Source of the DNA: Bacteroidales bacterium | Lineage (GTDB): Bacteria > Bacteroidota > Bacteroidia > Bacteroidales > UBA932 | DNA: 62,659 nt | Assembly (NCBI GenBank): GCA_017469425.1 | Contig: JAFUGJ010000007.1 | Span: 1 to 62,659 of the forward strand | Direction of reading: 5' to 3' | In this document: in pieces, positions 1 through 62,659 of the stretch | Numbering within the stretch: position 1 is the first letter of the stretch | Layout: each line of letters starts with the position of its first letter | Position numbers and translations under genes: made by a program | Notes under the pieces: generated by a model | Databases searched by the model: none | Seen by the model: only the letters and a program-made list of their open reading frames with translations | What the model was told of the DNA's origin: nothing

Positions 1-246
1 GGGTGAGAACTGCATCTCCACCACGAACTGCTCCCCGGAGTCTCCGGTGCAGAACAGGTCAAAAGTAGTAATTTTATCCGAAACGGACAAACCGTGGTTC
101 TCCTTGTCGCGGAATTCCAGCTTGTTGATGAGTTTGCCGGGAACCAGAAGTTCGACAATTTTTATGAGCAGCGCCTCGTTTCCCGGGGCGCAGACGACCA
201 CTTTGAAAGTGTCGTCAAAAAGGATGTTTGCATATCGTTGTTCCAT
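1..246 (-). CDS. Rpn/PD-(D/E)XK family putative transposase nuclease (5' part, cut by window edge)
   Basis: Only the first 82 residues are present; the gene runs off the left edge of the window. The N-terminus begins MEQRYANILFDDTFK, followed by GNEALLIKIVELLVP and then DLFCTGDSGEQFVVEMQ. That last block, an Asp before a G(D/E)..(F/I)xVExQ strand, is the typical nuclease core of Rpn-type recombination-promoting nucleases (PD-(D/E)XK transposase family), which are common in Bacteroidota. Such proteins are chromosomal DNA endonucleases linked to RecA-independent recombination. The start is ATG at 246. No partner gene can be seen on this side. Confidence 0.75.
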   Translation of the reverse strand, partial: MEQRYANILFDDTFKVVVCAPGNEALLIKIVELLVPGKLINKLEFRDKENHGLSVSDKITTFDLFCTGDSGEQFVVEMQFSP

Positions 247-380
247 AATTCAAAAATTTAGGAACAGCAATAATATGGCAAATTAATTCCAATGCCAAAA
301 ATATGCGGCAAACATTCAGGCATTTTTCCTGTTTTTTATCACGATTCCTGTTTCAGGGGGTATGATAAAATAAAAATCAC

Positions 381-388
381 TAACTTTG
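381..388 (+). promoter_or_regulatory. -7 element TAACTTTG
   Basis: Perfect match to the Bacteroidota -7 consensus TAnnTTTG, ending 6 nt before the ATG at 395, so the transcript probably starts at or next to the start codon. No clear -33 TTTG is visible. Confidence 0.6.
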
Positions 389-394
389 AAAACT

Positions 395-1864
395 ATGTTC
401 AGAAAACTATCATTCATTGCAGCAATCCTGCTGTTTGCAGCCGGATGCACCCAAAAGAGCCCGGTAGTCAACTATAAAGTATGGTACAACTGGCCGGAGC
501 GGCAGCTCCCTGCTGATTTCGACGCATTGGGTACCCCCGATGTGCAGGGAACGAAAATCAATATCGACCTTGCGGACATCGTGGATACTGTGAATCATTT
601 CGTAGTGCTGTTTGAAACCGATTTCAAAGTTGCTAAAACCGAGGAATATACATTCAAGCTCGCTTCCGACGACGGAACCAAACTCTATATCGACGGTGAA
701 TTGCTCATAGAGAACGACGGGGCCCACGGGCCTATTCTGAAAACCGCATCCAAGAGCCTTTCCAAGGGCAGGCATCCGCTCAGGCTCGAATTCTTCGATT
801 TCGACAAAGGCCAGTCGCTGTCTTTCACCTATCTCACCCCAACTATACCCGAGCGTGAATTCAACGATCAGGTGATGAAGGAAGAAGACCGTCTTTCCGA
901 CAAGGATGATTTCGTCATGCCCCAAATTGGAGAAGCGCTTGAACGCTTCAATGCCTGGAAAGGCAGCGACGAAACCGTCGTGTTCCCCATTCTTACAGAT
1001 GTGCACACCGCCGGCCGCTTTACTTTCAAGCATATAGGTTTTGGAGTGCGGGCAGCGGAGAGTTTCGGGGCCGACTTCATGGCAAACCTAGGCGACATCG
1101 GCCTCAACGCCTATCCCGCCACTGTGGATTCCGATTATGCACAGTTTATCGTGAGTAGCACCCGCGAACAGATGGACAAGTACGACGGCGTCTGGATTTA
1201 CACTCCAGGCAACCATGACTGGGACGCTGGCGATGGCACTTTCTTCACGGAAGATTACCTCAGCGAAACCTTCCAGAAGCCCTATGAAGGCAGGGCCGGA
1301 GGAAGACTGCATCTTACGCCCGGAAAAACTTACGGTTGGTATGACATTCCCGAAAAGAACTTCCGCATCGTCTTCCTCAACAGCCAGGCAACCGGCACGC
1401 AGGGCGGGTACTACTACATTTATGGAGAAGAGCAGCTGGATTGGCTCAGGAACTTGCTGTACAGTACTCCCGAAGGCATGACAGTGCTGGTTACATCGCA
1501 CCTTATGCCCCACCCTCTCGGAGTCTGGGCAAATACCAAGCCCGCCCAGTCCCGCGTGGAAAGCTGCGAAGCCTTGATGGGCCTTCTTTCCGAATATGCT
1601 CCCGGTCACAACCTTGCCGGAATGGTCTGCGGTGACGCCCATGTAAATTTCAGCCTTGTCGAAAATGGCGTAAATTGTTATGTTTCACAGGGCTACGGCT
1701 GGGTAAGTCCGGATTTGATGCTTCCCGGACAGACCCACGCGTTTTTCGACTATAAGGAAACGCTTTGCATAGATGTAGTGGCCATCAAGCCCGCAAAACG
1801 CGAAGTCCACACCTTCCGCATCGGGGCAGGGGGCCTTGCGTATGATTACAAATTTAGCTACTAA
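395..1864 (+). CDS. PA14-domain metallophosphoesterase lipoprotein
   Basis: A 489-residue exported lipoprotein. The lipobox is LFAAGC, with Cys at about residue 18. An N-terminal PA14-like region (about 25-145) has the SDDGTKLYIDGELLIENDGAHG signature, a carbohydrate- or ligand-binding beta-barrel. A calcineurin-like phosphoesterase domain (about 190-450) follows, with LTDVHT, NLGDIG, GNHDWD, the SHLMPHP histidine and GDAH in place of the usual GHxH. It probably hydrolyses a phosphoester outside the cell; the substrate is unknown. The ATG at 395 is preferred over a TTG at 386 because TTG lies inside the -7 element. The next gene starts 3 nt after the stop, so they are co-transcribed. Confidence 0.8.
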   Translation: MFRKLSFIAAILLFAAGCTQKSPVVNYKVWYNWPERQLPADFDALGTPDVQGTKINIDLADIVDTVNHFVVLFETDFKVAKTEEYTFKLASDDGTKLYIDGELLIENDGAHGPILKTASKSLSKGRHPLRLEFFDFDKGQSLSFTYLTPTIPEREFNDQVMKEEDRLSDKDDFVMPQIGEALERFNAWKGSDETVVFPILTDVHTAGRFTFKHIGFGVRAAESFGADFMANLGDIGLNAYPATVDSDYAQFIVSSTREQMDKYDGVWIYTPGNHDWDAGDGTFFTEDYLSETFQKPYEGRAGGRLHLTPGKTYGWYDIPEKNFRIVFLNSQATGTQGGYYYIYGEEQLDWLRNLLYSTPEGMTVLVTSHLMPHPLGVWANTKPAQSRVESCEALMGLLSEYAPGHNLAGMVCGDAHVNFSLVENGVNCYVSQGYGWVSPDLMLPGQTHAFFDYKETLCIDVVAIKPAKREVHTFRIGAGGLAYDYKFSY

Positions 1865-1867
1865 GTC

Positions 1868-2872
1868 ATGAAACGATTGTTTTTTCTTATCATTTGCGCA
1901 TTTTCCTGCACTATGCTGTCCGCGCAGCTCTTGCCGGACGGGAGCGTGCAATTTGTCGCTTATTGGAACAAGGGCGATTTGATGAAGTATCAGGTCGTCC
2001 AGCGAAACGAAAGAATTGATGAGAAAGGCGACACCACGGTCATCAAGTCTTCTTCCGAAGTCATGTCGCTGGAGGTTGCGGATGTGACGGATTCCACATA
2101 CACCTTGGCCGTTCGTAGTGATGACCTCTTTTCCGTTGACACCAGAATCAAGGACGACTCCTTCTTGGAAAGGGTCGAAATGTCACCTATCCGGCTTGTT
2201 ACCGACAGTTTCGGAACTCCCAAGTACTATGAGAATCTGGACGAATTGGTTGAGGAAACAAAGGCACTGATTCCCCAGATTGTGGAGAGTATTTATAAAA
2301 GTGTCAACAAGAATGACCGTAAGCTGTTGGACAAAAAGGCTATGAAGGAGAATTTGGTAGCCAGTCTTGCCACTCCGGAATTCATAGAGGCGATATGCGA
2401 AGAAGAGGTGACAGCGTTGTTGCAGTTTCACGGTGTTCGTCTGGATACGACTTCCATGTTCACCGTTCCATCGCAGCGCACAGTACTTAATTCGGAGCCG
2501 ATAGATGTGAACACCGATTTTTGGGTTGACAGTGCCCAGACCGATTCCACCTTTGCGGTTATCCGCATGCATACCCATATTGGCCTCGACCAGTTGTCAG
2601 GCGTGGCAGCCAGTTTTGCGGATTGGTCATTGTCCTTGTTTAAAGGTAACCATGAAGGAGATGTCGCCTCCGAGCTTGATAAAACTTTTGATACGGTATT
2701 TAAGGATATGGAGGGTGGAGTCGATGAATACTCTTTCCTGCTTATTCATCTGCCTACGGGATGGCCGGTGCAATACGAGTTCTATAAGGAAACCACGATT
2801 TCCCATGATGGCAAAACTTTCCAACAGATAGAGAGCCGCACGGTGGAATTGCTTTCGGAGGATGACGAATGA
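1868..2872 (+). CDS. Secreted protein of unknown function
   Basis: A 334-residue protein with a clear Sec signal peptide (MKRLFFLIICAFSCTMLSAQ, cleavage after about residue 19-20). I do not recognise a family. The mature part is rich in charged and beta-type segments, with no lipobox, no membrane helix and no clear catalytic motif. It sits between the PA14/phosphoesterase lipoprotein (3-nt gap) and the shikimate fusion gene, whose ATG overlaps this stop codon by 4 nt (ATGA). It is therefore in one operon, but the neighbours do not suggest a shared pathway. Confidence 0.7.
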   Translation: MKRLFFLIICAFSCTMLSAQLLPDGSVQFVAYWNKGDLMKYQVVQRNERIDEKGDTTVIKSSSEVMSLEVADVTDSTYTLAVRSDDLFSVDTRIKDDSFLERVEMSPIRLVTDSFGTPKYYENLDELVEETKALIPQIVESIYKSVNKNDRKLLDKKAMKENLVASLATPEFIEAICEEEVTALLQFHGVRLDTTSMFTVPSQRTVLNSEPIDVNTDFWVDSAQTDSTFAVIRMHTHIGLDQLSGVAASFADWSLSLFKGNHEGDVASELDKTFDTVFKDMEGGVDEYSFLLIHLPTGWPVQYEFYKETTISHDGKTFQQIESRTVELLSEDDE

Positions 2873-4806
2873 TTTGCACAAGCATTCAGCATAAATCGTA
2901 CGAACAGATACTGGCCATCCTTGACGACCCCTGGATTGAGATGGCGGAAATCCGTCTGGACCGTTGCAAGCTCTCCAACCGGGAAATCGAGGACCTTTTC
3001 AGCGAAACCGACACCCCTCTCATTGCCACCTGCCGCATAAGCGAAGTGGGAGCGAAGGAGTCGGAGAGGCGCCTCGGCATTGCCATACGCAGCGGCGCCC
3101 GTTTCGCCGACCTCGAACTCGAAGCCGATGTCGCCTACAGCAAGCGTTTCCGCGCCTTGTGCGAAGAGTGTGGAACTGAAATCATCCGCTCTTTCCACGA
3201 CTTCGAGGGCACTCCTGAACTCTCATTCCTGGAGCAGGTGGCGGCGCGGTGCTACCGCTACGGGGCAAGTATCGCCAAGGTCGTGGTCAACTGCAAATCC
3301 GCAGAGGATGCCAAGACCATACAGACTCTCTATGCCTGCGTGGAGAACCCCACTTCGCTCGTTGCATTCGGGATGGGCGCTCAAGGGCGTGACACCCGTA
3401 TTGCCTGCCTGAAGGCCGGGGCGCCTTTCAGCTATGCCGCACTTTCGGAAGATGATGCCGCCGCCCCCGGGCAAATTGATTTTGTGAGCATGCACAAAGC
3501 GGTTTACGGAGAGTTCAAGGGCTTCTTTCGCAACAGTCTCCAGATGCCTGCGTCCAAGAGCTTTGCCCAGCGTGCGATTGTTGCCGCGGCCCTTGCCGAC
3601 GGGCGCAGCCACCTTCGTGGATATTCTCCTTGCGAAGACAGTGAATCAGCCCTGGCGGCCATTCAGGCCCTTGGCGCCAAAGTCCATCGCAACGGCAGCA
3701 CTCTCAGCATCGACGGCATAGGCGGAGCTCATACAATGCTCGAAACCCTGCACACCGGAGAGTCCGGGTTGCTGACCAGGCTGATGCTGCCACTAATGGC
3801 CACCATCAACGACTGTTCCATTACCATAACCGGCGAAAAGACCCTTTCCCACCGTCCTCTTAAAGGGGTTAGTGACATCATGGCTTCTTTCGGAGTGGTG
3901 GTGAAAGAGAACACCGTGCCTTTGCATATCGACGGCAGGCTCATCCCCGGTGTGGCCGAAATTTCCGGCAAAGACGGCTCTCAGCTCATCTCCGGCCTGC
4001 TTACCGCCCTTCCCCTTTTCGACAAGCCTTCCACCCTTATAGTCACCGAGCCCAAGAGCATCCCCTACATGTTTATCACATGCGATGTTCTGAAGCATTT
4101 CGGCATCAAAATCTCCGCCGAGATGGAGGGGGATGCCCGGATGATAGAAGAGCAGGACTGGAGCGGATGCACGGGGGTGACCTTCAAAATCAAGGGAGGG
4201 CAGCACTACAAGGCGGCGGATTTCGACATAGAGGGCGACTGGAGCAGTGCAGCGAACTTCCTCGTGGCTGGTGCTGTTTTCGGCAAGGCTGAAGTGAGCG
4301 GGCTGGATACCAAGAGCCTCCAGGCGGACCTGTCCATTGCCGACATCATAGTGCAGGCCGGAGCCGTGGTGTCCGAGCTTGACGAAACCGTGTGCATCAG
4401 CAAGGCCCCCCTGGAAGGATTCAGTGCCGACCTTAACAATGCGCCCGACATATTCCCCATCGTGTCCATTCTTGCTGCATTCAGCTCGGGCGAGAGCGTG
4501 ATTTCCGGGGCGAACCGCCTCGTGGGGAAGGAGAGCAACCGTGCGCAGGCCATCATCGGCATGCTCACCCAGATGGGCGTAGCTGCGCGAATCGAAGGCG
4601 ACGAGCTCATCGTCCATGGTGAAACCCTTGCCTCCCGCATCCTGAACGGACGCCTGCTGAAAGGAGGGAACTACACTTCCCACGCCGACCACCGCATAGC
4701 CATGGCGCTGAAGATAGCTTCGCTCGGAGCAGACGGCCCCATCGTTATTGACGATAAAGCCTGCGTTGCAAAGTCGTTCCCTGAGTTCTTCGAACTCTTC
4801 GACTAA
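2869..4806 (+). CDS. aroDA: Fused type I 3-dehydroquinate dehydratase / EPSP synthase
   Basis: One 645-residue frame carries two shikimate-pathway enzymes. Residues 1-215 are a type I dehydroquinase: EIRLDRC, a SFHDFEGTP segment with the general-base His, and a Schiff-base Lys in SIAKVVV. Residues 220-645 are an EPSP synthase: PASKSFAQRA (shikimate-3-P/PEP Lys), the SQLISGLLTALP segment, EGDWSSAANF, NNAPDIFP (catalytic Asp), RLVGKESNRA, and a C-terminal HADHRIAMAL...KSFPEFFELF. The loop usually reading NAGTAMR is GESGLLTRL here. Together they would convert dehydroquinate to dehydroshikimate and shikimate-3-P to EPSP, two non-consecutive steps. The ATG overlaps the previous stop (ATGA). aroC lies at 13.8-14.8 kb. 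The split gene order and absence of a linker suggest a true fusion. Confidence 0.9.
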   Translation: MICTSIQHKSYEQILAILDDPWIEMAEIRLDRCKLSNREIEDLFSETDTPLIATCRISEVGAKESERRLGIAIRSGARFADLELEADVAYSKRFRALCEECGTEIIRSFHDFEGTPELSFLEQVAARCYRYGASIAKVVVNCKSAEDAKTIQTLYACVENPTSLVAFGMGAQGRDTRIACLKAGAPFSYAALSEDDAAAPGQIDFVSMHKAVYGEFKGFFRNSLQMPASKSFAQRAIVAAALADGRSHLRGYSPCEDSESALAAIQALGAKVHRNGSTLSIDGIGGAHTMLETLHTGESGLLTRLMLPLMATINDCSITITGEKTLSHRPLKGVSDIMASFGVVVKENTVPLHIDGRLIPGVAEISGKDGSQLISGLLTALPLFDKPSTLIVTEPKSIPYMFITCDVLKHFGIKISAEMEGDARMIEEQDWSGCTGVTFKIKGGQHYKAADFDIEGDWSSAANFLVAGAVFGKAEVSGLDTKSLQADLSIADIIVQAGAVVSELDETVCISKAPLEGFSADLNNAPDIFPIVSILAAFSSGESVISGANRLVGKESNRAQAIIGMLTQMGVAARIEGDELIVHGETLASRILNGRLLKGGNYTSHADHRIAMALKIASLGADGPIVIDDKACVAKSFPEFFELFD

Positions 4807-5501
4807 TTTTTGATTTTTTTGAGAAAATCTTCCCGGTAAATCTCGCCTATCGGGAGGGTAAGCCCGTTGTTGAGTGTGACGGAATTGCGCGAAATCTCCC
4901 GTACCTGCCAAAGCGCCACTATATACGAGCGGTGTATGCGGGCGAATTGGTTGGCGGGCAGTTGTTCCGCCAACCGTTTCAAGCTGTAGAGCACTACGAG
5001 CGGGGTGTCCTGGCTGTAAAGGAAAATCTTCACATATTCGCTCATGCTCTCAATGTAGCAGATGTCGGACACCGGCACGCGCACTGTCTTGTAGTCGGTC
5101 TTGAAGGAAATGCTGTCGTCCTGATGCGCCAGTGTTTCCGCCGCCCTCATAAGTTCCAGGCGTTTCTTGATTCTTTCCGCCGTAGCGCTGAATTCCTTGA
5201 ACCCGAATGGTTTGAGAAGATAGTCCAGGGCGTTTACCTGAAATCCTTCCACTGCGTACTGGGCGTATGCGGTGGTGAATACTATCAGCGGGGGATTTTT
5301 GAGTGAGCGGACAAGGTCCATCCCCGACACATCAGGCATGTTTATGTCTACGAAAGCGGCATCTGCCACCTCCAGATAGTCTTTTGCTGCAGCCGCGCTG
5401 TTGCACGAAGCTACGAGTTCGAAAAAAGAAATCTTGGATATGTAGTGTTCGAGTTGTTTCAGTGCGAGGGGTTCGTCGTCTATTATGAGTACTTTTATCA
5501 T
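4803..5501 (-). CDS. LytTR-family response regulator
   Basis: A 232-residue cytoplasmic regulator. The receiver domain (about 1-115) has the acidic pair IDDEPL, the phospho-acceptor Asp in FVDINMPDVSG, the T in FTTAYA and the K in LLKPFG. The C-terminal LytTR DNA-binding domain (about 130-230) includes IESMSEYVKIF and the FARIHRSYIV segment. It is the partner of the histidine kinase encoded immediately upstream, with a 4-nt ATGA overlap. Its 3' end overlaps the convergent aroDA stop by 4 nt. The target genes are unknown; the divergent BACON lipoprotein operon at 6.5 kb is a candidate by position only. Confidence 0.92.
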   Translation of the reverse strand: MIKVLIIDDEPLALKQLEHYISKISFFELVASCNSAAAAKDYLEVADAAFVDINMPDVSGMDLVRSLKNPPLIVFTTAYAQYAVEGFQVNALDYLLKPFGFKEFSATAERIKKRLELMRAAETLAHQDDSISFKTDYKTVRVPVSDICYIESMSEYVKIFLYSQDTPLVVLYSLKRLAEQLPANQFARIHRSYIVALWQVREISRNSVTLNNGLTLPIGEIYREDFLKKIKN

Positions 5502-6388
5502 AGGGGTAGAATCATGAGAATATCGTAAAAATCAGGGTTTTCATCAATATTCAGAGTATATTGCTTGCCATATTGCAGGTCCAGGCGCTTGCGTACATTT
5601 TGCAGGCCGATTCCGTGTTGTACGGGAGGCTGGCCCGGATGTCGGCTGTTGGTGCATTTGAATACCACTTTCCCGTCGGCGAGAGCCACGCTCACTCGCA
5701 CGAACGAATCTCTTTCATAGCTTATGCCGTGCTTGAATGCGTTTTCCACGAAAGATGCCATCACCAGCGGCGGGATTTCGGCTCCTTCGCAATTTTCGGG
5801 GAAGGATGTGCTGATGTTTACCGAATCGGGGAAGCGCAGGCGCATAAGCGAAATATAGTGGTTGAGGTAATCCAGCTCCTGGGAAAGGGGGATGGTCGGG
5901 GAATTTCCCTCGTAGAGCACGATGCGCATCATCTTCGAAAACTCTTCGATGCTCTCCTTCGCCTTCTCGGGGTCGATGTCCACCAGGGCGTGGATGTTGT
6001 TGAGGGTGTTCATGAAAAAATGCGGGTTTATCTGGTAGCGCAGCGCTTCCAGCTGACCTGCGAGATTCTCGTTTTGCAGTTGCTGGAGGGCTTTCTGCTG
6101 CTGCTCCCGCTTGAGCCAAGCCCTCGCTCCCATGTTCATGGCCAGGGTAATGAGCAGGCCGGACAGAAGTATTATTTGTTCCGGTTTCACCGGGCCCCGT
6201 TTTTCACTTGGAAACAGCGGCCTTTCCGGGGGCATCCCGCCCATCGGAGGCGGCCCTTCAGGGTGATTGCCCGGAGCTCGCTTTTCTGTGTTCGCGTACC
6301 ACAGGCCAAAGACCGACATTATCAGCAATGTCAGGGCCAGATGGAGAAAAAAATTCTTCAGAAGCGTATGTTTTTTGCTTTGCTCCAT
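5498..6388 (-). CDS. LytS/YehU-type sensor histidine kinase
   Basis: A 296-residue membrane kinase. TM1 is at about residues 12-30, followed by a periplasmic loop rich in Pro (PEGPPPMGGMPPERP) and TM2 at about 70-86. The His_kinase domain has YQINPHFFMNTLNNIHAL, containing the phospho-accepting His, and a HATPase region with VENAFKHG and GIGLQNVRKRL. It is smaller than multi-TM LytS kinases and belongs to the two-TM YehU-like group common in Bacteroidota. It forms an operon with the LytTR regulator. A -7 element TAATTTTG lies 4 nt before the ATG. Confidence 0.92.
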   Translation of the reverse strand: MEQSKKHTLLKNFFLHLALTLLIMSVFGLWYANTEKRAPGNHPEGPPPMGGMPPERPLFPSEKRGPVKPEQIILLSGLLITLAMNMGARAWLKREQQQKALQQLQNENLAGQLEALRYQINPHFFMNTLNNIHALVDIDPEKAKESIEEFSKMMRIVLYEGNSPTIPLSQELDYLNHYISLMRLRFPDSVNISTSFPENCEGAEIPPLVMASFVENAFKHGISYERDSFVRVSVALADGKVVFKCTNSRHPGQPPVQHGIGLQNVRKRLDLQYGKQYTLNIDENPDFYDILMILPL

Positions 6389-6392
6389 TGTG

Positions 6393-6400
6393 CAAAATTA
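6393..6400 (-). promoter_or_regulatory. -7 element of the LytS/LytTR operon
   Basis: Minus-strand TAATTTTG matches TAnnTTTG and ends 4 nt before the kinase ATG at 6388, implying a leaderless transcript. Confidence 0.55.
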
Positions 6401-6524
6401 TGAAATTATCCGCAGCGGCCCAGCCGGTTTGTTGAAGAAATCCGGGCTTTCGCTGAAAAATTTTCATCGCGGAGACATTTTTGCCTACTTTGTCTGAGGT
6501 AGTAAAACCTAAAACCGTGTTATT

Positions 6525-8636
6525 ATGAGAAAGTTGATATATTTGTTCATCCTGCTTGCCGTGCTTGCGACAGGGTGCTCGGGTGACGACATCACCGTCG
6601 CTTCGGAGGGAGCATCTGTCAGTCTTTCCGAGTCCGGTCTTGCCTTCGATGCCGAGGGCGGAACCGCAAGCGTAAGCATCACTGCCGGCGACTCTTGGAC
6701 AGCTGCCACTGCGGCTGAATGGATTACCGCAATCAGCCCTGCATCCGGTACTTCTTCGAGTGATGCCGTCAGCGTAAGCATCACCGTAGCCGCGAACGAA
6801 TCTGCGACCCGTTCATCTTATGTGATATTTACTTCCGGCGACGAATCTGTCAAGCTCGCCGTCACCCAAAAGGGCGTTACCGCCATCAGCGAAGATGGTG
6901 GGGTAATCGACACGGGAGATACGGAAGACTCGGACGACAATATCGCCAACACTGTTTGGGACAGAACTATACTGGTAAGTTACACCCCTTCCGGAGTCAG
7001 CGTTTCGGGCGATGTGAACGGTATAGTCGGCATTAACGGCAGCGAAGTTACGGTAAGGAACAATGACCCGTCGAATGCGTCCTACGACGAGAAGATAATC
7101 TATAAACTCTCCGGCACCACTTCTGACGGCTTCTTCAAGCTCTACAGCTCCCGCAAGCAGGCGATTTTCCTCGACGGGGTGAGCATTACCAATAAAAACG
7201 GTGCTGCCATCAACAATCAGAGCAAGAAGCGTACATTCGTGGTGGTAGAGGGAGTCAACTCCCTTGCAGACGGAACATCGTACACCGCAACTCCCGCCGA
7301 TGAGGATGAGAAAGCAGCCTTTTTCAGCGAGGGGCAGCTGATTTTCTGCGGCAACGGCGCTCTTACAGTTACCGCCGGCGGCAAGGCTGGCATCACTTCC
7401 GACGATTATGTCCGCTTCATGTCCAGCCCTACCGTTACGGTTTCTTCCGGTGCCGGGCACGGACTGCGTGGGAAAGACGCCGTGTATATTTCCAACGGAA
7501 TCCTCTCGGTGAGTACCGGCGCATCCATGAAAAAAGGCATTTCTTCCGACAGTCTTGTGTGTGTAACCGGCGGTGTCACAAGCGTCAAGGTTACCGGTGC
7601 TCCGGGGTATGACGCCGAGGAAGGAGAGTACAAGGCTACGGCGTGCATCAAGGCCGACCGTCTCTTCCGTATGTCGGGCGGGGAAGTCACCCTTACCAAT
7701 ACAGGACAGGGAGGAAAGGGTCTGCGTGCCGGTTCGGAAGAAATCACCGGCATCGAAACCAGCGAAGTATCCGGCGGAACGCTCACCATCACCACTTCCG
7801 GCGCTTATTACTCAAAGGGCGACAAATCGCCCAAAGGCATCAAAGTTGGCTGGGCCCCGTCTTCCGGCGGGGGAATGCAAAGGTCTTCCACCGGCTACGG
7901 CGACCTCGTAATCTCCGGCGGCACGGTGAATGTTTCCACTTCCGGTTCCGGAGGCGAAGGAATCGAAGCCAAAGGCAATATCACCTGCTCCGGCGGAAAT
8001 ATAATCAGCGTGTCGGCAAAGGATGATGCAATCAATGCGGCGGGTATGATTTCCTTCAGCGGAGCCAATGTCTATGCTTATGCTGCAAACAACGACGCCA
8101 TAGACTCGAACTATGGAAAATCCGGGGCAATCACCATCACCGACGGGGTGGTAATCGCGCACGGTGCCACTTCTCCCGAAGAGGGGCTTGACTGCGACAA
8201 CAACTCCTACATCGTGTTCAAGGGCGGAACGGTATTCTCATCCGGCGGTGCCCAGGGTGGCGGCTCTTCGTCGGGCCCTTCATGCTCGCAGCCCGTGCAC
8301 TATCTGCAGGGATACTCGCTCAGCGCAGGCTACTTCACCGTAACCAATTCCTCGACCAAGGAGATAGTGATGGCAGCGTATGTTCCACGGAGCATCAGCC
8401 AGTGCTGTTCGTTCATCACATCGTCGGAATTCAGTTCGGGAACGAATTATGCATACGGGGTAAGCAGTTCAGCGCCAAATGGTTCAGTTGCAGTTTGGGA
8501 TAAATACTTATATTCGGGAGGAAGCGCCACGGTTTCGGCAGGAACCTGGACTGCAGGAAGCGGATACACATCCTCCGGCTCTTCCAACGGAGGCGGTGGC
8601 CACGGCGGTGGAGGCGGTCCGGGAGGATGGCATTGA
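6525..8636 (+). CDS. BACON / carbohydrate-binding (Cthe_2159-like) lipoprotein
   Basis: A 703-residue surface lipoprotein. The lipobox is VLATGC, with Cys at about residue 18. Residues 30-118 look like a BACON domain (beta-rich, ending VKLAVTQKG). Residues 140-670 are a repetitive right-handed beta-structure with recurring (I/L)xISGGTVxVxxSGxGGEGI turns (examples: YVRFMSSPTVTV, LVISGGTVNV, NITCSGGNIISV), as in Cthe_2159-like carbohydrate-binding proteins (DUF4353). The C-terminus is a Gly/His-rich tail ending PGGWH. It probably binds a polysaccharide at the cell surface. It is the first gene of an operon with the YD-like, VTC and DUF4956 genes. Confidence 0.8.
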   Translation: MRKLIYLFILLAVLATGCSGDDITVASEGASVSLSESGLAFDAEGGTASVSITAGDSWTAATAAEWITAISPASGTSSSDAVSVSITVAANESATRSSYVIFTSGDESVKLAVTQKGVTAISEDGGVIDTGDTEDSDDNIANTVWDRTILVSYTPSGVSVSGDVNGIVGINGSEVTVRNNDPSNASYDEKIIYKLSGTTSDGFFKLYSSRKQAIFLDGVSITNKNGAAINNQSKKRTFVVVEGVNSLADGTSYTATPADEDEKAAFFSEGQLIFCGNGALTVTAGGKAGITSDDYVRFMSSPTVTVSSGAGHGLRGKDAVYISNGILSVSTGASMKKGISSDSLVCVTGGVTSVKVTGAPGYDAEEGEYKATACIKADRLFRMSGGEVTLTNTGQGGKGLRAGSEEITGIETSEVSGGTLTITTSGAYYSKGDKSPKGIKVGWAPSSGGGMQRSSTGYGDLVISGGTVNVSTSGSGGEGIEAKGNITCSGGNIISVSAKDDAINAAGMISFSGANVYAYAANNDAIDSNYGKSGAITITDGVVIAHGATSPEEGLDCDNNSYIVFKGGTVFSSGGAQGGGSSSGPSCSQPVHYLQGYSLSAGYFTVTNSSTKEIVMAAYVPRSISQCCSFITSSEFSSGTNYAYGVSSSAPNGSVAVWDKYLYSGGSATVSAGTWTAGSGYTSSGSSNGGGGHGGGGGPGGWH

Positions 8637-8657
8637 CATTCAGTAATTGGAACAGAT

Positions 8658-9074
8658 ATGAAACGAGTAGTTATTTATATGGCCTTGGCCCTGCTGCTTT
8701 CTCCGGCGGCAGGGGCTCAGGGCGGGCAGACACAGAAAATCAACAAGAAGAATCTTGTAATAAAGGAATGGCGGACGGATGCCGGAAGCAGACACAGCAC
8801 CCTCGACAACCAGACCACCTACAGCCCGGAAGGGCGAAAGATTGAGGAGGTTGAGTATGACTCCACCGGCAAGGTCAAGTGGCGCAAGCGATTCGAATAC
8901 GGTGCCGACGGCAAGGTTGCCCGCGACCTGATTTACGATTCCAACGGGCGGCTCACGCAGATACGCAAATACGAATACAACGAATTCGGCCGGAAGAAAA
9001 CCAGGAGCAACTACGATGCGAAAGGCCGTCTGCTTTCGGTAAAAGCTTACGAATATCTCACTGAAGATGAATGA
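8658..9074 (+). CDS. Small secreted YD/RHS-like repeat protein
   Basis: A 138-residue protein with a signal peptide ending at about GAQ (residue 21). The mature part carries four imperfect repeats of the YD type: TTYSPEGRKIEEVEYDSTGK, FEYGADGKVARDLIYDSNGR, KYEYNEFGRKKTRSNYDAKGR and a partial one. Such repeats bind carbohydrate or form beta-helical shells in larger RHS proteins, but this one is too short for a toxin shell. The 3' end overlaps the VTC gene by 8 nt, so translation is likely coupled. Function unknown. Confidence 0.7.
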   Translation: MKRVVIYMALALLLSPAAGAQGGQTQKINKKNLVIKEWRTDAGSRHSTLDNQTTYSPEGRKIEEVEYDSTGKVKWRKRFEYGADGKVARDLIYDSNGRLTQIRKYEYNEFGRKKTRSNYDAKGRLLSVKAYEYLTEDE

Positions 9075-9840
9075 TTTGGTAAACTTGCTGCAGCCCATTA
9101 CCCTTGAAGAGATGGACGGCGTGAAGCTGATGAACAGGATTGACACCAAGTATGTCACCACACAGACGCGCCTGGAGGATATACTTCGCGATGCGGCTGC
9201 GCATGGATACCGTATTCTGGTTGTGGATGGTTCGCCGGTATCTTCATACGATTCGGTGTATTTCGACACTGCCGGGCTGAAGATGTTTGCCGACCACCAC
9301 AACCGCAGGCTTGTCCGCCAGAAAGTCCGCACCCGCGCCTACCTCAATTCAGGCGACGCCTTCCTGGAAATCAAACGCAAGAACAACAAGGGCCGCACTA
9401 AGAAAAAGCGCTGCCCTATCCCTATGGGGGAATTGCCCGATTTCCGTTCCGATGCTACCGCGGCAGCCTACCTGGCAGGGCATTCCGCTTTCACCGCGGA
9501 GCAGCTGAGCCCGGTGCTCGAAACCATATTCCGGCGCATGACCCTCGTGAACCGGGAAATGACGGAGAGGCTGACCATCGACTCAAGGCTGAGTTTCAAA
9601 AATCTTCGCACGGGCAGCGAGGCCAGTCTCGGCCCGGCGGTTATCATAGAACTCAAACAGGACGGACATGCCTCAAGCGAGATGAAAGACATTCTTCTGG
9701 AGCATCGCGTAAAGCCTTTGAGAGTCAGCAAATACTGCATCGGCGTTACCATCACCGACCCCTCGGCAAAACACAATCGCTTTAAGCGGAATGTGCGCAG
9801 CATAGAGAAAATAACAAATAAGAAAATAGCATCATTATGA
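9067..9840 (+). CDS. VTC-domain (polyphosphate polymerase-like) protein
   Basis: A 257-residue cytoplasmic protein of the VTC/triphosphate-tunnel superfamily. It has the early RIDTKYV motif, the basic strand RLVRQKVRTRAYL, the FLEIKRKNNKGRTKKKR metal/phosphate-binding strand, RLTIDSRLSF and VIIELKQDG near the end. These alternating Arg/Lys and Glu residues line the tunnel that binds polyphosphate or nucleotide triphosphate in yeast Vtc4. The bacterial versions sit beside DUF4956 membrane proteins, as here (4-nt overlap with the next gene). No experimental role can be deduced; synthesis or sensing of a phosphorylated polymer is an inference. Confidence 0.85.
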   Translation: MNDLVNLLQPITLEEMDGVKLMNRIDTKYVTTQTRLEDILRDAAAHGYRILVVDGSPVSSYDSVYFDTAGLKMFADHHNRRLVRQKVRTRAYLNSGDAFLEIKRKNNKGRTKKKRCPIPMGELPDFRSDATAAAYLAGHSAFTAEQLSPVLETIFRRMTLVNREMTERLTIDSRLSFKNLRTGSEASLGPAVIIELKQDGHASSEMKDILLEHRVKPLRVSKYCIGVTITDPSAKHNRFKRNVRSIEKITNKKIASL

Positions 9841-11363
9841 TTCAAATCGACAATCTTCCCGACTTCAATCTTGCTGAAGAGGAGTTGGTAAATGTGCAGG
9901 CAATCGCCGATGCGCAGATGACTGCCGCCCAGAGCTTTACCGAGCTTGCCATCCGTTTCTTCATGAACCTGGTGGTCTGCTCCGTCCTGGTGGGGGTGTT
10001 CTACTACCGCAAAAGCCGCAGGCGCGACTACTTCTTCACTTTCATGGTGTTCTCGTCGGCAATGCTCCTTCTCCTCTATGTGATGGGAAATGTTGAGGTT
10101 GGCGTTGGCCTCACCCTCGGCCTGTTCGCGATATTCGGAGTCATCCGCTACCGCACGGAGACGGTACCCATAAGGGAGATGACATATCTTTTCGTGATTA
10201 TCGCCCTTGCTGCGGTGAACGGACTTGCACCTATCTACAAGCTCGCAGGCGCTACCGGCAATGCCCCCCATTACGAACTCAATACAGGAGCCTTGGCGGT
10301 TACGGCCCTTGCCAACGCCCTCGTGGTCGTGCTGGTGTGGGTGCTCGAAAGCGAAAAACTGCTCAGGCACACTTCCGCCAAACTCGTACTTTACGACCGT
10401 ATAGAACTCATAGTGCCCGAACGCCGTGCCGAACTCATCGCCGACCTTGAGAAGAGGGTGGGTGTGAAGGTAGACAATATCGAAATCGGCCATGTGGATT
10501 TCCTGCGTGATGCCGCTTACATCAAGGTTTATTATACTTTGGAAAAAGGTCAGCGGGCAAGTATTGACACCCTTACCAAAGCCAGGAACTTCGTACCTGC
10601 GTTCCTTCTGCTTCTCGCCCTGCCTGTCGGACTGAAGGCGCAGGGTACTGCGAGTGAGCTTGAAAGCGATTTGCGCGCCCGGCTCGGAGTGGAAGTCGAC
10701 CACAAGATTTCCAAGGGATTTCACCTGAACGCAGAGGGGGAACTCCGTATGAAGGACGGGCAGCTTGGCCGATACCAGGCCGGGGCAGGGCTCAGCTATA
10801 AACTTTCACCCTATTTCAAGGTGGGAGCGGGTTGCCTGTTTATCAACAATAAGAATTCTTCGGACGAGTGGAAGCAGCGCTACCGCGTGTATGTCGACCT
10901 CACCGGAACATATCGCAGCGGCGACTGGCGCTTTGCCTTGAGGGAGAGGCTTCAGATGACGCATCGCGATGTTGGCAACAAGACGCAGACAACTCCCAAT
11001 GCCCTTGCGCTCAAGAGCCGTTTCAAGGTGTCCTACAAGGGGTTCCGTTCAGTGGAGCCTTATGCGCTTGCGGAACTGCGGCTTGCCCTGAACGACCCCT
11101 CCTGCACGGCAACATGGAACGGTGGCTCCTACACCGACTATACTTTCGGCGGATACGATGATGTGTATCTGAACCGTTACCGCGGCGGCTTCGGGCTGGA
11201 ATGGAATCTTGACAGGCAAAACGCCATCGACATCTACGGCCTGCTGGATTATTGCTACGACAAGAACATCGATACTGACAAGACCCGCACAATCCTGAAA
11301 TCCCTCACCTACGACCGCACTCTCTCCGGCATTCTTGGAGTCGGGTACAAGCTCTCGTTCTAA
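9837..11363 (+). CDS. Fused DUF4956 membrane protein / DUF2490-like outer-membrane protein
   Basis: A 508-residue frame with two unrelated halves. Residues 1-245 are DUF4956: several membrane helices, the hallmark GLFAIFGVIRYRTETVPIREMTYLFVI region and a soluble IELIVPERRAELIADLEKR tail. At residues 249-270 there is a signal-peptide-like segment (KARNFVPAFLLLLALPVGLKAQG). The rest (271-508) is a DUF2490-like beta-strand protein, with alternating aromatic strands and a final GVGYKLSF, typical of an outer-membrane barrel. Such genes are normally separate. Here the frame is continuous, so either the polypeptide is cleaved at the internal signal, or an internal start is used. The ATG overlaps the VTC stop. 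Confidence 0.8.
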   Translation: MIQIDNLPDFNLAEEELVNVQAIADAQMTAAQSFTELAIRFFMNLVVCSVLVGVFYYRKSRRRDYFFTFMVFSSAMLLLLYVMGNVEVGVGLTLGLFAIFGVIRYRTETVPIREMTYLFVIIALAAVNGLAPIYKLAGATGNAPHYELNTGALAVTALANALVVVLVWVLESEKLLRHTSAKLVLYDRIELIVPERRAELIADLEKRVGVKVDNIEIGHVDFLRDAAYIKVYYTLEKGQRASIDTLTKARNFVPAFLLLLALPVGLKAQGTASELESDLRARLGVEVDHKISKGFHLNAEGELRMKDGQLGRYQAGAGLSYKLSPYFKVGAGCLFINNKNSSDEWKQRYRVYVDLTGTYRSGDWRFALRERLQMTHRDVGNKTQTTPNALALKSRFKVSYKGFRSVEPYALAELRLALNDPSCTATWNGGSYTDYTFGGYDDVYLNRYRGGFGLEWNLDRQNAIDIYGLLDYCYDKNIDTDKTRTILKSLTYDRTLSGILGVGYKLSF

Positions 11364-11369
11364 GTTGCA

Positions 11370-12440
11370 TCACGGCTCAGCCGGCTCGAAGGGGTTTTCG
11401 CCCGGACCTCCTTTCCAACGGAACATTTCAACCGTTGCAGTCTGCCATTTCCTGTGCTTTTCAGGTGTGGAGAAATACCAGCGGCCGTCACCAAGCGGAC
11501 ACATCCCGGTAGTGGCTTTGCCGAAACGCCATCCGCGCACTCCTTTGACACTGCTCAGTAACCCTTGCTGCAAAAGGCTGAGGGAAAGGTACTTGCCGTC
11601 GTTTTCGAGGCCTCGCAGTATTTTGTTTTCCGGCTTTTGGTTCACAGGCACTGCAAACAGGCTGAAATTCGGGAATTCCGGCTTTTTGCCGGAATACGCC
11701 GCCATGAATATGCATCCGGTGTTTGCGTCGTAAGCCAGGTTCTGGATGCCCCAGGTGGTGTTGCCGGTGTAGATGAAATACTTGGCTGCGGGCTTGGGCT
11801 CTTTTGCGCCCGGCTTGAGAGAAGAGAATTTATACTCCAGCAATATCTGATGGTCGTTGTCGCGCCGTGAGATGTCGCCATATATGCCATAGGCTACATA
11901 CAGGCAGGGCTTTCCGTTCTTCTTCCCTATTTGCGGAGCGATGGTTACCCCGTCGATGCCGGAGCACCCGTAGCGGTTTTTATAGTCGCGGATGGCTTCT
12001 CCCACCTCATAGGTGTTCATTGCAAGCGCTGCCGGGGTATTCCTTCCGGAAAGCTTGTCAACATCGATTTCAGCTATATAGAAGCGGGAGTTTTCCTGGC
12101 TGTACTGCTCGGCGCCCAAATGCTGCGAGATGCTGCGTCCTATTTCGTCGTCCTTGCATTCCAGCGAGGCATATACCCTGCGCCTGGCGTAATCGAAGGT
12201 CATGGCTCCGAGATGTCCGTTGATGGAATCAATGCTCGCAAGCACATTGCCCTGATAGTCGGTCTTGACGAAAGAACTGGTGAACGACAGGTAAAAAGCC
12301 CTGGCCACGGTGTCTATGGCCATGCCCTGGACATGCTCCCGCGATTTGGTATCGACGGTTATTCTGACAGGAAGTTTCTGTGCCGCCGATGTGTACATAC
12401 ACACGAAAATGAGCAAAAATGCTGTAAAATGCTTGTTCAT
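11370..12440 (-). CDS. Secreted propeller-like protein of unknown function
   Basis: A 356-residue protein with a signal peptide (MNKHFTAFLLIFVCMYTSAAQ). The mature part has repeated strand blocks such as VQGMAIDTVARAFYLSF, LGAMTFDYARRRVYASLE and IQNLAYDANTGCIFMAAYSG, the pattern of a beta-propeller. No catalytic motif is recognised. It ends 6 nt from the convergent DUF4956 fusion gene. A -7 element TACTTTTG lies 4 nt before the ATG, and the gene diverges from the glycerol-1-phosphate dehydrogenase gene. Confidence 0.7.
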   Translation of the reverse strand: MNKHFTAFLLIFVCMYTSAAQKLPVRITVDTKSREHVQGMAIDTVARAFYLSFTSSFVKTDYQGNVLASIDSINGHLGAMTFDYARRRVYASLECKDDEIGRSISQHLGAEQYSQENSRFYIAEIDVDKLSGRNTPAALAMNTYEVGEAIRDYKNRYGCSGIDGVTIAPQIGKKNGKPCLYVAYGIYGDISRRDNDHQILLEYKFSSLKPGAKEPKPAAKYFIYTGNTTWGIQNLAYDANTGCIFMAAYSGKKPEFPNFSLFAVPVNQKPENKILRGLENDGKYLSLSLLQQGLLSSVKGVRGWRFGKATTGMCPLGDGRWYFSTPEKHRKWQTATVEMFRWKGGPGENPFEPAEP

Positions 12441-12444
12441 GTGG

Positions 12445-12452
12445 CAAAAGTA
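12445..12452 (-). promoter_or_regulatory. -7 element of the propeller-like gene
   Basis: Minus-strand TACTTTTG, 4 nt upstream of the ATG at 12440. Confidence 0.55.
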
Positions 12453-12476
12453 CGCTCAAGTTCACAGAAAAACAAA

Positions 12477-12484
12477 TATATTTG
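12477..12484 (+). promoter_or_regulatory. -7 element of the G1P dehydrogenase gene
   Basis: TATATTTG, 20 nt upstream of the in-frame ATG at 12505. The nearer ATG at 12486 is out of frame. Confidence 0.5.
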
Positions 12485-12504
12485 CATGGCCAATAACGCA
12501 AAAC

Positions 12505-13845
12505 ATGAATTCACAGGAAAGAATAGCAGCGGCCCTTAAAGTTTCAACCGACACCAGGGCCTTTGAACTCGGAAGGGGGAATCTCGACAAGGTTCCCGCA
12601 TTGTTCAATAAGTATTTCGAAGGACGCACCGCCATTGTGGTTGCGGACAACAACACATGGCGCGTTGCCGGAAGCGAAGTTTTCGAACATTTTTCGAAAT
12701 CCGGCATCCCTACGCAGAAATTCCTCTTCACGGAGGATGAGTTCCATGCCGACTGGGAGCATATCGAAACTCTCGACAAGGTTCTGGATGAAAGTGGTGC
12801 AATTGCCGTTTCGGTTGGCTCCGGCACCATCAACGACCTCTGCAAACTTTGTTCGCATCATCACGGACAAAGTTATCTCACCGTTCCCACTGCCGCTTCG
12901 GTGGATGGATACACATCTTTCGGTGCATCAATTACTTATCAGAATGCAAAGCAGACTTTCGAGTGCCCTGCACCCGTGGCCGTTGTTGCCGATGTGGATG
13001 TGATTGCAGCCGCTCCCAAGGAGATGACCGCAGCCGGTTATGCCGACCTTGCCGCCAAAGTGCCCGCAGGTGCAGAGTGGATGATTGCGGATGTCGTAGG
13101 TGCGGAACCCATCATTCCGGATGCGTGGCATGTGTTGCAGGACTGCCTCGACGAACTGCTGGGCGACCCCGAAGGCGTGGCCGCCGGTGAGCCCAAGGCC
13201 ATCTCGGACCTCTTCGAAGGCTTGATTCTCAGCGGTTTTGCAATGCAGGCTGCCCGTTCCAGCAGGCCCGCTTCGTGCTGCGACCACCTTTTCAGCCACA
13301 TCCTCGACATGACCCACCACCGCTACAAGGGCAAGTTCGTTTCGCACGGGTTCCAGGTGGCGATAGGCACGCTTACCATGTGCGCAGTGCTTGAGCATTT
13401 CGTAAAATACAATCTCGAAGATATTGACATAGACGCCTGCGTTGCCGCATGGCCTACCCTGGAAAGCGAGCAGCAGAGGGCCCTGGAAATTTTCAAGGAT
13501 TTCCCCGCACCCAAACTCGGCTACGAAAACATTGCAAAGAAATATTCCGACGCGGCTGCCGTACGCAAGGAACTGGAAGCGGTAAAGGCCGTATGGTCTG
13601 AACTGAAGGCAAGGATTGCCGGACAGAATTACAGTTTTGCCAAGATGCAGAAGCTCTTCAAAATCGTGGGTGCACCCTACGAGCCGGAGCATATCGGAAT
13701 CACCCGCTCCGATATCCAGGCAATGTTCCCCATTGTGCAGCTGATGCGCTGGCGCTACAATGTCCTCGACCTTGCAAAGCGCCTCCGCCTCTACGACGAC
13801 CTCGTAGACTCTGTCTTCACCAAAGGCGGAGCCTGGGAACTGTAG
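12505..13845 (+). CDS. sn-Glycerol-1-phosphate dehydrogenase (AraM/EgsA-like)
   Basis: A 446-residue member of the iron-containing alcohol dehydrogenase superfamily. It should reduce dihydroxyacetone phosphate to sn-glycerol-1-phosphate with NAD(P)H. Visible marks are AVSVGSGTINDLCK (nucleotide-binding glycine loop), TVPTAASVDGYTS, GYADLAAKVPAGAEW with the metal-binding Asp, CDHLFSHILD with HxxxH spacing, and KFVSHGFQVAIGTL with the third metal His. The length fits AraM. The ATG at 12505 is chosen because an upstream extension of the frame runs through the divergent promoter. No GGGP-synthase (PcrB) gene lies nearby. Confidence 0.85.
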   Translation: MNSQERIAAALKVSTDTRAFELGRGNLDKVPALFNKYFEGRTAIVVADNNTWRVAGSEVFEHFSKSGIPTQKFLFTEDEFHADWEHIETLDKVLDESGAIAVSVGSGTINDLCKLCSHHHGQSYLTVPTAASVDGYTSFGASITYQNAKQTFECPAPVAVVADVDVIAAAPKEMTAAGYADLAAKVPAGAEWMIADVVGAEPIIPDAWHVLQDCLDELLGDPEGVAAGEPKAISDLFEGLILSGFAMQAARSSRPASCCDHLFSHILDMTHHRYKGKFVSHGFQVAIGTLTMCAVLEHFVKYNLEDIDIDACVAAWPTLESEQQRALEIFKDFPAPKLGYENIAKKYSDAAAVRKELEAVKAVWSELKARIAGQNYSFAKMQKLFKIVGAPYEPEHIGITRSDIQAMFPIVQLMRWRYNVLDLAKRLRLYDDLVDSVFTKGGAWEL

Positions 13846-13849
13846 GTTT

Positions 13850-14848
13850 CTACAGCAGGTCGGCCAGCACTATCGCGGTCATTGCTTCGACAATTACCGG
13901 AGTGCGGCGGGCAAAACAGACATCGTGACGGCCCTTGATTTGGAGGGTCGTCTCTTTTTTGTTTTCGAAATCCCAGGTTTTCTGGGGCTTGAAGATGCTG
14001 GAGGTGGGTTTCACTGCTACACGGAATACTATCGGCGCCCCGTTGGTGAGCCCGCCGTTGATGCCTCCGGCTCCGTTTTTCTCAGGTCCGTCCGGCCCGA
14101 AGGGGTCATTGTGCTCGGAGCCTTTCATATGGGCTGCGGCGAATCCGTCACCGAATTCTATGCCCCTGATTCCGGGAATTGCAAAGATAGCGTGCGAGAT
14201 GCAGCTCTCCACGGAATCCCAGAAAGGGTCGCCGACGCCAACGCCGAGGCCGGTGACGGTACACTCGATAATGCCACCCAGGGAGTCACCCTCTGCGGCG
14301 GTGGCTTTCAGCAGGTCGTCCCATTTTGACGAATCTTTTTCGCCGCCGATTTCAAGGAGCCTGGCATCGATTTTTACATCCAGTTTTTCAGGTTTGTCCT
14401 CGGGTCCGTATTCCGCGTTGAGCATCTTTTTGGCTACTACTCCGGCTGCCACTATCGGCAGGGTCAGCCGCCCGGAGAAATGTCCTCCTCCCCGGGGGTC
14501 GTTTGCAAACTGATATTTGATGTTGGCAACAAAGTCGGCGTGACCCGGGCGGGGAACGGCAGCAAACTGCTCGTAATCCTGGCTCTGCACATTGGAGTTC
14601 CAGAATACAATCGTTACCGGCGCACCGGTGGTATATCCGTCCATTACTCCGCTTAGTATCTTAGGTCTGTCAGCTTCGCGGCGGGCGGTGGTGCCAATGG
14701 CTCCCGGTGCCCTGCGGGCGATGTCCGCTTCAAAATCAGCCTCTTCCAGAGGGATGTTTTCGGGAACCCCGTCCAGCACCACGCCTATTGCGGGGCCATG
14801 TGATTCACCAAAGATGCTTAGTTTGAAAAACTGTCCGAAAGTGTTCAT
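13850..14848 (-). CDS. aroC: Chorismate synthase
   Basis: A 332-residue enzyme that makes chorismate from EPSP using reduced FMN, the last shikimate step. Family marks are [16 protein letters not shown] at the N-terminus, [34 protein letters not shown], the [20 protein letters not shown] segment, [11 protein letters not shown], and the C-terminal [18 protein letters not shown]. It is slightly shorter than the usual 350-390 residues. It ends 4 nt from the convergent G1P dehydrogenase gene and diverges from sufB with a very short intergenic space. Confidence 0.95.
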
Positions 14849-14853
14849 AGTTA

Positions 14854-14861
14854 CAAATATA
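14854..14861 (-). promoter_or_regulatory. -7 element of aroC
   Basis: Minus-strand TATATTTG, 5 nt upstream of the aroC ATG. Confidence 0.6.
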
Positions 14862-14873
14862 ACTGAAAAAGCT

Positions 14874-14881
14874 TATCTTTG
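14874..14881 (+). promoter_or_regulatory. -7 element of the suf operon
   Basis: TATCTTTG, 7 nt upstream of the sufB ATG at 14889. The aroC and sufB start codons are only 40 nt apart, so the two promoters overlap back to back. Confidence 0.6.
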
Positions 14882-14888
14882 TATTCCT

Positions 14889-16343
14889 ATGGCAGATGAA
14901 AAAGACATACTTGCCGCTGCGGTGGAGCGCGACTACAGCGAGGGATTTGTTACCGACATCGAGCAGGAGTTTATTCCAAAAGGTCTCAATGAGGATATAA
15001 TCCGTCTTATTTCCGAAAAGAAGGGAGAGCCGGACTGGCTTCTGGAGTTCCGCCTCGATGCTTTCCGCAAGTGGCAGAAGATGACTCCGCCCGAGTGGGG
15101 GCATCTGAGCCGCCTTCCCAAGATAGATTATCAGGACATAATTTACTATGCCGCTCCCAAGACCGACAAGGACCGTCCGAAGGAGATTGACCCTGCCCTG
15201 CAGGAAACTTTCGACAAGCTCGGAATTCCCCTCAGCGAGCGCGAGGTGCTGGCGGGCGTGAAGTCGAAAGTGGCGGTGGATGCCGTGTTCGACTCCGTGA
15301 GCGTGAGCACCACTTTCCGCAAGACCCTTTCTGAGAAAGGAATTATTTTCTGCTCTTTCAGCGAGGCTGTGAAGGAACATCCCGACCTGGTGCGCAAATA
15401 TCTTGCGAGCGTGGTGCCTTCGGGCGACAATTTCTATGCGGCGCTCAATTCGGCGGTGTTCTCCGACGGCTCGTTCTGCTACATTCCAAAAGGGGTGAAG
15501 TGCCCTATGGACCTCAGCAGCTATTTCCGCATCAACGCGAGCGGCACGGGGCAGTTCGAACGCACACTCATCATTGCCGAAGAGGGTTCGAGCCTCAGCT
15601 ATATGGAAGGATGCACCGCCCCTATGCGCGACGAGAACCAGCTTCACGCCGCCGTGGTGGAAATCATAGTGGAAAAGGATGCCGATGTGCGCTACAGCAC
15701 GGTGCAGAACTGGTATCCCGGCGATGCTCAGGGCCGTGGCGGCATCCTGAATCTTGTTACAAAGCGCGGCCTCTGCCGGGGTGAAAACTCGCATCTGAGC
15801 TGGACTCAGGTCGAAACAGGCTCCGCCATCACCTGGAAATATCCGTCCTCCATCCTTATGGGCGATGGCTCCAGCAGTGAATTCTATTCGGTGGCCCTCA
15901 CCAATAACTACCAGCAGGCTGACACCGGCACGAAGATGATTCACATCGGCAGGAACACCCGCAGCCGAATCGTTTCCAAGGGCATCTCCGCCGGGCACAG
16001 CGAAAATTCCTACCGCGGTCTGGTGCGCATGAACCCAGGGGCCGACGGAGCCCGCAACTACAGCCAGTGCGACAGCCTGCTCATCGGTGACAACTGCGGA
16101 GCACATACATTCCCGGTAATCCAAAACCTGAATCCGGGAGCTATAGTTGAGCACGAAGCCACCACCTCCCGCATCAGCGAGGACCAGCTTTTCTACTGCA
16201 ACCAGCGCGGAATCCCGCCCGAGGATGCGGTGGGGCTTATCGTGAACGGCTACGCGCGCGAGGTGCTCAGCCGTCTTCCCATGGAGTTTGCGGTCGAAGC
16301 CCAGAAACTACTTTCGGTCAATCTTGAAGGATCTATAGGATAA
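14889..16343 (+). CDS. sufB: Fe-S cluster assembly protein SufB
   Basis: A 484-residue scaffold subunit of the SufBC2D Fe-S assembly complex. Visible marks are the N-terminal [18 protein letters not shown] motif, [27 protein letters not shown], the [10 protein letters not shown] block, [50 protein letters not shown] with the conserved Cys, and [21 protein letters not shown]. The ATG at 14889 is preferred over an upstream extension that would overlap aroC, because of the TATCTTTG box 7 nt before it. It shares 1 nt with sufC. Confidence 0.96.
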
Positions 16344-17092
16344 TGAATCATATACTCGAAATAAAAGACCTGCATGCAGGCATTGAAGGTAAGGAGATTC
16401 TTAAAGGAATCAACCTCAGCATACGCCCTGGCGAAATCCATGCGGTAATGGGGCCGAATGGTGCCGGAAAAAGCACTCTCAGCGCAGTGCTTGCCGGGCG
16501 TCCGAACTACACTGTCACCGGAGGAAGCGTCACTTTCGCCGGACGCAATCTTCTTGAGATGAGCCCCGAAGAACGCTCTTGGGCGGGGATGTTCCTATCC
16601 TTCCAGTACCCGATAGAAATTCCCGGAGTTAGCATTACCAACTTCATGAAGGCGGCCATCAATTCCAGGCGCAAGGCGTCGGGCGAACCGGAACTTTCTC
16701 CCGCGCAGTTTCTCAAGCTCCTTAAAGAGAAGATGGCCTTCGTGAAAATGAAGGGAGAATTTGCAAAACGAGAGGTTAATGTCGGCTTCAGCGGTGGGGA
16801 GAAAAAGCGCAACGAGATATTCCAGATGGCGATGCTTGCCCCTACTTTCAGCATTTTGGACGAAACTGACAGCGGACTTGATGTGGATGCCCTTAAAATA
16901 GTTGCCGACGGGGTGAACGCCCTCCGAAGCCCGGAAAAGAGCGCCATCGTGATTACCCACTACAAGCATCTTCTCGACCTTATCACCCCCGATGTGGTGC
17001 ATGTGCTCAAGGACGGGCGCATCATAGCCACCGGCGGGCTCGAACTCGCCGACAGGATTGAAAACGAAGGATACGACAGCATCAATGGATAG
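16343..17092 (+). CDS. sufC: Fe-S assembly ATPase SufC
   Basis: A 249-residue ABC ATPase that powers SufBC2D. Motifs are Walker A GPNGAGKST, the Q-loop in FLSFQYPIEIPG, the signature FSGGEKKRNEI, Walker B with FSILDETDSGLDVDAL, and the switch His in VITHYKHL. The ATG overlaps the sufB stop and the 3' end overlaps sufD by 8 nt. Confidence 0.96.
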   Translation: MNHILEIKDLHAGIEGKEILKGINLSIRPGEIHAVMGPNGAGKSTLSAVLAGRPNYTVTGGSVTFAGRNLLEMSPEERSWAGMFLSFQYPIEIPGVSITNFMKAAINSRRKASGEPELSPAQFLKLLKEKMAFVKMKGEFAKREVNVGFSGGEKKRNEIFQMAMLAPTFSILDETDSGLDVDALKIVADGVNALRSPEKSAIVITHYKHLLDLITPDVVHVLKDGRIIATGGLELADRIENEGYDSING

Positions 17093-17675
17093 GATTTACA
17101 GAGTAGGAATCGACGAAGTGCCGAAGCGCCTGACGCTGAACGAAATCGAGCACCTTCGCCTCACTTTCATAGTGATGGCCGGGGTGAGCGCCGACATTCC
17201 TTTTGAAATCAACATTGGGCGCGAAGGGGTCAATCTGGAGATTTTCGGCCTTTATCTCTGCCCCCATAGCGAGAGGGTGCGGTTCAATATCACCGTCCGC
17301 CATCTTGCAGGAGGGTCACATTCCAGCCAGCTCTTCCGGGGCATAGTCGGCGGCACGGCCAAGGCGGAATTCGACGGCTTGGTGTATGTGGCGAAGAATG
17401 CCCAGAAGACAGAAGCCTTCCAGGAAAACCATTCCCTGCTGCTGGACAAGGGCGCCTGCGCGGAAACGCACCCTCAGCTGGAAATTTATGCCGACGATGT
17501 CAAATGCTCCCACGGGGCTACAACCGGGTATCTGAACCCTGACGAACTCTTTTACATGCGCAGCCGTGGCATTGCCGAGGCCGAGGCCCGCAAGCTGCAG
17601 ATGATCTCTTTCGTGAATCCGGTGATTTCGCATCTTCCGGAAGAAATGCAGCGCCAGATAATATCCAGGCTATGA
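17085..17675 (+). CDS. sufD: Shortened SufD
   Basis: A 196-residue SufB/SufD-family protein. It keeps the core beta-helix and C-terminal part: VRFNITVRHLAGGSHSSQLFRGIVGG, AEFDGLVYVAKNAQKTEAFQENHSLLLDKGA, EIYADDVKCSHGATTGYLNPDELFYMRSRGI with the conserved His after Cys, and a helical C-terminus. Typical SufD is 400-450 residues, so the N-terminal helical domain and part of the beta-helix are absent. The reading frame is intact and tightly coupled to sufC (8-nt overlap) and ispE (4-nt overlap), which argues for a functional short form. No sufS or sufU is in the window. Confidence 0.85.
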   Translation: MDRIYRVGIDEVPKRLTLNEIEHLRLTFIVMAGVSADIPFEINIGREGVNLEIFGLYLCPHSERVRFNITVRHLAGGSHSSQLFRGIVGGTAKAEFDGLVYVAKNAQKTEAFQENHSLLLDKGACAETHPQLEIYADDVKCSHGATTGYLNPDELFYMRSRGIAEAEARKLQMISFVNPVISHLPEEMQRQIISRL

Positions 17676-18448
17676 CCCTCTATCCAAATGTCAAGCTGAA
17701 TCTGGGCCTGCGGGTGCTGGGAAAGCGCAGTGACGGTTTTCACGAGCTGGAAACCCTGTTCGTGCCCTATTACGGGTGGAAGGATGAACTTACCATTGTT
17801 CCTTCCGAGCGTTTTTCCATTGCGATAGAAGGCCCGAGTTACACGGGCTGGAATCCTTCTGCCGACCTTTGTGCCAAGGCGTGGAAACTGTTGGAGGCCG
17901 AATTCGGAATCGACAGCGTCGCCATCCATCTTTTCAAGAACTCCCCGGTCGGTGCAGGTCTCGGAGGCGGGTCGGCTGATGCAGCCTTTGCGCTGATGGC
18001 TCTCAACGACATATTCTCCCTTGGTCTTGACAAAGCCGGGCTTGCGGAACGGGCCGCGATGCTGGGCTCCGACTGTGCATTCTTCATCTACAACCGGCCC
18101 ATGCTTGCACGCGGACGGGGTGAGGTGCTGGAAGCTTTCGACTTGGATTTGAGCTCTTACCGCATAATCGTGGAAGTACCCCGGGAGATTACCGTGAGCA
18201 CCAGGGAGGCTTATGCCGGGGTGGATGCCGCCCTTTCCGGCGAAGCTCATGCCGGAACATCCCTTCCGGAAATCCTCTCCCTTCCGCCGGAGCAGTGGCG
18301 CGGGTGTCTTGTAAACGATTTCGAACCCTCCGTTTTCGCGCTTCATCCCGAAATAGCTTCGCTTAAGGAAAAAATGTATGCTGAAGGGGCCTTGTATGCC
18401 GCAATGTCCGGCTCAGGTTCTGCCGTTTTCGGTATATTTGCAAAATGA
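17672..18448 (+). CDS. ispE: 4-diphosphocytidyl-2-C-methyl-D-erythritol kinase
   Basis: A 258-residue GHMP kinase of the MEP isoprenoid pathway; it phosphorylates CDP-ME at the 2-hydroxyl. Marks are YPNVKLNLGLRVLGKRSDGFHEL (substrate Lys), PVGAGLGGGSADAAFAL (ATP loop), GSDCAFF with the catalytic Asp, and AMSGSGSAVFGIF near the C-terminus. It overlaps sufD and the next gene by 4 nt each. ispF is elsewhere, at 52.2 kb. Sitting directly after suf is notable because IspG/H are Fe-S enzymes, but this link is inference. Confidence 0.95.
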   Translation: MTLYPNVKLNLGLRVLGKRSDGFHELETLFVPYYGWKDELTIVPSERFSIAIEGPSYTGWNPSADLCAKAWKLLEAEFGIDSVAIHLFKNSPVGAGLGGGSADAAFALMALNDIFSLGLDKAGLAERAAMLGSDCAFFIYNRPMLARGRGEVLEAFDLDLSSYRIIVEVPREITVSTREAYAGVDAALSGEAHAGTSLPEILSLPPEQWRGCLVNDFEPSVFALHPEIASLKEKMYAEGALYAAMSGSGSAVFGIFAK

Positions 18449-21024
18449 AGCTGAAACCGTCATGCATCCTTTTGGCCGTCCTGATGTTTGTGCACATGTC
18501 CGCAGGAGCGCAAACCACCAAGGTCAGGGGGCGTGTGACCGATGAGCAAGGTGAGGGCATTCCTTTCGTCGGAGTTTATTTTGTCGGCACCACCACAGGC
18601 ATTACTACCGACCTCGAAGGCTGTTACAATCTTGAGAGCAAAGACCTTACCGCTACCGTACTTGTAGCTCAGCTGCTCGGTTACGACCCTGTTGGCAAGC
18701 AGATTCATCCGGGGCAGTTCAACGAAGTGGATTTCGTTCTCCGGCTGACTGACAACCGCCTTACCGGCGCCAAGGTGAAGGCGGACAACAAAAAGGCGAA
18801 GGCCCTGCTTGCAAACATCCAGAAGCACCGAGACCGCAACGACCCCGAAAACCATCCGGAATATACCTGCGAAATCTACAATAAAATCGAGCTGGACCTG
18901 ACCCACCCCAAAGAACAGCTTTCCGGCAGGCGCTTCGACCGGAATTTCGGCTTCGTGTTCGATTATGTGGATACTTCCGCCGTGTCGGGAGTGCCGTATC
19001 TGCCGGTGATGATATCCGAGACCGTGGCTTCCCGCACTCATCGGCGCAGTCCTGAATCCAACTCCGAGCGTATCATTGCCAACCGCATTTCCGGAATCGA
19101 CGCCGATGCCAACAACATGCTCAGCCAGTTTACGGGCTCCATGCATCAGAAGGTCAACTTCTACAACCCGTACATCAGCGCTTTCGATGTGCAGTTCCCT
19201 TCGCCCATTCAGGAGGGAGGACTGATGTTCTACAACTATTACATCATCGATTCGCTCATGGTGGACGGGCGCAAGACACTACTGGTGCGTTATCATCCGA
19301 AAGCCCTTGTGAGCGTTCCCGCCTTCGACGGCGAAATGCGCATTGATGCCGAGGACTATGCAATCCGCAGCATCCATGCAAACATGAAGAATACCACAAA
19401 TGTCAACTGGCTGCGCGACCTGGTCATAGATGCGGAATACGAAAGGCAGGCCGACTCTACATGGTTTTATAAATCCGACAGGCTATATGCCGACTTGTCG
19501 CTGTCGCTGCGGGATTCATCCAGGATGCTGTCTTTCATCGGGCGCAAGGAGATAGTGTATTCGAAGGTGGAATTCAGCTATTCGGGCAAGCCCGATGCCG
19601 CCCTGGTGAAGGTTTCGGCCGATGCAGGCAACAAGGATGAAAGCTTCTGGGATTCCTCCCGTCCGGTTCCTCTGACCGAGAAGGAAAGGGAGGTGTATGA
19701 GATGGTTGAAAAAGTCAAGACCGTGCCCGCCTACCGTTCATTGTACGACATTGTGTACACCGCCATCAATGGTTACTATGAAGTGGGGAAAATCGGATAT
19801 GGGCCATACTTCAAGCTTATCAGCCACAACAACATGGAAGGATGGCGCCCGCAGTTTGGGATGCGCACCTCCAAGGAGTTCAGCAGGAAGGACAGGTTTA
19901 CCGTTTACGGAGCCTTCGGCCTGCGCGACAAAACCCCCAAGGGAGGTTTAACCTGGGAGCACCTGTGGAGCCGTGAGCCCGAGCGCAAGCTCACCCTGAA
20001 GGCGCGTTACGATGTCAATCAGCTTGGCAGCAGTCCGAATGCCTTCACGGAGGGAAATATCTTCGGAACCATTTTCGGGGCCAGCCACGGGGCTCGCCTG
20101 GCAATGATGTCGTCGTTCTCCGGCAACTACAAGCACGAAGTTACGAACTCTTTCAATATAGAGGCGGGCTTCGATTTCAGGCGCTATTATCCAAACAACA
20201 AGGAGTGGCTCGACCCGGTGAAGCAGGTTCCCATGCTCACGCCGTCTTCGGTTTCGGCAGGAAGCGTGGCTTCCAACGAATTCTACCTGGCTGCGTTGTA
20301 CTGCAAGGACTTGGTGGTGAACCGCGGGCTCTTTACCAAATCCTATGTCCATTCAAAATATCCTACCATAACGCTGAGCCTGGCAGGGTCGCTTCAGGGC
20401 CTGCGGAAGGACGACTACAGTTACTTCCGCCCGGAACTCACTTTCCGCTGGAGCCCGCGCATCCCTCCTTTCGGCGTATCGCGGATATATGCCGCAGCCG
20501 GACGGATTATCGGCACCGTGCCCTATCCCATGCTCCATTTCCACGAAGGCAACAGTTCGTATATCTACGACAGGCTGTCCTTTGCCTGCATGGATTACAT
20601 GGAATTCGTGTCCGACAGCTGGGTGTCGGTTTTCTATACCCACTGCTTCAACGGGTTCTTCCTCGGAACCATCCCGCTTATCCGCAGGCTTGGCTGGCGC
20701 GAAGAATTTACTTTCAGGGCTACCTGGGGCTCGCTTTCCGACCGCAACAACGGAAACCTCGCAGTCGTGCCCGCAAGCGAAATGACCGCCCCGCTGATTT
20801 TCCCGGCAGGAACTTCCTCGCTCGGAGGTATCCCCTACATCGAATTCGGCGCGGGTGTTTCAAATATCCTCAAATTCATCCGGGTAGATTGCTTCTGGCG
20901 TGCCACCCATCGCGATGAGCGCGTGGTGGTGATAGAATCCGAGTCCGAACTTGGGCAGAAGGTCCTGGGCAAACTCAAGACTTCGAACTTTGCGGTGAAA
21001 ATCGGGGCGGAGTTTAAGTTCTAA
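18445..21024 (+). CDS. DUF5686 outer-membrane protein with carboxypeptidase-like regulatory domain
   Basis: An 859-residue envelope protein. The signal peptide ends near SAGAQ (residue 22). A CarboxypepD-regulatory/DUF4480-like beta-sandwich (VRGRVTDEQGEGIPFVGVYFVGTTTGITTD) is at about 25-110. The large remainder matches the DUF5686 layout: the EIYNKIELDL region, SETVASRTHRRSPESN and a long C-terminal beta-barrel ending FAVKIGAEFKF. The family is widespread in Bacteroidota, is thought to be an outer-membrane barrel, and has no assigned function. The 4-nt overlap with ispE puts it in the suf-ispE operon. Confidence 0.85.
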   Translation: MKLKPSCILLAVLMFVHMSAGAQTTKVRGRVTDEQGEGIPFVGVYFVGTTTGITTDLEGCYNLESKDLTATVLVAQLLGYDPVGKQIHPGQFNEVDFVLRLTDNRLTGAKVKADNKKAKALLANIQKHRDRNDPENHPEYTCEIYNKIELDLTHPKEQLSGRRFDRNFGFVFDYVDTSAVSGVPYLPVMISETVASRTHRRSPESNSERIIANRISGIDADANNMLSQFTGSMHQKVNFYNPYISAFDVQFPSPIQEGGLMFYNYYIIDSLMVDGRKTLLVRYHPKALVSVPAFDGEMRIDAEDYAIRSIHANMKNTTNVNWLRDLVIDAEYERQADSTWFYKSDRLYADLSLSLRDSSRMLSFIGRKEIVYSKVEFSYSGKPDAALVKVSADAGNKDESFWDSSRPVPLTEKEREVYEMVEKVKTVPAYRSLYDIVYTAINGYYEVGKIGYGPYFKLISHNNMEGWRPQFGMRTSKEFSRKDRFTVYGAFGLRDKTPKGGLTWEHLWSREPERKLTLKARYDVNQLGSSPNAFTEGNIFGTIFGASHGARLAMMSSFSGNYKHEVTNSFNIEAGFDFRRYYPNNKEWLDPVKQVPMLTPSSVSAGSVASNEFYLAALYCKDLVVNRGLFTKSYVHSKYPTITLSLAGSLQGLRKDDYSYFRPELTFRWSPRIPPFGVSRIYAAAGRIIGTVPYPMLHFHEGNSSYIYDRLSFACMDYMEFVSDSWVSVFYTHCFNGFFLGTIPLIRRLGWREEFTFRATWGSLSDRNNGNLAVVPASEMTAPLIFPAGTSSLGGIPYIEFGAGVSNILKFIRVDCFWRATHRDERVVVIESESELGQKVLGKLKTSNFAVKIGAEFKF

Positions 21025-21491
21025 TATAGTCCGTCGGGGAGATTCAGAAAGAGGGTGCGGCTCTGAGGTTCAGCGTTTTCGATAAAATCCTCATGCAGCG
21101 GGATGAGAACCTCGCTGCCGTTCACTTCAACATACAGGCAGGGATTGCCGGGAATGTCCTCCAGGCCCGTGCATCTGCCGATTTCGTGTCCGTGGTCGAT
21201 GATGGTCCAGCCGGTAAAATCGGGCTCTTCGTCTTCTTCAAGTTCCGCATCGGCATAAATCGTTCGCCCTGCTATTTCTTCTGCATCGTCGAGGGAGAGA
21301 ATATCGTTGAGGTGAAGTACATATCTGCCGCCTTTAGGCTGGCAATCGAGAATAAAGAAAGGAACCTGAAGCCCATCGAAGATGATGAACACAGGTTCCT
21401 TGAAATTCAGGCTTTCGAGTTCGACGGTGCTGCTCACAAGCACGCCCCCGTCGGTTCCGAAAGACTTGAGGACTTTTGCAACGGCAAGCAT
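21021..21491 (-). CDS. rimM: Ribosome maturation factor RimM
   Basis: A 156-residue 16S rRNA processing factor that binds ribosomal protein S19 during 30S maturation. It has the N-terminal VLKSFGTDGGVLVSS strand (usual GxxGWVKV region), a YVLHLNDILSLDDAEEIAGRTIYA segment, and the C-terminal PRC-like barrel ending LIPLHEDFIE. It shares 1 nt with rpsP (TAATG) and is co-transcribed with it. Its 3' end overlaps the convergent DUF5686 gene by 4 nt. Confidence 0.9.
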   Translation of the reverse strand: MLAVAKVLKSFGTDGGVLVSSTVELESLNFKEPVFIIFDGLQVPFFILDCQPKGGRYVLHLNDILSLDDAEEIAGRTIYADAELEEDEEPDFTGWTIIDHGHEIGRCTGLEDIPGNPCLYVEVNGSEVLIPLHEDFIENAEPQSRTLFLNLPDGLY

Positions 21492-22021
21492 TATGCCTCT
21501 GCGGGAGCCTCGGCAGCCTCTTCTGCAGGAGCCTCTGCGGCTTCGGCCTGCTTGGCGGCGAGCTCGGCAGCCTTCTTTGCAAGAGCTTCTGCGCGGGCTT
21601 CCTTAACCTTGGTTTCCTCAGCCTTGGCAGCCTTCTTGGCCTCGATGGCGGCGTTGGTAATAGCCGACTTCTTGGCAGCTACCTTTGCATCCTTTTCAGC
21701 CTTCCATGCATTCCATTTTGCATCAGCCTGCTCCTGAGTGAGGGCACCCTTGGCAATGCCACCGTTGAGGTGCTTGCGAAGGAGGACTCCTTCATAGGAG
21801 AGGATGCGGCGGCAGACCAGAGTGGGTTCTGCACCTACATTCAGCCAGGCAAGAGCGCGGTCTGCCTTGAGAACGATGGTAGCAGGGTCGGTGTTGGGAT
21901 TGTACGAGCCAATCTGCTCGATGAAGCGACCGTCACGCGGTGCGCGGGTGTCAGCAACTACGATGTCGAAGAAAGCGTAATTCTTCTTTCCGTGGCGCTG
22001 AAGGCGAATTTTTACAGCCAT
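21491..22021 (-). CDS. rpsP: 30S ribosomal protein S16 with Ala/Lys/Glu-rich tail
   Basis: A 176-residue S16. The conserved core ([47 protein letters not shown]) fills about the first 85 residues. A charged, Ala-rich tail follows (residues 95-176, for example [18 protein letters not shown]), as seen in several Bacteroidota. It is the first gene of the rpsP-rimM operon. The transcript has a 52-nt leader with a hairpin. Confidence 0.95.
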
Positions 22022-22052
22022 TTTACTTTGTTTTTGAAGTTAATACAATTTT

Positions 22053-22069
22053 CCCCTAACCCGTAGGGG
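22053..22069 (-). other. Hairpin in the rpsP leader
   Basis: CCCCTA and TAGGGG form a 6-bp stem around a 5-nt loop, between the -7 element and the rpsP ATG. It could be a leader structure for ribosomal feedback, but nothing proves that. Confidence 0.35.
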
Positions 22070-22073
22070 GCTG

Positions 22074-22081
22074 CAAATATA
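22074..22081 (-). promoter_or_regulatory. -7 element of rpsP-rimM
   Basis: Minus-strand TATATTTG, 52 nt upstream of the rpsP ATG, giving one of the few clear leaders in this window. Confidence 0.5.
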
Positions 22082-22098
22082 AATATTTTTTCCGAAAA

Positions 22099-22130
22099 TT
22101 TTGTGTTTTCCAGAATTATCTCTATTTTTG
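22099..22130 (+). promoter_or_regulatory. Promoter of tRNA-Leu
   Basis: -33 TTTTG at 22099-22103 and -7 TATTTTTG at 22123-22130, 19 nt apart, ending 17 nt before the mature tRNA. Confidence 0.65.
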
Positions 22131-22147
22131 CAATCCCAAAATACAAC

Positions 22148-22230
22148 GCGGTAGTGGTGAAATGGTAGACACGCTACTTTGAGGGGGTAGTGGGCATTGG
22201 CCTGTGTGAGTTCGACTCTCACCTACCGCA
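22148..22230 (+). tRNA. tRNA-Leu (anticodon GAG)
   Basis: An 83-nt class II tRNA. The acceptor stem GCGGTAG pairs with CTACCGC; the anticodon stem CTACT/GGTAG has loop TTGAGGG (GAG at positions 34-36); there is a long variable arm and a T-arm GTGAG-TTCGACT-CTCAC. No CCA is encoded. The last seven bases belong to the 46-bp repeat that bounds the integrated element, so the element sits at the tRNA 3' end and the tRNA stays intact. Confidence 0.95.
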
Positions 22231-23763
22231 CAAGGAGACAAGTTCGCAAGGGCTTGTCTCTTTTGTTTTTGTGTAAGTGGTTGAGTATTTGTGCATTAAG
22301 TCGAAAAATTCGTTCTTGTTTTCAGTTCGATAATCGCAAATTTGCTTATCCCAAAATATACCTTCCGGAAATACTAATTTTTGAATATCCTGCTTGATTT
22401 CAAGGCTACCATTTTTCCACAAACTGCTTATATTTGAGGCTGTTGCGATAATCGTAGGAATAATTGAATTTGAGTTCGACAATTTCTGGTGCCAATATCC
22501 TAATTCTGTTTCAAGCCCTTCTTTTCTCTTCAGAAGTTCCCTGTTTCCTATCTCATAAACATCTTTGCTTATTTCTCCTAATGCTCTGCGAAGTGCCATG
22601 CTTTGCAATTGGTTGTCAATTTCGGATAATTGTCTGCGAAGGTTGGTGCGCTCGTTTATGGCAACCTCGTTGTACTGGTCAAGAAGGCTTTTTAGGGTAT
22701 CACTGAACTCGACAAGAGTTTCCGGCTCCATATTGAAACCTTTCAGCATCTCATAATACTTATCATGCATAACAGAGCAAGGCACATTGGTTCCGCACTT
22801 GGGGGAATTGCATTTATAATAATGGTAATCTACGATGCCGTGCTTTGTTCTTTTGTGCTTGGTATAGGATGTGAATGCATGGCTGTCCAAGGCACAAAAC
22901 AAGTGCCCGGTCAGCGGCAGTTCAGGTTTTTTCTTGGCGTGCTTGTATTTGCCGGTCTTCCCGGACAGTATCTGCTGCACCTTCAGGAAGTCCAGATAGG
23001 AAACCGTAGGCTCTATCTGGCCGTCTATAGGGTTGTAGTTTGTAGCTTTGTGCTTAATCTTTCCGGCATAGAAAGGATTTGTCAGTATTTGGTGAAGGCG
23101 CTGCTGCGAAAGATCCAGACCATGGGCGCTGAGACGCTTGAGTATTTCAGTACCGGCAACTCCCTGTAATTTCCATATAAATGCCTTTTTAAGCAGCTTG
23201 CCATTCTCGTTGAGGTGACATTCGGTGCTTCTGCTCTTGCCCGTCTTATAGTATCCAAAAGGTGCTTTAAGCACCCATGCACCAGCACGCAGGCAGTCCT
23301 CTTTTCCGGTAACAAACTTGTCGGTTCGGTTTTGGTTGTCCAGTTCTGCAAAAGAAAGGGTGTTTTGTGCCATCATCATTCCTTCTTTTGTCCGAGTATC
23401 CAAACCAAATTTTGCAGCGGTAACGATTATTCCCATCTCGCGCATCTCATGAAGCATTTTAATCGCTTGCCAAGAACAACGGGAGAATCTGTCAAATTCA
23501 GACACGAGCACCGTGCTGACAGCTGGTGTTTTCTTAACGAAATCCACCATCTGTTTAATCATTTTGCCTGGTGTTTGGGCGCTCTCATGCTTGCCGCCAA
23601 AATCTCCACCCTCAAGAATGATGAATTCGTTGTGCTCGGCATACTCCCGGCAAATGCGTTTCTGGCTTTCGAGACTACCGCCATTATCTTCTTGGTACTT
23701 TGTGGAGACTCTGGTCCATATAACAGCGTTCTTTCCCGGTCGAATGTTTTTATAATCTATCAT
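22219..23763 (-). CDS. Large serine integrase of the integrated element
   Basis: A 514-residue large serine recombinase. The resolvase domain has AVIWTRVSTKYQ with the nucleophilic Ser, then LVSEFDRFSR and the TLSFAELDNQNRTDK helix. The recombinase domain follows (GAWVLKAPFGYYKTGK, LTNPFYAGKIKHK), then a zinc ribbon (HLFCALDSHAF...KCNSPKCGTNVPC) and a coiled-coil tail. Its last dozen codons lie inside the 46-bp att repeat, and the TGA stop is inside tRNA-Leu on the opposite strand. A strong AGGAGG ribosome-binding site 7 nt before the ATG is unlike the host genes. It should integrate and excise the element. Confidence 0.93.
   Translation of the reverse strand: MIDYKNIRPGKNAVIWTRVSTKYQEDNGGSLESQKRICREYAEHNEFIILEGGDFGGKHESAQTPGKMIKQMVDFVKKTPAVSTVLVSEFDRFSRCSWQAIKMLHEMREMGIIVTAAKFGLDTRTKEGMMMAQNTLSFAELDNQNRTDKFVTGKEDCLRAGAWVLKAPFGYYKTGKSRSTECHLNENGKLLKKAFIWKLQGVAGTEILKRLSAHGLDLSQQRLHQILTNPFYAGKIKHKATNYNPIDGQIEPTVSYLDFLKVQQILSGKTGKYKHAKKKPELPLTGHLFCALDSHAFTSYTKHKRTKHGIVDYHYYKCNSPKCGTNVPCSVMHDKYYEMLKGFNMEPETLVEFSDTLKSLLDQYNEVAINERTNLRRQLSEIDNQLQSMALRRALGEISKDVYEIGNRELLKRKEGLETELGYWHQKLSNSNSIIPTIIATASNISSLWKNGSLEIKQDIQKLVFPEGIFWDKQICDYRTENKNEFFDLMHKYSTTYTKTKETSPCELVSLCGR
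22224..22269 (+). repeat. att direct repeat, left copy (attL)
   Basis: A 46-bp sequence identical to 28810-28855. It spans the last seven bases of tRNA-Leu and the complete tRNA terminator hairpin with most of its T tract. The bases just outside differ (C before, T after). Confidence 0.95.
22235..22270 (+). terminator. Terminator of tRNA-Leu
   Basis: A perfect 8-bp stem GAGACAAG/CTTGTCTC with a 10-nt loop, followed by TTTTGTTTTT. Confidence 0.85.
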
Positions 23764-23968
23764 AGTGCGCCCTCCTCATTTAATGCTTTGATGGTAATCT
23801 TGAATAGATTTTGAATGAAATTTAGAATTGTTTCTTTGTCTTGTGAATTTTGAATAGTTTTAATATTAAACATTGATGCGTTTGGTTACTGCTCGCCAGC
23901 AGAGATTATCGACTCTCACGAGCTTCTGTTCCAAACATATAAGAAATTTTTTTATTGTTTCAGAATAA

Positions 23969-24601
23969 TCAAACGATGAATTGGGATTTAATTTTCCGGA
24001 GGGTGTTGATGCTGGTTGAGGTGATAGCGCTGACATTTCGGAGACTCAGCCCTTTCCGGAGCAGCTTGAGTTCATTTTGGTACTGAGCCCTCATTTGCTC
24101 GCCAGTCTTCCGGTAACCAACCCTTCTTCCCACCCGGCCACCGAGGCTGCGGTAGTGGTTGTAGCCGCTCTCCATTCGTGATCGGATCAACGAGCGCTCC
24201 ATTGAATTAAATTGAGCAAGAATCCCGAGAACGAGTTGGGCAATAGGGTTCGGGGTTCCGTTGGGAAGCAGGGTTTCCAGCCCATTTTGGTGGATATAGA
24301 CACTGATTTTCTTTTCTGTAAGAGCCTCAACGATGGAAAGGAAATCCACCGCCCGGCGTGACAGGCGACTGCACTCATAGATAAGAACCTTATCAACATG
24401 ATGCTCCTCAATGTAAGCCAGCAGTTCCACCAGAGCTTCCCTTTCCTCAACCTTCTTAGCACCGCTTATTTTTTCGGAGAACTCTTTCACCACCTGATAC
24501 CCCATGCGGTCAGCATACTGCCTAAGCTCCGATATCTGACGATCATATTCCTGCCCTTGGGTGCTTACCCGAGCGTAGATACATGTTTTTATTCTTTCCA
24601 T
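23969..24601 (-). CDS. Small serine recombinase (resolvase/invertase)
   Basis: A 210-residue recombinase. The catalytic domain has CIYARVSTQGQ with the nucleophilic Ser, KVLIYECSRLSR with the active-site Arg pair, and LGILAQFNSMERSLIRSRMESG (dimer helix E). A short C-terminal HTH region (LLRKGLSLRNVSAITSTSINTLRKIKS) binds DNA. The ATG at 24601 is preferred over a TTG three codons upstream. It lies 205 bp upstream of the integrase on the same strand. It may resolve dimers or invert a segment; no obvious target site pair is visible. Confidence 0.9.
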   Translation of the reverse strand: MERIKTCIYARVSTQGQEYDRQISELRQYADRMGYQVVKEFSEKISGAKKVEEREALVELLAYIEEHHVDKVLIYECSRLSRRAVDFLSIVEALTEKKISVYIHQNGLETLLPNGTPNPIAQLVLGILAQFNSMERSLIRSRMESGYNHYRSLGGRVGRRVGYRKTGEQMRAQYQNELKLLRKGLSLRNVSAITSTSINTLRKIKSQFIV

Positions 24602-24756
24602 TTGATCCAAAAAATTGATTTATATTAAGGATATACCTCGTTACAAATATACATATAAATCAAGTTGCATCCAAATATATTTTGCCTTATATTAATGACT
24701 TATCCGACATTTTTTGATTTTTATGTATATTTAACGAAATTTTGACACCAAAGACT
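24602..24756. promoter_or_regulatory. AT-rich divergent control region of the element
   Basis: A 155-bp non-coding stretch between the resolvase (minus) and the XRE gene (plus). It has a minus-strand -7 element TATATTTG at 24644-24651 and two copies of TTATATTAA (24620-24628 and 24687-24695), which could be operator half-sites for the XRE protein or recombination sub-sites. Confidence 0.4.
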
Positions 24757-25047
24757 ATGGCTACGATTGATACAATTCGCGACAATGTATTGTTTTACTG
24801 CCGGGAACAGAAACTGACCCAGCGAAAACTGGCGAAGAAACTTAATATGCAAGAGGCCGCCCTGTCTCGAGCTCTATCGGGAAACCCTGAACTCAAAACG
24901 ATTGAAAGGATCGCTGACGCGCTGGGCGTTCCGGTTAAAGCACTATTTCATGAGTTGAGAACTGTTGAGGGTTATGTTTCTGTTAATGGAAAGCTTCAGC
25001 GCTTCTTCACCAAGGATGAACTCCTTACAATGATCTCGAAGCAGTAA
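24757..25047 (+). CDS. XRE-family transcriptional regulator
   Basis: A 96-residue protein. Residues 1-60 form a Cro/C1-type HTH: LTQRKLAKKLNMQEAALSRALSGNPELKTIERIADALGVPVKALF. The remaining 35 residues (VEGYVSVNGKLQRFFTKDEL) form a short beta/alpha tail. It probably represses the divergent resolvase and itself. The ATG at 24757 is chosen over a TTG five codons earlier. Confidence 0.85.
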   Translation: MATIDTIRDNVLFYCREQKLTQRKLAKKLNMQEAALSRALSGNPELKTIERIADALGVPVKALFHELRTVEGYVSVNGKLQRFFTKDELLTMISKQ

Positions 25048-25415
25048 TTCTACATGACCAGTGAAGATTGAAATTTGGTCACATTCTTGGAATTTTTAAA
25101 ATAAGTTTTTATTTTTGATGCGCCATCGCAAGGTGGCGTACATATTAGCGAAAGTGTTTTCGCAGTCCTCTCTGGGAAATTAGCAGTTTCATGAGAAAGA
25201 AGGGCTTCGATGATTCTTTCCGCTCGTGCATTGGTTATGTGCGCTTATTCCCCATTTCGGGGCGGTGCTTCATATAATGCCGAGTGTGAAGTATCCGTAG
25301 TTATATTTCTTTCAAGGCGCTGCTAAGCCTCCCGGAGAATAAGCGAAAGGGGCTTCACACTTTTGTTTTGTTATCCGTCCAAGGAGCCCAGCGGAACAAT
25401 ATTATTATTTACAAC
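25048..25415. other. Structured non-coding region in the element
   Basis: 368 bp with no convincing gene. It has several inverted repeats: CGCCA/TGGCG (25121-25138), GCGAAA/TTTCGC (25148-25163), CCCC/GGGG (25250-25262) and a spaced 9-bp pair AGTGTGAAG/CTTCACACT (25283-25291 and 25353-25361), the last followed by TTTTGTTTTG. Dense hairpins fit a rolling-circle replication or transfer origin, or a structured RNA ending in a terminator. The choice cannot be made by eye. Confidence 0.4.
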
Positions 25416-25583
25416 ATGAAAAGTGCTTATCGTGTCTCTTACCGAGTAAACAACACATTTACCCAAAGGGTGCTACAACTTGATGGTCCGTCCGAAAGTC
25501 AAGCAATGTATGAACTTAAGCGTTCCGGTGCTCTTCCCAATGGTGCAACAGTTATCATTCTTGATATTGAGCCGGCTTATTAG
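25416..25583 (+). CDS. Small protein of unknown function
   Basis: 55 residues beginning MKSAYRVSYRVNNTF and containing QAMYELKRSGALPNGATVIILDIEP. Alternating basic and hydrophobic residues suggest a small beta-alpha-beta fold. No family is recognised. It is the first of a run of five small same-strand genes (25.4-26.9 kb) and probably shares their transcript. Confidence 0.55.
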   Translation: MKSAYRVSYRVNNTFTQRVLQLDGPSESQAMYELKRSGALPNGATVIILDIEPAY

Positions 25584-25609
25584 AATGTCAATTCAAATCA
25601 CCTTCGTCT

Positions 25610-25831
25610 ATGAATCAGGAGTTTGAATATCTAAAGTGTCAATATCTTGCCGCACACAAATAGCAGGAAGAGGCGTTAGCTAGTATGAGGAATAATCTCC
25701 TGGATAGAAATGGTGGTGAGGATGCTTATGTCTTTGGATATACACTTTCTAATAGAGTAATTCACATCTCCTCTTGTGACATTGAAGACTTGTTTGAAAT
25801 TAATGGCGATATGATACCTCTTCGGAAATAA
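25610..25831 (+). pseudogene. Small gene interrupted by an in-frame amber codon
   Basis: The frame opens with ATG at 25610, hits TAG at 25661-25663 after 17 codons, then continues open for 55 more codons to TAA at 25829. The sequence on both sides is protein-like: MNQEFEYLKCQYLAAHK, stop, QEEALASMRNNLLDRN, then EDAYVFGYTLSN. A single C-to-T change of CAG to TAG explains it. Read-through, or restart at the ATG at 25685, would give shorter products. No family recognised. Confidence 0.6.
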
Positions 25832-25844
25832 GGAACTAACAGTT

Positions 25845-26018
25845 ATGGATAAATTAACATTTGTGATTCCTTGTCCTCGCTGTAGTAATCCCGTATCGGT
25901 TACTGTTGAAAAAGGACATTCTGGAGGAGTTGCCGTTCATTGTCTCAAGTGCTGCAGAGCCATAAGTGTATCTTACTCATATTCAGATTCGGGATTAAAT
26001 ATTTATTCTGTTTTTTAA
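25845..26018 (+). CDS. Small zinc-ribbon-like protein
   Basis: 57 residues with two CxxC-type knuckles, CPRC near residue 10 and CLKC near residue 33, spaced as in a zinc ribbon. The C-terminal strand is SVSYSYSDSGLNIYS. It could bind nucleic acid or act as a small structural domain. It lies 13 nt after the broken gene and 26 nt before the membrane protein. Confidence 0.6.
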   Translation: MDKLTFVIPCPRCSNPVSVTVEKGHSGGVAVHCLKCCRAISVSYSYSDSGLNIYSVF

Positions 26019-26044
26019 TTTATCTTTTGACAAGAACCAGTGCA

Positions 26045-26377
26045 ATGTATTACGACGAACAAGGTAACCAAGAGTATAGTTCTCCTGACGAGAAAAGATA
26101 CTTTGAATTGATGGAAGATAATGATTCTGGTTTTCTCTTCTATCACGGATTATTTCTTATTCCCATACCGTCTGGGATAGGGCTTCTTCTCCGCGCATTG
26201 TTTTATGCCCCCGAAAAGTATTGTTGGATTACATTATCAGTTTTTCTGGTCATAATGATCCTTCTTGACATATTCTGTATATGTCGTCATCATTATAAAC
26301 TTTTTTTCACCATTCTAACTATCAGTGGATGGATTGCAGCTGCTGACATCGTACTTTTAGTTGCCATGAATAGATAA
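26045..26377 (+). CDS. Small three-TM membrane protein
   Basis: 110 residues. The N-terminus is soluble and acidic (MYYDEQGNQEYSSPDEKRYF), followed by hydrophobic segments at about 30-52, 57-77 and 84-106. The ATG at 26045 is preferred because a longer frame overlaps the zinc-ribbon gene. It lies 15 bp before the HEPN-like gene. No family recognised; a role as membrane partner in an exclusion or defence pair is only a guess from position. Confidence 0.55.
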   Translation: MYYDEQGNQEYSSPDEKRYFELMEDNDSGFLFYHGLFLIPIPSGIGLLLRALFYAPEKYCWITLSVFLVIMILLDIFCICRHHYKLFFTILTISGWIAAADIVLLVAMNR

Positions 26378-26392
26378 CGCTAAGTATTGATC

Positions 26393-26896
26393 ATGACCGC
26401 TAAAACATTTCTTGAAACTCAGGTTGTATCCTCAATCTCTTCCCTTATTGAAAATGACCCTTTCGTCGCTTTTACCATTATGGCTATAAGTATCGAATTC
26501 CTTGGAAAAGGACAAAATGTCAAGGAGGAGTGGGGGAAGGAAAAAGAATCCTCGCAGGAGTCATTCAAAAAAGGAATGGTATTATTCCCGGATGAGTATA
26601 AGTCCTATCAGCAAGAATACGATTTGTTCCACTCTCTCCGTTGTGGCTTTGCGCATTGTGTAATACAAAGTTCCAATATAGTGTTACACCGAAAGGGGGT
26701 ACATTATATAAAAGACTCAAAGCTCCACCTTAGTTGTGAACAATTTTTTGCTGATTATCAAACAGCAGTAAACAAACTGATAGGGGCGCCTGAATATAGT
26801 AGTAAGATGGAAAAAGATTTCTTCACCATTGACACTGATGAACAGGGATTTCCGTCATCAGCCTTCACTGCTGATATACAGACAAAAACTATATAA
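26393..26896 (+). CDS. HEPN-like protein of unknown function
   Basis: 167 residues, mostly helical. The segment LFHSLRCGFAHCVIQ holds an R-x4-H motif in the context (L-R-x-G-x-x-H) seen in HEPN-type ribonucleases and related helical proteins. The following strand and FFADYQTAVNKLI helix fit this. HEPN proteins often act as toxins or defence effectors, but no nucleotidyltransferase partner lies next to it. A terminator follows at 26917. The ATG at 26393 is used rather than a TTG two codons upstream. Confidence 0.5.
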   Translation: MTAKTFLETQVVSSISSLIENDPFVAFTIMAISIEFLGKGQNVKEEWGKEKESSQESFKKGMVLFPDEYKSYQQEYDLFHSLRCGFAHCVIQSSNIVLHRKGVHYIKDSKLHLSCEQFFADYQTAVNKLIGAPEYSSKMEKDFFTIDTDEQGFPSSAFTADIQTKTI

Positions 26897-26916
26897 CATT
26901 TTAGATTATATAGCTA

Positions 26917-26955
26917 CAGTCCAGAGTGGTTCATAATCGCTCTGGACTGATTATT
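26917..26955 (+). terminator. Terminator between convergent element genes
   Basis: A perfect 10-bp stem CAGTCCAGAG/CTCTGGACTG with a 13-nt loop, followed by ATTATTTTG. Confidence 0.65.
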
Positions 26956-27044
26956 TTGATGCATTTTTAAATTGATACTTTCATCTGCAATCCTTTCAAC
27001 CACTTATGTTCAAAAGCACTGCACTGGTAGGGTATGTTGTTATA

Positions 27045-27938
27045 TTATATCCTGCCATTGCTTGAAATGATGTCTTGCCAGGTCAGCGGTTTGCGTCCTT
27101 TGGTGAACCTCAACACTGAAGACAGATGGTAGAAGAATAAATCCTGCAGTATCGCTGGATCAAATAAATCTTCAACCGCCTGGGCCCTGCCAATCTTTCT
27201 GTAATAGTCTTTCAACTCTTGGTACCTCAACCTCACTTCCAGCCGGAACAGGTGCCTTGGGTTTCCGTGGAAGTTGAGGATATATTGCTTTTCGGAGTGC
27301 GTTTCGATTTCCGCCCGCTTGTCGTAACTCTGTACGGTTATGCCCTTCTCCTTGTTTCGTACTGCCTTTGCCTGTCGTATGGTTACAGTTGGGCAATGTA
27401 AACGGGAGAGGGAACTTGAGTAATCAAAGGACAGCCCTTTTATAATTCCTTTCCGGTCTTTGACAGCCTTGCCGTTGAGGATGGTTGTCACTCTATCGTT
27501 ACGCAGCATCCGTTTAATAATTGAACTGAAGTTCTTGTTATGATCAAACGCAATATCTATTGCAGTAAAGTTATTAAAGTGTAGGCCCAGCAGTTCCGGC
27601 AGATCCAGTGCCGCCCTCAACAACTCACGATCATACAGGCAGGGATTGGAAATTTTATAATAGACATAGCGGCTGGCGTTCTCTCCATACCTTCCGAATT
27701 TTAAGAACCCCATTTCGCCTTTTGATTCTTCATGTAGATGAAACACGACAAAAATATATTCATACCTTTCTCCTCCAATCCGAACGAGTGAATAATCCCC
27801 ATTGTCCTTAGAACGCCCCAACTGGATTTGCGACAAGTCCTCAAGCAAAGAAGGCTCTGCAATGTAGCAAAGCCTCAACTCATCAATTACAAACCTCCCT
27901 GCATTACTGGTCGTCCTCATTTTTACCCAAGAATTCAT
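27045..27938 (-). CDS. Possible replication initiator (Rep_trans/Phage_X-like)
   Basis: 297 residues. The pattern of an early VIDELRLCYI strand, the later FTAIDIAFDHNKNF strand, a YDKRAEIE motif, then HLFRLEVRLRYQELKDYY resembles rolling-circle initiators of the Rep_trans/phage gene II-X group, where the acidic strand and the Tyr/Lys-rich motif build the nicking site. The identification rests on these short patterns only. It overlaps the NUMOD3 gene by 35 nt, implying coupled translation. It would fit an element that replicates after excision. Confidence 0.5.
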   Translation of the reverse strand: MNSWVKMRTTSNAGRFVIDELRLCYIAEPSLLEDLSQIQLGRSKDNGDYSLVRIGGERYEYIFVVFHLHEESKGEMGFLKFGRYGENASRYVYYKISNPCLYDRELLRAALDLPELLGLHFNNFTAIDIAFDHNKNFSSIIKRMLRNDRVTTILNGKAVKDRKGIIKGLSFDYSSSLSRLHCPTVTIRQAKAVRNKEKGITVQSYDKRAEIETHSEKQYILNFHGNPRHLFRLEVRLRYQELKDYYRKIGRAQAVEDLFDPAILQDLFFYHLSSVLRFTKGRKPLTWQDIISSNGRI

Positions 27939-28101
27939 TCATGCTTATTCCTTCCGGTCGGTGCGGCACACCCTCCCAGTAATCTTTCATTGCCTGGCTA
28001 ATGTGCTGGCGGTGTTCTGCACTTTTTGGCTTGTTGCTGACGGCCCGGCTAATCTTTTCCTTGTGCTCGTCGCTGAGCTCTCGCCACTGTCTTTTATACA
28101 T
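27904..28101 (-). CDS. Small NUMOD3-motif DNA-binding protein
   Basis: 65 residues. LSDEHKEKISRAVSNKPKS and AEHRQHISQAMKDYWEG form two NUMOD3-type helical repeats, the DNA-binding module of GIY-YIG and HNH homing endonucleases, here without a nuclease domain. It lies directly upstream of, and overlaps, the possible Rep gene, so it may recognise the element's origin. Confidence 0.65.
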   Translation of the reverse strand: MYKRQWRELSDEHKEKISRAVSNKPKSAEHRQHISQAMKDYWEGVPHRPEGISMNEFLGKNEDDQ

Positions 28102-28528
28102 AATACTATCAGGCGCTATTATGCCTGCTCCAACAATAAATATGGGAAGCAGGGAAAAAGTGACAGGTGTAGTAGAATTTTTTATCGCTGGTCAGCTTCC
28201 GAAAGACGCTCAAAGCTCAAAGGGGGCGCATATTATGCTTGGTATCCTTCAAATATACGGGGCAGCTTTCATACACCGGCAATGCTGGGAGGGCAGTTGC
28301 TCGCGAATTATTTATGGTTTTGAGGGGGATTGTGCCATAATATATTTGGCAGTCAAAGAAATTTAATTACCTTTGCAAGGTCATGTGATTATGACAATTG
28401 GTAACGAATTAGAAACAGGCATCTACCCTTAATAGGTGTCTGTTTTATTTCTCCAAGACGGTTTACCCGAGGGGAGGTGATGAATCAAGGGAGTCCGTTG
28501 TCTTTACAAGTTATCCAATTTAAATCAC
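28102..28528. other. Non-coding region upstream of the small basic gene
   Basis: 427 bp. An open frame at 28121-28366 has no recognisable features. The right half has a strong hairpin with a T tract (28415-28450) and a Shine-Dalgarno-like GGGGAGGTG immediately before an ATG at 28480, which opens a 34-codon frame overlapping the next gene in another phase. This looks like a transcribed leader with an attenuator-type terminator. Confidence 0.35.
28415..28450 (+). terminator. Terminator or attenuator hairpin
   Basis: An 11-bp stem, ACAGGCATCTA with TAGGTGTCTGT (two G-T pairs), loop of 7 nt, followed by TTTATTT. It stands before rather than after a gene, so it could be a transcription attenuator. 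Confidence 0.55.
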
Positions 28529-28666
28529 ATGAAAAGAAAGACAAGACAAAAACTTGTTCTCTACTCCATTGGAATGGTGGTTGAGAGGATTGTCAGAGTG
28601 AAGGCGTATAAGCGCGTTCGCAATGGCAGAATCGAGAGAGTTCGGAGTCACTACCGAAGGTTTTAA
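28529..28666 (+). CDS. Small highly basic protein (YTR-G-V-HxR-like motif)
   Basis: 45 residues, about one third Arg/Lys. The last part, VKAYKRVRNGRIERVRSHYRRF, follows the pattern VxxYxRxxGxxVxxHxRx found in many small phage and mobile-element proteins. Such proteins are thought to bind DNA. It is likely a real gene despite its size, because the motif is specific. It is the last plus-strand gene of the element and is followed by hairpins at 28698-28736. Confidence 0.55.
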   Translation: MKRKTRQKLVLYSIGMVVERIVRVKAYKRVRNGRIERVRSHYRRF

Positions 28667-28697
28667 GGGAGCCTGAAGTAGCCTGATGGAGGCTCTT

Positions 28698-28736
28698 GCC
28701 GCAAAGCGGCTCTATTCTATCCCCTCGGGGTTTTAA
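28698..28736 (+). terminator. Tandem hairpins after the small basic gene
   Basis: GCCGC-AAA-GCGGC (28698-28710), then CCC-CTCG-GGG followed by TTTTAATATT. Terminator-like. Confidence 0.5.
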
Positions 28737-28747
28737 TATTCGTCAAG

Positions 28748-28778
28748 CTTCCGGCAAAAGTCCACAACTTTCCGGAAG
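28748..28778. repeat. Inverted repeat next to attR
   Basis: CTTCCGG and CCGGAAG arms (28748-28754, 28772-28778) with inner AAAGT/ACTTT pairing. It lies 31 bp from the right att repeat, and read on the minus strand it is part of the open frame that would extend the integrase after excision. It may be an integrase arm site. Confidence 0.45.
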
Positions 28779-28809
28779 TCCTCAACAAAAGTTCGATATT
28801 CTTCAAGGA

Positions 28810-28855
28810 TACCGCACAAGGAGACAAGTTCGCAAGGGCTTGTCTCTTTTGTTTT
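28810..28855 (+). repeat. att direct repeat, right copy (attR)
   Basis: Identical to 22224-22269, including the second copy of the tRNA terminator hairpin. Its last two bases form part of the stop codon of the host gene at 28854-29774. Confidence 0.95.
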
Positions 28856-29774
28856 ACCGCCTGCCGACGCTTTCAAGATATTCTATCAGTTTTTTCGGCT
28901 GGTCGGTCTGGATTATCGAACTGCCCAGCTCAAGGAGTTTTCCATATACTTCTCCGGGATTTGGGCTGTCGTTGGCACGCCTGTCGTCGTATCCTCCGCA
29001 GATGCTGGGCCATAGTGTATTCATCCATACTTTCGAGCCGGAGGCAATCACTTTCCTGCAAAAAGCAAACGCTTCCGCGTCCAATTCCGGGAATGACATT
29101 TCATAGGCAAGGGGCGCTTCGCCTGCGGCCATGTGCTCGTTGTACAGTTTCAGGCCGCTTGGCTTCCACACTTCGGTGATGGGCATATACATCATGTTGT
29201 GCGGATGTGCGGCCATCTTGGCATTTACTTCGGCAACGCTTGCCTTGCCTTTGATGAGCACCTGGTCGGTCATGCCCAGTTCTTCGGTAATGGCGAGCAC
29301 CTGTTCGTAGTACTCGTAGCCCTGGTCCACATTGACGGTAATGCGGTCCTTGCATACGGCAAGTGCTTCTCTCAGGGTTGGCATGTGGTCATAAGGTGAT
29401 TTTATCCCGTGGGCATAGCGCAGGTTGAACTTGCGGATGGAATCCGCAGTCATCGTTGAAATGAGACCTCTGCCCGTGGTGGTGCGGTCGATGGTCTTGT
29501 CGTGGCAGAGCACCAGCACGCTGTCGCGGGTCATCTTGATATCCAACTCTACCATATCCACTCCCATCCTTATAGCGGATTCGATGGCGGCTATGGAGTT
29601 TTCGGGATAGTTGCGCCAGTCGCCTCTGTGGGCAACCACGATAACATAATCTGAAGCGGGATTGTGCATTTCGGCAACAATCCGCCCGGCTCTGCTCATC
29701 TGCGCCTCGGCGGGCAGATAAAGGGCAGATACTACTGCCATGCAGAGCAACATGAGGAATCTACGGTGTTTCAC
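28854..29774 (-). CDS. Glycerophosphodiester phosphodiesterase, secreted
   Basis: A 306-residue exported GDPD-family enzyme. The signal peptide ends near LPAEAQ. Motifs are VAHRGDWRNYPENSIAAIESAIRMGVDMVELDIKMT (catalytic His-Arg and metal Glu/Asp), CHDKTIDRTTTG (second catalytic His) and VNVDQG in place of the usual E-x-K strand. It probably hydrolyses glycerophosphodiesters to glycerol-3-phosphate. The start is GTG at 29774, 5 nt from a TATATTTG box. Its stop codon overlaps the attR repeat, so the element inserted exactly between tRNA-Leu and this gene. Confidence 0.88.
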   Translation of the reverse strand: MKHRRFLMLLCMAVVSALYLPAEAQMSRAGRIVAEMHNPASDYVIVVAHRGDWRNYPENSIAAIESAIRMGVDMVELDIKMTRDSVLVLCHDKTIDRTTTGRGLISTMTADSIRKFNLRYAHGIKSPYDHMPTLREALAVCKDRITVNVDQGYEYYEQVLAITEELGMTDQVLIKGKASVAEVNAKMAAHPHNMMYMPITEVWKPSGLKLYNEHMAAGEAPLAYEMSFPELDAEAFAFCRKVIASGSKVWMNTLWPSICGGYDDRRANDSPNPGEVYGKLLELGSSIIQTDQPKKLIEYLESVGRR

Positions 29775-29779
29775 AAAAG

Positions 29780-29787
29780 CAAATATA
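29780..29787 (-). promoter_or_regulatory. -7 element of the GDPD gene
   Basis: Minus-strand TATATTTG, 5 nt before the GTG start at 29774; this supports GTG. Confidence 0.55.
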
Positions 29788-29798
29788 AGAATAATCGC

Positions 29799-29806
29799 TA
29801 TATTTG
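29799..29806 (+). promoter_or_regulatory. -7 element of the DAACS transporter operon
   Basis: TATATTTG, 24 nt before the ATG at 29831; back to back with the GDPD promoter. Confidence 0.5.
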
Positions 29807-29830
29807 CTTAGCAAACCACATTGCCGGAAA

Positions 29831-30988
29831 ATGAAAAAAATCAAGATAAACCTGTTTGTGAAAGTGCTCATCGCGATAGTCTGCGGCGCACTTGCAGGTC
29901 TCGTGCTCCCGGATGTGCCGGTGCGCATCTTCAAAACCTTCAATGTACTCTTCGCACAGCTGCTCAAGTTCATCGTTCCCCTTCTGGTGCTCGGGCTGGT
30001 GACGCCCGCCATAGCCAATGTGGGGAAGGGTGCCGGAAAGATGCTCCTTGCCGTCATAGGCATTGCCTATCTTTCCACCATCTGTTCGGGATTCTTCGCG
30101 TACCTGTGCTCGTCCAACGCCTTTCCCCTCTATCTTGAAGCAGGAGAACTCAGCGGCGATGCCGTGTCGGCAAAGGAATTCCTGCCTTACTTCGACCTCA
30201 AGATTCCACCGGTCTGCGACATCATGACGGCGCTCGTGCTTTCGTTCATGATAGGGGTGGGCATCATCTTTACCGGCTCTTCCGCCCTGAAAAAAGGCTT
30301 CGACGAGTTCGGAAGCATAGTAAAACTCACCATCGAGAAAGTTATCATCCCCATGCTTCCCTGGTATATCTTCACCATGATATGCGAAATGGCTGCCAAG
30401 GGGGTGATTTCCGTCGTGCTGGGTACGGGATTCAAAATCATTCTCACCGGCATCGTGCTTACAATATGCTATCTGGTAATTCAGTATTGCGTTGCCTGCG
30501 CCATCGCCCGCAAAAATCCTTTCAAGTGCCTTTGGAACATGCTGCCTGCGTATCTTACCGCCTTCAGCGTATGCTCGTCTTCGGCGGTGATTCCGGTTAC
30601 GGCTGAATGTACGCGAAAGAACGGGGTGAGCGGCGACATCGTGGATTTCACCATCCCGCTATGCAGCACCGTGCACATGTGTGGCTCCACCATCAAGCTT
30701 GCTGTGTCCGCCATTGCCGTGGCCTATATCACCGGCACTCCGCTCAGCCTGGCCGTCTATGCCAACTTCGTGCTGATGCAGGGGATTGCAGCCGTGGCGG
30801 CTCCCGGAGTGATGGGCGGCGTGCTGATGGCCTCCGTCGGCCTGCTTGAATCCATTATGGGATTCGGCCCCGAGCAGACAGCCCTCGTAATGACTCTTTA
30901 TCTCGCCCTCGACGGTTACGGCCCCGCCTGCAATGTTACCGGCGACGGAGCGATAGCCATTGTAATAGACAAACTTTTCAAGAAATGA
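29831..30988 (+). CDS. Dicarboxylate/amino acid:cation symporter (DAACS family)
   Basis: A 385-residue inner-membrane transporter with about eight helices. Family marks are the PLLVLGLVTPAIANVGKGAG segment, the Ser-rich re-entrant loop AFSVCSSSAVIPVT, IPLCSTVHMCGSTIK, and NVTGDGAIAIVID near the C-terminus, which form the Na+ and substrate sites in GltPh-type carriers. The substrate is probably a C4-dicarboxylate or a Glu/Asp/Ser-like amino acid. The ATG at 29831 is chosen over a TTG inside the -7 element. The next gene overlaps by 4 nt. Confidence 0.9.
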   Translation: MKKIKINLFVKVLIAIVCGALAGLVLPDVPVRIFKTFNVLFAQLLKFIVPLLVLGLVTPAIANVGKGAGKMLLAVIGIAYLSTICSGFFAYLCSSNAFPLYLEAGELSGDAVSAKEFLPYFDLKIPPVCDIMTALVLSFMIGVGIIFTGSSALKKGFDEFGSIVKLTIEKVIIPMLPWYIFTMICEMAAKGVISVVLGTGFKIILTGIVLTICYLVIQYCVACAIARKNPFKCLWNMLPAYLTAFSVCSSSAVIPVTAECTRKNGVSGDIVDFTIPLCSTVHMCGSTIKLAVSAIAVAYITGTPLSLAVYANFVLMQGIAAVAAPGVMGGVLMASVGLLESIMGFGPEQTALVMTLYLALDGYGPACNVTGDGAIAIVIDKLFKK

Positions 30989-32187
30989 GAAAATATTTAT
31001 TTGCCGCGCTTGCCCTGCTTCTCGGACTGAATGCCGGGGCATCTCCGATGAAAGCCAGAGTTATCCAGCCCCTGTTCGCGATGGACGAAGTTGGGCTTGA
31101 CAAGAGCTATGAATGGACGCTGAAAGAGTTGCGAAAGTGCGACGCGAGCCTCGACATAGTGGTGCTTCCGGAGTTCAGCGAAGTGCCCGGAAAAACCAGT
31201 TACCCGGGTTTTCTCGAAACCGTCCATAAGTATGGTCCGGACCTTCTGGAAGAGTGTGCCCAAACCGCCAGGCGCTGCAGCACCCTCGTGTTCTGCGGAG
31301 CCATCGATACTTCGTGGGATGTGCCGCGCAACGCCATCTTCGTTTACGGGCGCGACGGTTCGCTGCTTGGCAAATACTACAAAGAGCACCTTACCGCGGG
31401 CGAGTGGAAAAAGTACGGGCTCGACAATGAGTACACCCGCGAATGGACGCAGCCTTATATTCTTGACATAGAAGGGGTTCGCTACATGTTTCTCATCTGC
31501 TACGACTTCTATTTCTATGAGGCTTACGCCAACATAGCCCGCTGGAAGCCGGATGTAATCATAGGCGCATCGCATCAGCGCAGCGACCCTCACCATGTGC
31601 TCGACATAATCGACATGTTCTGCGCGTACAACACCGGCGCATATCTCGTGCGCGCATCTGTATCCATGGGCAAGAAATCGAAGATAGGCGGGTGCTCCTG
31701 CGTAGTTGCGCCCACCGGGAAGATACTCGGCAATCTCTATTCAAAGGTGAAGACCCTGGATGTCACTTTCGACCCGCATGAAAAATACCTGAAGCCTGCC
31801 GGATACGGCAATCCTCCGGCAATGCACAGCGAATACATCGAAATAGGGCGCCGTCCGTGGTATTACCGTCCGGGAGGGAGCGCAATCGTAGCGCCCCTCA
31901 GCGAGGCTCCTGCCAACCGTGTTGTATTCCGTCCTTCCGGCAGCGAAAACATCCTCGCGCAGCTTGGAGCGGCAGTTGCAACAGGGGCGCAGGAATTGGA
32001 GATTCCGCTATGTGTCCGTGAGGGCTCAATCGTTGCCGCCGACGGCACCCCCTTTGCCGACATCCTCGCCAAACTATCCTGCCATGCCATCATGAAACTC
32101 GACCTTCAGGGTGGCTGGACCGAAGCCGACCGCAAAGCCCTCGATGAACTTGTGTTCATATACGATGCGGTGGGGTATGTCTATTAG
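30985..32187 (+). CDS. Exported nitrilase-superfamily hydrolase with GDPD-like tail
   Basis: 400 residues. The signal peptide ends near LNAGAS. The carbon-nitrogen hydrolase domain (about 25-280) has the catalytic triad: Glu in VLPEFSE, Lys in YYKEHLT, Cys in LICYDFYF. The last 90 residues contain SENILAQLGAAVATGAQELEI, which resembles the GDPD N-terminal PENTLxAxxxAxxxGAxxxELD motif, but without the catalytic His or a second half. It could amidohydrolyse a small amide in the periplasm. It is coupled to the DAACS transporter (4-nt overlap). Confidence 0.78.
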   Translation: MRKYLFAALALLLGLNAGASPMKARVIQPLFAMDEVGLDKSYEWTLKELRKCDASLDIVVLPEFSEVPGKTSYPGFLETVHKYGPDLLEECAQTARRCSTLVFCGAIDTSWDVPRNAIFVYGRDGSLLGKYYKEHLTAGEWKKYGLDNEYTREWTQPYILDIEGVRYMFLICYDFYFYEAYANIARWKPDVIIGASHQRSDPHHVLDIIDMFCAYNTGAYLVRASVSMGKKSKIGGCSCVVAPTGKILGNLYSKVKTLDVTFDPHEKYLKPAGYGNPPAMHSEYIEIGRRPWYYRPGGSAIVAPLSEAPANRVVFRPSGSENILAQLGAAVATGAQELEIPLCVREGSIVAADGTPFADILAKLSCHAIMKLDLQGGWTEADRKALDELVFIYDAVGYVY

Positions 32188-32195
32188 CGGATTGT

Positions 32196-32687
32196 TTATC
32201 TGGGAAGTTCGAATACCTCCAGGCCGGAAACCTCGCCTTCGGAAATCTTGAACCTCAGCGCGGTGCGCACCACCTGCCATCCCTGGAGCCCTGCCGCTCC
32301 AGGGTTCATGGTGAGCATATTGTATTTGTGATCCCACTGGACTTTGAGAATGTGGGAATGCCCGCACACGAAAAGCCCGGGTTTTTCTTCCATGATAACC
32401 CTTCGGGCCACGGGGTCGTAGCGACCCGGATAGCCCCCTATGTGTGTCATCAGCACTTTCAGGCCCTCGCGCTCAAAGCATTGGAATTCCGGGAAATCGT
32501 AGCGCACGGGGTATCCGTCGCAGTTGCCATACACTCCTACCAGCGGCTTGAAGTCCTTGAACTGCTGCAGGAAGGCATCGTCGCCGCCCCAGTCGCCTGC
32601 ATGCCATAGTTCATCCACCGGCTCCAGGAACTCCCGGAACTGGGGGCTGAACACCCCGTGGGTGTCGGAAATAAGGCCTATGAACAT
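32196..32687 (-). CDS. YfcE/MJ0936-type metallophosphoesterase
   Basis: 163 residues. Motifs are the N-terminal GLISDTHG (metal Asp/His), HAGDWGGDD, VYGNCDG (usual GNCD), MTHIGGYP and VCGHSHI. It is a small cytoplasmic phosphodiesterase of the YfcE group, typically active on artificial phosphodiesters; the in-vivo substrate is unknown. The ATG touches the stop codon of the upstream lipoprotein gene (1-nt overlap). Confidence 0.9.
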   Translation of the reverse strand: MFIGLISDTHGVFSPQFREFLEPVDELWHAGDWGGDDAFLQQFKDFKPLVGVYGNCDGYPVRYDFPEFQCFEREGLKVLMTHIGGYPGRYDPVARRVIMEEKPGLFVCGHSHILKVQWDHKYNMLTMNPGAAGLQGWQVVRTALRFKISEGEVSGLEVFELPR

Positions 32688-33400
32688 TAAATGCTGTTAA
32701 AGTCAACAGCGCATTCAGCCGTGATGGCAGAATTCGCTTCGTGAAAAATTATTTTCAGATTATGTTTTTTGTTGTTATTGGGAATGGATGTAAAGACAAA
32801 AGCGATTTCTGAATGCAATAATTTTAAATCCTCTGGATTCAAGTTGTAGAGGAAACTGTTGACCGGAAAATATTCAGGTTTGATAAAGTAGTCATATTTG
32901 GGTTTTTGCCACAACAACCAGTCTTTAGAAATTGTTTTCCATAATTCTTCATTAGTTTCACCATTTACAAGCCATCTATATGGAGAAACAGCAACGATTT
33001 TCACGGTACTTGCTAATGACTGCCCCGCAGGAATATCGTTGAAATCGGTATCGCTGATGATATCAATGCTTACGAAATCGTTCACATAGCATACTGTGGC
33101 ATCTGACATCATTCTTGGTTTATTGTACTGATAATCAGAATACTTTATGTGATATTGTTGGTCCATTTCGCTTGTGTAGATACAGTCATCACACTCTACG
33201 CTGATGGCCATAGCCCCGTTGAAATCTTTTTGAGTATCAAGAGCGTTCATTTGATGCGCGCTCAAAGAAGTTGCCCGGACATAGTGCAATACAAAATTTT
33301 CACTTGTATATGTCATGTACTCTCCTTTATCGGTTGTTGTTTTACAACTTGAAAGTGTGGCCAATAAAAGACTTAAAAATAGGAAATAATAATGTTTCAT
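32687..33400 (-). CDS. Lipoprotein of unknown function
   Basis: A 237-residue lipoprotein (lipobox LSSC, Cys at about residue 19). The mature part begins KTTTDKGEYMTYTSENF; no known family is seen. It is clearly more AT-rich than the flanking genes (many AAT, TTT and ATA codons), which suggests recent acquisition. A near-consensus TATATTTC lies 5 nt before the ATG. Confidence 0.7.
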   Translation of the reverse strand: MKHYYFLFLSLLLATLSSCKTTTDKGEYMTYTSENFVLHYVRATSLSAHQMNALDTQKDFNGAMAISVECDDCIYTSEMDQQYHIKYSDYQYNKPRMMSDATVCYVNDFVSIDIISDTDFNDIPAGQSLASTVKIVAVSPYRWLVNGETNEELWKTISKDWLLWQKPKYDYFIKPEYFPVNSFLYNLNPEDLKLLHSEIAFVFTSIPNNNKKHNLKIIFHEANSAITAECAVDFNSI

Positions 33401-33419
33401 TTATAGAAATATAATTACT

Positions 33420-34445
33420 TTATTTCCCTGCCAGGCGCTTTTCCCAGGCCCAGGCGGCGGCAAGGGTCTGCTCTACGCTGCGTTCGGCCTTCCAGCCGAG
33501 TTCGGAGTTGGCAAGCGAAGGGTCTGCCCAGATTGCGGTTACATCCCCGGCACGGCGTGGAGCGAACTTCCAGTTGAGCTTCAGTCCGTTCACCTTCTCG
33601 AAAGCGTTCACGAGCTCCAGCACGCTGACAGGGCGGCCCGTTCCGATGTTGAACACTTCGCATTCCTGCTTCATCTTGTCGTCAAGCATACGGCGAACCG
33701 CATACACATGTGCTTTTGCGAGGTCCACTATGTCGATATAGTCGCGCAGGCAGGTACCGTCCTCGGTGGGGTAGTCGTTCCCGAAGATGCTTAAGACTTC
33801 GCGCTTGCCTATCGCGGTCTGGGTGATGAAAGGCACGAGGTTGTTGGGCACTCCGCGGGGCAGTTCGCCTATTAGGGCGGTGGGATGCGCTCCAATGGGG
33901 TTGAAATATCGGAGAAGGATACCCTTCAGCGAACCCTGCGATGCGCGTACGCTGTCCTGCAGGATGTCCTCGCACATTTGTTTGGTGTTGCCGTATGGAG
34001 AAGTTGCAGGCTTGCGGGGGCTCTGTTCGGTCACTGGCACCTCATCGGGCTCACCGTAAACCGTCGCGGACGAAGAAAACAGCACATTCGTGCATCCGTG
34101 AGCCTGTGCCGCCTCCAGTACATTGATGAAAGATTCAAGGTTGTTCCTATAGTACATCAGCGGCTTTGCAACGCTCTCTCCCACTGCCTTGAACGCTGCA
34201 AAGTGAATCACGGCATCTATCCTGTTTTCCGCAAAGAGCCTGTCTGCCGCGGCTGCATCGCAGAAATCCATTTTTACGAGGGGAAGCTTCTCCCCCAGAA
34301 TTTCGCATACGCCGTTATAGTTGGTTTCGTCGCAATTGCTGAAATTGTCGGCAATGAGCACATCGTACCCCGCCTGTTTCAGTTCCACCGTTACATGGCT
34401 GCCGATAAACCCGGCACCGCCGGACACAAGTACTGTCTTTTTCAT
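33420..34445 (-). CDS. galE: UDP-glucose 4-epimerase
   Basis: A 341-residue extended short-chain dehydrogenase that interconverts UDP-glucose and UDP-galactose. Marks are VSGGAGFIGSHV (NAD loop), HFAAFKAVGES, LFSSSATVYG (catalytic Ser), SPYGNTKQMCE (YxxxK) and the DGTCLRDYIDIVDLAKAH segment. The length is typical. It is a single-gene unit with the -7 element TACCTTTG 5 nt before the ATG. Confidence 0.95.
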   Translation of the reverse strand: MKKTVLVSGGAGFIGSHVTVELKQAGYDVLIADNFSNCDETNYNGVCEILGEKLPLVKMDFCDAAAADRLFAENRIDAVIHFAAFKAVGESVAKPLMYYRNNLESFINVLEAAQAHGCTNVLFSSSATVYGEPDEVPVTEQSPRKPATSPYGNTKQMCEDILQDSVRASQGSLKGILLRYFNPIGAHPTALIGELPRGVPNNLVPFITQTAIGKREVLSIFGNDYPTEDGTCLRDYIDIVDLAKAHVYAVRRMLDDKMKQECEVFNIGTGRPVSVLELVNAFEKVNGLKLNWKFAPRRAGDVTAIWADPSLANSELGWKAERSVEQTLAAAWAWEKRLAGK

Positions 34446-34450
34446 ATTCG

Positions 34451-34458
34451 CAAAGGTA
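34451..34458 (-). promoter_or_regulatory. -7 element of galE
   Basis: Minus-strand TACCTTTG, 5 nt before the ATG at 34445. Confidence 0.6.
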
Positions 34459-34504
34459 ATGTTTTTTCGTCATTATGCGCGCTTGATGTTGAATAGGGAT
34501 TTTG

Positions 34505-34512
34505 TATCTTTG
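34505..34512 (+). promoter_or_regulatory. -7 element of queH
   Basis: TATCTTTG, 7 nt before the ATG at 34520. Confidence 0.6.
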
Positions 34513-34519
34513 CCGCTAA

Positions 34520-35119
34520 ATGAACGGATTATTACCGGAAGAATTGCCACAGGGGCGTCTGCTGCTGCATTCCTGCTGTGCCCCTTGCTCGGGAGCTATT
34601 GTAGAAGCTCTCGCGGGGGTGTATTGCGAGGCGGCTCGCAAGCCTTCGGAAGAGATGGCCATTTTCTGGAGCAATTCCAATATCTGCGACCGGGAGGAGT
34701 ACGAAAAGCGCCGCGTGGAAATACTTCGCTATGCGGCACTATTCGGCATTGAGTTGATTGACGATGATTTCAGTCACGAGGATTGGCTCTCCCAGGTTGG
34801 AAAGGGCAGGGAGATGGCTCCCGAGCGCGGGCCGCGATGCCTGGAGTGCTTCAAATACCGTTTGTTGAGGGCCGCAAAGTTTGCGTCGGAAAACGGCTTC
34901 GGCGTACTCACCACGAGCCTGGCTTCATCCCGATGGAAGAGCCTCGAGCAGGTGGACGAGGCGGGAAGATGGGCCTGCGCCCAAATCGGCGGAACCGTCC
35001 TTTGGTGGGGCCGCAACTGGCGCAAAGGCGGTCTTCAGCCCCGTCGCAGCGAAATCATAAAGGAGCAGGGTTTTTACAACCAGACCTTCTGCGGCTGCGA
35101 GTTCTCCAAAACGCTATAA
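34520..35119 (+). CDS. queH: Epoxyqueuosine reductase QueH
   Basis: A 199-residue DUF208 protein that reduces epoxyqueuosine to queuosine in tRNA, replacing QueG. Conserved Cys groups are LLHSCCAPCSG, RCLECFKYRL and FCGCEFSK. Also visible are VLTTSLASSRWKS and the FYNQTFCGC end typical of QueH. These Cys bind an Fe-S cluster and a second metal. The 3' end overlaps the AbiEii gene by 6 nt, tail to tail. Confidence 0.93.
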   Translation: MNGLLPEELPQGRLLLHSCCAPCSGAIVEALAGVYCEAARKPSEEMAIFWSNSNICDREEYEKRRVEILRYAALFGIELIDDDFSHEDWLSQVGKGREMAPERGPRCLECFKYRLLRAAKFASENGFGVLTTSLASSRWKSLEQVDEAGRWACAQIGGTVLWWGRNWRKGGLQPRRSEIIKEQGFYNQTFCGCEFSKTL

Positions 35120-36115
35120 TTGTATATTCCTGAGCCGTTCCTGAATTGAAGTGACCGAAGCAATAAGTTCTCCGAAATCAGGGGATTCTCCATATATGAA
35201 CTGGTCCTGCATGGCGCGGTAGTCCTCTTCCCATAACGGTCTGAGCTCTTCCGGAGGAACTATCGTCAGCTTGTCCGGAGTATGGCGCGAGTAGTCGATT
35301 CCCCGGATGGCGTTGAAGGTGCTGCGGTGAGCTACAAGCGTTTTGTAAAGTCCGCTGTCGGCAATGGCCTTCCCGGCGAATCCGGCCTGGTCGAGCTTGT
35401 AGATATCGTAAAGATGCCGGCTCATCCTCCGGTGCCTCGGATAATCCTTTTGGAACTCCTCGTGCAGGAGAAATACCTTCTCGAGAAAAGTCCTGGTCGG
35501 CACCACGGTAGGAATCTTTGTCTCTGGAAAGTCTATCATTGGAGACAATTCCGCTGCAAAGGGCCTGATTTCCCGGACTTCCCTCGGCTCGCGCAAATTC
35601 CTGCAACTGAATTCCACCTTTACGGTCTCTTTGATGTAAGGGTGAGCAGGCAGCACGCTGTGGTAGGGTACAAGCAGCACGGTAGGGTCGGCATCCGAGT
35701 CTTTGCGAACCTTGTAAGCAACTTCACATTCATCGGCACCTAATACATATAATATTCCCGACAATTCACCCATTACTTCTTCGTGGATGTATTTTCGCGA
35801 CAGTTTGCGGATGCGGTCGCGGGCGGAACGGGTTTCCCCTTCCAGGCCGAAGAACGATTTGTCGATAGAAATGTCGACATCTTCCGAGAACCTTTCCGTA
35901 ACATCCCAGGCTTTGCTGAGTGAAGTGCCGCCCTTGAATGTGAGGGCGTCCGCGCAGCGCAGTTCGAAAATGGCGCTTATGACATGGCATACCCACCAGT
36001 CTTTCTCAGCGGCTTTGGGGTCGATGTTCAGTTTATCGTGTATTTCGTTGAAGACGCTGATTTTATCTTCATCGGAAAAACGCCAGAAATCAATTAGTTG
36101 CTGTGTTGTCTTCAT
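35114..36115 (-). CDS. abiEii: AbiEii-type nucleotidyltransferase toxin
   Basis: A 333-residue toxin of the type IV AbiE system. The GGTSLSKAWDV nucleotidyltransferase motif and RFSEDVDISI (metal Asp pair) are intact, as is the N-terminal EKDWWVCHVI. Family members transfer nucleotides to tRNA acceptor ends and stop growth. The ATG at 36115 is favoured over a TTG three codons upstream. It overlaps the antitoxin gene by 26 nt, giving translational coupling. Confidence 0.92.
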   Translation of the reverse strand: MKTTQQLIDFWRFSDEDKISVFNEIHDKLNIDPKAAEKDWWVCHVISAIFELRCADALTFKGGTSLSKAWDVTERFSEDVDISIDKSFFGLEGETRSARDRIRKLSRKYIHEEVMGELSGILYVLGADECEVAYKVRKDSDADPTVLLVPYHSVLPAHPYIKETVKVEFSCRNLREPREVREIRPFAAELSPMIDFPETKIPTVVPTRTFLEKVFLLHEEFQKDYPRHRRMSRHLYDIYKLDQAGFAGKAIADSGLYKTLVAHRSTFNAIRGIDYSRHTPDKLTIVPPEELRPLWEEDYRAMQDQFIYGESPDFGELIASVTSIQERLRNIQL

Positions 36116-36713
36116 AAAAACCAAGTATCAGGTTGCGTATCCATGTGGGTGTGTTGCGGAGGTCGTTGCGAATCTCAGCGTAAGGAATTTTAGTAAAGAT
36201 GCTGTGCATCCGGTCGAGGTCAAACTGCCACAGGTCTTTCGGCCCAATGTCGGACAGGGCGATGACTGTAAGTTTCATTATCTCGGATTTGTAGTTGAAT
36301 ACCCTGGGAGGTACATGGTACAGGACTATGGGCCTGGCCCTTTTTGCGTAGGGGATTCGTCTGGAAGGCCCGTCGGTGGAAAAGACGGGATTCATGACTA
36401 CCTGGTCGGAAAGCCCGAGCGCATTCTGTGCCATCCCGGGGCAGGGGCCATACTTGAAGCCGTCCTTTTCGGCATAAGCACGGATTACCGCATCGGACCC
36501 TGCCGGGAGTTTCCCCATTCCCCAATGGCTTTCGGTAGGAGAGCAGTACAGGCCCCTCTCCATCCGCATCAGCACCCCACTTGCGACAAGCCTTTGCAGT
36601 GCCTTGGATACGGCTTTCGAGTTGCCGCACTCAAAGAAATCCGAAGGGAAATACACTTTTCCTTCTCCTCCGTTGCGGACGACTTTGGCGATTCTTTTTT
36701 CTACACTGTCCAT
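36090..36713 (-). CDS. abiEi: AbiEi-type antitoxin / autorepressor
   Basis: 207 residues. The N-terminal winged helix-turn-helix (VYFPSDFFECGNSKAVSKALQRLVASGVLMRMERGLYCSP) is followed by a C-terminal AbiEi domain (QVVMNPVFSTDGPSRRIPYAKRARP). It neutralises the toxin and represses the operon. The ATG at 36713 starts right after the promoter/operator. A longer frame from 36746 would begin inside the operator and is rejected. Confidence 0.9.
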   Translation of the reverse strand: MDSVEKRIAKVVRNGGEGKVYFPSDFFECGNSKAVSKALQRLVASGVLMRMERGLYCSPTESHWGMGKLPAGSDAVIRAYAEKDGFKYGPCPGMAQNALGLSDQVVMNPVFSTDGPSRRIPYAKRARPIVLYHVPPRVFNYKSEIMKLTVIALSDIGPKDLWQFDLDRMHSIFTKIPYAEIRNDLRNTPTWIRNLILGFYEDNTATN

Positions 36714-36724
36714 ACTATTGCATG

Positions 36725-36759
36725 TTTTGTCGCAAATATAATGCAAACTTGCGACAAAA
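36725..36759 (-). promoter_or_regulatory. AbiE operator and promoter
   Basis: A perfect 11-bp inverted repeat TTTTGTCGCAA (36725-36735) / TTGCGACAAAA (36749-36759) with a 13-bp spacer. The minus-strand -7 element TATATTTG (36733-36740) lies in the left arm and spacer, so AbiEi bound to the palindrome would block transcription. Confidence 0.8.
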
Positions 36760-36806
36760 ACAAAACAAAAATGGCTGGCATTTTACTTGCCAGCCAATCA
36801 TTTAGT

Positions 36807-37745
36807 TTATTTTACGGAATTTATATCTACGAATCCGTTGAGGATTGCATACACCGTGAGGCCCGCCACGGTTTTGATGCCGGTCTTGCGGGTGATGTTC
36901 TTCCGGTGGGTGATTACGGTGTTGATGCTGATGTTGTGCTTGTCGGCGATTTCCTTGTTCAGCAGCCCCTGCGCGACGCTTACCAGTATCTCTTTCTCCC
37001 GTTCGGACAGTTCGTCGTGCTCTTCCCCTCCTTCATGGGTTTCATTCTTTCTGTTGTGGTATCCCGAAGGGCTCTCGATAAGCCTCACCATTGGCACGAG
37101 GATGTTGTCTTCGATTGCGGTGTGGGAGTCGAGGTCGTTCTGGAGGGCGTAGATGTAGTTGAGCAGGCGCACGCGCAGACGGTCATCGCATACGGCGGGG
37201 AGGCTCTTCAGTATCAGGTTTTTAAGGTCGGAGAGCTTGTCCTCGATGTTTGAATGGTTCTCTTCGAAGCGGTCGATGGAATAGTTGGCGCTGCGCTTTC
37301 CTATCAGCAGGTTCTGCACATAGGGAATCACCTCCCCTTCTTCGTAGGCAAAATGCTTTTCGAGTTCGGTCTTGTATTGGGAGAAGAATCCCCAGATTAC
37401 GCATTTCTGCGTTTCAGTGCAGGGTTCCACGAGTTTTTCGATGGTAGATGCCAGAAGCACGAGTGCGTTGTTCATGTAGTAGTCGTGGCTCTGGTGCAGG
37501 TAGCGGAGGATGTCGTCGATGCGCCCGTCACGCAGGATTTCCTCAGTCGGGGAATAGTCTTTTCTGGTGAATACATGGCAGATGAGAAGGAAAGTATCGG
37601 TGTCGAGACGGTTTTTTTCGCAGATGTCGCGCACCGTCTTTTCTCCGAATCCGCCCTCTATGCCAAAGCGGGTCAGAACCGCAAGCAGATGGTAATTGAC
37701 CTCGATGAGGTCTGCCATCTTCATGTCACCTGTTATGTTTTTCAT
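36807..37745 (-). CDS. Hemerythrin-like/LuxR transcriptional regulator
   Basis: 312 residues. The N-terminal two-thirds are helical with spaced His and Glu (YLHQSHDYYMN, HFAYEEGEVIPYV, EENHSNIE, LDSHTAIEDNILVP), the metal-binding pattern of hemerythrin. The C-terminal 60 residues are a LuxR HTH (LSEREKEILVSVAQGLLNKEIADKHNISINTVITHRKNI). It may sense oxygen or nitric oxide. The ATG at 37745 lies 6 nt from a TATCTTTG box. It diverges from the ECF sigma gene. Confidence 0.88.
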   Translation of the reverse strand: MKNITGDMKMADLIEVNYHLLAVLTRFGIEGGFGEKTVRDICEKNRLDTDTFLLICHVFTRKDYSPTEEILRDGRIDDILRYLHQSHDYYMNNALVLLASTIEKLVEPCTETQKCVIWGFFSQYKTELEKHFAYEEGEVIPYVQNLLIGKRSANYSIDRFEENHSNIEDKLSDLKNLILKSLPAVCDDRLRVRLLNYIYALQNDLDSHTAIEDNILVPMVRLIESPSGYHNRKNETHEGGEEHDELSEREKEILVSVAQGLLNKEIADKHNISINTVITHRKNITRKTGIKTVAGLTVYAILNGFVDINSVK

Positions 37746-37751
37746 ACACTG

Positions 37752-37759
37752 CAAAGATA
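37752..37759 (-). promoter_or_regulatory. -7 element of the hemerythrin/LuxR gene
   Basis: Minus-strand TATCTTTG, 6 nt before the ATG at 37745; this decides the start. Confidence 0.6.
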
Positions 37760-37781
37760 GCAAAACCAATGGAAATAATGC

Positions 37782-37789
37782 TATATTTG
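37782..37789 (+). promoter_or_regulatory. -7 element of the ECF sigma operon
   Basis: TATATTTG, 5 nt before the ATG at 37795. The start codons of the two divergent regulators are only 50 bp apart. Confidence 0.6.
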
Positions 37790-37794
37790 CATAT

Positions 37795-38340
37795 ATGACC
37801 GACGACCGTAAACTTTCCATAGAGTTATCCAAAGGCTCCAAGCAAGCCTTTGAAACTCTGTATTTGCGGTATTCATATTTGGTGGAAAGATTTGTCTATT
37901 CTCTGGTAAAAGACCGGAATGCCACGGATGACATTACCCAGAATGTCTTTTTAAATCTCTGGAGCCGCCGAGCCAATTTGTCCAAGGACATAGCTTTTCG
38001 TTCATATTTGTTCACATCTTCGAAAAATGCTGTAATAGATTGGTTCCGCAGGCGCGACAAGCTGCAAACGGAGGCTATCAGTACAGGGCTCACGGATTTG
38101 CCTACGGCGGATACCGAAAAGGTATTGGACGATGCCGAACTTCTTACCCTCATCAATCTGGCAATCAGCAACATGCCCGAAAAACGCAAAAGAATATTCA
38201 CCCTAAGCAGGGTTGACGGACTGCGTAATGCAGAAATTGCCAGACAAATGGGAATCAGCGAAAAGACAGTTGAATATCACATTTCCAAAGCTTTGGAAGA
38301 ACTTCGCAAACTCACATACATAATTGCACTTTTTGTTTAG
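37795..38340 (+). CDS. ECF-family RNA polymerase sigma factor
   Basis: A 181-residue sigma factor. Region 2 is AFETLYLRYSYLVERFVYSLVKDRNATDDITQNVFLNLW; region 4 is MPEKRKRIFTLSRVDGLRNAEIARQMGISEKTVEYHISKALEELRK. This FecI-like class in Bacteroidota usually works with an anti-sigma factor in the next gene. Here the next gene (32 nt away) encodes a TM protein with a C-terminal barrel, which could serve that role. Confidence 0.93.
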   Translation: MTDDRKLSIELSKGSKQAFETLYLRYSYLVERFVYSLVKDRNATDDITQNVFLNLWSRRANLSKDIAFRSYLFTSSKNAVIDWFRRRDKLQTEAISTGLTDLPTADTEKVLDDAELLTLINLAISNMPEKRKRIFTLSRVDGLRNAEIARQMGISEKTVEYHISKALEELRKLTYIIALFV

Positions 38341-38372
38341 GGTAAAAACAAAAACTTGCGTTATAGCAAGTG

Positions 38373-39686
38373 ATGAGTACGACTGACGAAATAATCAGGA
38401 AATATGCTGCACTCTCTGAGTCCGTTCCGGAATTCGGCCCATGGTTGATTTCGGACAGGGATTCTTCCGCAAAAGATGCTGCAATGGCGGAGTTGTGGGA
38501 TTCCCTCGAGGCGGAACTTGCACTGACGGTTCCGCCGAAGCGAAAGGCTGGCTTTGCTGCGTTGCTTGAAGCAATCCCCAATACCGACAAACCTGTTGCC
38601 GGAAGAAACCATCTTAGAGTTCTTATACCTCTTGTAAGCGCTGCGGCTGCTGCCCTTGTGTTCTTTCTTCTCCTACATGACAGCCCTGTGCCGGAACTGC
38701 CCGTTCCCGAGGCCCAGTCGTCCGGGTTGATTGCCGGGGTGGTGGATTTGCCGGAGCCTCCGGCCCTGACTGAAGCAGTTCCTGTTAGCAAAACAGCCAT
38801 TTCTGCATATTACAATGCCGGTGGTGGCAGCATTGCAGGCGACACCGCCGCCTTTGGAACTGCCGTCGATGTCGGTGCTGAAGACGAAACTGCCTCTGAC
38901 GAAACCGCAGCAGATGAAGCCGTCGTGGAAGAACCCATTTTGGATGAAACCCTCGCTGGAGAATCCTCCGCTCGCGACGATGAGACCGTAAGCCAGTGGC
39001 GGGCCATTGAGGCGGAAGAGGCCGCTGTCAGGCACCGTATGGAAAAGCGTAAGCCGACATTTTCCGCATCCCTTTCAGGAGTGGGCATGTCTTCGGAGTC
39101 CGGTTCGGTGCAGGGGATAGATTTACGGACTGTCAGCGACCGCTTTCCTACACTTGGCTTTACCTCGGATGTCATTCCTCCCGGAAAGGCGAAAGTCCAT
39201 TACCGTAACTTCGTTCCTCTGACTGCAGGACTTGATTTCACACTCCCCCTGACGAATTGGCTCGACCTTCGCTTCGGGGCTGCTTACTCATTGCTCCATT
39301 CCAAAATTACCACTACATCGGCCCCGGTGGGTTTCGGTTTAGGAGCCTATTCCTTATCTTCTGAAGAAGATGAATCTTCGCAGACGCTGCATTATCTGGG
39401 GGTTCCGTTGTCCTTGCGGTATTCATTCGTCCGGACACCGCATTTTGGAGTATATGCCGCTGCGGGCGGAACTGTGGCAAAATGCATTGCCGGCGCAGGT
39501 GGGCATCCATGGCAATTATCGGCGAACCTTGCCGGAGGGGCGGAGTACATGTTCAACAATCTTTCAGGAATCTATTTCGAACCATCGCTGAATTACTATT
39601 TCGACGACAGTTCTCCAATCGTGAACTACTATAGCAGTCAGCCCTTGTCGCTGGGCCTTAAACTTGGACTTTTATTCAGATTATGA
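38373..39686 (+). CDS. TM protein with acidic linker and PorT-like barrel (possible anti-sigma)
   Basis: 437 residues. Residues 1-80 are soluble (ELWDSLEAELAL helix, resembling an anti-sigma N-terminus), one TM helix is at about 84-102, then an acidic/Thr/Ala linker (DETASDETAADEAVVEE), and residues 250-437 are an outer-membrane-type beta-barrel (LTAGLDFTLPLTNWLDLRFGAAYS, ending SLGLKLGLLFRL). A TM helix and a barrel in one chain suggest an envelope-spanning regulator or a fusion. It lies 32 nt after the sigma gene. Confidence 0.7.
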   Translation: MSTTDEIIRKYAALSESVPEFGPWLISDRDSSAKDAAMAELWDSLEAELALTVPPKRKAGFAALLEAIPNTDKPVAGRNHLRVLIPLVSAAAAALVFFLLLHDSPVPELPVPEAQSSGLIAGVVDLPEPPALTEAVPVSKTAISAYYNAGGGSIAGDTAAFGTAVDVGAEDETASDETAADEAVVEEPILDETLAGESSARDDETVSQWRAIEAEEAAVRHRMEKRKPTFSASLSGVGMSSESGSVQGIDLRTVSDRFPTLGFTSDVIPPGKAKVHYRNFVPLTAGLDFTLPLTNWLDLRFGAAYSLLHSKITTTSAPVGFGLGAYSLSSEEDESSQTLHYLGVPLSLRYSFVRTPHFGVYAAAGGTVAKCIAGAGGHPWQLSANLAGGAEYMFNNLSGIYFEPSLNYYFDDSSPIVNYYSSQPLSLGLKLGLLFRL

Positions 39687-39742
39687 AAAGGACGATATTC
39701 ACATATTGAATTTTAAGTAATGTATCTTTAAGGTTTAACCAT

Positions 39743-41149
39743 ATGATTAAAAAAGTTTTTATCTTCAACATTCTTGTCCTTGTCTTGTTGTCTTGTGGAA
39801 AGCAGCCATTGGATAGATTGGACAATCAGTTTCCGGGAGTTGATGTAACTACATTACCGGCTTTCGAATACAAAGTTATTAATCATTTGCGCTCTACAGG
39901 CGATATCACGGCTGTAGCGGAGCGAGTTTTCCCTGAAAAAGAATTAACCGATTTATGCACTGTTGGTGAGAAGGGACAAGCATCCTTGTATGTCGCCAAT
40001 TTCAAAGAAGGATGGGCTATCATGGCAGCTGACGACAGAGCAAATCAGGAAATACTTGCATACGGAGAATCAGGCAGTTTTGATCCGGATAATATTACTA
40101 ATCCCGGGATTGCTGCTTGGTTTGAGATTACAAAAGAACAGCAGGCAAAAATTGCTGGAGAATTGGATATTATAAAAATTGAAAAACCTGGTCAAGATGA
40201 AATAGAAGAGTATGTCCCCTATTACTGGCTTGGTTTTCCCGTAGGAGTTGAGTATAGCAATAATTTTGCGGAAGTTAATCATCTTTTGAGCACAAAATGG
40301 TCGCAAGCCTATCCTTGGTCGCAGAAATGTGTTTATTATGGCGACGGAGGTCCAGTGGGATATTTCCATACAGGATGTTTGGCAGTTTCGACTGCGCAGG
40401 TAATGTATTATCTAAGAATGAATAAGGGCTTTACTATCGGATTATATGATAGTGTTTATCCAACATTTTCAGACATGGGAGACAATGTGTATTGTATTTC
40501 ATCATTGCAGCGGACAGGCTTTAATGTCAATTCGCCAAAGTGGGCTCAAATGCCTTTGACAGCGGCCGGCTCACATACGGACTATGTGTCTGATTTGATG
40601 ATAGACATTGGATATCAGTATGGTCTTACCTACTCGCTCGCAGGAACAGGAACTTTTTATCAGGCTTCAGTATTTCCTGATTATAATGTCTTGTGTAGCG
40701 AGGGGGCTTTTTACTATTCACTGGCTAAAGAAAGTCTTGATGATGGTTTCCCGGTAATGGTTGTAGCATATCAGACGCCTTCTTATTTGCGTAGCCATGC
40801 CTGGGTTATTGACGGCTATAAGCAGGCGCAGTCAGTAACAGACAGGCAATATCGTTGGTATATGGCCCCGTCGGATTCCCTTAGTTATTATTCAGGATAT
40901 GAATTTTGCTACACAGAGGCTCAGAAGCAGCAGTATGCTCCTGATGCAAATGAAGAAGAAATATATCATATTTACGAAGTTATGGGTGGCAATTTCTTGA
41001 GAATGAATTGGGGGTGGGACGATGACAGCGACGACGGATACTATTCAATGATAGATTATAATTGGCCTACCGGAAGCAATAATAGTTATAAATACCATCC
41101 TTGGATCTGTTATGGATTTTATCAGGAAGATGAAGAAGATATTCATTGA
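39743..41149 (+). CDS. C10-family (streptopain-like) cysteine peptidase, lipoprotein
   Basis: 468 residues. The lipobox is LLSC, with Cys at about residue 18. An N-terminal prodomain (Spi-like, about 40-170) precedes the peptidase domain with YFHTGCLAVSTAQVMYYL (catalytic Cys) and YLRSHAWVIDGY (catalytic His). A Trp-rich C-terminus (NFLRMNWGWDDDSDDGYYS) carries the conserved NWGW block. It probably cleaves host or dietary protein at the cell surface. It is more AT-rich than its neighbours. Its 3' end overlaps the next gene by 20 nt. Confidence 0.9.
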   Translation: MIKKVFIFNILVLVLLSCGKQPLDRLDNQFPGVDVTTLPAFEYKVINHLRSTGDITAVAERVFPEKELTDLCTVGEKGQASLYVANFKEGWAIMAADDRANQEILAYGESGSFDPDNITNPGIAAWFEITKEQQAKIAGELDIIKIEKPGQDEIEEYVPYYWLGFPVGVEYSNNFAEVNHLLSTKWSQAYPWSQKCVYYGDGGPVGYFHTGCLAVSTAQVMYYLRMNKGFTIGLYDSVYPTFSDMGDNVYCISSLQRTGFNVNSPKWAQMPLTAAGSHTDYVSDLMIDIGYQYGLTYSLAGTGTFYQASVFPDYNVLCSEGAFYYSLAKESLDDGFPVMVVAYQTPSYLRSHAWVIDGYKQAQSVTDRQYRWYMAPSDSLSYYSGYEFCYTEAQKQQYAPDANEEEIYHIYEVMGGNFLRMNWGWDDDSDDGYYSMIDYNWPTGSNNSYKYHPWICYGFYQEDEEDIH

Positions 41150-42215
41150 AGCGTTTGCCGCACTTTTGATAGTTTCGGGTTCTTGTGTCGAGCCGGTTGT
41201 TATGGACCCGATGGAAGAAATGCCTGTCGTGGTGAGTTGTGTGCTGACAAGGAATGGGCTGACTGAATATGATGTTCGACAGCGCCCGTATGATGTTCCT
41301 ACCCAGAAACTAACACTGTTTTATGCCAAGCGCCCTACGGAATCCGGATATAAATATATCACGGACGCGAAGATTACTGTTTCCGGTGGCGGAGAGGAAT
41401 ATGAATTTACTTGGAACGGGGAGTGCTGGTGTTGTGCATTTCTCCCGAAATTCGACACGGAATATACTTTGAGGATAGTTATGGGAAACGGGAAAGAATT
41501 GTTGGCAAAAACAGTTTATCCAAAAGCATTTAGCATTAGTGGAACGCCAATATATAGTGATGTCTCCAACATCGCTTTTGCACAATACTATCAGGTGGTT
41601 CTTGGCAATGATGCTGCCATTAAAGCTGAAGAAGCCTATTTGTGGATTACTGCACCTGAGGGCCGTTCGGATATCTCCAATTTCTGTACCGACCACCCGG
41701 GGGCGGATGATTCCAATATCGTTCCGGGTGCATGGAATGAGCTTCCTGTTGCACAGGAACTTCTTCATAATTACAATGGATTGCTCCAGTTCTCTATCAG
41801 TCAAAAAGCGGACAAAAAGTATTGGCAGTTTTTTCTCAATAAAGCATACGGCCTTCCTTTGCATAGAAACTATTTGCATATTCGGCATTCTATAGATGCA
41901 TATGATTGGCCGGAAGGAGCGCTGGTCTCTCGTTACGACTCCTATGACGGTTTGAAAGAGTCTTCGGTAAAATATGGATTCGTCTTGTCGTCGGACCATG
42001 TGGAATATCATGAAAATGCTGTAAGATGGATTGGCCCAGCCAGAGTTTCCCCTGCGAGTAAAATCCGGTTTGTGTCAAAGGAATATGATAAATATTTGTC
42101 AGTAATTGCAAATTCTTTCCTTCACACTGATGAACTGGCGCAGATTTATTTCTCTTCTGAATCAACATATACGAATGTAGAGGGAGGAATGGGTATTTTT
42201 GGCGCAGAGTTTTAA
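41130..42215 (+). CDS. DUF4249-type lipoprotein
   Basis: 361 residues. The lipobox is VSGSC, with Cys near residue 19, followed by EPVVMDPMEEMPVVVSCVLTRNG, then beta-rich repeats (ITDAKITVSGGGEEYEFTW). This resembles DUF4249-like lipoproteins encoded next to TonB receptors in Bacteroidota, thought to help bind ligand at the surface. The ATG at 41130 is used; a frame from 41112 would add six residues before the signal peptide. A decayed paralogue lies after the receptor at 44279. Confidence 0.7.
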   Translation: MKKIFIEAFAALLIVSGSCVEPVVMDPMEEMPVVVSCVLTRNGLTEYDVRQRPYDVPTQKLTLFYAKRPTESGYKYITDAKITVSGGGEEYEFTWNGECWCCAFLPKFDTEYTLRIVMGNGKELLAKTVYPKAFSISGTPIYSDVSNIAFAQYYQVVLGNDAAIKAEEAYLWITAPEGRSDISNFCTDHPGADDSNIVPGAWNELPVAQELLHNYNGLLQFSISQKADKKYWQFFLNKAYGLPLHRNYLHIRHSIDAYDWPEGALVSRYDSYDGLKESSVKYGFVLSSDHVEYHENAVRWIGPARVSPASKIRFVSKEYDKYLSVIANSFLHTDELAQIYFSSESTYTNVEGGMGIFGAEF

Positions 42216-42224
42216 TGATAATCT

Positions 42225-44279
42225 ATGAAACAACACCTTTTTATTATTCTCGCCTTTTTCTGTTTTGTTTACCCGGTCAATGGACAGGTCAAGGAACTTA
42301 ACGACACTCTTCCGGCATCAGTCAAGGAGAGCTCCCGCCGCTTGCTGGGCAGCGAGAGGATGATTGTTAAGAAAGACTTCTCCATCATGGCATCGCCAAC
42401 GGGAGAGGCGGATTTCGTGAAATTCGTGCAGACGCTTCCCGGAGTGGCAAGCGGCTCCGACGGGTCGTCGGGCTATTATGTGCGCGGTGGAAACATGGGC
42501 AGTAACCTGCAGACCCTCGACGGCGTTCCCATCTACGGAACATCGCACCTTGCGGGGCTTGCATCGCCCTATCCTTCGGAGATTATTTCCTCGGCTGAAT
42601 TCCTTGTGGGTGGATTCACTTCGGAAGAAGGGAACCTCGGGGCCTCGCACATACGGCTGCATTCTTTGGAATCGCCGGAAGAGTTCTCCGCCAAGGCCGA
42701 GGCAAGCAATTTCCTGCTCGGAGGCTATGTTTTTGCCCCGCTGAAAAAGGATGGGATGTCGGTCATTGCATCGCTTCGCGTTTCGCCCATGCAGTTTGAA
42801 TATGCCGCGGTCAAGGACCTTTTCGATGATGAAGCTGTAGCCATCCGCAATGCCAAGGCCGCCATAGGCGATGCGTATGTGAAACTGAACTGGCTCATGC
42901 CTTCCGGCAGTAATCTTTCGGCATCGGTGTTCGGAAGCCTCGACAATTATGTTTTCGACCTGAATTCCGGCTCTAAGGACAATATGCAATGGTCGAACCT
43001 GATTGGAATCGTGAAGTACGACAAAGCGCTCACAAAGAATCGCGGCCTGTCGGTCACCGGCTCATACGACCATTACTCCAACGGTCAAGGAATGTTCAAG
43101 CAGATGAATCTTACATCAAACAACCTGATGATTCTCAGTGCTATAGATGAGTTTAGCCTGCAAAGCCTCATCCGGCAGCAGCTGAAAGGAAGCGCACAGG
43201 CCCAGTACGGCATCAAAGGGCGCCTGGCCCGTTTCAATCCGGGCTCCGCACGGGTGCTTGAAAGCACGGGAGTTTTTTTCAAAAGCAGCTCCCCGCTCAG
43301 CCGGAATGCCAGCCTGAATTCGACTTTTACCGCCCATGGTCAGCTCGAACTCGGAAAGATGTCGAAACACTTTGCCCGGGCTGCGGCGCGTCTCAACTAC
43401 AATACCGCCGCCGGGTTTAATCCGGAAGCCAGCGGGCTGCTTCGTTTTCATCTTTTCAAATGGCTCGGAATCGAGGGCACGGCCGACTGTCTGGTGCAGT
43501 ACTACCACACTTTGGAAGGAACACCGCTGGGATGGTCGCTCGATATGGTGGTGCCTCCGTCAAAGAGACTCAAACCCGAAATTACCAAGCAGCTCTACGG
43601 AGGGATTTTCGCGGATTTCGGCAAGCACCATATTTCCGGAGGATGGTACAAAAAGGCCATGGATAATCTCACCTATTACAGCGATGCCACCAAACTCTTT
43701 GACTCGTCACTTGCCGGATGGTCGGAGAATATAGAGATTGGCACAGGGGCTTCGTATGGATATGAGTGTTTGTATGAGAAAACAGGAGGCCGCATAGGAT
43801 GGCGGATTGCCTACACCTGGTCCAAGACTGACCGAACCTTCCCCAATCTTAACAAAGGCGAGACTTTTCCCGCGAAGTTCGACCGCAGGCATATACTGAA
43901 TGCCAGCCTGAATGTGCTGCTGGTGTCGAAACGGAAGATGAATGTGAGTGCCGCCGGTCTTTTCACCTACCAGTCGGGACATTGGGAGACGGTGACCGCA
44001 GGCAGCTGGTGGGACGACAATTTCATTACAGGATGGGTGGAGCACGATTTCTACACCTCCCTGAACAATTACGAAATGCCGCCCTATATCCGCTGCGACC
44101 TCAGCATAGCTTTCGAATTTAAGCAGGGCAGGCATCCGCAAACACTCAATGTGGGCGTGTTTAATGTCCTCAACCGCCATAATCCTTTCTCACTGTCGTA
44201 TGACCCCGACACCGACAGCTGGAAGCAGATTTCGCTGCTCCCCGTCATGCCGAGCCTGAAATACTCAATACAATTCTGA
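42225..44279 (+). CDS. TonB-dependent outer-membrane receptor
   Basis: 684 residues. The signal peptide ends near VNGQ. A plug domain (FVKFVQTLPGVASGSDGSSGYYVRGGNMGSNLQTLDGVPIYG) begins at about residue 60, and a 22-strand barrel ends at SLKYSIQF. There is no carboxypeptidase-type N-terminal extension, unlike SusC proteins. The neighbouring lipoprotein and C10 peptidase suggest uptake of a peptide or protein-derived ligand. The next frame begins at its stop codon (TGATG). Confidence 0.85.
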   Translation: MKQHLFIILAFFCFVYPVNGQVKELNDTLPASVKESSRRLLGSERMIVKKDFSIMASPTGEADFVKFVQTLPGVASGSDGSSGYYVRGGNMGSNLQTLDGVPIYGTSHLAGLASPYPSEIISSAEFLVGGFTSEEGNLGASHIRLHSLESPEEFSAKAEASNFLLGGYVFAPLKKDGMSVIASLRVSPMQFEYAAVKDLFDDEAVAIRNAKAAIGDAYVKLNWLMPSGSNLSASVFGSLDNYVFDLNSGSKDNMQWSNLIGIVKYDKALTKNRGLSVTGSYDHYSNGQGMFKQMNLTSNNLMILSAIDEFSLQSLIRQQLKGSAQAQYGIKGRLARFNPGSARVLESTGVFFKSSSPLSRNASLNSTFTAHGQLELGKMSKHFARAAARLNYNTAAGFNPEASGLLRFHLFKWLGIEGTADCLVQYYHTLEGTPLGWSLDMVVPPSKRLKPEITKQLYGGIFADFGKHHISGGWYKKAMDNLTYYSDATKLFDSSLAGWSENIEIGTGASYGYECLYEKTGGRIGWRIAYTWSKTDRTFPNLNKGETFPAKFDRRHILNASLNVLLVSKRKMNVSAAGLFTYQSGHWETVTAGSWWDDNFITGWVEHDFYTSLNNYEMPPYIRCDLSIAFEFKQGRHPQTLNVGVFNVLNRHNPFSLSYDPDTDSWKQISLLPVMPSLKYSIQF

Positions 44280-44401
44280 TGCGAAAGCCTGCCATTTGCC
44301 TGCTGTTGCTACTGACATCCTGCGTCGGGCCTGTCGTGATGGGCACGATGAAGGAGATGCCGCTGGTGGTGAACTGCGTTCTTCCGCCGGGCAATGGATA
44401 A
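44279..44401 (+). pseudogene. Decayed second DUF4249-type lipoprotein (N-terminal fragment)
   Basis: 40 codons with a signal peptide and lipobox (LLLTSC), then VGPVVMGTMKEMPLVVNCVLPPGNG and a stop. It matches the start of the lipoprotein at 41130 (C-E-P-V-V-M-D-P-M-E-E-M-P-V-V-V-S-C-V-L), so it is a truncated paralogue. Nothing further of the mature protein remains downstream. It overlaps the receptor stop by 1 nt, so it was once the next gene in the operon. Confidence 0.8.
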
Positions 44402-44469
44402 CCACAACACGCATCAGCACGAGGCATTGAAATTTCAACAAAAATTTATTGCAATTCAATAAAAATTTA

Positions 44470-44507
44470 TATATTTGCAGAAAACAACGCTAATAACAGT
44501 TTTCTGC
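44470..44507 (+). promoter_or_regulatory. Promoter and leader hairpin of the nfeD-flotillin operon
   Basis: -7 element TATATTTG (44470-44477), directly followed by a perfect 9-bp inverted repeat GCAGAAAAC/GTTTTCTGC (44477-44485, 44499-44507). The first base of the repeat is the last base of the -7 box. The repeat could be an operator or a 5'-end RNA hairpin. The ATG is 20 nt further on. Confidence 0.55.
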
Positions 44508-44527
44508 AAATTTAATTTTATACAGTT

Positions 44528-45121
44528 ATGACAGCTTGGTGGGCATCTTTAAGTGTGTTGAGCAAAATCCTGTGGGGCGTGACCCTTTCGGCAACGCTCG
44601 TGTTTATCATCCAGAGCGTCCTCACTTTCATCGGTGCGGATGTTGACAGTGCTGCCGACTTCGATGTGGACGCATCCGATATGGGCGGCGACCTCGACGG
44701 AGGCATCAATCTCTACACCTTCCGCAACTTCATCAACTTCATCCTCGGCTTCGGATGGACCGCCATCCTGCTGAAGGACAGCATAAAATCCAAGACCGTG
44801 CTCATCATCGTGGCGGCCCTTGTCGGCGTGGCGCTGGTGGCAATCGTCATGTACCTCTTCAAGCTGCTTGCGAGCATGCAGCAGAGCGGCAACATCGATG
44901 TCGCCAAGATGGCGGTGGGATGCACCGGCAAGGTTTACATCCCCATACCGGCGGAGCGCGGAGGCACAGGCAAGGTGCAGATTACCATCAGCAATGCCGT
45001 ACGCGAATATATCGCCCTCACGGACGGCGACGCCATCAAGACCGACACCCCCATCAAGGTGGTGGAAGTGCTTAACGACAATACCCTCCTGGTAGAAGAA
45101 CTGAACTCTTTAATTGTATGA
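44528..45121 (+). CDS. NfeD-like membrane protein
   Basis: 197 residues. TM helices are at about 15-35 and, after an Asp-rich loop (DVDSAADFDVDASDMGGDLDGG), at about 70-85 and 88-112. A C-terminal OB-fold of the NfeD type follows (VGCTGKVYIPIPAERGGTGKVQITI, AIKTDTPIKVVEV). NfeD proteins partner flotillins in membrane microdomains, and the next gene is a flotillin, 4 nt away. It lacks the ClpP-like protease domain of long NfeD. Confidence 0.85.
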   Translation: MTAWWASLSVLSKILWGVTLSATLVFIIQSVLTFIGADVDSAADFDVDASDMGGDLDGGINLYTFRNFINFILGFGWTAILLKDSIKSKTVLIIVAALVGVALVAIVMYLFKLLASMQQSGNIDVAKMAVGCTGKVYIPIPAERGGTGKVQITISNAVREYIALTDGDAIKTDTPIKVVEVLNDNTLLVEELNSLIV

Positions 45122-45125
45122 CAAT

Positions 45126-46487
45126 ATGGAAATTTATGTAATCCTTATCGTTGTCGCCGTTATCTTCATAACGATTTCGGCCATCCTGAAGCGCTACAAG
45201 CGCTGCCCTTCCGACAAAATCCTGGTCATCTACGGTAAAACCGGCCGCCATGGTTCCGCCAAGTGCGTGCACGGGGGCGCCGCCTTCATCTGGCCTGTGT
45301 TCCAGAACTACGCCTTCCTCGACCTGACCCCCATCAGCATCGAGTGCAACCTTACCAACGCCCTTTCGAAGCAGAACATCCGCGTTGATGTTCCCTGCCG
45401 CTTCACCGTTGGTATCAGCACCGAACCCGAGAACATGACCAACGCTGCGGAGCGCCTTCTCGGCCTCAGCACTTCGAGCATCCAGGGCATCGCCACCGAT
45501 ATCCTCTTCGGACAGCTGCGTCTCGTGATTGCAACGATGGACATCGAGGAAATCAACTCCGACCGCGACAAGTTCCTTGCGAATGTTTCCACGAATGTGG
45601 AAGCGGAACTCCGCAAGATAGGTCTTAAACTTATCAATGTGAATGTTACCGACATCCGCGACGAGTCGGGCTACATCGAAGCCCTCGGAAAGGAAGCCGC
45701 CGCCAAGGCCATCAACGACGCAAAGAAGAGCGTTGCCGAGCAGAACCGTTATGGTGAAACCGGAAAGGCCATTGCCGACAAGGATACCCGTGTGAATGTT
45801 GCCGCCGCCGATGCGGATGCTGTAAAGGGAGAGAACAGCGCCAAGATTGAGATTGCCAATTCCGATGCACTCCGCCGTCAGAAGACCGCAGAGGCCGACC
45901 GTCTGGCAGTAGCCGCCGAGAAGGTGCAGGCTGCAAAAGCCCTCGAAGAGGCATACCAGAGCGAGCGCGACGCAGAGCTTGCCCGTGCCGAACGAGAAAA
46001 GGCCACCCGGCAGGCAAACATCGTGGTTGCTGCCCAGATTGAAAAGGAGAAAGCCATCATCGATGCCGAGGCTGAAGCCGAGCAGATCCGCCGCAAGGCA
46101 AAAGGTGAGGCCGACGCCATCTATGCCAAGATGGATGCCCAGGCGCGCGGTGTGTTCGAGATTCTGACCAAGCAGGCCCAGGGCTTCAACCAGCTTGTGG
46201 GAGCTGCCGAAGGCGATGCGCAGAAGGCCGTGCTGATGATGATTGCCGACAAACTGCCCGAACTTGTGAAGACCCAGGTCGAGGCCGTGAAGGGTATCAA
46301 CATCGACAAGGTAACCGTTTGGGACGGAGGCTCTTCCGTGAACGGAAAGACCGCCACCTCCAACTTTATCTCTGGCATGATGCAGAGCGTTCCCCCGCTC
46401 AACGACCTCTTCAAGCTGGCCGGAATGGAACTTCCCGACTATCTGAAAAAAGACGCCAAACCGGAAGAGCAGCCCGCAGCTGAATAG
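45126..46487 (+). CDS. Flotillin-like SPFH protein
   Basis: 453 residues. It has one N-terminal TM helix (EIYVILIVVAVIFITISAIL), an SPFH/band-7 domain (about 25-200), then a long Ala/Glu-rich coiled coil (residues 200-360, EKVQAAKALEEAYQSERDAEL), as in bacterial FloA/FloT or YqiK. It scaffolds membrane microdomains together with the upstream NfeD protein. The ATG at 45126 is used; a TTG at 45114 overlaps the nfeD stop. Confidence 0.92.
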   Translation: MEIYVILIVVAVIFITISAILKRYKRCPSDKILVIYGKTGRHGSAKCVHGGAAFIWPVFQNYAFLDLTPISIECNLTNALSKQNIRVDVPCRFTVGISTEPENMTNAAERLLGLSTSSIQGIATDILFGQLRLVIATMDIEEINSDRDKFLANVSTNVEAELRKIGLKLINVNVTDIRDESGYIEALGKEAAAKAINDAKKSVAEQNRYGETGKAIADKDTRVNVAAADADAVKGENSAKIEIANSDALRRQKTAEADRLAVAAEKVQAAKALEEAYQSERDAELARAEREKATRQANIVVAAQIEKEKAIIDAEAEAEQIRRKAKGEADAIYAKMDAQARGVFEILTKQAQGFNQLVGAAEGDAQKAVLMMIADKLPELVKTQVEAVKGINIDKVTVWDGGSSVNGKTATSNFISGMMQSVPPLNDLFKLAGMELPDYLKKDAKPEEQPAAE

Positions 46488-46489
46488 TT

Positions 46490-46693
46490 ATGCCGATAAT
46501 GATTAACATAGATGTGATGCTGGCCCGCCGGAAAATGAGTTCCGGCGAGCTGGCAGAACGCATCGGAATCACGCCGGCCAATCTCTCAATTCTCAAGACC
46601 GGCAAGGCAAAGGCCATACGCCTTACCACGCTGGATTCCCTCTGCAAGGCTCTCGACTGCCAGCCTGGCGACATCCTGGAGTACACTCCGTGA
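46490..46693 (+). CDS. Small XRE/YozG-type regulator
   Basis: 67 residues, almost entirely an HTH: MLARRKMSSGELAERIGITPANLSILKTGKAKAIRLTTLDSLCKALDCQPGDILEY. This YozG-like family is a single-domain DNA-binding protein. It starts 2 nt after the flotillin stop and is in the same operon. Confidence 0.9.
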   Translation: MPIMINIDVMLARRKMSSGELAERIGITPANLSILKTGKAKAIRLTTLDSLCKALDCQPGDILEYTP

Positions 46694-46888
46694 CGGATTT
46701 TTCTACATACTGTTCGCTTTCCTGCCGTGCCTGGTTTTTCTTTCGCTACGAGAACGGATCCGGGTTCATAGAGTCGCTATACCCTGATTCTCACAAGGGA
46801 CGCTAAGATGACATGGACGGTTTTATGAAATTGCGCCCCTTTATTTCGAGAGGCGTGCAGAAGAGCACTATACCAAGTATGTAATAAA

Positions 46889-47923
46889 CTACTGATTCAA
46901 TAAATAAGGTATATTGAAACCCGGGCTCGCCCACTCTGCAAAATCCTGCTCCGCCTGGCTGTCCGCTCCATCGGTTCCGAAAATGAGGTAGCCTTCCAGC
47001 TCGGGCCTGGAAAGGATGAAAGCCTTCGCCTCTTCGGAACCGATGACCATACAGTATGTCGCGTAAGCGTCCGCTTCCATGGAGGTGGGCGCTATTATTG
47101 TGGCGCTCAACAGGTTATGCTGCACGGGGTAGCCGCTTCGCGGGTCGATGGTATGGGAATACTTAATCCCGTCCTTGATATAAAATTTGCGATAATTGCC
47201 GGAGGTCACGACGCCCTGTGCGCTGCCGTTTCCCTCCCAAATCCCCTCAAGTTCCGCTCCTGGAGTGTTGTTGCCGTCTTTAGGGCGGTCGATGCCTATG
47301 CGCCACGGCTTTCCGGACGGATTCAGCCCGTCGCAGAAAATCTCCCCTATATCCACAAGCATATCCTTTACGCCTATGCTGTAAAGATACTCCGCCACCT
47401 TGTCGCAGCTATACCCTTGTGCAATGGCGTTGTAATTAAGCCGCACCTGTCCGCCTTCCTTCATCCGGCCCATTCCGCAGGATGCAAGCGTCTGCTGGAC
47501 CTTTTCGTCCGAAGGCAGCGAATCCGTCCTGAATCCGAAACCCCAGATGTCGAACAGCGGCCCTGCAGCACAGTCCAGCGCCCCTTCCGTTTCTTCCCAA
47601 AACCGGTATGCCGCCCGGAGCATTTCGTCAAACATCGCACTCGGTACAATCGTCTCGCCACGGTTATGGCGGCTCAGCTGCGATCCTTTGTTGTATCCCG
47701 ACAGCGTGGTATCTATTTCAAACAGAATCTCCTCTATGTGCGCCTGAATCTCCGCGGGCTTCACCCTCACTCCCTCCAGATTCGCCTTCACGCTCCAGGT
47801 TCCCCCCTGCGCGTATCCTCCGAACTGCGCATACCGTGAACTCCGGCAGCCCGCCAGAAAAACAACTGCCAGCAACGATACCGCTATCAAAGATATAATG
47901 ACCTTTCTTCGTTGCATCATCAT
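46889..47923 (-). CDS. apbE: FAD:protein FMN transferase
   Basis: A 344-residue ApbE-type lipoprotein that attaches FMN covalently to Thr of redox subunits such as NqrC or RnfG. The lipobox is VFLAGC. Marks are ALDCAAGPLFDIWGFG, LNYNAIAQGYSCDKVAEYL, LVDIGEIFCDG, KYSHTIDPRSGYPV and SMEADAYATYCMV with the metal Asp. Three consecutive ATGs (47917-47923) make the exact start uncertain; the first is given. Confidence 0.92.
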   Translation of the reverse strand: MMMQRRKVIISLIAVSLLAVVFLAGCRSSRYAQFGGYAQGGTWSVKANLEGVRVKPAEIQAHIEEILFEIDTTLSGYNKGSQLSRHNRGETIVPSAMFDEMLRAAYRFWEETEGALDCAAGPLFDIWGFGFRTDSLPSDEKVQQTLASCGMGRMKEGGQVRLNYNAIAQGYSCDKVAEYLYSIGVKDMLVDIGEIFCDGLNPSGKPWRIGIDRPKDGNNTPGAELEGIWEGNGSAQGVVTSGNYRKFYIKDGIKYSHTIDPRSGYPVQHNLLSATIIAPTSMEADAYATYCMVIGSEEAKAFILSRPELEGYLIFGTDGADSQAEQDFAEWASPGFNIPYLLNQ

Positions 47924-48027
47924 TAACACTGTTTAATTTGCAGCACTTAATTCTTTGGTTTATAGTTACTTAATTGAAAACAAATCGGCCAAATTCAGCG
48001 ATTTGTTTTCCGGGAAAACATTGATAA

Positions 48028-48804
48028 TCAGTGGTTTAGATGCTGCAAGTTTGAGCTGTCATAGGCAGGGCCGCCGCATGCGCGGGAAAGATATACGGCT
48101 TCCACGGCGGTGAGGGCGGCGGTTTCGGTGCGGAGGCGGCTCGGGCCAAGGTGTACCGGCATGAACCCGGCGTCAAGGGCGGCACGAACTTCTTCAGGCG
48201 AGAAATCCCCCTCCGGGCCGATAAGGATGCTTATCCGTGCGGGATTCAGCCCTGATGCGGAAGCCCTGTGCAGGACTTCGGCGATGGAAACCCTTTCTTT
48301 CACATCTTCAGCGCAGTATGCAATCAGACGGAGTCCGCAGGTGCAGGACGCAAGAAAATCCTTCAACGGAACCACATCGGGAATCACGGGCACCGCCGCT
48401 TTCAGGCTCTGCTTGGCTGCCGAAATGGCGATTCTCCCAAGACGGTCGGTCCGCACCACCCGCCTTTCGGAATGGTCGCATACCACCGGTACAATTTCAT
48501 CAACTCCGAGTTCCACGGCCTTTTCCACGAACCATTCGTAACGGTCGATGTTCTTGGTGGGGCAGACTGCCATCTGCAGATGGTAGGGGTGTGCTCCCCA
48601 TCCTTCGGAAACGGAGTCGATGCGGGCTACGGCCTCACGCGGGGAAACTTCTTCAAGCACGCACGACATAAGCGCTCCGCTGCCATCGATGACGGAAATG
48701 CTGTCGCCCGCTTTGTGGCGCAGGACCTTTACAAGATGTGCGCTCTCTTCTGAATCGAGAAAAGCGCGTCCGTCGGCAATTTTATGGGCGTAAAAGAGTT
48801 CCAT
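48028..48804 (-). CDS. rsmE: 16S rRNA (uracil-1498-N3)-methyltransferase
   Basis: A 258-residue SPOUT methyltransferase. It has an N-terminal PUA-like region (HLVKVLRHKAGDSISVIDGSG), KNIDRYEWFVEKAVELGVDEIVP, the ERRVVRTDRLGRIAISAAKQS segment, ILIGPEGDFSPEEV (knot loop) and HLGPSRLRTETAAL. It is the last gene of the operon that starts at 52112; its ATG overlaps the tsaC stop. Confidence 0.95.
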   Translation of the reverse strand: MELFYAHKIADGRAFLDSEESAHLVKVLRHKAGDSISVIDGSGALMSCVLEEVSPREAVARIDSVSEGWGAHPYHLQMAVCPTKNIDRYEWFVEKAVELGVDEIVPVVCDHSERRVVRTDRLGRIAISAAKQSLKAAVPVIPDVVPLKDFLASCTCGLRLIAYCAEDVKERVSIAEVLHRASASGLNPARISILIGPEGDFSPEEVRAALDAGFMPVHLGPSRLRTETAALTAVEAVYLSRACGGPAYDSSNLQHLNH

Positions 48805-49373
48805 CAGGGCCGTATTATCTGCACTTCGCCCCGGAGTCCGAGCTTGATTATCTGCGAGGCCCTTCCGGTGGCGCCGCGTCCAAGCGAGGCCGGAACCACA
48901 TAATCGACTGCCGAAACGATTTCGGGCGAAATCTCTTCAAAACTCGAAGGGGTGGGCTCTCCTGAAATGTTCGCCGAAGTTGAAACCAAGGGCTTGCGGA
49001 GTTTGCGCACCAGGCTGATGCAGAAGTCATTCATAGGAATCCTGATTCCCACCGAACCGTCCTTGGCCACCACATTGGGGGCAAGATACTGCGCTCCCGG
49101 ATAGATGATGGTCATGGGGGAGTCGTTCACTTCCACGAGGTCTATGGCAATCTGGGGAATCTCCCGTATGTGCTTTGCTATCATGTCGAGGTCGGATGCG
49201 AGGAGCACCAGCGATTTCGCCTCGCTGCGCCGCTTGATTTCAAACACCCTTGCAACCGCCGCTTCGTTGGTGGCGTCGCAGCCTATTCCCCACACGGTGT
49301 CGGTCGGATATAGGATTACCCCTCCTTTGCGAAGAACATCGATGGCGGATGAAATGACGGAATCAGTAGTCAT
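48804..49373 (-). CDS. tsaC: L-threonylcarbamoyladenylate synthase (Sua5/YrdC)
   Basis: A 189-residue YrdC-domain enzyme that makes TC-AMP for the tRNA t6A modification. Marks are GGVILYPTDTVWGIGCDA, RSEAKSLVLLA, PGAQYLAPNVVAKDGSVGIRIP and PLVSTSANISGEPTP. The ATG at 49373 is used; it overlaps the rhomboid gene by 11 nt. Confidence 0.92.
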   Translation of the reverse strand: MTTDSVISSAIDVLRKGGVILYPTDTVWGIGCDATNEAAVARVFEIKRRSEAKSLVLLASDLDMIAKHIREIPQIAIDLVEVNDSPMTIIYPGAQYLAPNVVAKDGSVGIRIPMNDFCISLVRKLRKPLVSTSANISGEPTPSSFEEISPEIVSAVDYVVPASLGRGATGRASQIIKLGLRGEVQIIRP

Positions 49374-50001
49374 AGTGAACATAATGATTTTCGTGTTTGT
49401 TGCGTTTGGGCTTTTTGTACCACCACCAGATGAGCAGCCAGCCGATGAGAGCTCCGCCCAGATGAGCGAAGTGCGCCACACCTTCCTGCGTGCCGGTAAT
49501 CCCGAGGAAGAGCTCGATGCCTATGAAGATGATGGCCATCATTTTGGCAGATAGCGTTACGGGCGGGAAAATCAGGGTGAGCTGAGTCTGGGGGAAAAGC
49601 ACTGCGAATGCCACTATTATGCCATATACGCATCCCGAAGCTCCAACCGTGGGATAATACAGTCCGGTGAAAGACTGCACGGCCAGCTGTGCCGCCGCAG
49701 CTCCGAGTCCGGTGGCGAAATAGAGTATGAGGAATTTTCGGGCTCCTATGAAGCGTTCCACAGCCATGCCGAAAATCCAGAGGGAGTACATATTGAACAG
49801 GATGTGCCAGAATCCTCCGTGCATGAACATGTAGCTGAGCGGCTGCCAGACCTTGAAATAAGGGCTGTGCGGATGCCATAGCCCGAAATTCGCTATCATG
49901 AAGTTCTCGTTTATCAATGTTGCGAGGAAGAAGATGACATTGACAATTATGAGGTGGTAGGTAATCGGACGGGATTGTGTGTCTTGCTGATAGTATGGCA
50001 T
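49363..50001 (-). CDS. Rhomboid-family intramembrane serine protease
   Basis: 212 residues with six TM helices. Marks are HGGFWHILFNMYSLW (HxxxN), TVGASGCVYGI with the catalytic Ser, and AHFAHLGGALIGW with the catalytic His. It would cleave TM substrates in the membrane. It lies 6 nt after mutL in the same operon. Confidence 0.93.
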   Translation of the reverse strand: MPYYQQDTQSRPITYHLIIVNVIFFLATLINENFMIANFGLWHPHSPYFKVWQPLSYMFMHGGFWHILFNMYSLWIFGMAVERFIGARKFLILYFATGLGAAAAQLAVQSFTGLYYPTVGASGCVYGIIVAFAVLFPQTQLTLIFPPVTLSAKMMAIIFIGIELFLGITGTQEGVAHFAHLGGALIGWLLIWWWYKKPKRNKHENHYVHYDY

Positions 50002-50007
50002 GTGTAA

Positions 50008-51810
50008 TCAGTTGAATTTTTTGTCGATTTCGTCGGCTGAAAGGATTGCGATGATTTTGTGTCCCGATGCCGTGAGCTCCGGGTTGTCGCACAGGAATAG
50101 GGAATCGATGAGTTGCTGGGCTTCCAGGGCGTTGCGGGGAGCTTCGGCGTTGAGACTGCCGAGGGAGGCGAATTTGGAGGCTGTCGCCGCGTTCACCAGT
50201 TCCGGCACTCCGGAAGTATTGTCGGAAAGTATGAGGGTAAGGTCCTGTACCAGCTGCTCTACCTTGCCGGGCTCACAGGTCCAACCCTGGGGCACGCCGT
50301 TCACCACTACTGTGTCGGTGCCGAAGGGGGTGATGTCGAAGCCTGCGGAGCCAAGCATCTGTGCGTGCTCGTCGAACAGCAGGCGCGCGGCGGCTCCCAC
50401 TTGCACCTGCACCGGGAAGAGCGATGTCTGGGTGACGGGCGTGTTCTTCGAGAGGGCTTTCAGGGTGCGTTCGTAGATGATTCGTTCCCATGCCCTGCGG
50501 ATGTTCACCAGCATGACTCCCGATGCGGAAGGGGTGACGATGAATCGACCCTTGACAACGAGTGCCTTTGCCTGAGTTGCCTGGTTGCTCTCGAAGAGTG
50601 CGCCATAGTCCTGGCTGCGCTCAACAGGAGGGGTGTAGCTGCTTTTGCCGCTGTGGGCGGGAGTGTCGAATGAGGGATTCAGCATTGCCTCGAAGGGGTC
50701 GTAGCTGCTGTCAAGCACGGGGTCGGGCCTGGAGGCCGGGCCGTGGTATTCTTCGAAGCTTTTGCCCATCATTGGTATGTTCACCCTTCCTTCAGTCTCA
50801 AAATCGATACCCGCTCCGAAGGCGTTCTTTCCGAGGGCTTCCTTGACGCATGCGTAGATGGTCTGGAACACTACCGAGTCTTCTTCAAATTTCACCTCGG
50901 TCTTGGTGGGGTGTATGTTCACATCCACCGAAGCCGGGTCCACCTCCAGCCAGATGAAGTAGGAGGGGGTGTATCCTTCGGGCAGATACTCTTCGTATGC
51001 CTTCATCACCGCTTTGTGAAGGTATGCGCTGCGGAAGTACCGCCCGTTTACGAAGAAGAACTGGTTGCTCACCGTCTTCCGTGCGGAATCGGGCCGGGCG
51101 AGGAAGCCGCCGAGTTTTATCAGCGAAGTGCTGGCGGCAAGGTCCACAAGCTCTCCGGTCACAGTAGAGCCCATCAGGTCGAGCACCCTGAACTTCAGCG
51201 ATTTTGCGATGCGAAGGCGGAAGATGTCGCGTCCGTTGGAGTTGAGGCTGAAACCGATTTCGGGGCGGGTGATGGCAACGCGCGTGAACTCTTCCACGAT
51301 GTGTTTGAGTTCGATATTGTCCGACTTCAGGAACTTGCGCCTCGCCGGGGTGTTGTAGAATAGATTCCGGACAAGGAAGTTGCTCCCGGCAGGGGCTGCC
51401 ACGGAGGATGTCTTTACCGATGCAGGGTCGGAGATGCTTACCTGCGTTCCTGTTTCGTCCTGGGCCCTGCGGGTTTTGAGGGTGACCTCTGCCACTGCGG
51501 CAATCGATGCCAGGGCCTCGCCGCGGAAACCATAGCTGGTGATGCGCTGCAAATCCTCCGCCTCGGATATTTTGGAAGTTGCGTGCCTTTCGAAGCACAA
51601 CACGGCGTCGGCTGCGCTCATCCCGCTGCCATTGTCAATTACTTGTATGGAGGTGCGTCCGGCATCCTTCACCACCACATCAACCTGGGTGGCTCCGGCG
51701 TCGATGGCATTCTCCATCAGCTCCTTCACCACCGAAGCGGGGCGGCCCACCACCTCGCCGGCGGCTATCATGTTGGCGATGTTCGCCGGAAGAACCTTCA
51801 ATTTCCCCAT
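50008..51810 (-). CDS. mutL: DNA mismatch repair protein MutL
   Basis: 600 residues. The N-terminal GHKL ATPase is complete: VVKELMENAIDAGATQVDV, VIDNGSGM, RHATSKI, TSYGFRGEALASIAAV. The C-terminal dimerisation domain lacks the endonuclease motifs: where DQHAxxExxxxE is expected the sequence reads VNIRRAWERIIYERT, and no CPHGRP is seen near the end (ASGHKIIAILS). It may therefore be a nicking-deficient, E. coli-like MutL. It shares 1 nt with the small TM protein gene upstream. Confidence 0.93.
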   Translation of the reverse strand: MGKLKVLPANIANMIAAGEVVGRPASVVKELMENAIDAGATQVDVVVKDAGRTSIQVIDNGSGMSAADAVLCFERHATSKISEAEDLQRITSYGFRGEALASIAAVAEVTLKTRRAQDETGTQVSISDPASVKTSSVAAPAGSNFLVRNLFYNTPARRKFLKSDNIELKHIVEEFTRVAITRPEIGFSLNSNGRDIFRLRIAKSLKFRVLDLMGSTVTGELVDLAASTSLIKLGGFLARPDSARKTVSNQFFFVNGRYFRSAYLHKAVMKAYEEYLPEGYTPSYFIWLEVDPASVDVNIHPTKTEVKFEEDSVVFQTIYACVKEALGKNAFGAGIDFETEGRVNIPMMGKSFEEYHGPASRPDPVLDSSYDPFEAMLNPSFDTPAHSGKSSYTPPVERSQDYGALFESNQATQAKALVVKGRFIVTPSASGVMLVNIRRAWERIIYERTLKALSKNTPVTQTSLFPVQVQVGAAARLLFDEHAQMLGSAGFDITPFGTDTVVVNGVPQGWTCEPGKVEQLVQDLTLILSDNTSGVPELVNAATASKFASLGSLNAEAPRNALEAQQLIDSLFLCDNPELTASGHKIIAILSADEIDKKFN

Positions 51811-52112
51811 TACAGCAGCGAGTAGAATTTAATGATGAAGAAAAGCACTGCCAGCACCAGAATCAGGGTGATGATTCCGATTATGGTCTGCACCGTTTTC
51901 ATCTGGTTGCGCGTGCGCTGGTATCCGCCATCGCGGAAAGCCCCGTTCAGGTAGCTCCCCGGCACATACGGCTCGTCGGCCTTGGGCTTGTCCATGCTGC
52001 CGTCCACCGTGCTGAAAATGCGCTTGCGCTCTTCGGCGTCTTTATCGTAGTACATCGGCTTGTAATTGAACACCCGGTGTTCGTCATCCCCGAAAAAATT
52101 GAAAAGTCCCAT
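51810..52112 (-). CDS. Small single-TM protein of unknown function
   Basis: 100 residues. The N-terminus is soluble and charged (FFGDDEHRVFNYKPMYYDKDAEERKRIF), with one C-terminal TM helix (TIIGIITLILVLAVLFFIIKF), so it is a tail-anchored-like protein. It is the first gene of the mutL-rhomboid-tsaC-rsmE operon, with a -7 element 6 nt before its ATG. No function assigned. Confidence 0.8.
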   Translation of the reverse strand: MGLFNFFGDDEHRVFNYKPMYYDKDAEERKRIFSTVDGSMDKPKADEPYVPGSYLNGAFRDGGYQRTRNQMKTVQTIIGIITLILVLAVLFFIIKFYSLL

Positions 52113-52118
52113 AGATTA

Positions 52119-52126
52119 CAAAAATA
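52119..52126 (-). promoter_or_regulatory. -7 element of the mutL operon
   Basis: Minus-strand TATTTTTG, 6 nt before the ATG at 52112. Confidence 0.6.
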
Positions 52127-52140
52127 ACTAATTTTTTGGC

Positions 52141-52148
52141 TACTTTTG
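52141..52148 (+). promoter_or_regulatory. -7 element of the ispF operon
   Basis: TACTTTTG, 4 nt before the ATG at 52153. Confidence 0.6.
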
Positions 52149-52152
52149 CATC

Positions 52153-52632
52153 ATGCAACTTAGAATCGGACAAGGTTACGATGTTCATGCCATTGCCGAC
52201 GGCCTGCCAATGTGGCTGGGCGGGGTGCCCATCCCTTCCGACAGGGGTTTTGTGGCGCACTCCGACGGTGATGTGGCAATCCACGCTCTCTGCGACGCCC
52301 TTCTTGGCGCTGCGGCTCTTGGTGACATAGGGCTGCATTTCCCCGACAATTCATCCGAGTGGAAAGGGGCCGACAGCAAGGAACTGCTGCGCCGCGTGGT
52401 GGAAATGCTTGCGGCAAAAGGCTGGAAACCCGGCAATGCCGACATTACCATAGCCCTTCAGGCTCCCAAGCTCCGTCCGCATATCGATGCCATGCGAAAT
52501 ACCCTGGCTCCCATCCTCAAGCTTCCCGCTGATGCCGTGAGCGTCAAGGCCACCACCACGGAAAGGCTCGGCTTCGTCGGGCGCGGAGAAGGCTGCGAGG
52601 CATGGGCCGTAGTTACAATAATCCCCCTTTAG
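52153..52632 (+). CDS. ispF: 2-C-methyl-D-erythritol 2,4-cyclodiphosphate synthase
   Basis: A 159-residue MEP-pathway enzyme that cyclises CDP-ME-2-phosphate, downstream of IspE. Marks are QGYDVHAI (Zn Asp/His), AHSDGDVAIHALCDALLGAAALGDIGLHFPD, and VSVKATTTERLGFVGRGEGCEAWAV. The length is typical. It is the first gene of an operon with nitroreductase and nicotinamidase genes. Confidence 0.97.
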   Translation: MQLRIGQGYDVHAIADGLPMWLGGVPIPSDRGFVAHSDGDVAIHALCDALLGAAALGDIGLHFPDNSSEWKGADSKELLRRVVEMLAAKGWKPGNADITIALQAPKLRPHIDAMRNTLAPILKLPADAVSVKATTTERLGFVGRGEGCEAWAVVTIIPL

Positions 52633-52633
52633 A

Positions 52634-53146
52634 ATGGAATTTCTCGAACTTGCAAAAAGACGCTATACCACAAGGCGCTACAGCCACCGTCCGGTGGAAC
52701 AGGAGCTTTTGGACAAACTTCTGGAGGCGGCCCGGGTGGCTCCTTCTGCAAAGAACATGCAGCCTTGGCATATCTGGGTCCTTCGCAGCGACGCCGCCCT
52801 CGCCAAAGTCCGCGCGCTTACGGCAAGCACCTACGGAGCACCGCTTGTGCTGGCGGTGGGATATGACCCTTCCAAGGGATGGGTCCGCCCCAGCGACGGC
52901 AAGAATAAGGGAGAGATGGACTCTATCATCCAGGCAACGCATATCATGCTTGAGGCCGAAGACCTCGGTTTGGGATGCACCTGGATAGGTTCATACGAAC
53001 CCTCCGAACTTTATGCCGCCTTTCCGGAAATGGAAGGGTTTGAAGTTCAGGTGCTCCTTGCCATAGGATACAGGTCGGACGATTGCAGGGCAAGTTCGCG
53101 GCATGCCGACCGCAAAGCGACAAGTGAAATTACAAGCGAATTATGA
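52634..53146 (+). CDS. Nitroreductase-family flavoprotein
   Basis: A 170-residue FMN-dependent oxidoreductase fold: RRYTTRRYSHRPV (FMN phosphate Arg), AARVAPSAKNMQPWHIWVL, IIQATHIMLEAEDLGLGCTWIGSYE, VLLAIGYRSDD. The substrate is unknown. The next ATG overlaps its stop by 4 nt. Confidence 0.9.
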   Translation: MEFLELAKRRYTTRRYSHRPVEQELLDKLLEAARVAPSAKNMQPWHIWVLRSDAALAKVRALTASTYGAPLVLAVGYDPSKGWVRPSDGKNKGEMDSIIQATHIMLEAEDLGLGCTWIGSYEPSELYAAFPEMEGFEVQVLLAIGYRSDDCRASSRHADRKATSEITSEL

Positions 53147-53700
53147 TGGAAACAGCAATAGTGGTAGTTGACGAAATCTACGATTTCATTACCGGCGGGT
53201 CCATGGCCTGCATCCACTCTGAGGAAAGCGTGGCCGCCACGGTCGAAAACATACGCAGGCATCCGGAGGTGCCGGTGCTCTTCGTGTGCGACCATCATCC
53301 CGCAAACCATTGCTCATTCAAAGAGCAGGGAGGACCATGGCCTTCCCATTGCGTGCAGGGAACCCATGGGGCTGAAATCGCAAAGGAACTCCTTCCCTTT
53401 GTCCGGGAAGAGCTGGTATTCTACAAAGGCTGCGACCCTGCCATTGAACAGTATTCCGGATTTGACGGGCGTAATGAGGCCGGACAGTCGCTCGCCGAAG
53501 TGCTGGAACTTCTTGGCACCGAGCTGGTGTTCGTGACGGGAATTGCCACCGAGTTCTGCGTGAAGGAAACTTCCGAGGACCTGCTGAAGGCAGGATTCAA
53601 GGTGTCAGTGCTCAAGGACTGCCTCGGATGGGTGGACCAGGATGGGCACGAAAAATCCCTCCCGCTTCTGGAAGCGGAAGGGATCAGGGTCATATCTTAG
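53143..53700 (+). CDS. pncA: Nicotinamidase-like cysteine hydrolase
   Basis: 185 residues. The catalytic Asp is in VVVDEIYDF, the Lys in FYKGCDPAIEQYSGF, and the Cys in TGIATEFCVKETSEDLL. The metal site CDHHPANHCSF and WPSHCVQGTHG match PncA, which deamidates nicotinamide to nicotinate for NAD salvage. It is shorter than the usual about 210 residues, so other isochorismatase-like amidases remain possible. Confidence 0.85.
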   Translation: MMETAIVVVDEIYDFITGGSMACIHSEESVAATVENIRRHPEVPVLFVCDHHPANHCSFKEQGGPWPSHCVQGTHGAEIAKELLPFVREELVFYKGCDPAIEQYSGFDGRNEAGQSLAEVLELLGTELVFVTGIATEFCVKETSEDLLKAGFKVSVLKDCLGWVDQDGHEKSLPLLEAEGIRVIS

Positions 53701-53703
53701 GAA

Positions 53704-54072
53704 TTATTCTTCTTCCTTCTTGACTGCCTTTTTTGCAGGAGTCTTCTTTGCGGGCGCTTTCTTTGCAGCGGGCTTCTTCTCCTCTTCTGCAGCTTCGCCT
53801 GCCTTGGCTACTGCTTCGCTGAGCTTTGTATAGAGAGCGTCGGTACGCTCGAGGATTTCCTTGCGGAGGCCGTTGTAGTAAGCCTTCTTGGAGCCTTCCA
53901 CCTTTGCGCCCACTTTGTCGCGGAGTTCGTTGTAGAGGTCAACGGCATCCTCCATGAGATCGGCGATTACTTTGTCGTCGGCCTTGGGATTAACGGCAAG
54001 GCACACTGTACAATCCTCAATAAATGCGCTGAGAACGTAGTCAATGTCTTTCTTTACATCACGAAGATTCAT
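53704..54072 (-). CDS. Conserved small protein with Lys/Ala-rich histone-like tail
   Basis: 122 residues. An N-terminal helical part (VKKDIDYVLSAFIEDCTVCLAV, EDAVDLYNELRDKVGAKVEGSKKAYYNGLRKEI) is followed by a KA/KP-rich tail of about 25 residues (PAAKKAPAKKTPAKKAVKK). The tail resembles histone H1-like DNA-binding tails; the globular part is not recognised. A nucleoid role is inference. A -7 element TATCTTTG is 28 nt upstream. Confidence 0.75.
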   Translation of the reverse strand: MNLRDVKKDIDYVLSAFIEDCTVCLAVNPKADDKVIADLMEDAVDLYNELRDKVGAKVEGSKKAYYNGLRKEILERTDALYTKLSEAVAKAGEAAEEEKKPAAKKAPAKKTPAKKAVKKEEE

Positions 54073-54100
54073 AACTTTCTGTCTGTTTTGGAATATGTTG

Positions 54101-54108
54101 CAAAGATA
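54101..54108 (-). promoter_or_regulatory. -7 element of the Lys-rich protein gene
   Basis: Minus-strand TATCTTTG, with a 28-nt leader to the ATG at 54072. Confidence 0.5.
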
Positions 54109-54122
54109 ATTATTTTTTCCGA

Positions 54123-55040
54123 TTAATCGGCGAAGTATGCAGGATTGTGTGCCATGCAGGCTGGGCGGAACTTGTCGGAACCTTCGCCGATATGGCCGAT
54201 TATCCTCCGGATGTGAAGGATGTTCCTTCCGTAGTAATCCGGCTCGCCGGGAATCAGGGAGTTGATGCGTACCAGCTGCGAAGCATGGATTATCTTATGG
54301 CCGCCGATGCAAAGGGCTACATGCGCTACGCTGCTGTTTCCGAAAAACACCAAATCCCCTGCCTGCATGTCTTCGAAACTTACCTCTACGCCGCACTGAA
54401 CCTGCTGGGAAGCGTCGCGGGGAAGCAGTATGCCGCTCATGAAGTAGCAGAAACCGGTGAGTCCGCTGCAGTCGAAATGCCCGGGCGACATCCCGCCCCA
54501 GAAATAAGGGCAGCCGAGGAAGGATTTTGCAAGGGATATGATTTCGGATGTCTTTTCTTCATCGGACATGGAAGCCTTCTGCCTTGCCCAATCCCTGAAA
54601 TCCTGCATTCCCGGAGCCGGGTTTCCGTCGGCAGGCACGATGTTGCCCATCAGCAGGTTCCTTTCCGGAACATTTTCCGTGCAGATGTATTTGTCGGCTT
54701 TCAGATATGCCTCCGCTTCTTTGCGGCTCATCGGCTTCAGCGTGGCACCGTACAGTCCGGTAGCCTTCTGTTCCCTGGGGGAGAGTTCCCTCGTGGGGCC
54801 AAGTGCAAGTTCATTCACCCATCCTTCATAAGGCTCCGGGGTCTTGATTCGCACCCAGTAGCCCTTTCGCTCCAGCACTTGCACCAGCGTTCCCATGCGA
54901 CTCTGGCTCACGCACTCGCTGCCATAGCGGGCTTCATCCCGAAGGAAGCAATCGCTCACATTCACTACCGCCCACTGCTCCTGGGCCGCTGCTGCCAAGG
55001 AAAAAGCGAGGCAGGCAAATCCTAAAAGAATTCTGTTCAT
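54123..55040 (-). CDS. SH3-NlpC/P60 cell-wall endopeptidase, secreted
   Basis: 305 residues. The signal peptide ends near AAAAQ. An SH3-like region (about 20-100: CVSQSRMGTLVQVLERKGYWVRIKTPEPYEGWV) precedes an NlpC/P60 domain with the catalytic Cys in GHFDCSGLTGFCYF and His in SVAHVALCIGGHKIIHAS. It cleaves peptidoglycan stem peptides (gamma-D-Glu-diaminopimelate type). The ATG at 55040 comes 4 nt after the upstream gene's stop. Confidence 0.92.
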   Translation of the reverse strand: MNRILLGFACLAFSLAAAAQEQWAVVNVSDCFLRDEARYGSECVSQSRMGTLVQVLERKGYWVRIKTPEPYEGWVNELALGPTRELSPREQKATGLYGATLKPMSRKEAEAYLKADKYICTENVPERNLLMGNIVPADGNPAPGMQDFRDWARQKASMSDEEKTSEIISLAKSFLGCPYFWGGMSPGHFDCSGLTGFCYFMSGILLPRDASQQVQCGVEVSFEDMQAGDLVFFGNSSVAHVALCIGGHKIIHASQLVRINSLIPGEPDYYGRNILHIRRIIGHIGEGSDKFRPACMAHNPAYFAD

Positions 55041-55044
55041 TTTG

Positions 55045-55650
55045 TCAGAAATTAAATGCGATTCCCACTCCGGAGACAGTTCCTCCAAGAATGATTTCCT
55101 TTTCAATCCTTTGTCCGGCATTATTGTAGCCATCGCATACGGAATGCATCTTTATCGAGGCTTTCTTTTTTATGGTAGCACCGGTGGCAGTGGTAATTAT
55201 CCCGGCGCCGGTACCAACCGCGCCGCCAAGCGTGATATAGCCTCCGGTTCGCACCATCGAATCATGTCCCACAGCCGCAAACAGGGCGCCAATTAACATG
55301 GTTCCGAGCCCGACCACTCCGGCCGCAACGCCCACCACGGTGAGGCAGGTTCCGCCTATGGTCATGTCTCTGCCGAGTATATAATCCTTCTCGTACTCCC
55401 TCCATATGTCGTTGAAATCCTTGTTGTTAATATCGGACAGAAGCAACGACTGCTGCTCTTCGTTGAGCTTTACCCCGTCGAGTCTGATGGTCTTTCCGCT
55501 GAGATGCGCCCCTGCCACCTTGGCGGCATTCAGGGAATCCTTCAGCGCCTTCTTCTCTTCACGGGTCTGCGCAGAAACTGCTGCTACTGAAAGAACTGCA
55601 GCGGCTAAGATGCTGGCTATCAGCCTTTTACTGGAAAAGAAATCGTTCAT
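55045..55650 (-). CDS. Exported Gly-rich membrane protein, unknown function
   Basis: 201 residues. A signal peptide (RLIASILAAAVLSVAAVSAQ) is followed by a basic helical region (EEKKALKDSLNAAKVAG), then hydrophobic Gly-rich segments at about 95-130 and 137-160 (GGTCLTVVGVAAGVVGLGTMLIGALF). No family recognised. It is the first gene of the unit with the NlpC/P60 protein. Confidence 0.7.
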   Translation of the reverse strand: MNDFFSSKRLIASILAAAVLSVAAVSAQTREEKKALKDSLNAAKVAGAHLSGKTIRLDGVKLNEEQQSLLLSDINNKDFNDIWREYEKDYILGRDMTIGGTCLTVVGVAAGVVGLGTMLIGALFAAVGHDSMVRTGGYITLGGAVGTGAGIITTATGATIKKKASIKMHSVCDGYNNAGQRIEKEIILGGTVSGVGIAFNF

Positions 55651-55765
55651 TTTTGCCGATTTGTTTACTGGTAATTAATTGAAATACAGCAATGTGGCTG
55701 CTGCATAACCCAAATACAAATATACGAAAAATTGCTATCTTCGTGCCAAGATAGCACTCAAACAC

Positions 55766-56857
55766 ATGAAAACTCAACAGGAACTCGCCGCGATTGCCGG
55801 CAAATTCGCCATCGAAGGCAACATAACCGACATCAAACCCCTCGGAAACGGACTCATCAACGACACTTTCAAAGTGAGCACGGACGGTGCCGACAGTTAT
55901 GTCCTCCAGCGCATCAACAATGCCATCTTCCAGGATGTGGAATTGCTTCAGCATAACATTGAAGCCGTCACCGCCCATATCCGCCGCAAACTGGAAGCAG
56001 CCGGGGAGAAGGACATCAAACGCAAGGTTCTGCACTTCGTGCCCCTGAAGGACGGGAGCAAAACTTATTGGACCGACGGGGAAACCTTCTGGCGCATTTC
56101 CGTATTCATTCCTGATGCGCTTACCTTCGAGGCAGTCACCCCGGAGTATTCATACTTTGCAGGCAAGGCTTTCGGCAATTTTGAGGCGATGCTTGCCGAT
56201 ATTCCCGACACTCTTGGCGAAACCATCCCTGATTTCCATAACATGGAACTCCGCGCCCGTCAGCTTCGGGAAGCCGTGGCTACCGACAAGGCGGGAAGGA
56301 TGGCCGAACCCAAGGTGCGTGAGATGGTGGAAAATCTCTATGCCTATGAGGAAGAAATGACAAAGGCTGAACGCCTTTTCCGCGAAGGGAAACTTCCCAA
56401 ACGCATCTGCCACTGCGACACGAAAGTGAATAACATGATGTTCGACAAGGACGGCAATGTGCTGTGCGTCATCGACCTCGACACCCTCATGCCGAGCTTC
56501 GTATTTTCCGATTTCGGCGATTTCCTCCGCACCGCCGCCAATTTCACAGCAGAAGACGACCCCGACACTTCCAAGGTGGGATTCAACATGGAAATATTCA
56601 AAGCTTTCACAAAGGGGTATATCGAAAGTGCCAAGGTGTTCCTGACACCCATCGAGAGGGAGAACCTGCCCTTTGCAGCCTGCCTATTCCCCTACATGCA
56701 GTGCGTGCGCTTCTTTGCCGACTACATCAATGGCGACACCTATTACAAAATCAAATACCCCGCCCATAACTGGGACCGCACCCTCAACCAGTGGACGCTG
56801 TTCAAGAGTGCGGAAGCCAAATTGGGTGAGATGAAAGCCTACATCGAATCGCTATAA
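55766..56857 (+). CDS. Aminoglycoside-phosphotransferase-fold sugar kinase (NahK-like)
   Basis: 363 residues. It has the Brenner motif ICHCDTKVNNMMFD (catalytic Asp) and VIDLDTLMPSFVFSDFGDFLR (metal Asp). The N-terminal LGNGLINDTFKV nucleotide-binding strand and the overall length match N-acetylhexosamine 1-kinase proteins of Bacteroidota and Bifidobacterium, which phosphorylate GalNAc or GlcNAc at C1. Substrate not proven. galE at 33.4-34.4 kb would serve the same sugar route. The 3' end overlaps the convergent gene by 6 nt. Confidence 0.8.
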   Translation: MKTQQELAAIAGKFAIEGNITDIKPLGNGLINDTFKVSTDGADSYVLQRINNAIFQDVELLQHNIEAVTAHIRRKLEAAGEKDIKRKVLHFVPLKDGSKTYWTDGETFWRISVFIPDALTFEAVTPEYSYFAGKAFGNFEAMLADIPDTLGETIPDFHNMELRARQLREAVATDKAGRMAEPKVREMVENLYAYEEEMTKAERLFREGKLPKRICHCDTKVNNMMFDKDGNVLCVIDLDTLMPSFVFSDFGDFLRTAANFTAEDDPDTSKVGFNMEIFKAFTKGYIESAKVFLTPIERENLPFAACLFPYMQCVRFFADYINGDTYYKIKYPAHNWDRTLNQWTLFKSAEAKLGEMKAYIESL

Positions 56858-57385
56858 CGCGTTTTCGTAGAGGACGCAAACGAAACAGATTGGACCCTGA
56901 TGCTTAAGCGTCAGGGTTACTTTTCCTTCCGGGCATTCGAACACGCTGCGGAAAGTGCATCTGTTCTTTATGAGGCTCACGAGTTTTTCGGAACTCTCTT
57001 CGAAAGGGCCGTCCCTGAAGGTTTCGGTTTCCTCCACCGGCTTGCCGTACTGTTTTGTGAGCATGGCCTTTACCGAACTGTAGTCGTTTTCGAGCTTTAC
57101 CCACGACAGGCGCGGAGGAATTTCCGCACGGATGGCGGCAGCTTCGTTGCTGCCTTCCTTGGGGATGATGTTCACTTCCACATCGGAATATCCGGCATAT
57201 TTCCCTATCACCAGCGGCACTCCGTCGTTGGTCTCTTCGTATTTGAATCCTTTCCTGCCGAGGGCTGCGGTCATTTCATCGACCGTTCCTTTTATTTCTA
57301 CCTTGCTGAAAGTAAGCGGTTTCTGTGCGCTGGCAAAAGGGGTGAGCATTAGAGCTATGGTTGCGGAGAGGATGAATCTTTTCAT
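56852..57385 (-). CDS. Secreted protein of unknown function
   Basis: 177 residues. The signal peptide is MKRFILSATIALMLTPFASAQ. The mature part has two beta-alpha units (FSKVEIKGTVDEMTAALGRKGFKYEE, SSVKAMLTKQYGKPVEETETF), suggesting a small sensor-like domain. Two Cys near the C-terminus (CFVCVLY) may form a disulfide. The ATG at 57385 lies 7 nt after the dacB stop; same operon. Confidence 0.7.
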   Translation of the reverse strand: MKRFILSATIALMLTPFASAQKPLTFSKVEIKGTVDEMTAALGRKGFKYEETNDGVPLVIGKYAGYSDVEVNIIPKEGSNEAAAIRAEIPPRLSWVKLENDYSSVKAMLTKQYGKPVEETETFRDGPFEESSEKLVSLIKNRCTFRSVFECPEGKVTLTLKHQGPICFVCVLYENAL

Positions 57386-57392
57386 ATTGGTG

Positions 57393-58661
57393 TCAGTTTT
57401 CATTTGCAAGGCTGATGATGAGTTCGTCGAGCGTCCGCGCCAGGTCGTTGGAAGAGCCCACATAGTTGTTTACCATGATGCTGAATGCGATGGTGCGGGA
57501 AGGGTCGCCGTTGGATGGGTCGATGTATCCGCTGAAACAGCGCACTCCCGCCATGCTGCCGCTCTTCATCCGGACCCGGTTCTTCAGCTCCGCGGGAGCC
57601 TTCGGGAGCCGGTTTTTAAGTGTGCCGTCGGAACGCCCGGGGCGGGGCAGGGAGTTGTAGAAGTCGTTGAATGATTTGCTTTTCTGCATGGAGCAGAGGA
57701 AGCGCACCATGAAATCCGGGGAGATGTAGTTTTTACGCGAAAGTCCGCTGCCGTCGGCAAATCGCATCTTTTGGCTGGCAACCGCAAGTCCGAGCGGGGA
57801 AAGGGCCCTGTGCAGTGCGGTGCAGGCGTGGCTGTAGTCGTCCTGCCCTGTGAGCTTCTTTCCGAGGGCCTTGATAAGCGTCTCGGCGCAGAAATTGTCG
57901 CTCTGGTGATTCGCGATGGATACGATTGTGCGAAGGTTGGCGGAGCTGGCACTGCCGAGAGTGATGAGCGTGTCCGGTGTTTCAAGCATGTCGGCGGGAA
58001 CCGCTCCGCGGCTTATGGCAACACCCTTGCCCTCCAGCCATTCCTTGAAATGGACGGTGGCGGCATAAGGTCCGTCGGGAAGAGGGGCGTCCATCTTCCC
58101 GCGCCAGGTAAGGCCCACGGGGAGGACGCCGTCTTTCGAATGTCCATCCTCGTTGCTCCAGTCGGTATGGTACTGCTCGCCGTTGAAATAATCCCCGTTG
58201 CCAATCACATATCCTTCGACCCTCTTTATCCCGTTGTCGTCCAATACCTTCTTCCATTTTCCGAAGGGCACATCTTTCTTGGGGAGATATGAAAACAGGT
58301 CGCCTATGAGCGGATCGCCTCCGCCAATAATGTACAGGTTGCCGTAGAGGGTGGTGTCGCGCACCTGCCCGTCGGTGGCGAGGGTGGTCTTGAAAGTATG
58401 GCCGCCTCCGAGATTTATGAGAGCGGCGCCGGTGGTGATGAGTTTCATGTTGCTCGCGGGCACCAGGCGTCGCTTGCTGTTGATTTTGGCAATGGTGTCG
58501 CCTTTGGCATTCACGGCAAGCAGGCCCCAGTTGCAGCATTCGAGCAAGCCTCCCGGAGCATCCAGGGCAGCGGCCTTGCGCTGGGTGGCAGTGTTGGGGG
58601 TTCCTGCATGAAGCGCTGCGCAAAGCGTCAGGCTGAGGATTATGGTAAAAAATCGTTGCAT
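57393..58661 (-). CDS. dacB: PBP4-type D-Ala-D-Ala carboxypeptidase/endopeptidase
   Basis: A 422-residue S13-family peptidase. The signal peptide ends near LHAG. Active-site motifs are LVPASNMKL (SxxK), ANHQSDNFCAE (SxN) and RMKSGSMAGV (KTG-like KSG). It trims or cuts cross-links of peptidoglycan in the periplasm. -7 element TATCTTTG is 7 nt upstream of the ATG. Confidence 0.93.
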   Translation of the reverse strand: MQRFFTIILSLTLCAALHAGTPNTATQRKAAALDAPGGLLECCNWGLLAVNAKGDTIAKINSKRRLVPASNMKLITTGAALINLGGGHTFKTTLATDGQVRDTTLYGNLYIIGGGDPLIGDLFSYLPKKDVPFGKWKKVLDDNGIKRVEGYVIGNGDYFNGEQYHTDWSNEDGHSKDGVLPVGLTWRGKMDAPLPDGPYAATVHFKEWLEGKGVAISRGAVPADMLETPDTLITLGSASSANLRTIVSIANHQSDNFCAETLIKALGKKLTGQDDYSHACTALHRALSPLGLAVASQKMRFADGSGLSRKNYISPDFMVRFLCSMQKSKSFNDFYNSLPRPGRSDGTLKNRLPKAPAELKNRVRMKSGSMAGVRCFSGYIDPSNGDPSRTIAFSIMVNNYVGSSNDLARTLDELIISLANEN

Positions 58662-58668
58662 TGCTTTG

Positions 58669-58676
58669 CAAAGATA
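58669..58676 (-). promoter_or_regulatory. -7 element of dacB
   Basis: Minus-strand TATCTTTG, 7 nt before the ATG at 58661. Confidence 0.6.
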
Positions 58677-58695
58677 ATTTTTATTGCGATTATAT

Positions 58696-58726
58696 TTTGC
58701 ATTTTTCCAAAAGTATTGTACCTTTG
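58696..58726 (+). promoter_or_regulatory. Promoter of the tRNA-Gln/tRNA-Met unit
   Basis: -33 TTTG (58696-58699) and -7 TACCTTTG (58719-58726), spaced 19 nt. Confidence 0.65.
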
Positions 58727-58753
58727 CAGTCCGTTTTGTACGGCACCAGACAT

Positions 58754-58827
58754 TGAGATGTGGTGTAATGGTAGCACTACAGATTCTGGCTCTGTCAGTG
58801 AGGGTTCGAATCCTTCCATCTCAACCA
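58754..58827 (+). tRNA. tRNA-Gln (anticodon CTG)
   Basis: 74 nt with encoded CCA. The acceptor TGAGATG pairs with CATCTCA; the anticodon stem ACAGA/TCTGT has loop TTCTGGC, giving CTG at 34-36; T-loop TTCGAAT. Confidence 0.95.
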
Positions 58828-58868
58828 AATCAGCCTTGTGCTGATTTTTATTTTGAAATACCATTGAT

Positions 58869-58945
58869 GGCGGGGTAGCTCAGCTGGTTAGAGCGTCGGA
58901 TTCATAATCCGGAGGTCGTGGGATCGTGACCCACTCCCGCTACCA
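58869..58945 (+). tRNA. tRNA-Met (anticodon CAT)
   Basis: 77 nt with encoded CCA. The acceptor GGCGGGG pairs with TCCCGCT (G-T at both ends); the anticodon stem TCGGA/TCCGG has loop TTCATAA (CAT). The T-loop reads ATCGTGA instead of the usual TTCRANY, with the T54-A58 pair exchanged for A54-T58. It lacks the three G-C pairs of initiator tRNA, so it is probably elongator Met; a lysidine-type Ile tRNA is the alternative. Confidence 0.88.
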
Positions 58946-59007
58946 AATTATCCTACATATGTCTTGACCGGCTACGCCCGGTCTCACAGGCAAAACTCTA
59001 TATATAC

Positions 59008-59036
59008 CCGTCACAACCCATTGTGATGGTTTTTTA
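59008..59036 (+). terminator. Terminator after tRNA-Met
   Basis: A 9-bp stem CCGTCACAA/TTGTGATGG with loop CCCA, followed by TTTTTT. It ends 6 nt before the next start codon. Confidence 0.8.
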
Positions 59037-59041
59037 ATACT

Positions 59042-59425
59042 ATGACAGCACACCTTATTGAACTGGCCGAAAAATACAGACAGGCAGGAGCGGAAATCCA
59101 CGATGCCATCCGGGATATGATAGTCGGGGATGGCGGGTTTGTGAATGCCTCCAATAATAAGCAGGACAAGCCCGACATGAATGTTCTTGTATATAACAGC
59201 AAGAAGGGCTATACTGAAACATTCCCCATCCGTGCCCTAAAGGTCAATGCCGCCGGTGCCGTTGAGATTTATGTCGGCACTTACGGAACCATCTACACTG
59301 ACAGATACCTTCGGGGCAAAGGAGGCGAAGAACACTGGATGCCGCTGAAAGACTCGAACATCCTCTTTTTTCAGACGATTCTTTCAATAGCAAACAATAT
59401 CGACCGGTATCTGCAAAGTGCATGA
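59042..59425 (+). CDS. Hypothetical protein
   Basis: 127 residues. Begins MTAHLIELAEKYRQAGAEIHDAI, then a beta-rich region (MNVLVYNSKKGYTETFPIRALKV, VEIYVGTYGTIYTDRYL) and a final helix (FFQTILSIANNIDRYLQ). No signal peptide and no family recognised. The start at 59042 sits directly behind the tRNA terminator without a visible -7 element, so its promoter is unclear. Confidence 0.6.
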   Translation: MTAHLIELAEKYRQAGAEIHDAIRDMIVGDGGFVNASNNKQDKPDMNVLVYNSKKGYTETFPIRALKVNAAGAVEIYVGTYGTIYTDRYLRGKGGEEHWMPLKDSNILFFQTILSIANNIDRYLQSA

Positions 59426-59453
59426 GTCCGGAATCGGCTGCCATCCACAGGGA

Positions 59454-61655
59454 CTATTTCTTTTTAAGAATCCATGCCAGCATGTTGGCACTCAGGCCAA
59501 AATTGATTGTCCATGCGGGGGCAGGTGCAGGAAATGCCGTATGAGCGGCATAAAGTCTGGCACGAACCGTGAACTCGGATAAACCGTAAGTCGTGGGAAG
59601 AGACTCAATGACCCTGAAGAACTTGTAATCAGCACAGAGACCTGCCTGAAATCGGAAGCCTGATATTTCATCGGTTTTTTTATCCGGGTCCACCGGGTGC
59701 GACGGATAGTCAATAAAACCAACTCCGATACCGGCAAAGGGGGCAAGCCTCCACCACTGCGAATCAAATACTGTATAACCCAAGGAAGCTTCTAAGTTGC
59801 CGCCCGTCATCTTTTTCCCCGCCTCCCACTGATACCCATCCCGCTGAATGTCCTTTTTGTAGGTTCCGCCCCATCCCAGAAGGCCGCCCAAATAAAGGTT
59901 AAACTCGCTGAATGTAAAATCAAAACCGAAGTCCAAACCAGCAATGGGGGTTACATATGCTGCCATCGGCCCGGTATAGACTTCACTCCCCACGCCTAAA
60001 TGCATACCGATACCAAATCCTTTGGGATTGATTATCAGATCTGAAGACTCAGCGTTCCCAATCTGGGCAAGTTCGTTCCGGACACGGCTTGAATAGTAAT
60101 TTACGACAGCTGTATCCAAGCCCTGACGCGATTCGTCTTTCATCTTTGCAATAAAACTCTCTGCAACATCCAAATGGAAACCTATCACTTCCGGGTAAGT
60201 GAATTTGGAGCCCGACAAATAATCATTCTGCGCACGCCGACGGCAAATCTCGACATAGTCAAATCCTGTCTGGATATACTGAAGCATCTCCGGAGTCCGG
60301 AAATCCGGGTGGACCCACGATGTGAAAGGGTTCATATAACTGCGGGACTCCGGGATGCGGATAAGGGTATTCCCTATTTTCCGGCGGCCTGTCTCCCAAG
60401 AGATGGCATATTCGAACTCCGATATTTTAGGAAGTTCACTTCCTCTTGTTGTAAGGTCGGCCCAGGACAGGGGACCCTTATCCCAATACCTTATGGAAGA
60501 ATCCATCGTGACCGCATCGGTACTTTTCGCAGTGCGGACAAACCATCCTATCTTGGGCGTCATCCGAAAGTCGCCGGCATCTTCAGTAACGCCCACAATC
60601 CCCGCAACCAGCTCCAGCGGCGTCTCGCTCAAAACCACTCCAACCGGCGAGACCACCTGGTATTTGAACGGCACGACCACGGTTTCCGGAAGCATGGTCT
60701 GCGTAATGGTCACTTTGTCGGGGGTCCGGCCTTTATTGTCAAAAGGGAAGAATTGCAGGAACCAGCCGTCGAACTCTGTCTGCTTTACGGGGTGTTTGGA
60801 ACAGGTAGGCCCCTGAATGGTCCGAGGACGGGTTTTCTTTACGATATCTTTCCAAAACCAATAATCCGGATGCCCTTCCGAGGCGCTGACGAATTCTTCC
60901 AGAATAGGCTCCAGTTTCGATGTCCACCAGCCGAAACCAAGTGCTGCGAGGGAACGGGTTTTTTCCAGAACTTTGCGCCAGTCCTCCGGCGTTCCAGTAA
61001 GGGTGATGGACGGAATTCCACAAGCTGCATAGATGACCGTATAGTCAAAATACGGCTTGACGGCATCCATCAGCGTCACTTCTGATGCAATGAGTTCATC
61101 CGGCCCGGTAGTGGAGAAATCGGCCACAAGCGAGGAAGCAATATCGTTGTTCGTGTATTTGCCTATTTCGGCCGTAAAACCGGCAATAAGTCCGGCCCAG
61201 TCGGCCTGGCTGGATAAAAGGTCGGCACCGGTTTCCACTTTCAGTTCCTTTTTCCCCTCATGGTTCACCAGAATCTTTCTGTACTTCTCCGGATTCTCAT
61301 TGATGGAATGGCTGACCTGTTGGCAGATGACCAGCCAGATGGCATCCGGACTAAGAGTAACGGGCCGATGCTGGCACCATGCCTTCAACAGCATCTGGAA
61401 CAGGACATCCTGGCCGATATCGTACAGGTCTTTTTCATCGGAAAAGCTATTGGCCAGCAGTTCCGGTTCCCAGTCGGAAAACAAATTGCCTTTTGTATTC
61501 AGATTGAGCTCCTTGGCCAATTCAGTTCCGCTCCTGTGCCAGCCACAATGATTCGTGGGAGGCTCCACTTCATCGACGGCAAAAGTGATGGAAGGCTGTG
61601 CGTAGGAAAACACAACCATCATAAGACCCAGATATAGGAAGAATATGCGTTTCAT
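59454..61655 (-). CDS. DUF4419 protein with C-terminal barrel domain
   Basis: 733 residues. A signal peptide (MKRIFFLYLGLMMVVFSYAQ) precedes a DUF4419 region at about 60-370, recognisable by LSPDAIWLVICQQVSHSINENPEKYRKILVNHEGKKEL, the FSTTGPDELIASEVTLMDAVKPYFDY block and CGIPSITLTGTPEDWRKV. A segment of about 120 residues and a beta-barrel-like C-terminus follow (about 545-733: MAAYVTPIAGLDFGFDFTFSEFNLYLGGLLGWGG), ending in a basic tail. DUF4419 has no known function. It is coupled to the GNAT gene by ATGA overlap. Confidence 0.82.
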   Translation of the reverse strand: MKRIFFLYLGLMMVVFSYAQPSITFAVDEVEPPTNHCGWHRSGTELAKELNLNTKGNLFSDWEPELLANSFSDEKDLYDIGQDVLFQMLLKAWCQHRPVTLSPDAIWLVICQQVSHSINENPEKYRKILVNHEGKKELKVETGADLLSSQADWAGLIAGFTAEIGKYTNNDIASSLVADFSTTGPDELIASEVTLMDAVKPYFDYTVIYAACGIPSITLTGTPEDWRKVLEKTRSLAALGFGWWTSKLEPILEEFVSASEGHPDYWFWKDIVKKTRPRTIQGPTCSKHPVKQTEFDGWFLQFFPFDNKGRTPDKVTITQTMLPETVVVPFKYQVVSPVGVVLSETPLELVAGIVGVTEDAGDFRMTPKIGWFVRTAKSTDAVTMDSSIRYWDKGPLSWADLTTRGSELPKISEFEYAISWETGRRKIGNTLIRIPESRSYMNPFTSWVHPDFRTPEMLQYIQTGFDYVEICRRRAQNDYLSGSKFTYPEVIGFHLDVAESFIAKMKDESRQGLDTAVVNYYSSRVRNELAQIGNAESSDLIINPKGFGIGMHLGVGSEVYTGPMAAYVTPIAGLDFGFDFTFSEFNLYLGGLLGWGGTYKKDIQRDGYQWEAGKKMTGGNLEASLGYTVFDSQWWRLAPFAGIGVGFIDYPSHPVDPDKKTDEISGFRFQAGLCADYKFFRVIESLPTTYGLSEFTVRARLYAAHTAFPAPAPAWTINFGLSANMLAWILKKK

Positions 61656-62194
61656 AATGACCCGGATAATGGCGGTTTCTGCAAAGATAATGATTTTTCA
61701 GCCAGCAGCTGGTACGCCAGCCTCTCGTCGCCGGACTCCAGAAGGATGATGCCGCAGTAGCGAAATCCTGCCTTGAGGATGCAGTGCTGCATGATGGAGT
61801 TGTCGCGATGGGTGTCGATACGCAGATTTCTGCAGCGCCCGAGGCAGAATGTGATGACATCTGCAAAGATGCCGTGCGAGCCGGGGAGGCTTCCGATACG
61901 ATGGATTACATAATATGGCTGCGAGTCGTCCAGCCAGGCACCATCGTAGATTACCGCGTAAGTGGGCTCGGGCGATGCGATGAATGCAAAATAAGCCACA
62001 ATCTTCCCGTCGTCGCAAACCACATAGCCGTTGCCGCGGCGGATGTCGTCCGAAATTACCTCTGCGGACGGGTATCCGCCTATCCACTGCCCGTGATTTC
62101 CGTCTGCGCGCATGATTCCTTTTGCCGCTTCCAGCACGGGCATAATCTGCGGAATGTCTTCCGCCGCTGCGGGCCTGATTATCCTTCTTGCCAT
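61652..62194 (-). CDS. GNAT-family N-acetyltransferase
   Basis: 180 residues with a GNAT layout: RIIRPAAAEDIPQIMPVLEAAKGIM at the start, a VCDDGKIVAYFAFIA strand and a C-terminal LRIDTHRDNSIMQHCILKAGFRYCGIILLESGDERLAYQLL pattern. Substrate unknown. It is the first complete gene downstream of the his-leader remnant, with no -7 element of its own visible, so it may be expressed from the former his promoter at 62335. Confidence 0.85.
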   Translation of the reverse strand: MARRIIRPAAAEDIPQIMPVLEAAKGIMRADGNHGQWIGGYPSAEVISDDIRRGNGYVVCDDGKIVAYFAFIASPEPTYAVIYDGAWLDDSQPYYVIHRIGSLPGSHGIFADVITFCLGRCRNLRIDTHRDNSIMQHCILKAGFRYCGIILLESGDERLAYQLLAEKSLSLQKPPLSGSL

Positions 62195-62203
62195 AATGCA
62201 AAT

Positions 62204-62293
62204 TTATTTGTGCCGCGACATCAGCTCGGCCTGGAGGTCAGCGAGCGAAACCCCCATGATGTTGTTCAGCACCAGCAGGTGATACAGCAGGTC
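62204..62293 (-). pseudogene. hisE: C-terminal remnant of hisE
   Basis: 29 codons reading DLLYHLLVLNNIMGV, then SLADLQAELMSRHK and TAA. This is the last helix of phosphoribosyl-ATP pyrophosphohydrolase (typical ADLLYHLLVLL...L..R), the enzyme of step 2 of histidine synthesis. There is no start codon; a few codons upstream the frame hits TAA. It is out of frame with the His-rich leader that now covers its upstream end. Confidence 0.75.
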
Positions 62294-62328
62294 GGATGAT
62301 GATGGTGGTGTGCATTATAAAGTATCAT
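62266..62328 (-). other. hisL: Histidine leader peptide remnant
   Basis: ATG at 62328 opens a 20-codon frame MILYNA, five consecutive His codons (62296-62310), then PTCCITCWC and TGA. A short frame with a run of His codons 6 nt from a -7 element is the hallmark of a his-operon attenuator leader. From about the end of the His run, the DNA is instead the tail of hisE in another frame. Confidence 0.7.
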
Positions 62329-62334
62329 CGCCCA

Positions 62335-62342
62335 CAAATGTA
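62335..62342 (-). promoter_or_regulatory. -7 element of the former his operon
   Basis: Minus-strand TACATTTG, 6 nt before the leader ATG, the same spacing as in other genes of the window. Confidence 0.55.
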
Positions 62343-62386
62343 GCAATCTTTCTTAAAAAATGTAACCATTGACAGGAAATATTTAC

Positions 62387-62394
62387 TACTTTTG
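62387..62394 (+). promoter_or_regulatory. -7 element of the Cys-rich lipoprotein gene
   Basis: TACTTTTG with a 59-nt leader to the ATG at 62454. Confidence 0.5.
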
Positions 62395-62453
62395 TGTCGT
62401 GGTCTTTGAATCACAATGTTTTAACCGGTTAAATTTTAAAAGTTTATTGCCTT

Positions 62454-62659
62454 ATGAAGAAGGTTTATGTAATCCTCGCAGTTGCCGCCCTCACTCTGTG
62501 CGTTGCATCTTGCGGAAACAAGAAGAAGGCTCAGGAAGCTGAGCAGGAAGCTACCGAATGTTGTACCAAGGCTGAAGGCGATTGCTGCGCCAAGGAAGAA
62601 GGCGAGTGCTGCAAGAGCGCTGCCGAGGAAGTCAAGGACGCCGCTGCCGCCGCTGCAAA
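62454..62659 (+). CDS. Cys-rich lipoprotein (3' end cut by window)
   Basis: The first 68 residues are present. The lipobox is CVASC, with Cys at about residue 20, then a charged KKKAQEAEQEATE stretch and three CC pairs spaced exactly eight residues apart (ECC, DCC, ECC), then an Ala-rich region. The CC-x6-CC-x6-CC pattern could bind metal. The frame continues beyond the window. Family not recognised. Confidence 0.7.
   Translation, partial: MKKVYVILAVAALTLCVASCGNKKKAQEAEQEATECCTKAEGDCCAKEEGECCKSAAEEVKDAAAAAA

Follow-up and report, generated by a model that had tools for sequence, protein, structure and literature searches.

The window, the whole stretch of DNA that was analysed, is an entire contig (C95; 62,659 nucleotides) from a 2.53-Mb draft genome made up of 103 contigs, with a completeness of 94% and a contamination of 6.3%. 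Its minus strand carries, within 139 bp close to the right end, a TAnnTTTG box, a leader in which five His codons occur, and the final 30 codons of hisE. The features of this region are as follows.

62454 to 62657, plus strand: first part of a divergent lipoprotein-like gene that runs off the contig (open reading frame; DNA of 62374 to 62659 is 85% identical to genome G191)
62335 to 62342, minus strand: TACATTTG, -7 box of Bacteroidetes type, from the former his promoter (read directly; box-to-ATG count)
62266 to 62328, minus strand: leader frame MILYNAHHHHHPTCCITCWC, 20 codons (open reading frame translation; leaders of relatives)
62296 to 62310, minus strand: five consecutive His codons, CAC CAC CAT CAT CAT (read directly)
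62294 to 62299, no strand assigned: probable deletion junction; homology to hisE starts at 62296, where the fifth His codon ends (DNA search of relatives)
62204 to 62296, minus strand: hisE remnant, last 30 codons and TAA stop (Pfam, NCBIfam and comparison with the HisIE of G191)
62199 to 62206, minus strand: TAAATTTG, possible own promoter of the acetyltransferase gene, overlapping the hisE stop and 4 bp before the acetyltransferase ATG (box-to-ATG count)
61652 to 62194, minus strand: GNAT-type acetyltransferase gene, 180 aa, ATG at 62194 (open reading frame; PDB matches)
59454 to 61655, minus strand: DUF4419 gene, 733 aa (open reading frame; Pfam)

TAnnTTTG, which we take to be the Bacteroidetes-type -7 consensus, was followed by an ATG after 3 to 10 bases 21 times in the window (both strands), compared to a mean of 3.9 and a maximum of 8 in 30 simulated sequences. 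At the scar, the leader ATG at 62328 lies six bases past the TACATTTG box (62342 to 62335), the predicted peptide begins with MILYNAHHHHH, and the leader stop ends at 62266. The frame corresponds to a true leader as far as the His codons and thereafter to out-of-frame hisE sequence until its TGA. The hisE remnant itself (SDLLYHLLVLNNIMGVSLADLQAELMSRHK, then stop) is read in a different frame, and the two operon ends are in the right order and on the right strand. A sequence-only reading had described this arrangement of box, leader, five His codons and hisE tail in differing frames; all of it was read directly in the window, except that the hisE codons number 30 and not 29. Its statement that no his genes lie between leader and hisE tail also held, there being no intervening sequence at all. 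About 360 bp separate the junction from the contig end.

The hisE tail was matched by the NCBIfam models NF001613 (E 5e-7) and NF002747 (HisIE; E 1.3e-4) and by Pfam PRA-PH (phosphoribosyl-ATP pyrophosphatase; E 7.7e-4), the latter with 20.3 bits, slightly below the cut-off of 21.3. It is 81% identical to residues 169 to 199 of the intact HisIE of G191, the closest relative at this locus. A complete HisE or HisIE domain was not found in the window, only these last 30 codons, and on sequence grounds the tail is a remnant and not an enzyme. When 232 genomes were searched at the DNA level, 13 listed matches ran through the hisE start of relatives; 11 of them begin at query position 175 (base 62296) and the other two at positions 173 and 177. 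This count leaves out two further 22-base matches at query positions 192 to 213. Chance resemblance to hisE was rejected on the basis of the family models and this sharp start of homology. A pattern search with the promoter box, His codons and hisE motif gave six stretches in genome contigs (a collection that may omit the window's own genome), all of which were chance occurrences, with no his match better than E 0.26. A search for the exact junction in viral contigs gave nothing.

At the junction the two ends share a few bases at most; the exact shared length cannot be fixed because the hisE Ala codon before the junction varies among relatives. This bears on the possibility that the operon ends were joined artificially, as an assembly or library chimera, and that the organism has an intact operon. 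Such an artefact would be in keeping with a draft assembly of the contamination given above and with a junction near the contig end, and no second genome with the same junction was found among the other genomes searched. However, assemblers use exact overlaps of about 20 or more bases, and the bases shared here are too few for that. In addition, the missing his genes were found nowhere else in the genome, and comparable remnants occur in four other assemblies. A chimera is therefore considered very unlikely.

For the genome search that the sequence-only reading had proposed, the eight His proteins of G191 were used as queries. In the window's own genome they matched nothing but the hisE remnant and an aminotransferase with 35% identity to HisC, whereas the same queries recovered the whole his operon in G191. 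The hisD family model had no match in the window's genome and matched in 13 of 14 control genomes. On this 94% complete draft, the genes expected between leader and hisE were thus not found in the genome. Incompleteness of the genome is an unlikely cause, because the operon's own two ends are joined here. Absence of hisIE is common in the genus, since HisIE matches (remnants included) were obtained in only 174 of 400 genomes, and in 80 of the 150 with completeness of at least 90% and contamination of at most 5%; hisD was present in 32 of 61 relatives. From its gene content, the bacterium is likely a histidine auxotroph.

In G191, an intact hisG-D-C-B-H-A-F-IE operon adjoins the same lipoprotein-like gene, with the orientation seen in the window. 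Its DNA corresponding to window positions 62659 to 62374 includes the start of that gene and is followed by the operon, with hisG beginning straight after the promoter, without a leader. The lipoprotein-like gene had no Pfam match. The comparison with relatives for an intact operon at this place thus succeeded in G191 on the lipoprotein side, but on the acetyltransferase side the scar has no match there; the gene after hisIE in G191 is another one, on the opposite strand, and in no relative examined is the acetyltransferase next to hisIE. In 16 other genomes read beside the lipoprotein-like gene, the his operon was never the neighbour. The neighbours of the operon and of the lipoprotein-like gene vary within the clade, and in G192 the two are on different contigs. 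This variation would suit an alternative in which the his fragment had been shortened before it arrived here and the complete operon disappeared from a different site; the intact operon of G191, at the same gene and in the same orientation, argues against it, and we regard it as quite improbable.

The scar was very probably formed by deletion in place, with the two ends of the his operon joined and the pathway genes between them lost from the genome. A single deletion between leader and hisE with loss of the pathway, as had been proposed from the sequence, is supported by the G191 operon, by the missing his genes and by the four remnants elsewhere in the genus. Counted against it are that no single relative shows the complete ancestral layout and that the acetyltransferase follows hisIE in none of those examined. 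In the ancestor, a promoter, His leader and attenuator would have preceded hisG-D-C-B-H-A-F-IE at this site, next to the lipoprotein-like gene; G191 retains this layout except for the leader. One deletion of approximately 6.9 kb (6.8 kb from the G191 operon plus about 0.1 kb of leader region) would have joined the His codons of the leader to about codon 170 of hisIE. It would have removed the attenuator and every intact operon gene, so that the cell should need external histidine.

The event looks recent, because the hisE remnant keeps its reading frame. Compared with five intact relatives, the remnant differs by 10 to 13 silent and 5 to 8 replacement codons of 31, which is within the spread for pairs among those five (10 to 19 silent, 0 to 9 replacement). 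In this small sample, the codon changes show no sign of long decay.

For analysis of his leaders in the genus, 40 loci with his genes were fetched, of which 36 held hisG. A run of at least three His codons within 260 bases upstream of hisG was present in 29 of the 36, within a short frame that often follows a TAnnTTTG-like box, and His leaders before hisG are thus usual in the genus. By this rule no His run was found at L092, L102, L103, L139, L203, L211 and L229; L211 has a mixed His/Arg run upstream of hisG. The leaders of relatives are usually followed by a GGTARGT segment and a terminator. An alignment of 24 of the 29 leaders (L104, L197, L200, L202 and L204 omitted) gave 10 pairs for the terminator; at 5 of these, both sides have changed in some sequence. 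In most rows GGTARGT is able to pair with the 5' arm of the terminator, an arrangement known from classical attenuators. At gathering score, no Rfam family matched any of seven loci searched, the scar included. At locus L272 (G121:C1, about 1853 to 2030), an intact his operon with its own leader is preceded by a further leader and terminator together with about 18 codons from the hisG start.

With a threshold of E <= 0.001, and counting weak and partial matches, a model of the leader hit 164 of 400 genomes in the genus. Among the stronger, listed matches, twelve genomes with a leader match and without a HisIE match were inspected. Eight (G083, G326, G321, G271, G379, G390, G004, G101) have the operon, truncated at the end of a contig, and in one (G264) the leader is an orphan. 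The matches in G207, G188 and G355 had no his genes and look like chance terminators.

In the enterobacterial his operon, the hisL leader peptide is combined with an attenuator. The relatives of the window's species resemble it in having a short leader with a His run before hisG, then a terminator that an upstream segment could block; the window, in contrast, keeps only promoter and His codons, and the attenuator is gone. A passage of one paper states that the Rfam amino-acid attenuator motifs may have arisen in gamma-proteobacteria, with very few transfers (PMC3766115), and hisG leaders in gamma-proteobacteria are mentioned in a passage of another (PMC4833913). Literature searches on His leaders in Bacteroidetes, on histidine in Cryptobacteroides (perhaps the genus) and on his-operon remnants gave nothing on this case; the wider literature may describe Bacteroidetes His leaders. 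At L274 (G012:C75, 2551 to 2666), a leader with a Thr-codon run and a terminator precede genes that resemble thrB and thrC, from which attenuators in the genus may not be limited to his.

The acetyltransferase was assigned to the GNAT type by similarity (PDB 2pc1, E 1.9e-23; 3h4q, E 6.5e-7); no Pfam or NCBIfam model matched at E <= 1. Among 106 loci searched, 66 of them with hisIE, it was next to hisIE in none. The possibility that it is an old operon member was not supported, as at E <= 1e-20 only L207 had a match among the 106 loci. In L207 (G201:C2, 916 to 1395) this relative of the gene lies about 5.8 kb upstream of hisG, and in G308 and G089 a relative lies, by coordinates, 4 to 5 kb upstream of the leader. 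tRNA-Gln and tRNA-Met genes are located at 58754 to 58945 of the window. On G192:C14, about 5.3 kb containing other genes separates the lipoprotein-like gene from the corresponding tRNA stretch. From these two layouts, the scar, the acetyltransferase gene and the DUF4419 gene sit in a variable segment beside tRNA genes.

It had been suggested that the GNAT and DUF4419 genes inherited a histidine-controlled promoter. If that promoter still answered to histidine, it would now regulate these two genes; the box and the five His codons, in a short leader frame behind the promoter, are intact, and no terminator-like site was found between 62335 and 62194 before the acetyltransferase. The terminator and alternative pairing that follow the leader in relatives are nevertheless absent in the window, the RNA of the scar folds no better than shuffled sequences (z 0.31), and the window's own genome gave no match to the leader model at E <= 0.001. 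Retained control is thus extremely unlikely, and the suggestion was not borne out. Because the deletion removed the attenuator after the leader, which would be the source of such control in relatives, histidine control of the surviving promoter was probably lost and not passed on. If active, the former his promoter would read through into the acetyltransferase and DUF4419 genes without sensing histidine. Alternatively, the acetyltransferase gene may use its own -7-like box, TAAATTTG, as a candidate promoter.

Comparable his remnants were found in four other genomes of the genus (G301:C194, G136:C67, G213:C7 and G264:C141), the first three through partial HisIE matches and the last through the leader search. 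G301 has a hisE tail of about 60 codons that contains a TAG. In G213, a leader and terminator remain, and 16 hisG codons are fused to a truncated hisIE. Both lie between a gene for a UvrD-type helicase and the next gene, which flank intact operons in G033, G017 and G096. In G136, the first leader codons and a hisE tail with a TAG are situated between purD and folD. In G264 (72% complete), purD and folD enclose a leader, and that contig has no his gene. In G083, leader and his genes lie beside the same purD up to the contig end; PurD of G083 and G264 is 97% and 95% identical, respectively, to that of G136. All four resemble the scar in the window in that end pieces of the operon are kept and the middle is gone, but their end points differ. 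Judged from these remnants, the his operon has been lost more than once in the genus. G213 need not be an auxotroph, because a second, distant hisIE is present elsewhere (L216; G213:C63, 3066 to 3659 of the contig); it is 48% identical to that of G191 and possibly belongs to a replacement operon from elsewhere. In G145 (C185:3678 to 4552), a genome without a HisIE match, HisH-like and HisF-like pieces lie together without hisA and may belong to another pathway.

Since the remnants were found through hisE or the leader, scars keeping neither would be missed, and a favoured sparing of operon ends cannot be claimed. A speculative and rather unlikely extension is that repeated internal his deletions in the genus spare ends that serve neighbouring genes, with an attenuator-free promoter driving the next genes constantly and the hisE 3' end carrying a promoter for the following gene. 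If true, a histidine-controlled promoter would here have become a constant one for the acetyltransferase and DUF4419 pair.

Loss of amino-acid pathways is known from host-associated bacteria, and a complete biosynthetic operon is lost there as here; in the window, by contrast, both operon ends survive, so that the evidence for loss goes beyond missing genes. Events in which an operon is lost by deletion are known; the anatomy of this one is unusually clear and, with its relatives, more informative than most. In uncultured bacteria, auxotrophy is usually inferred from missing genes, which in drafts may be missing data; a site at which both ends of the operon survive is evidence of a positive kind. 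In the intact relatives, the His leaders form a family whose terminator is conserved and which had no Rfam match in the seven loci searched. The genus has species in which the operon is present, partly removed or gone (the purD genes of G083, G136 and G264 are nearly identical), and the course of pathway loss can therefore be studied directly.
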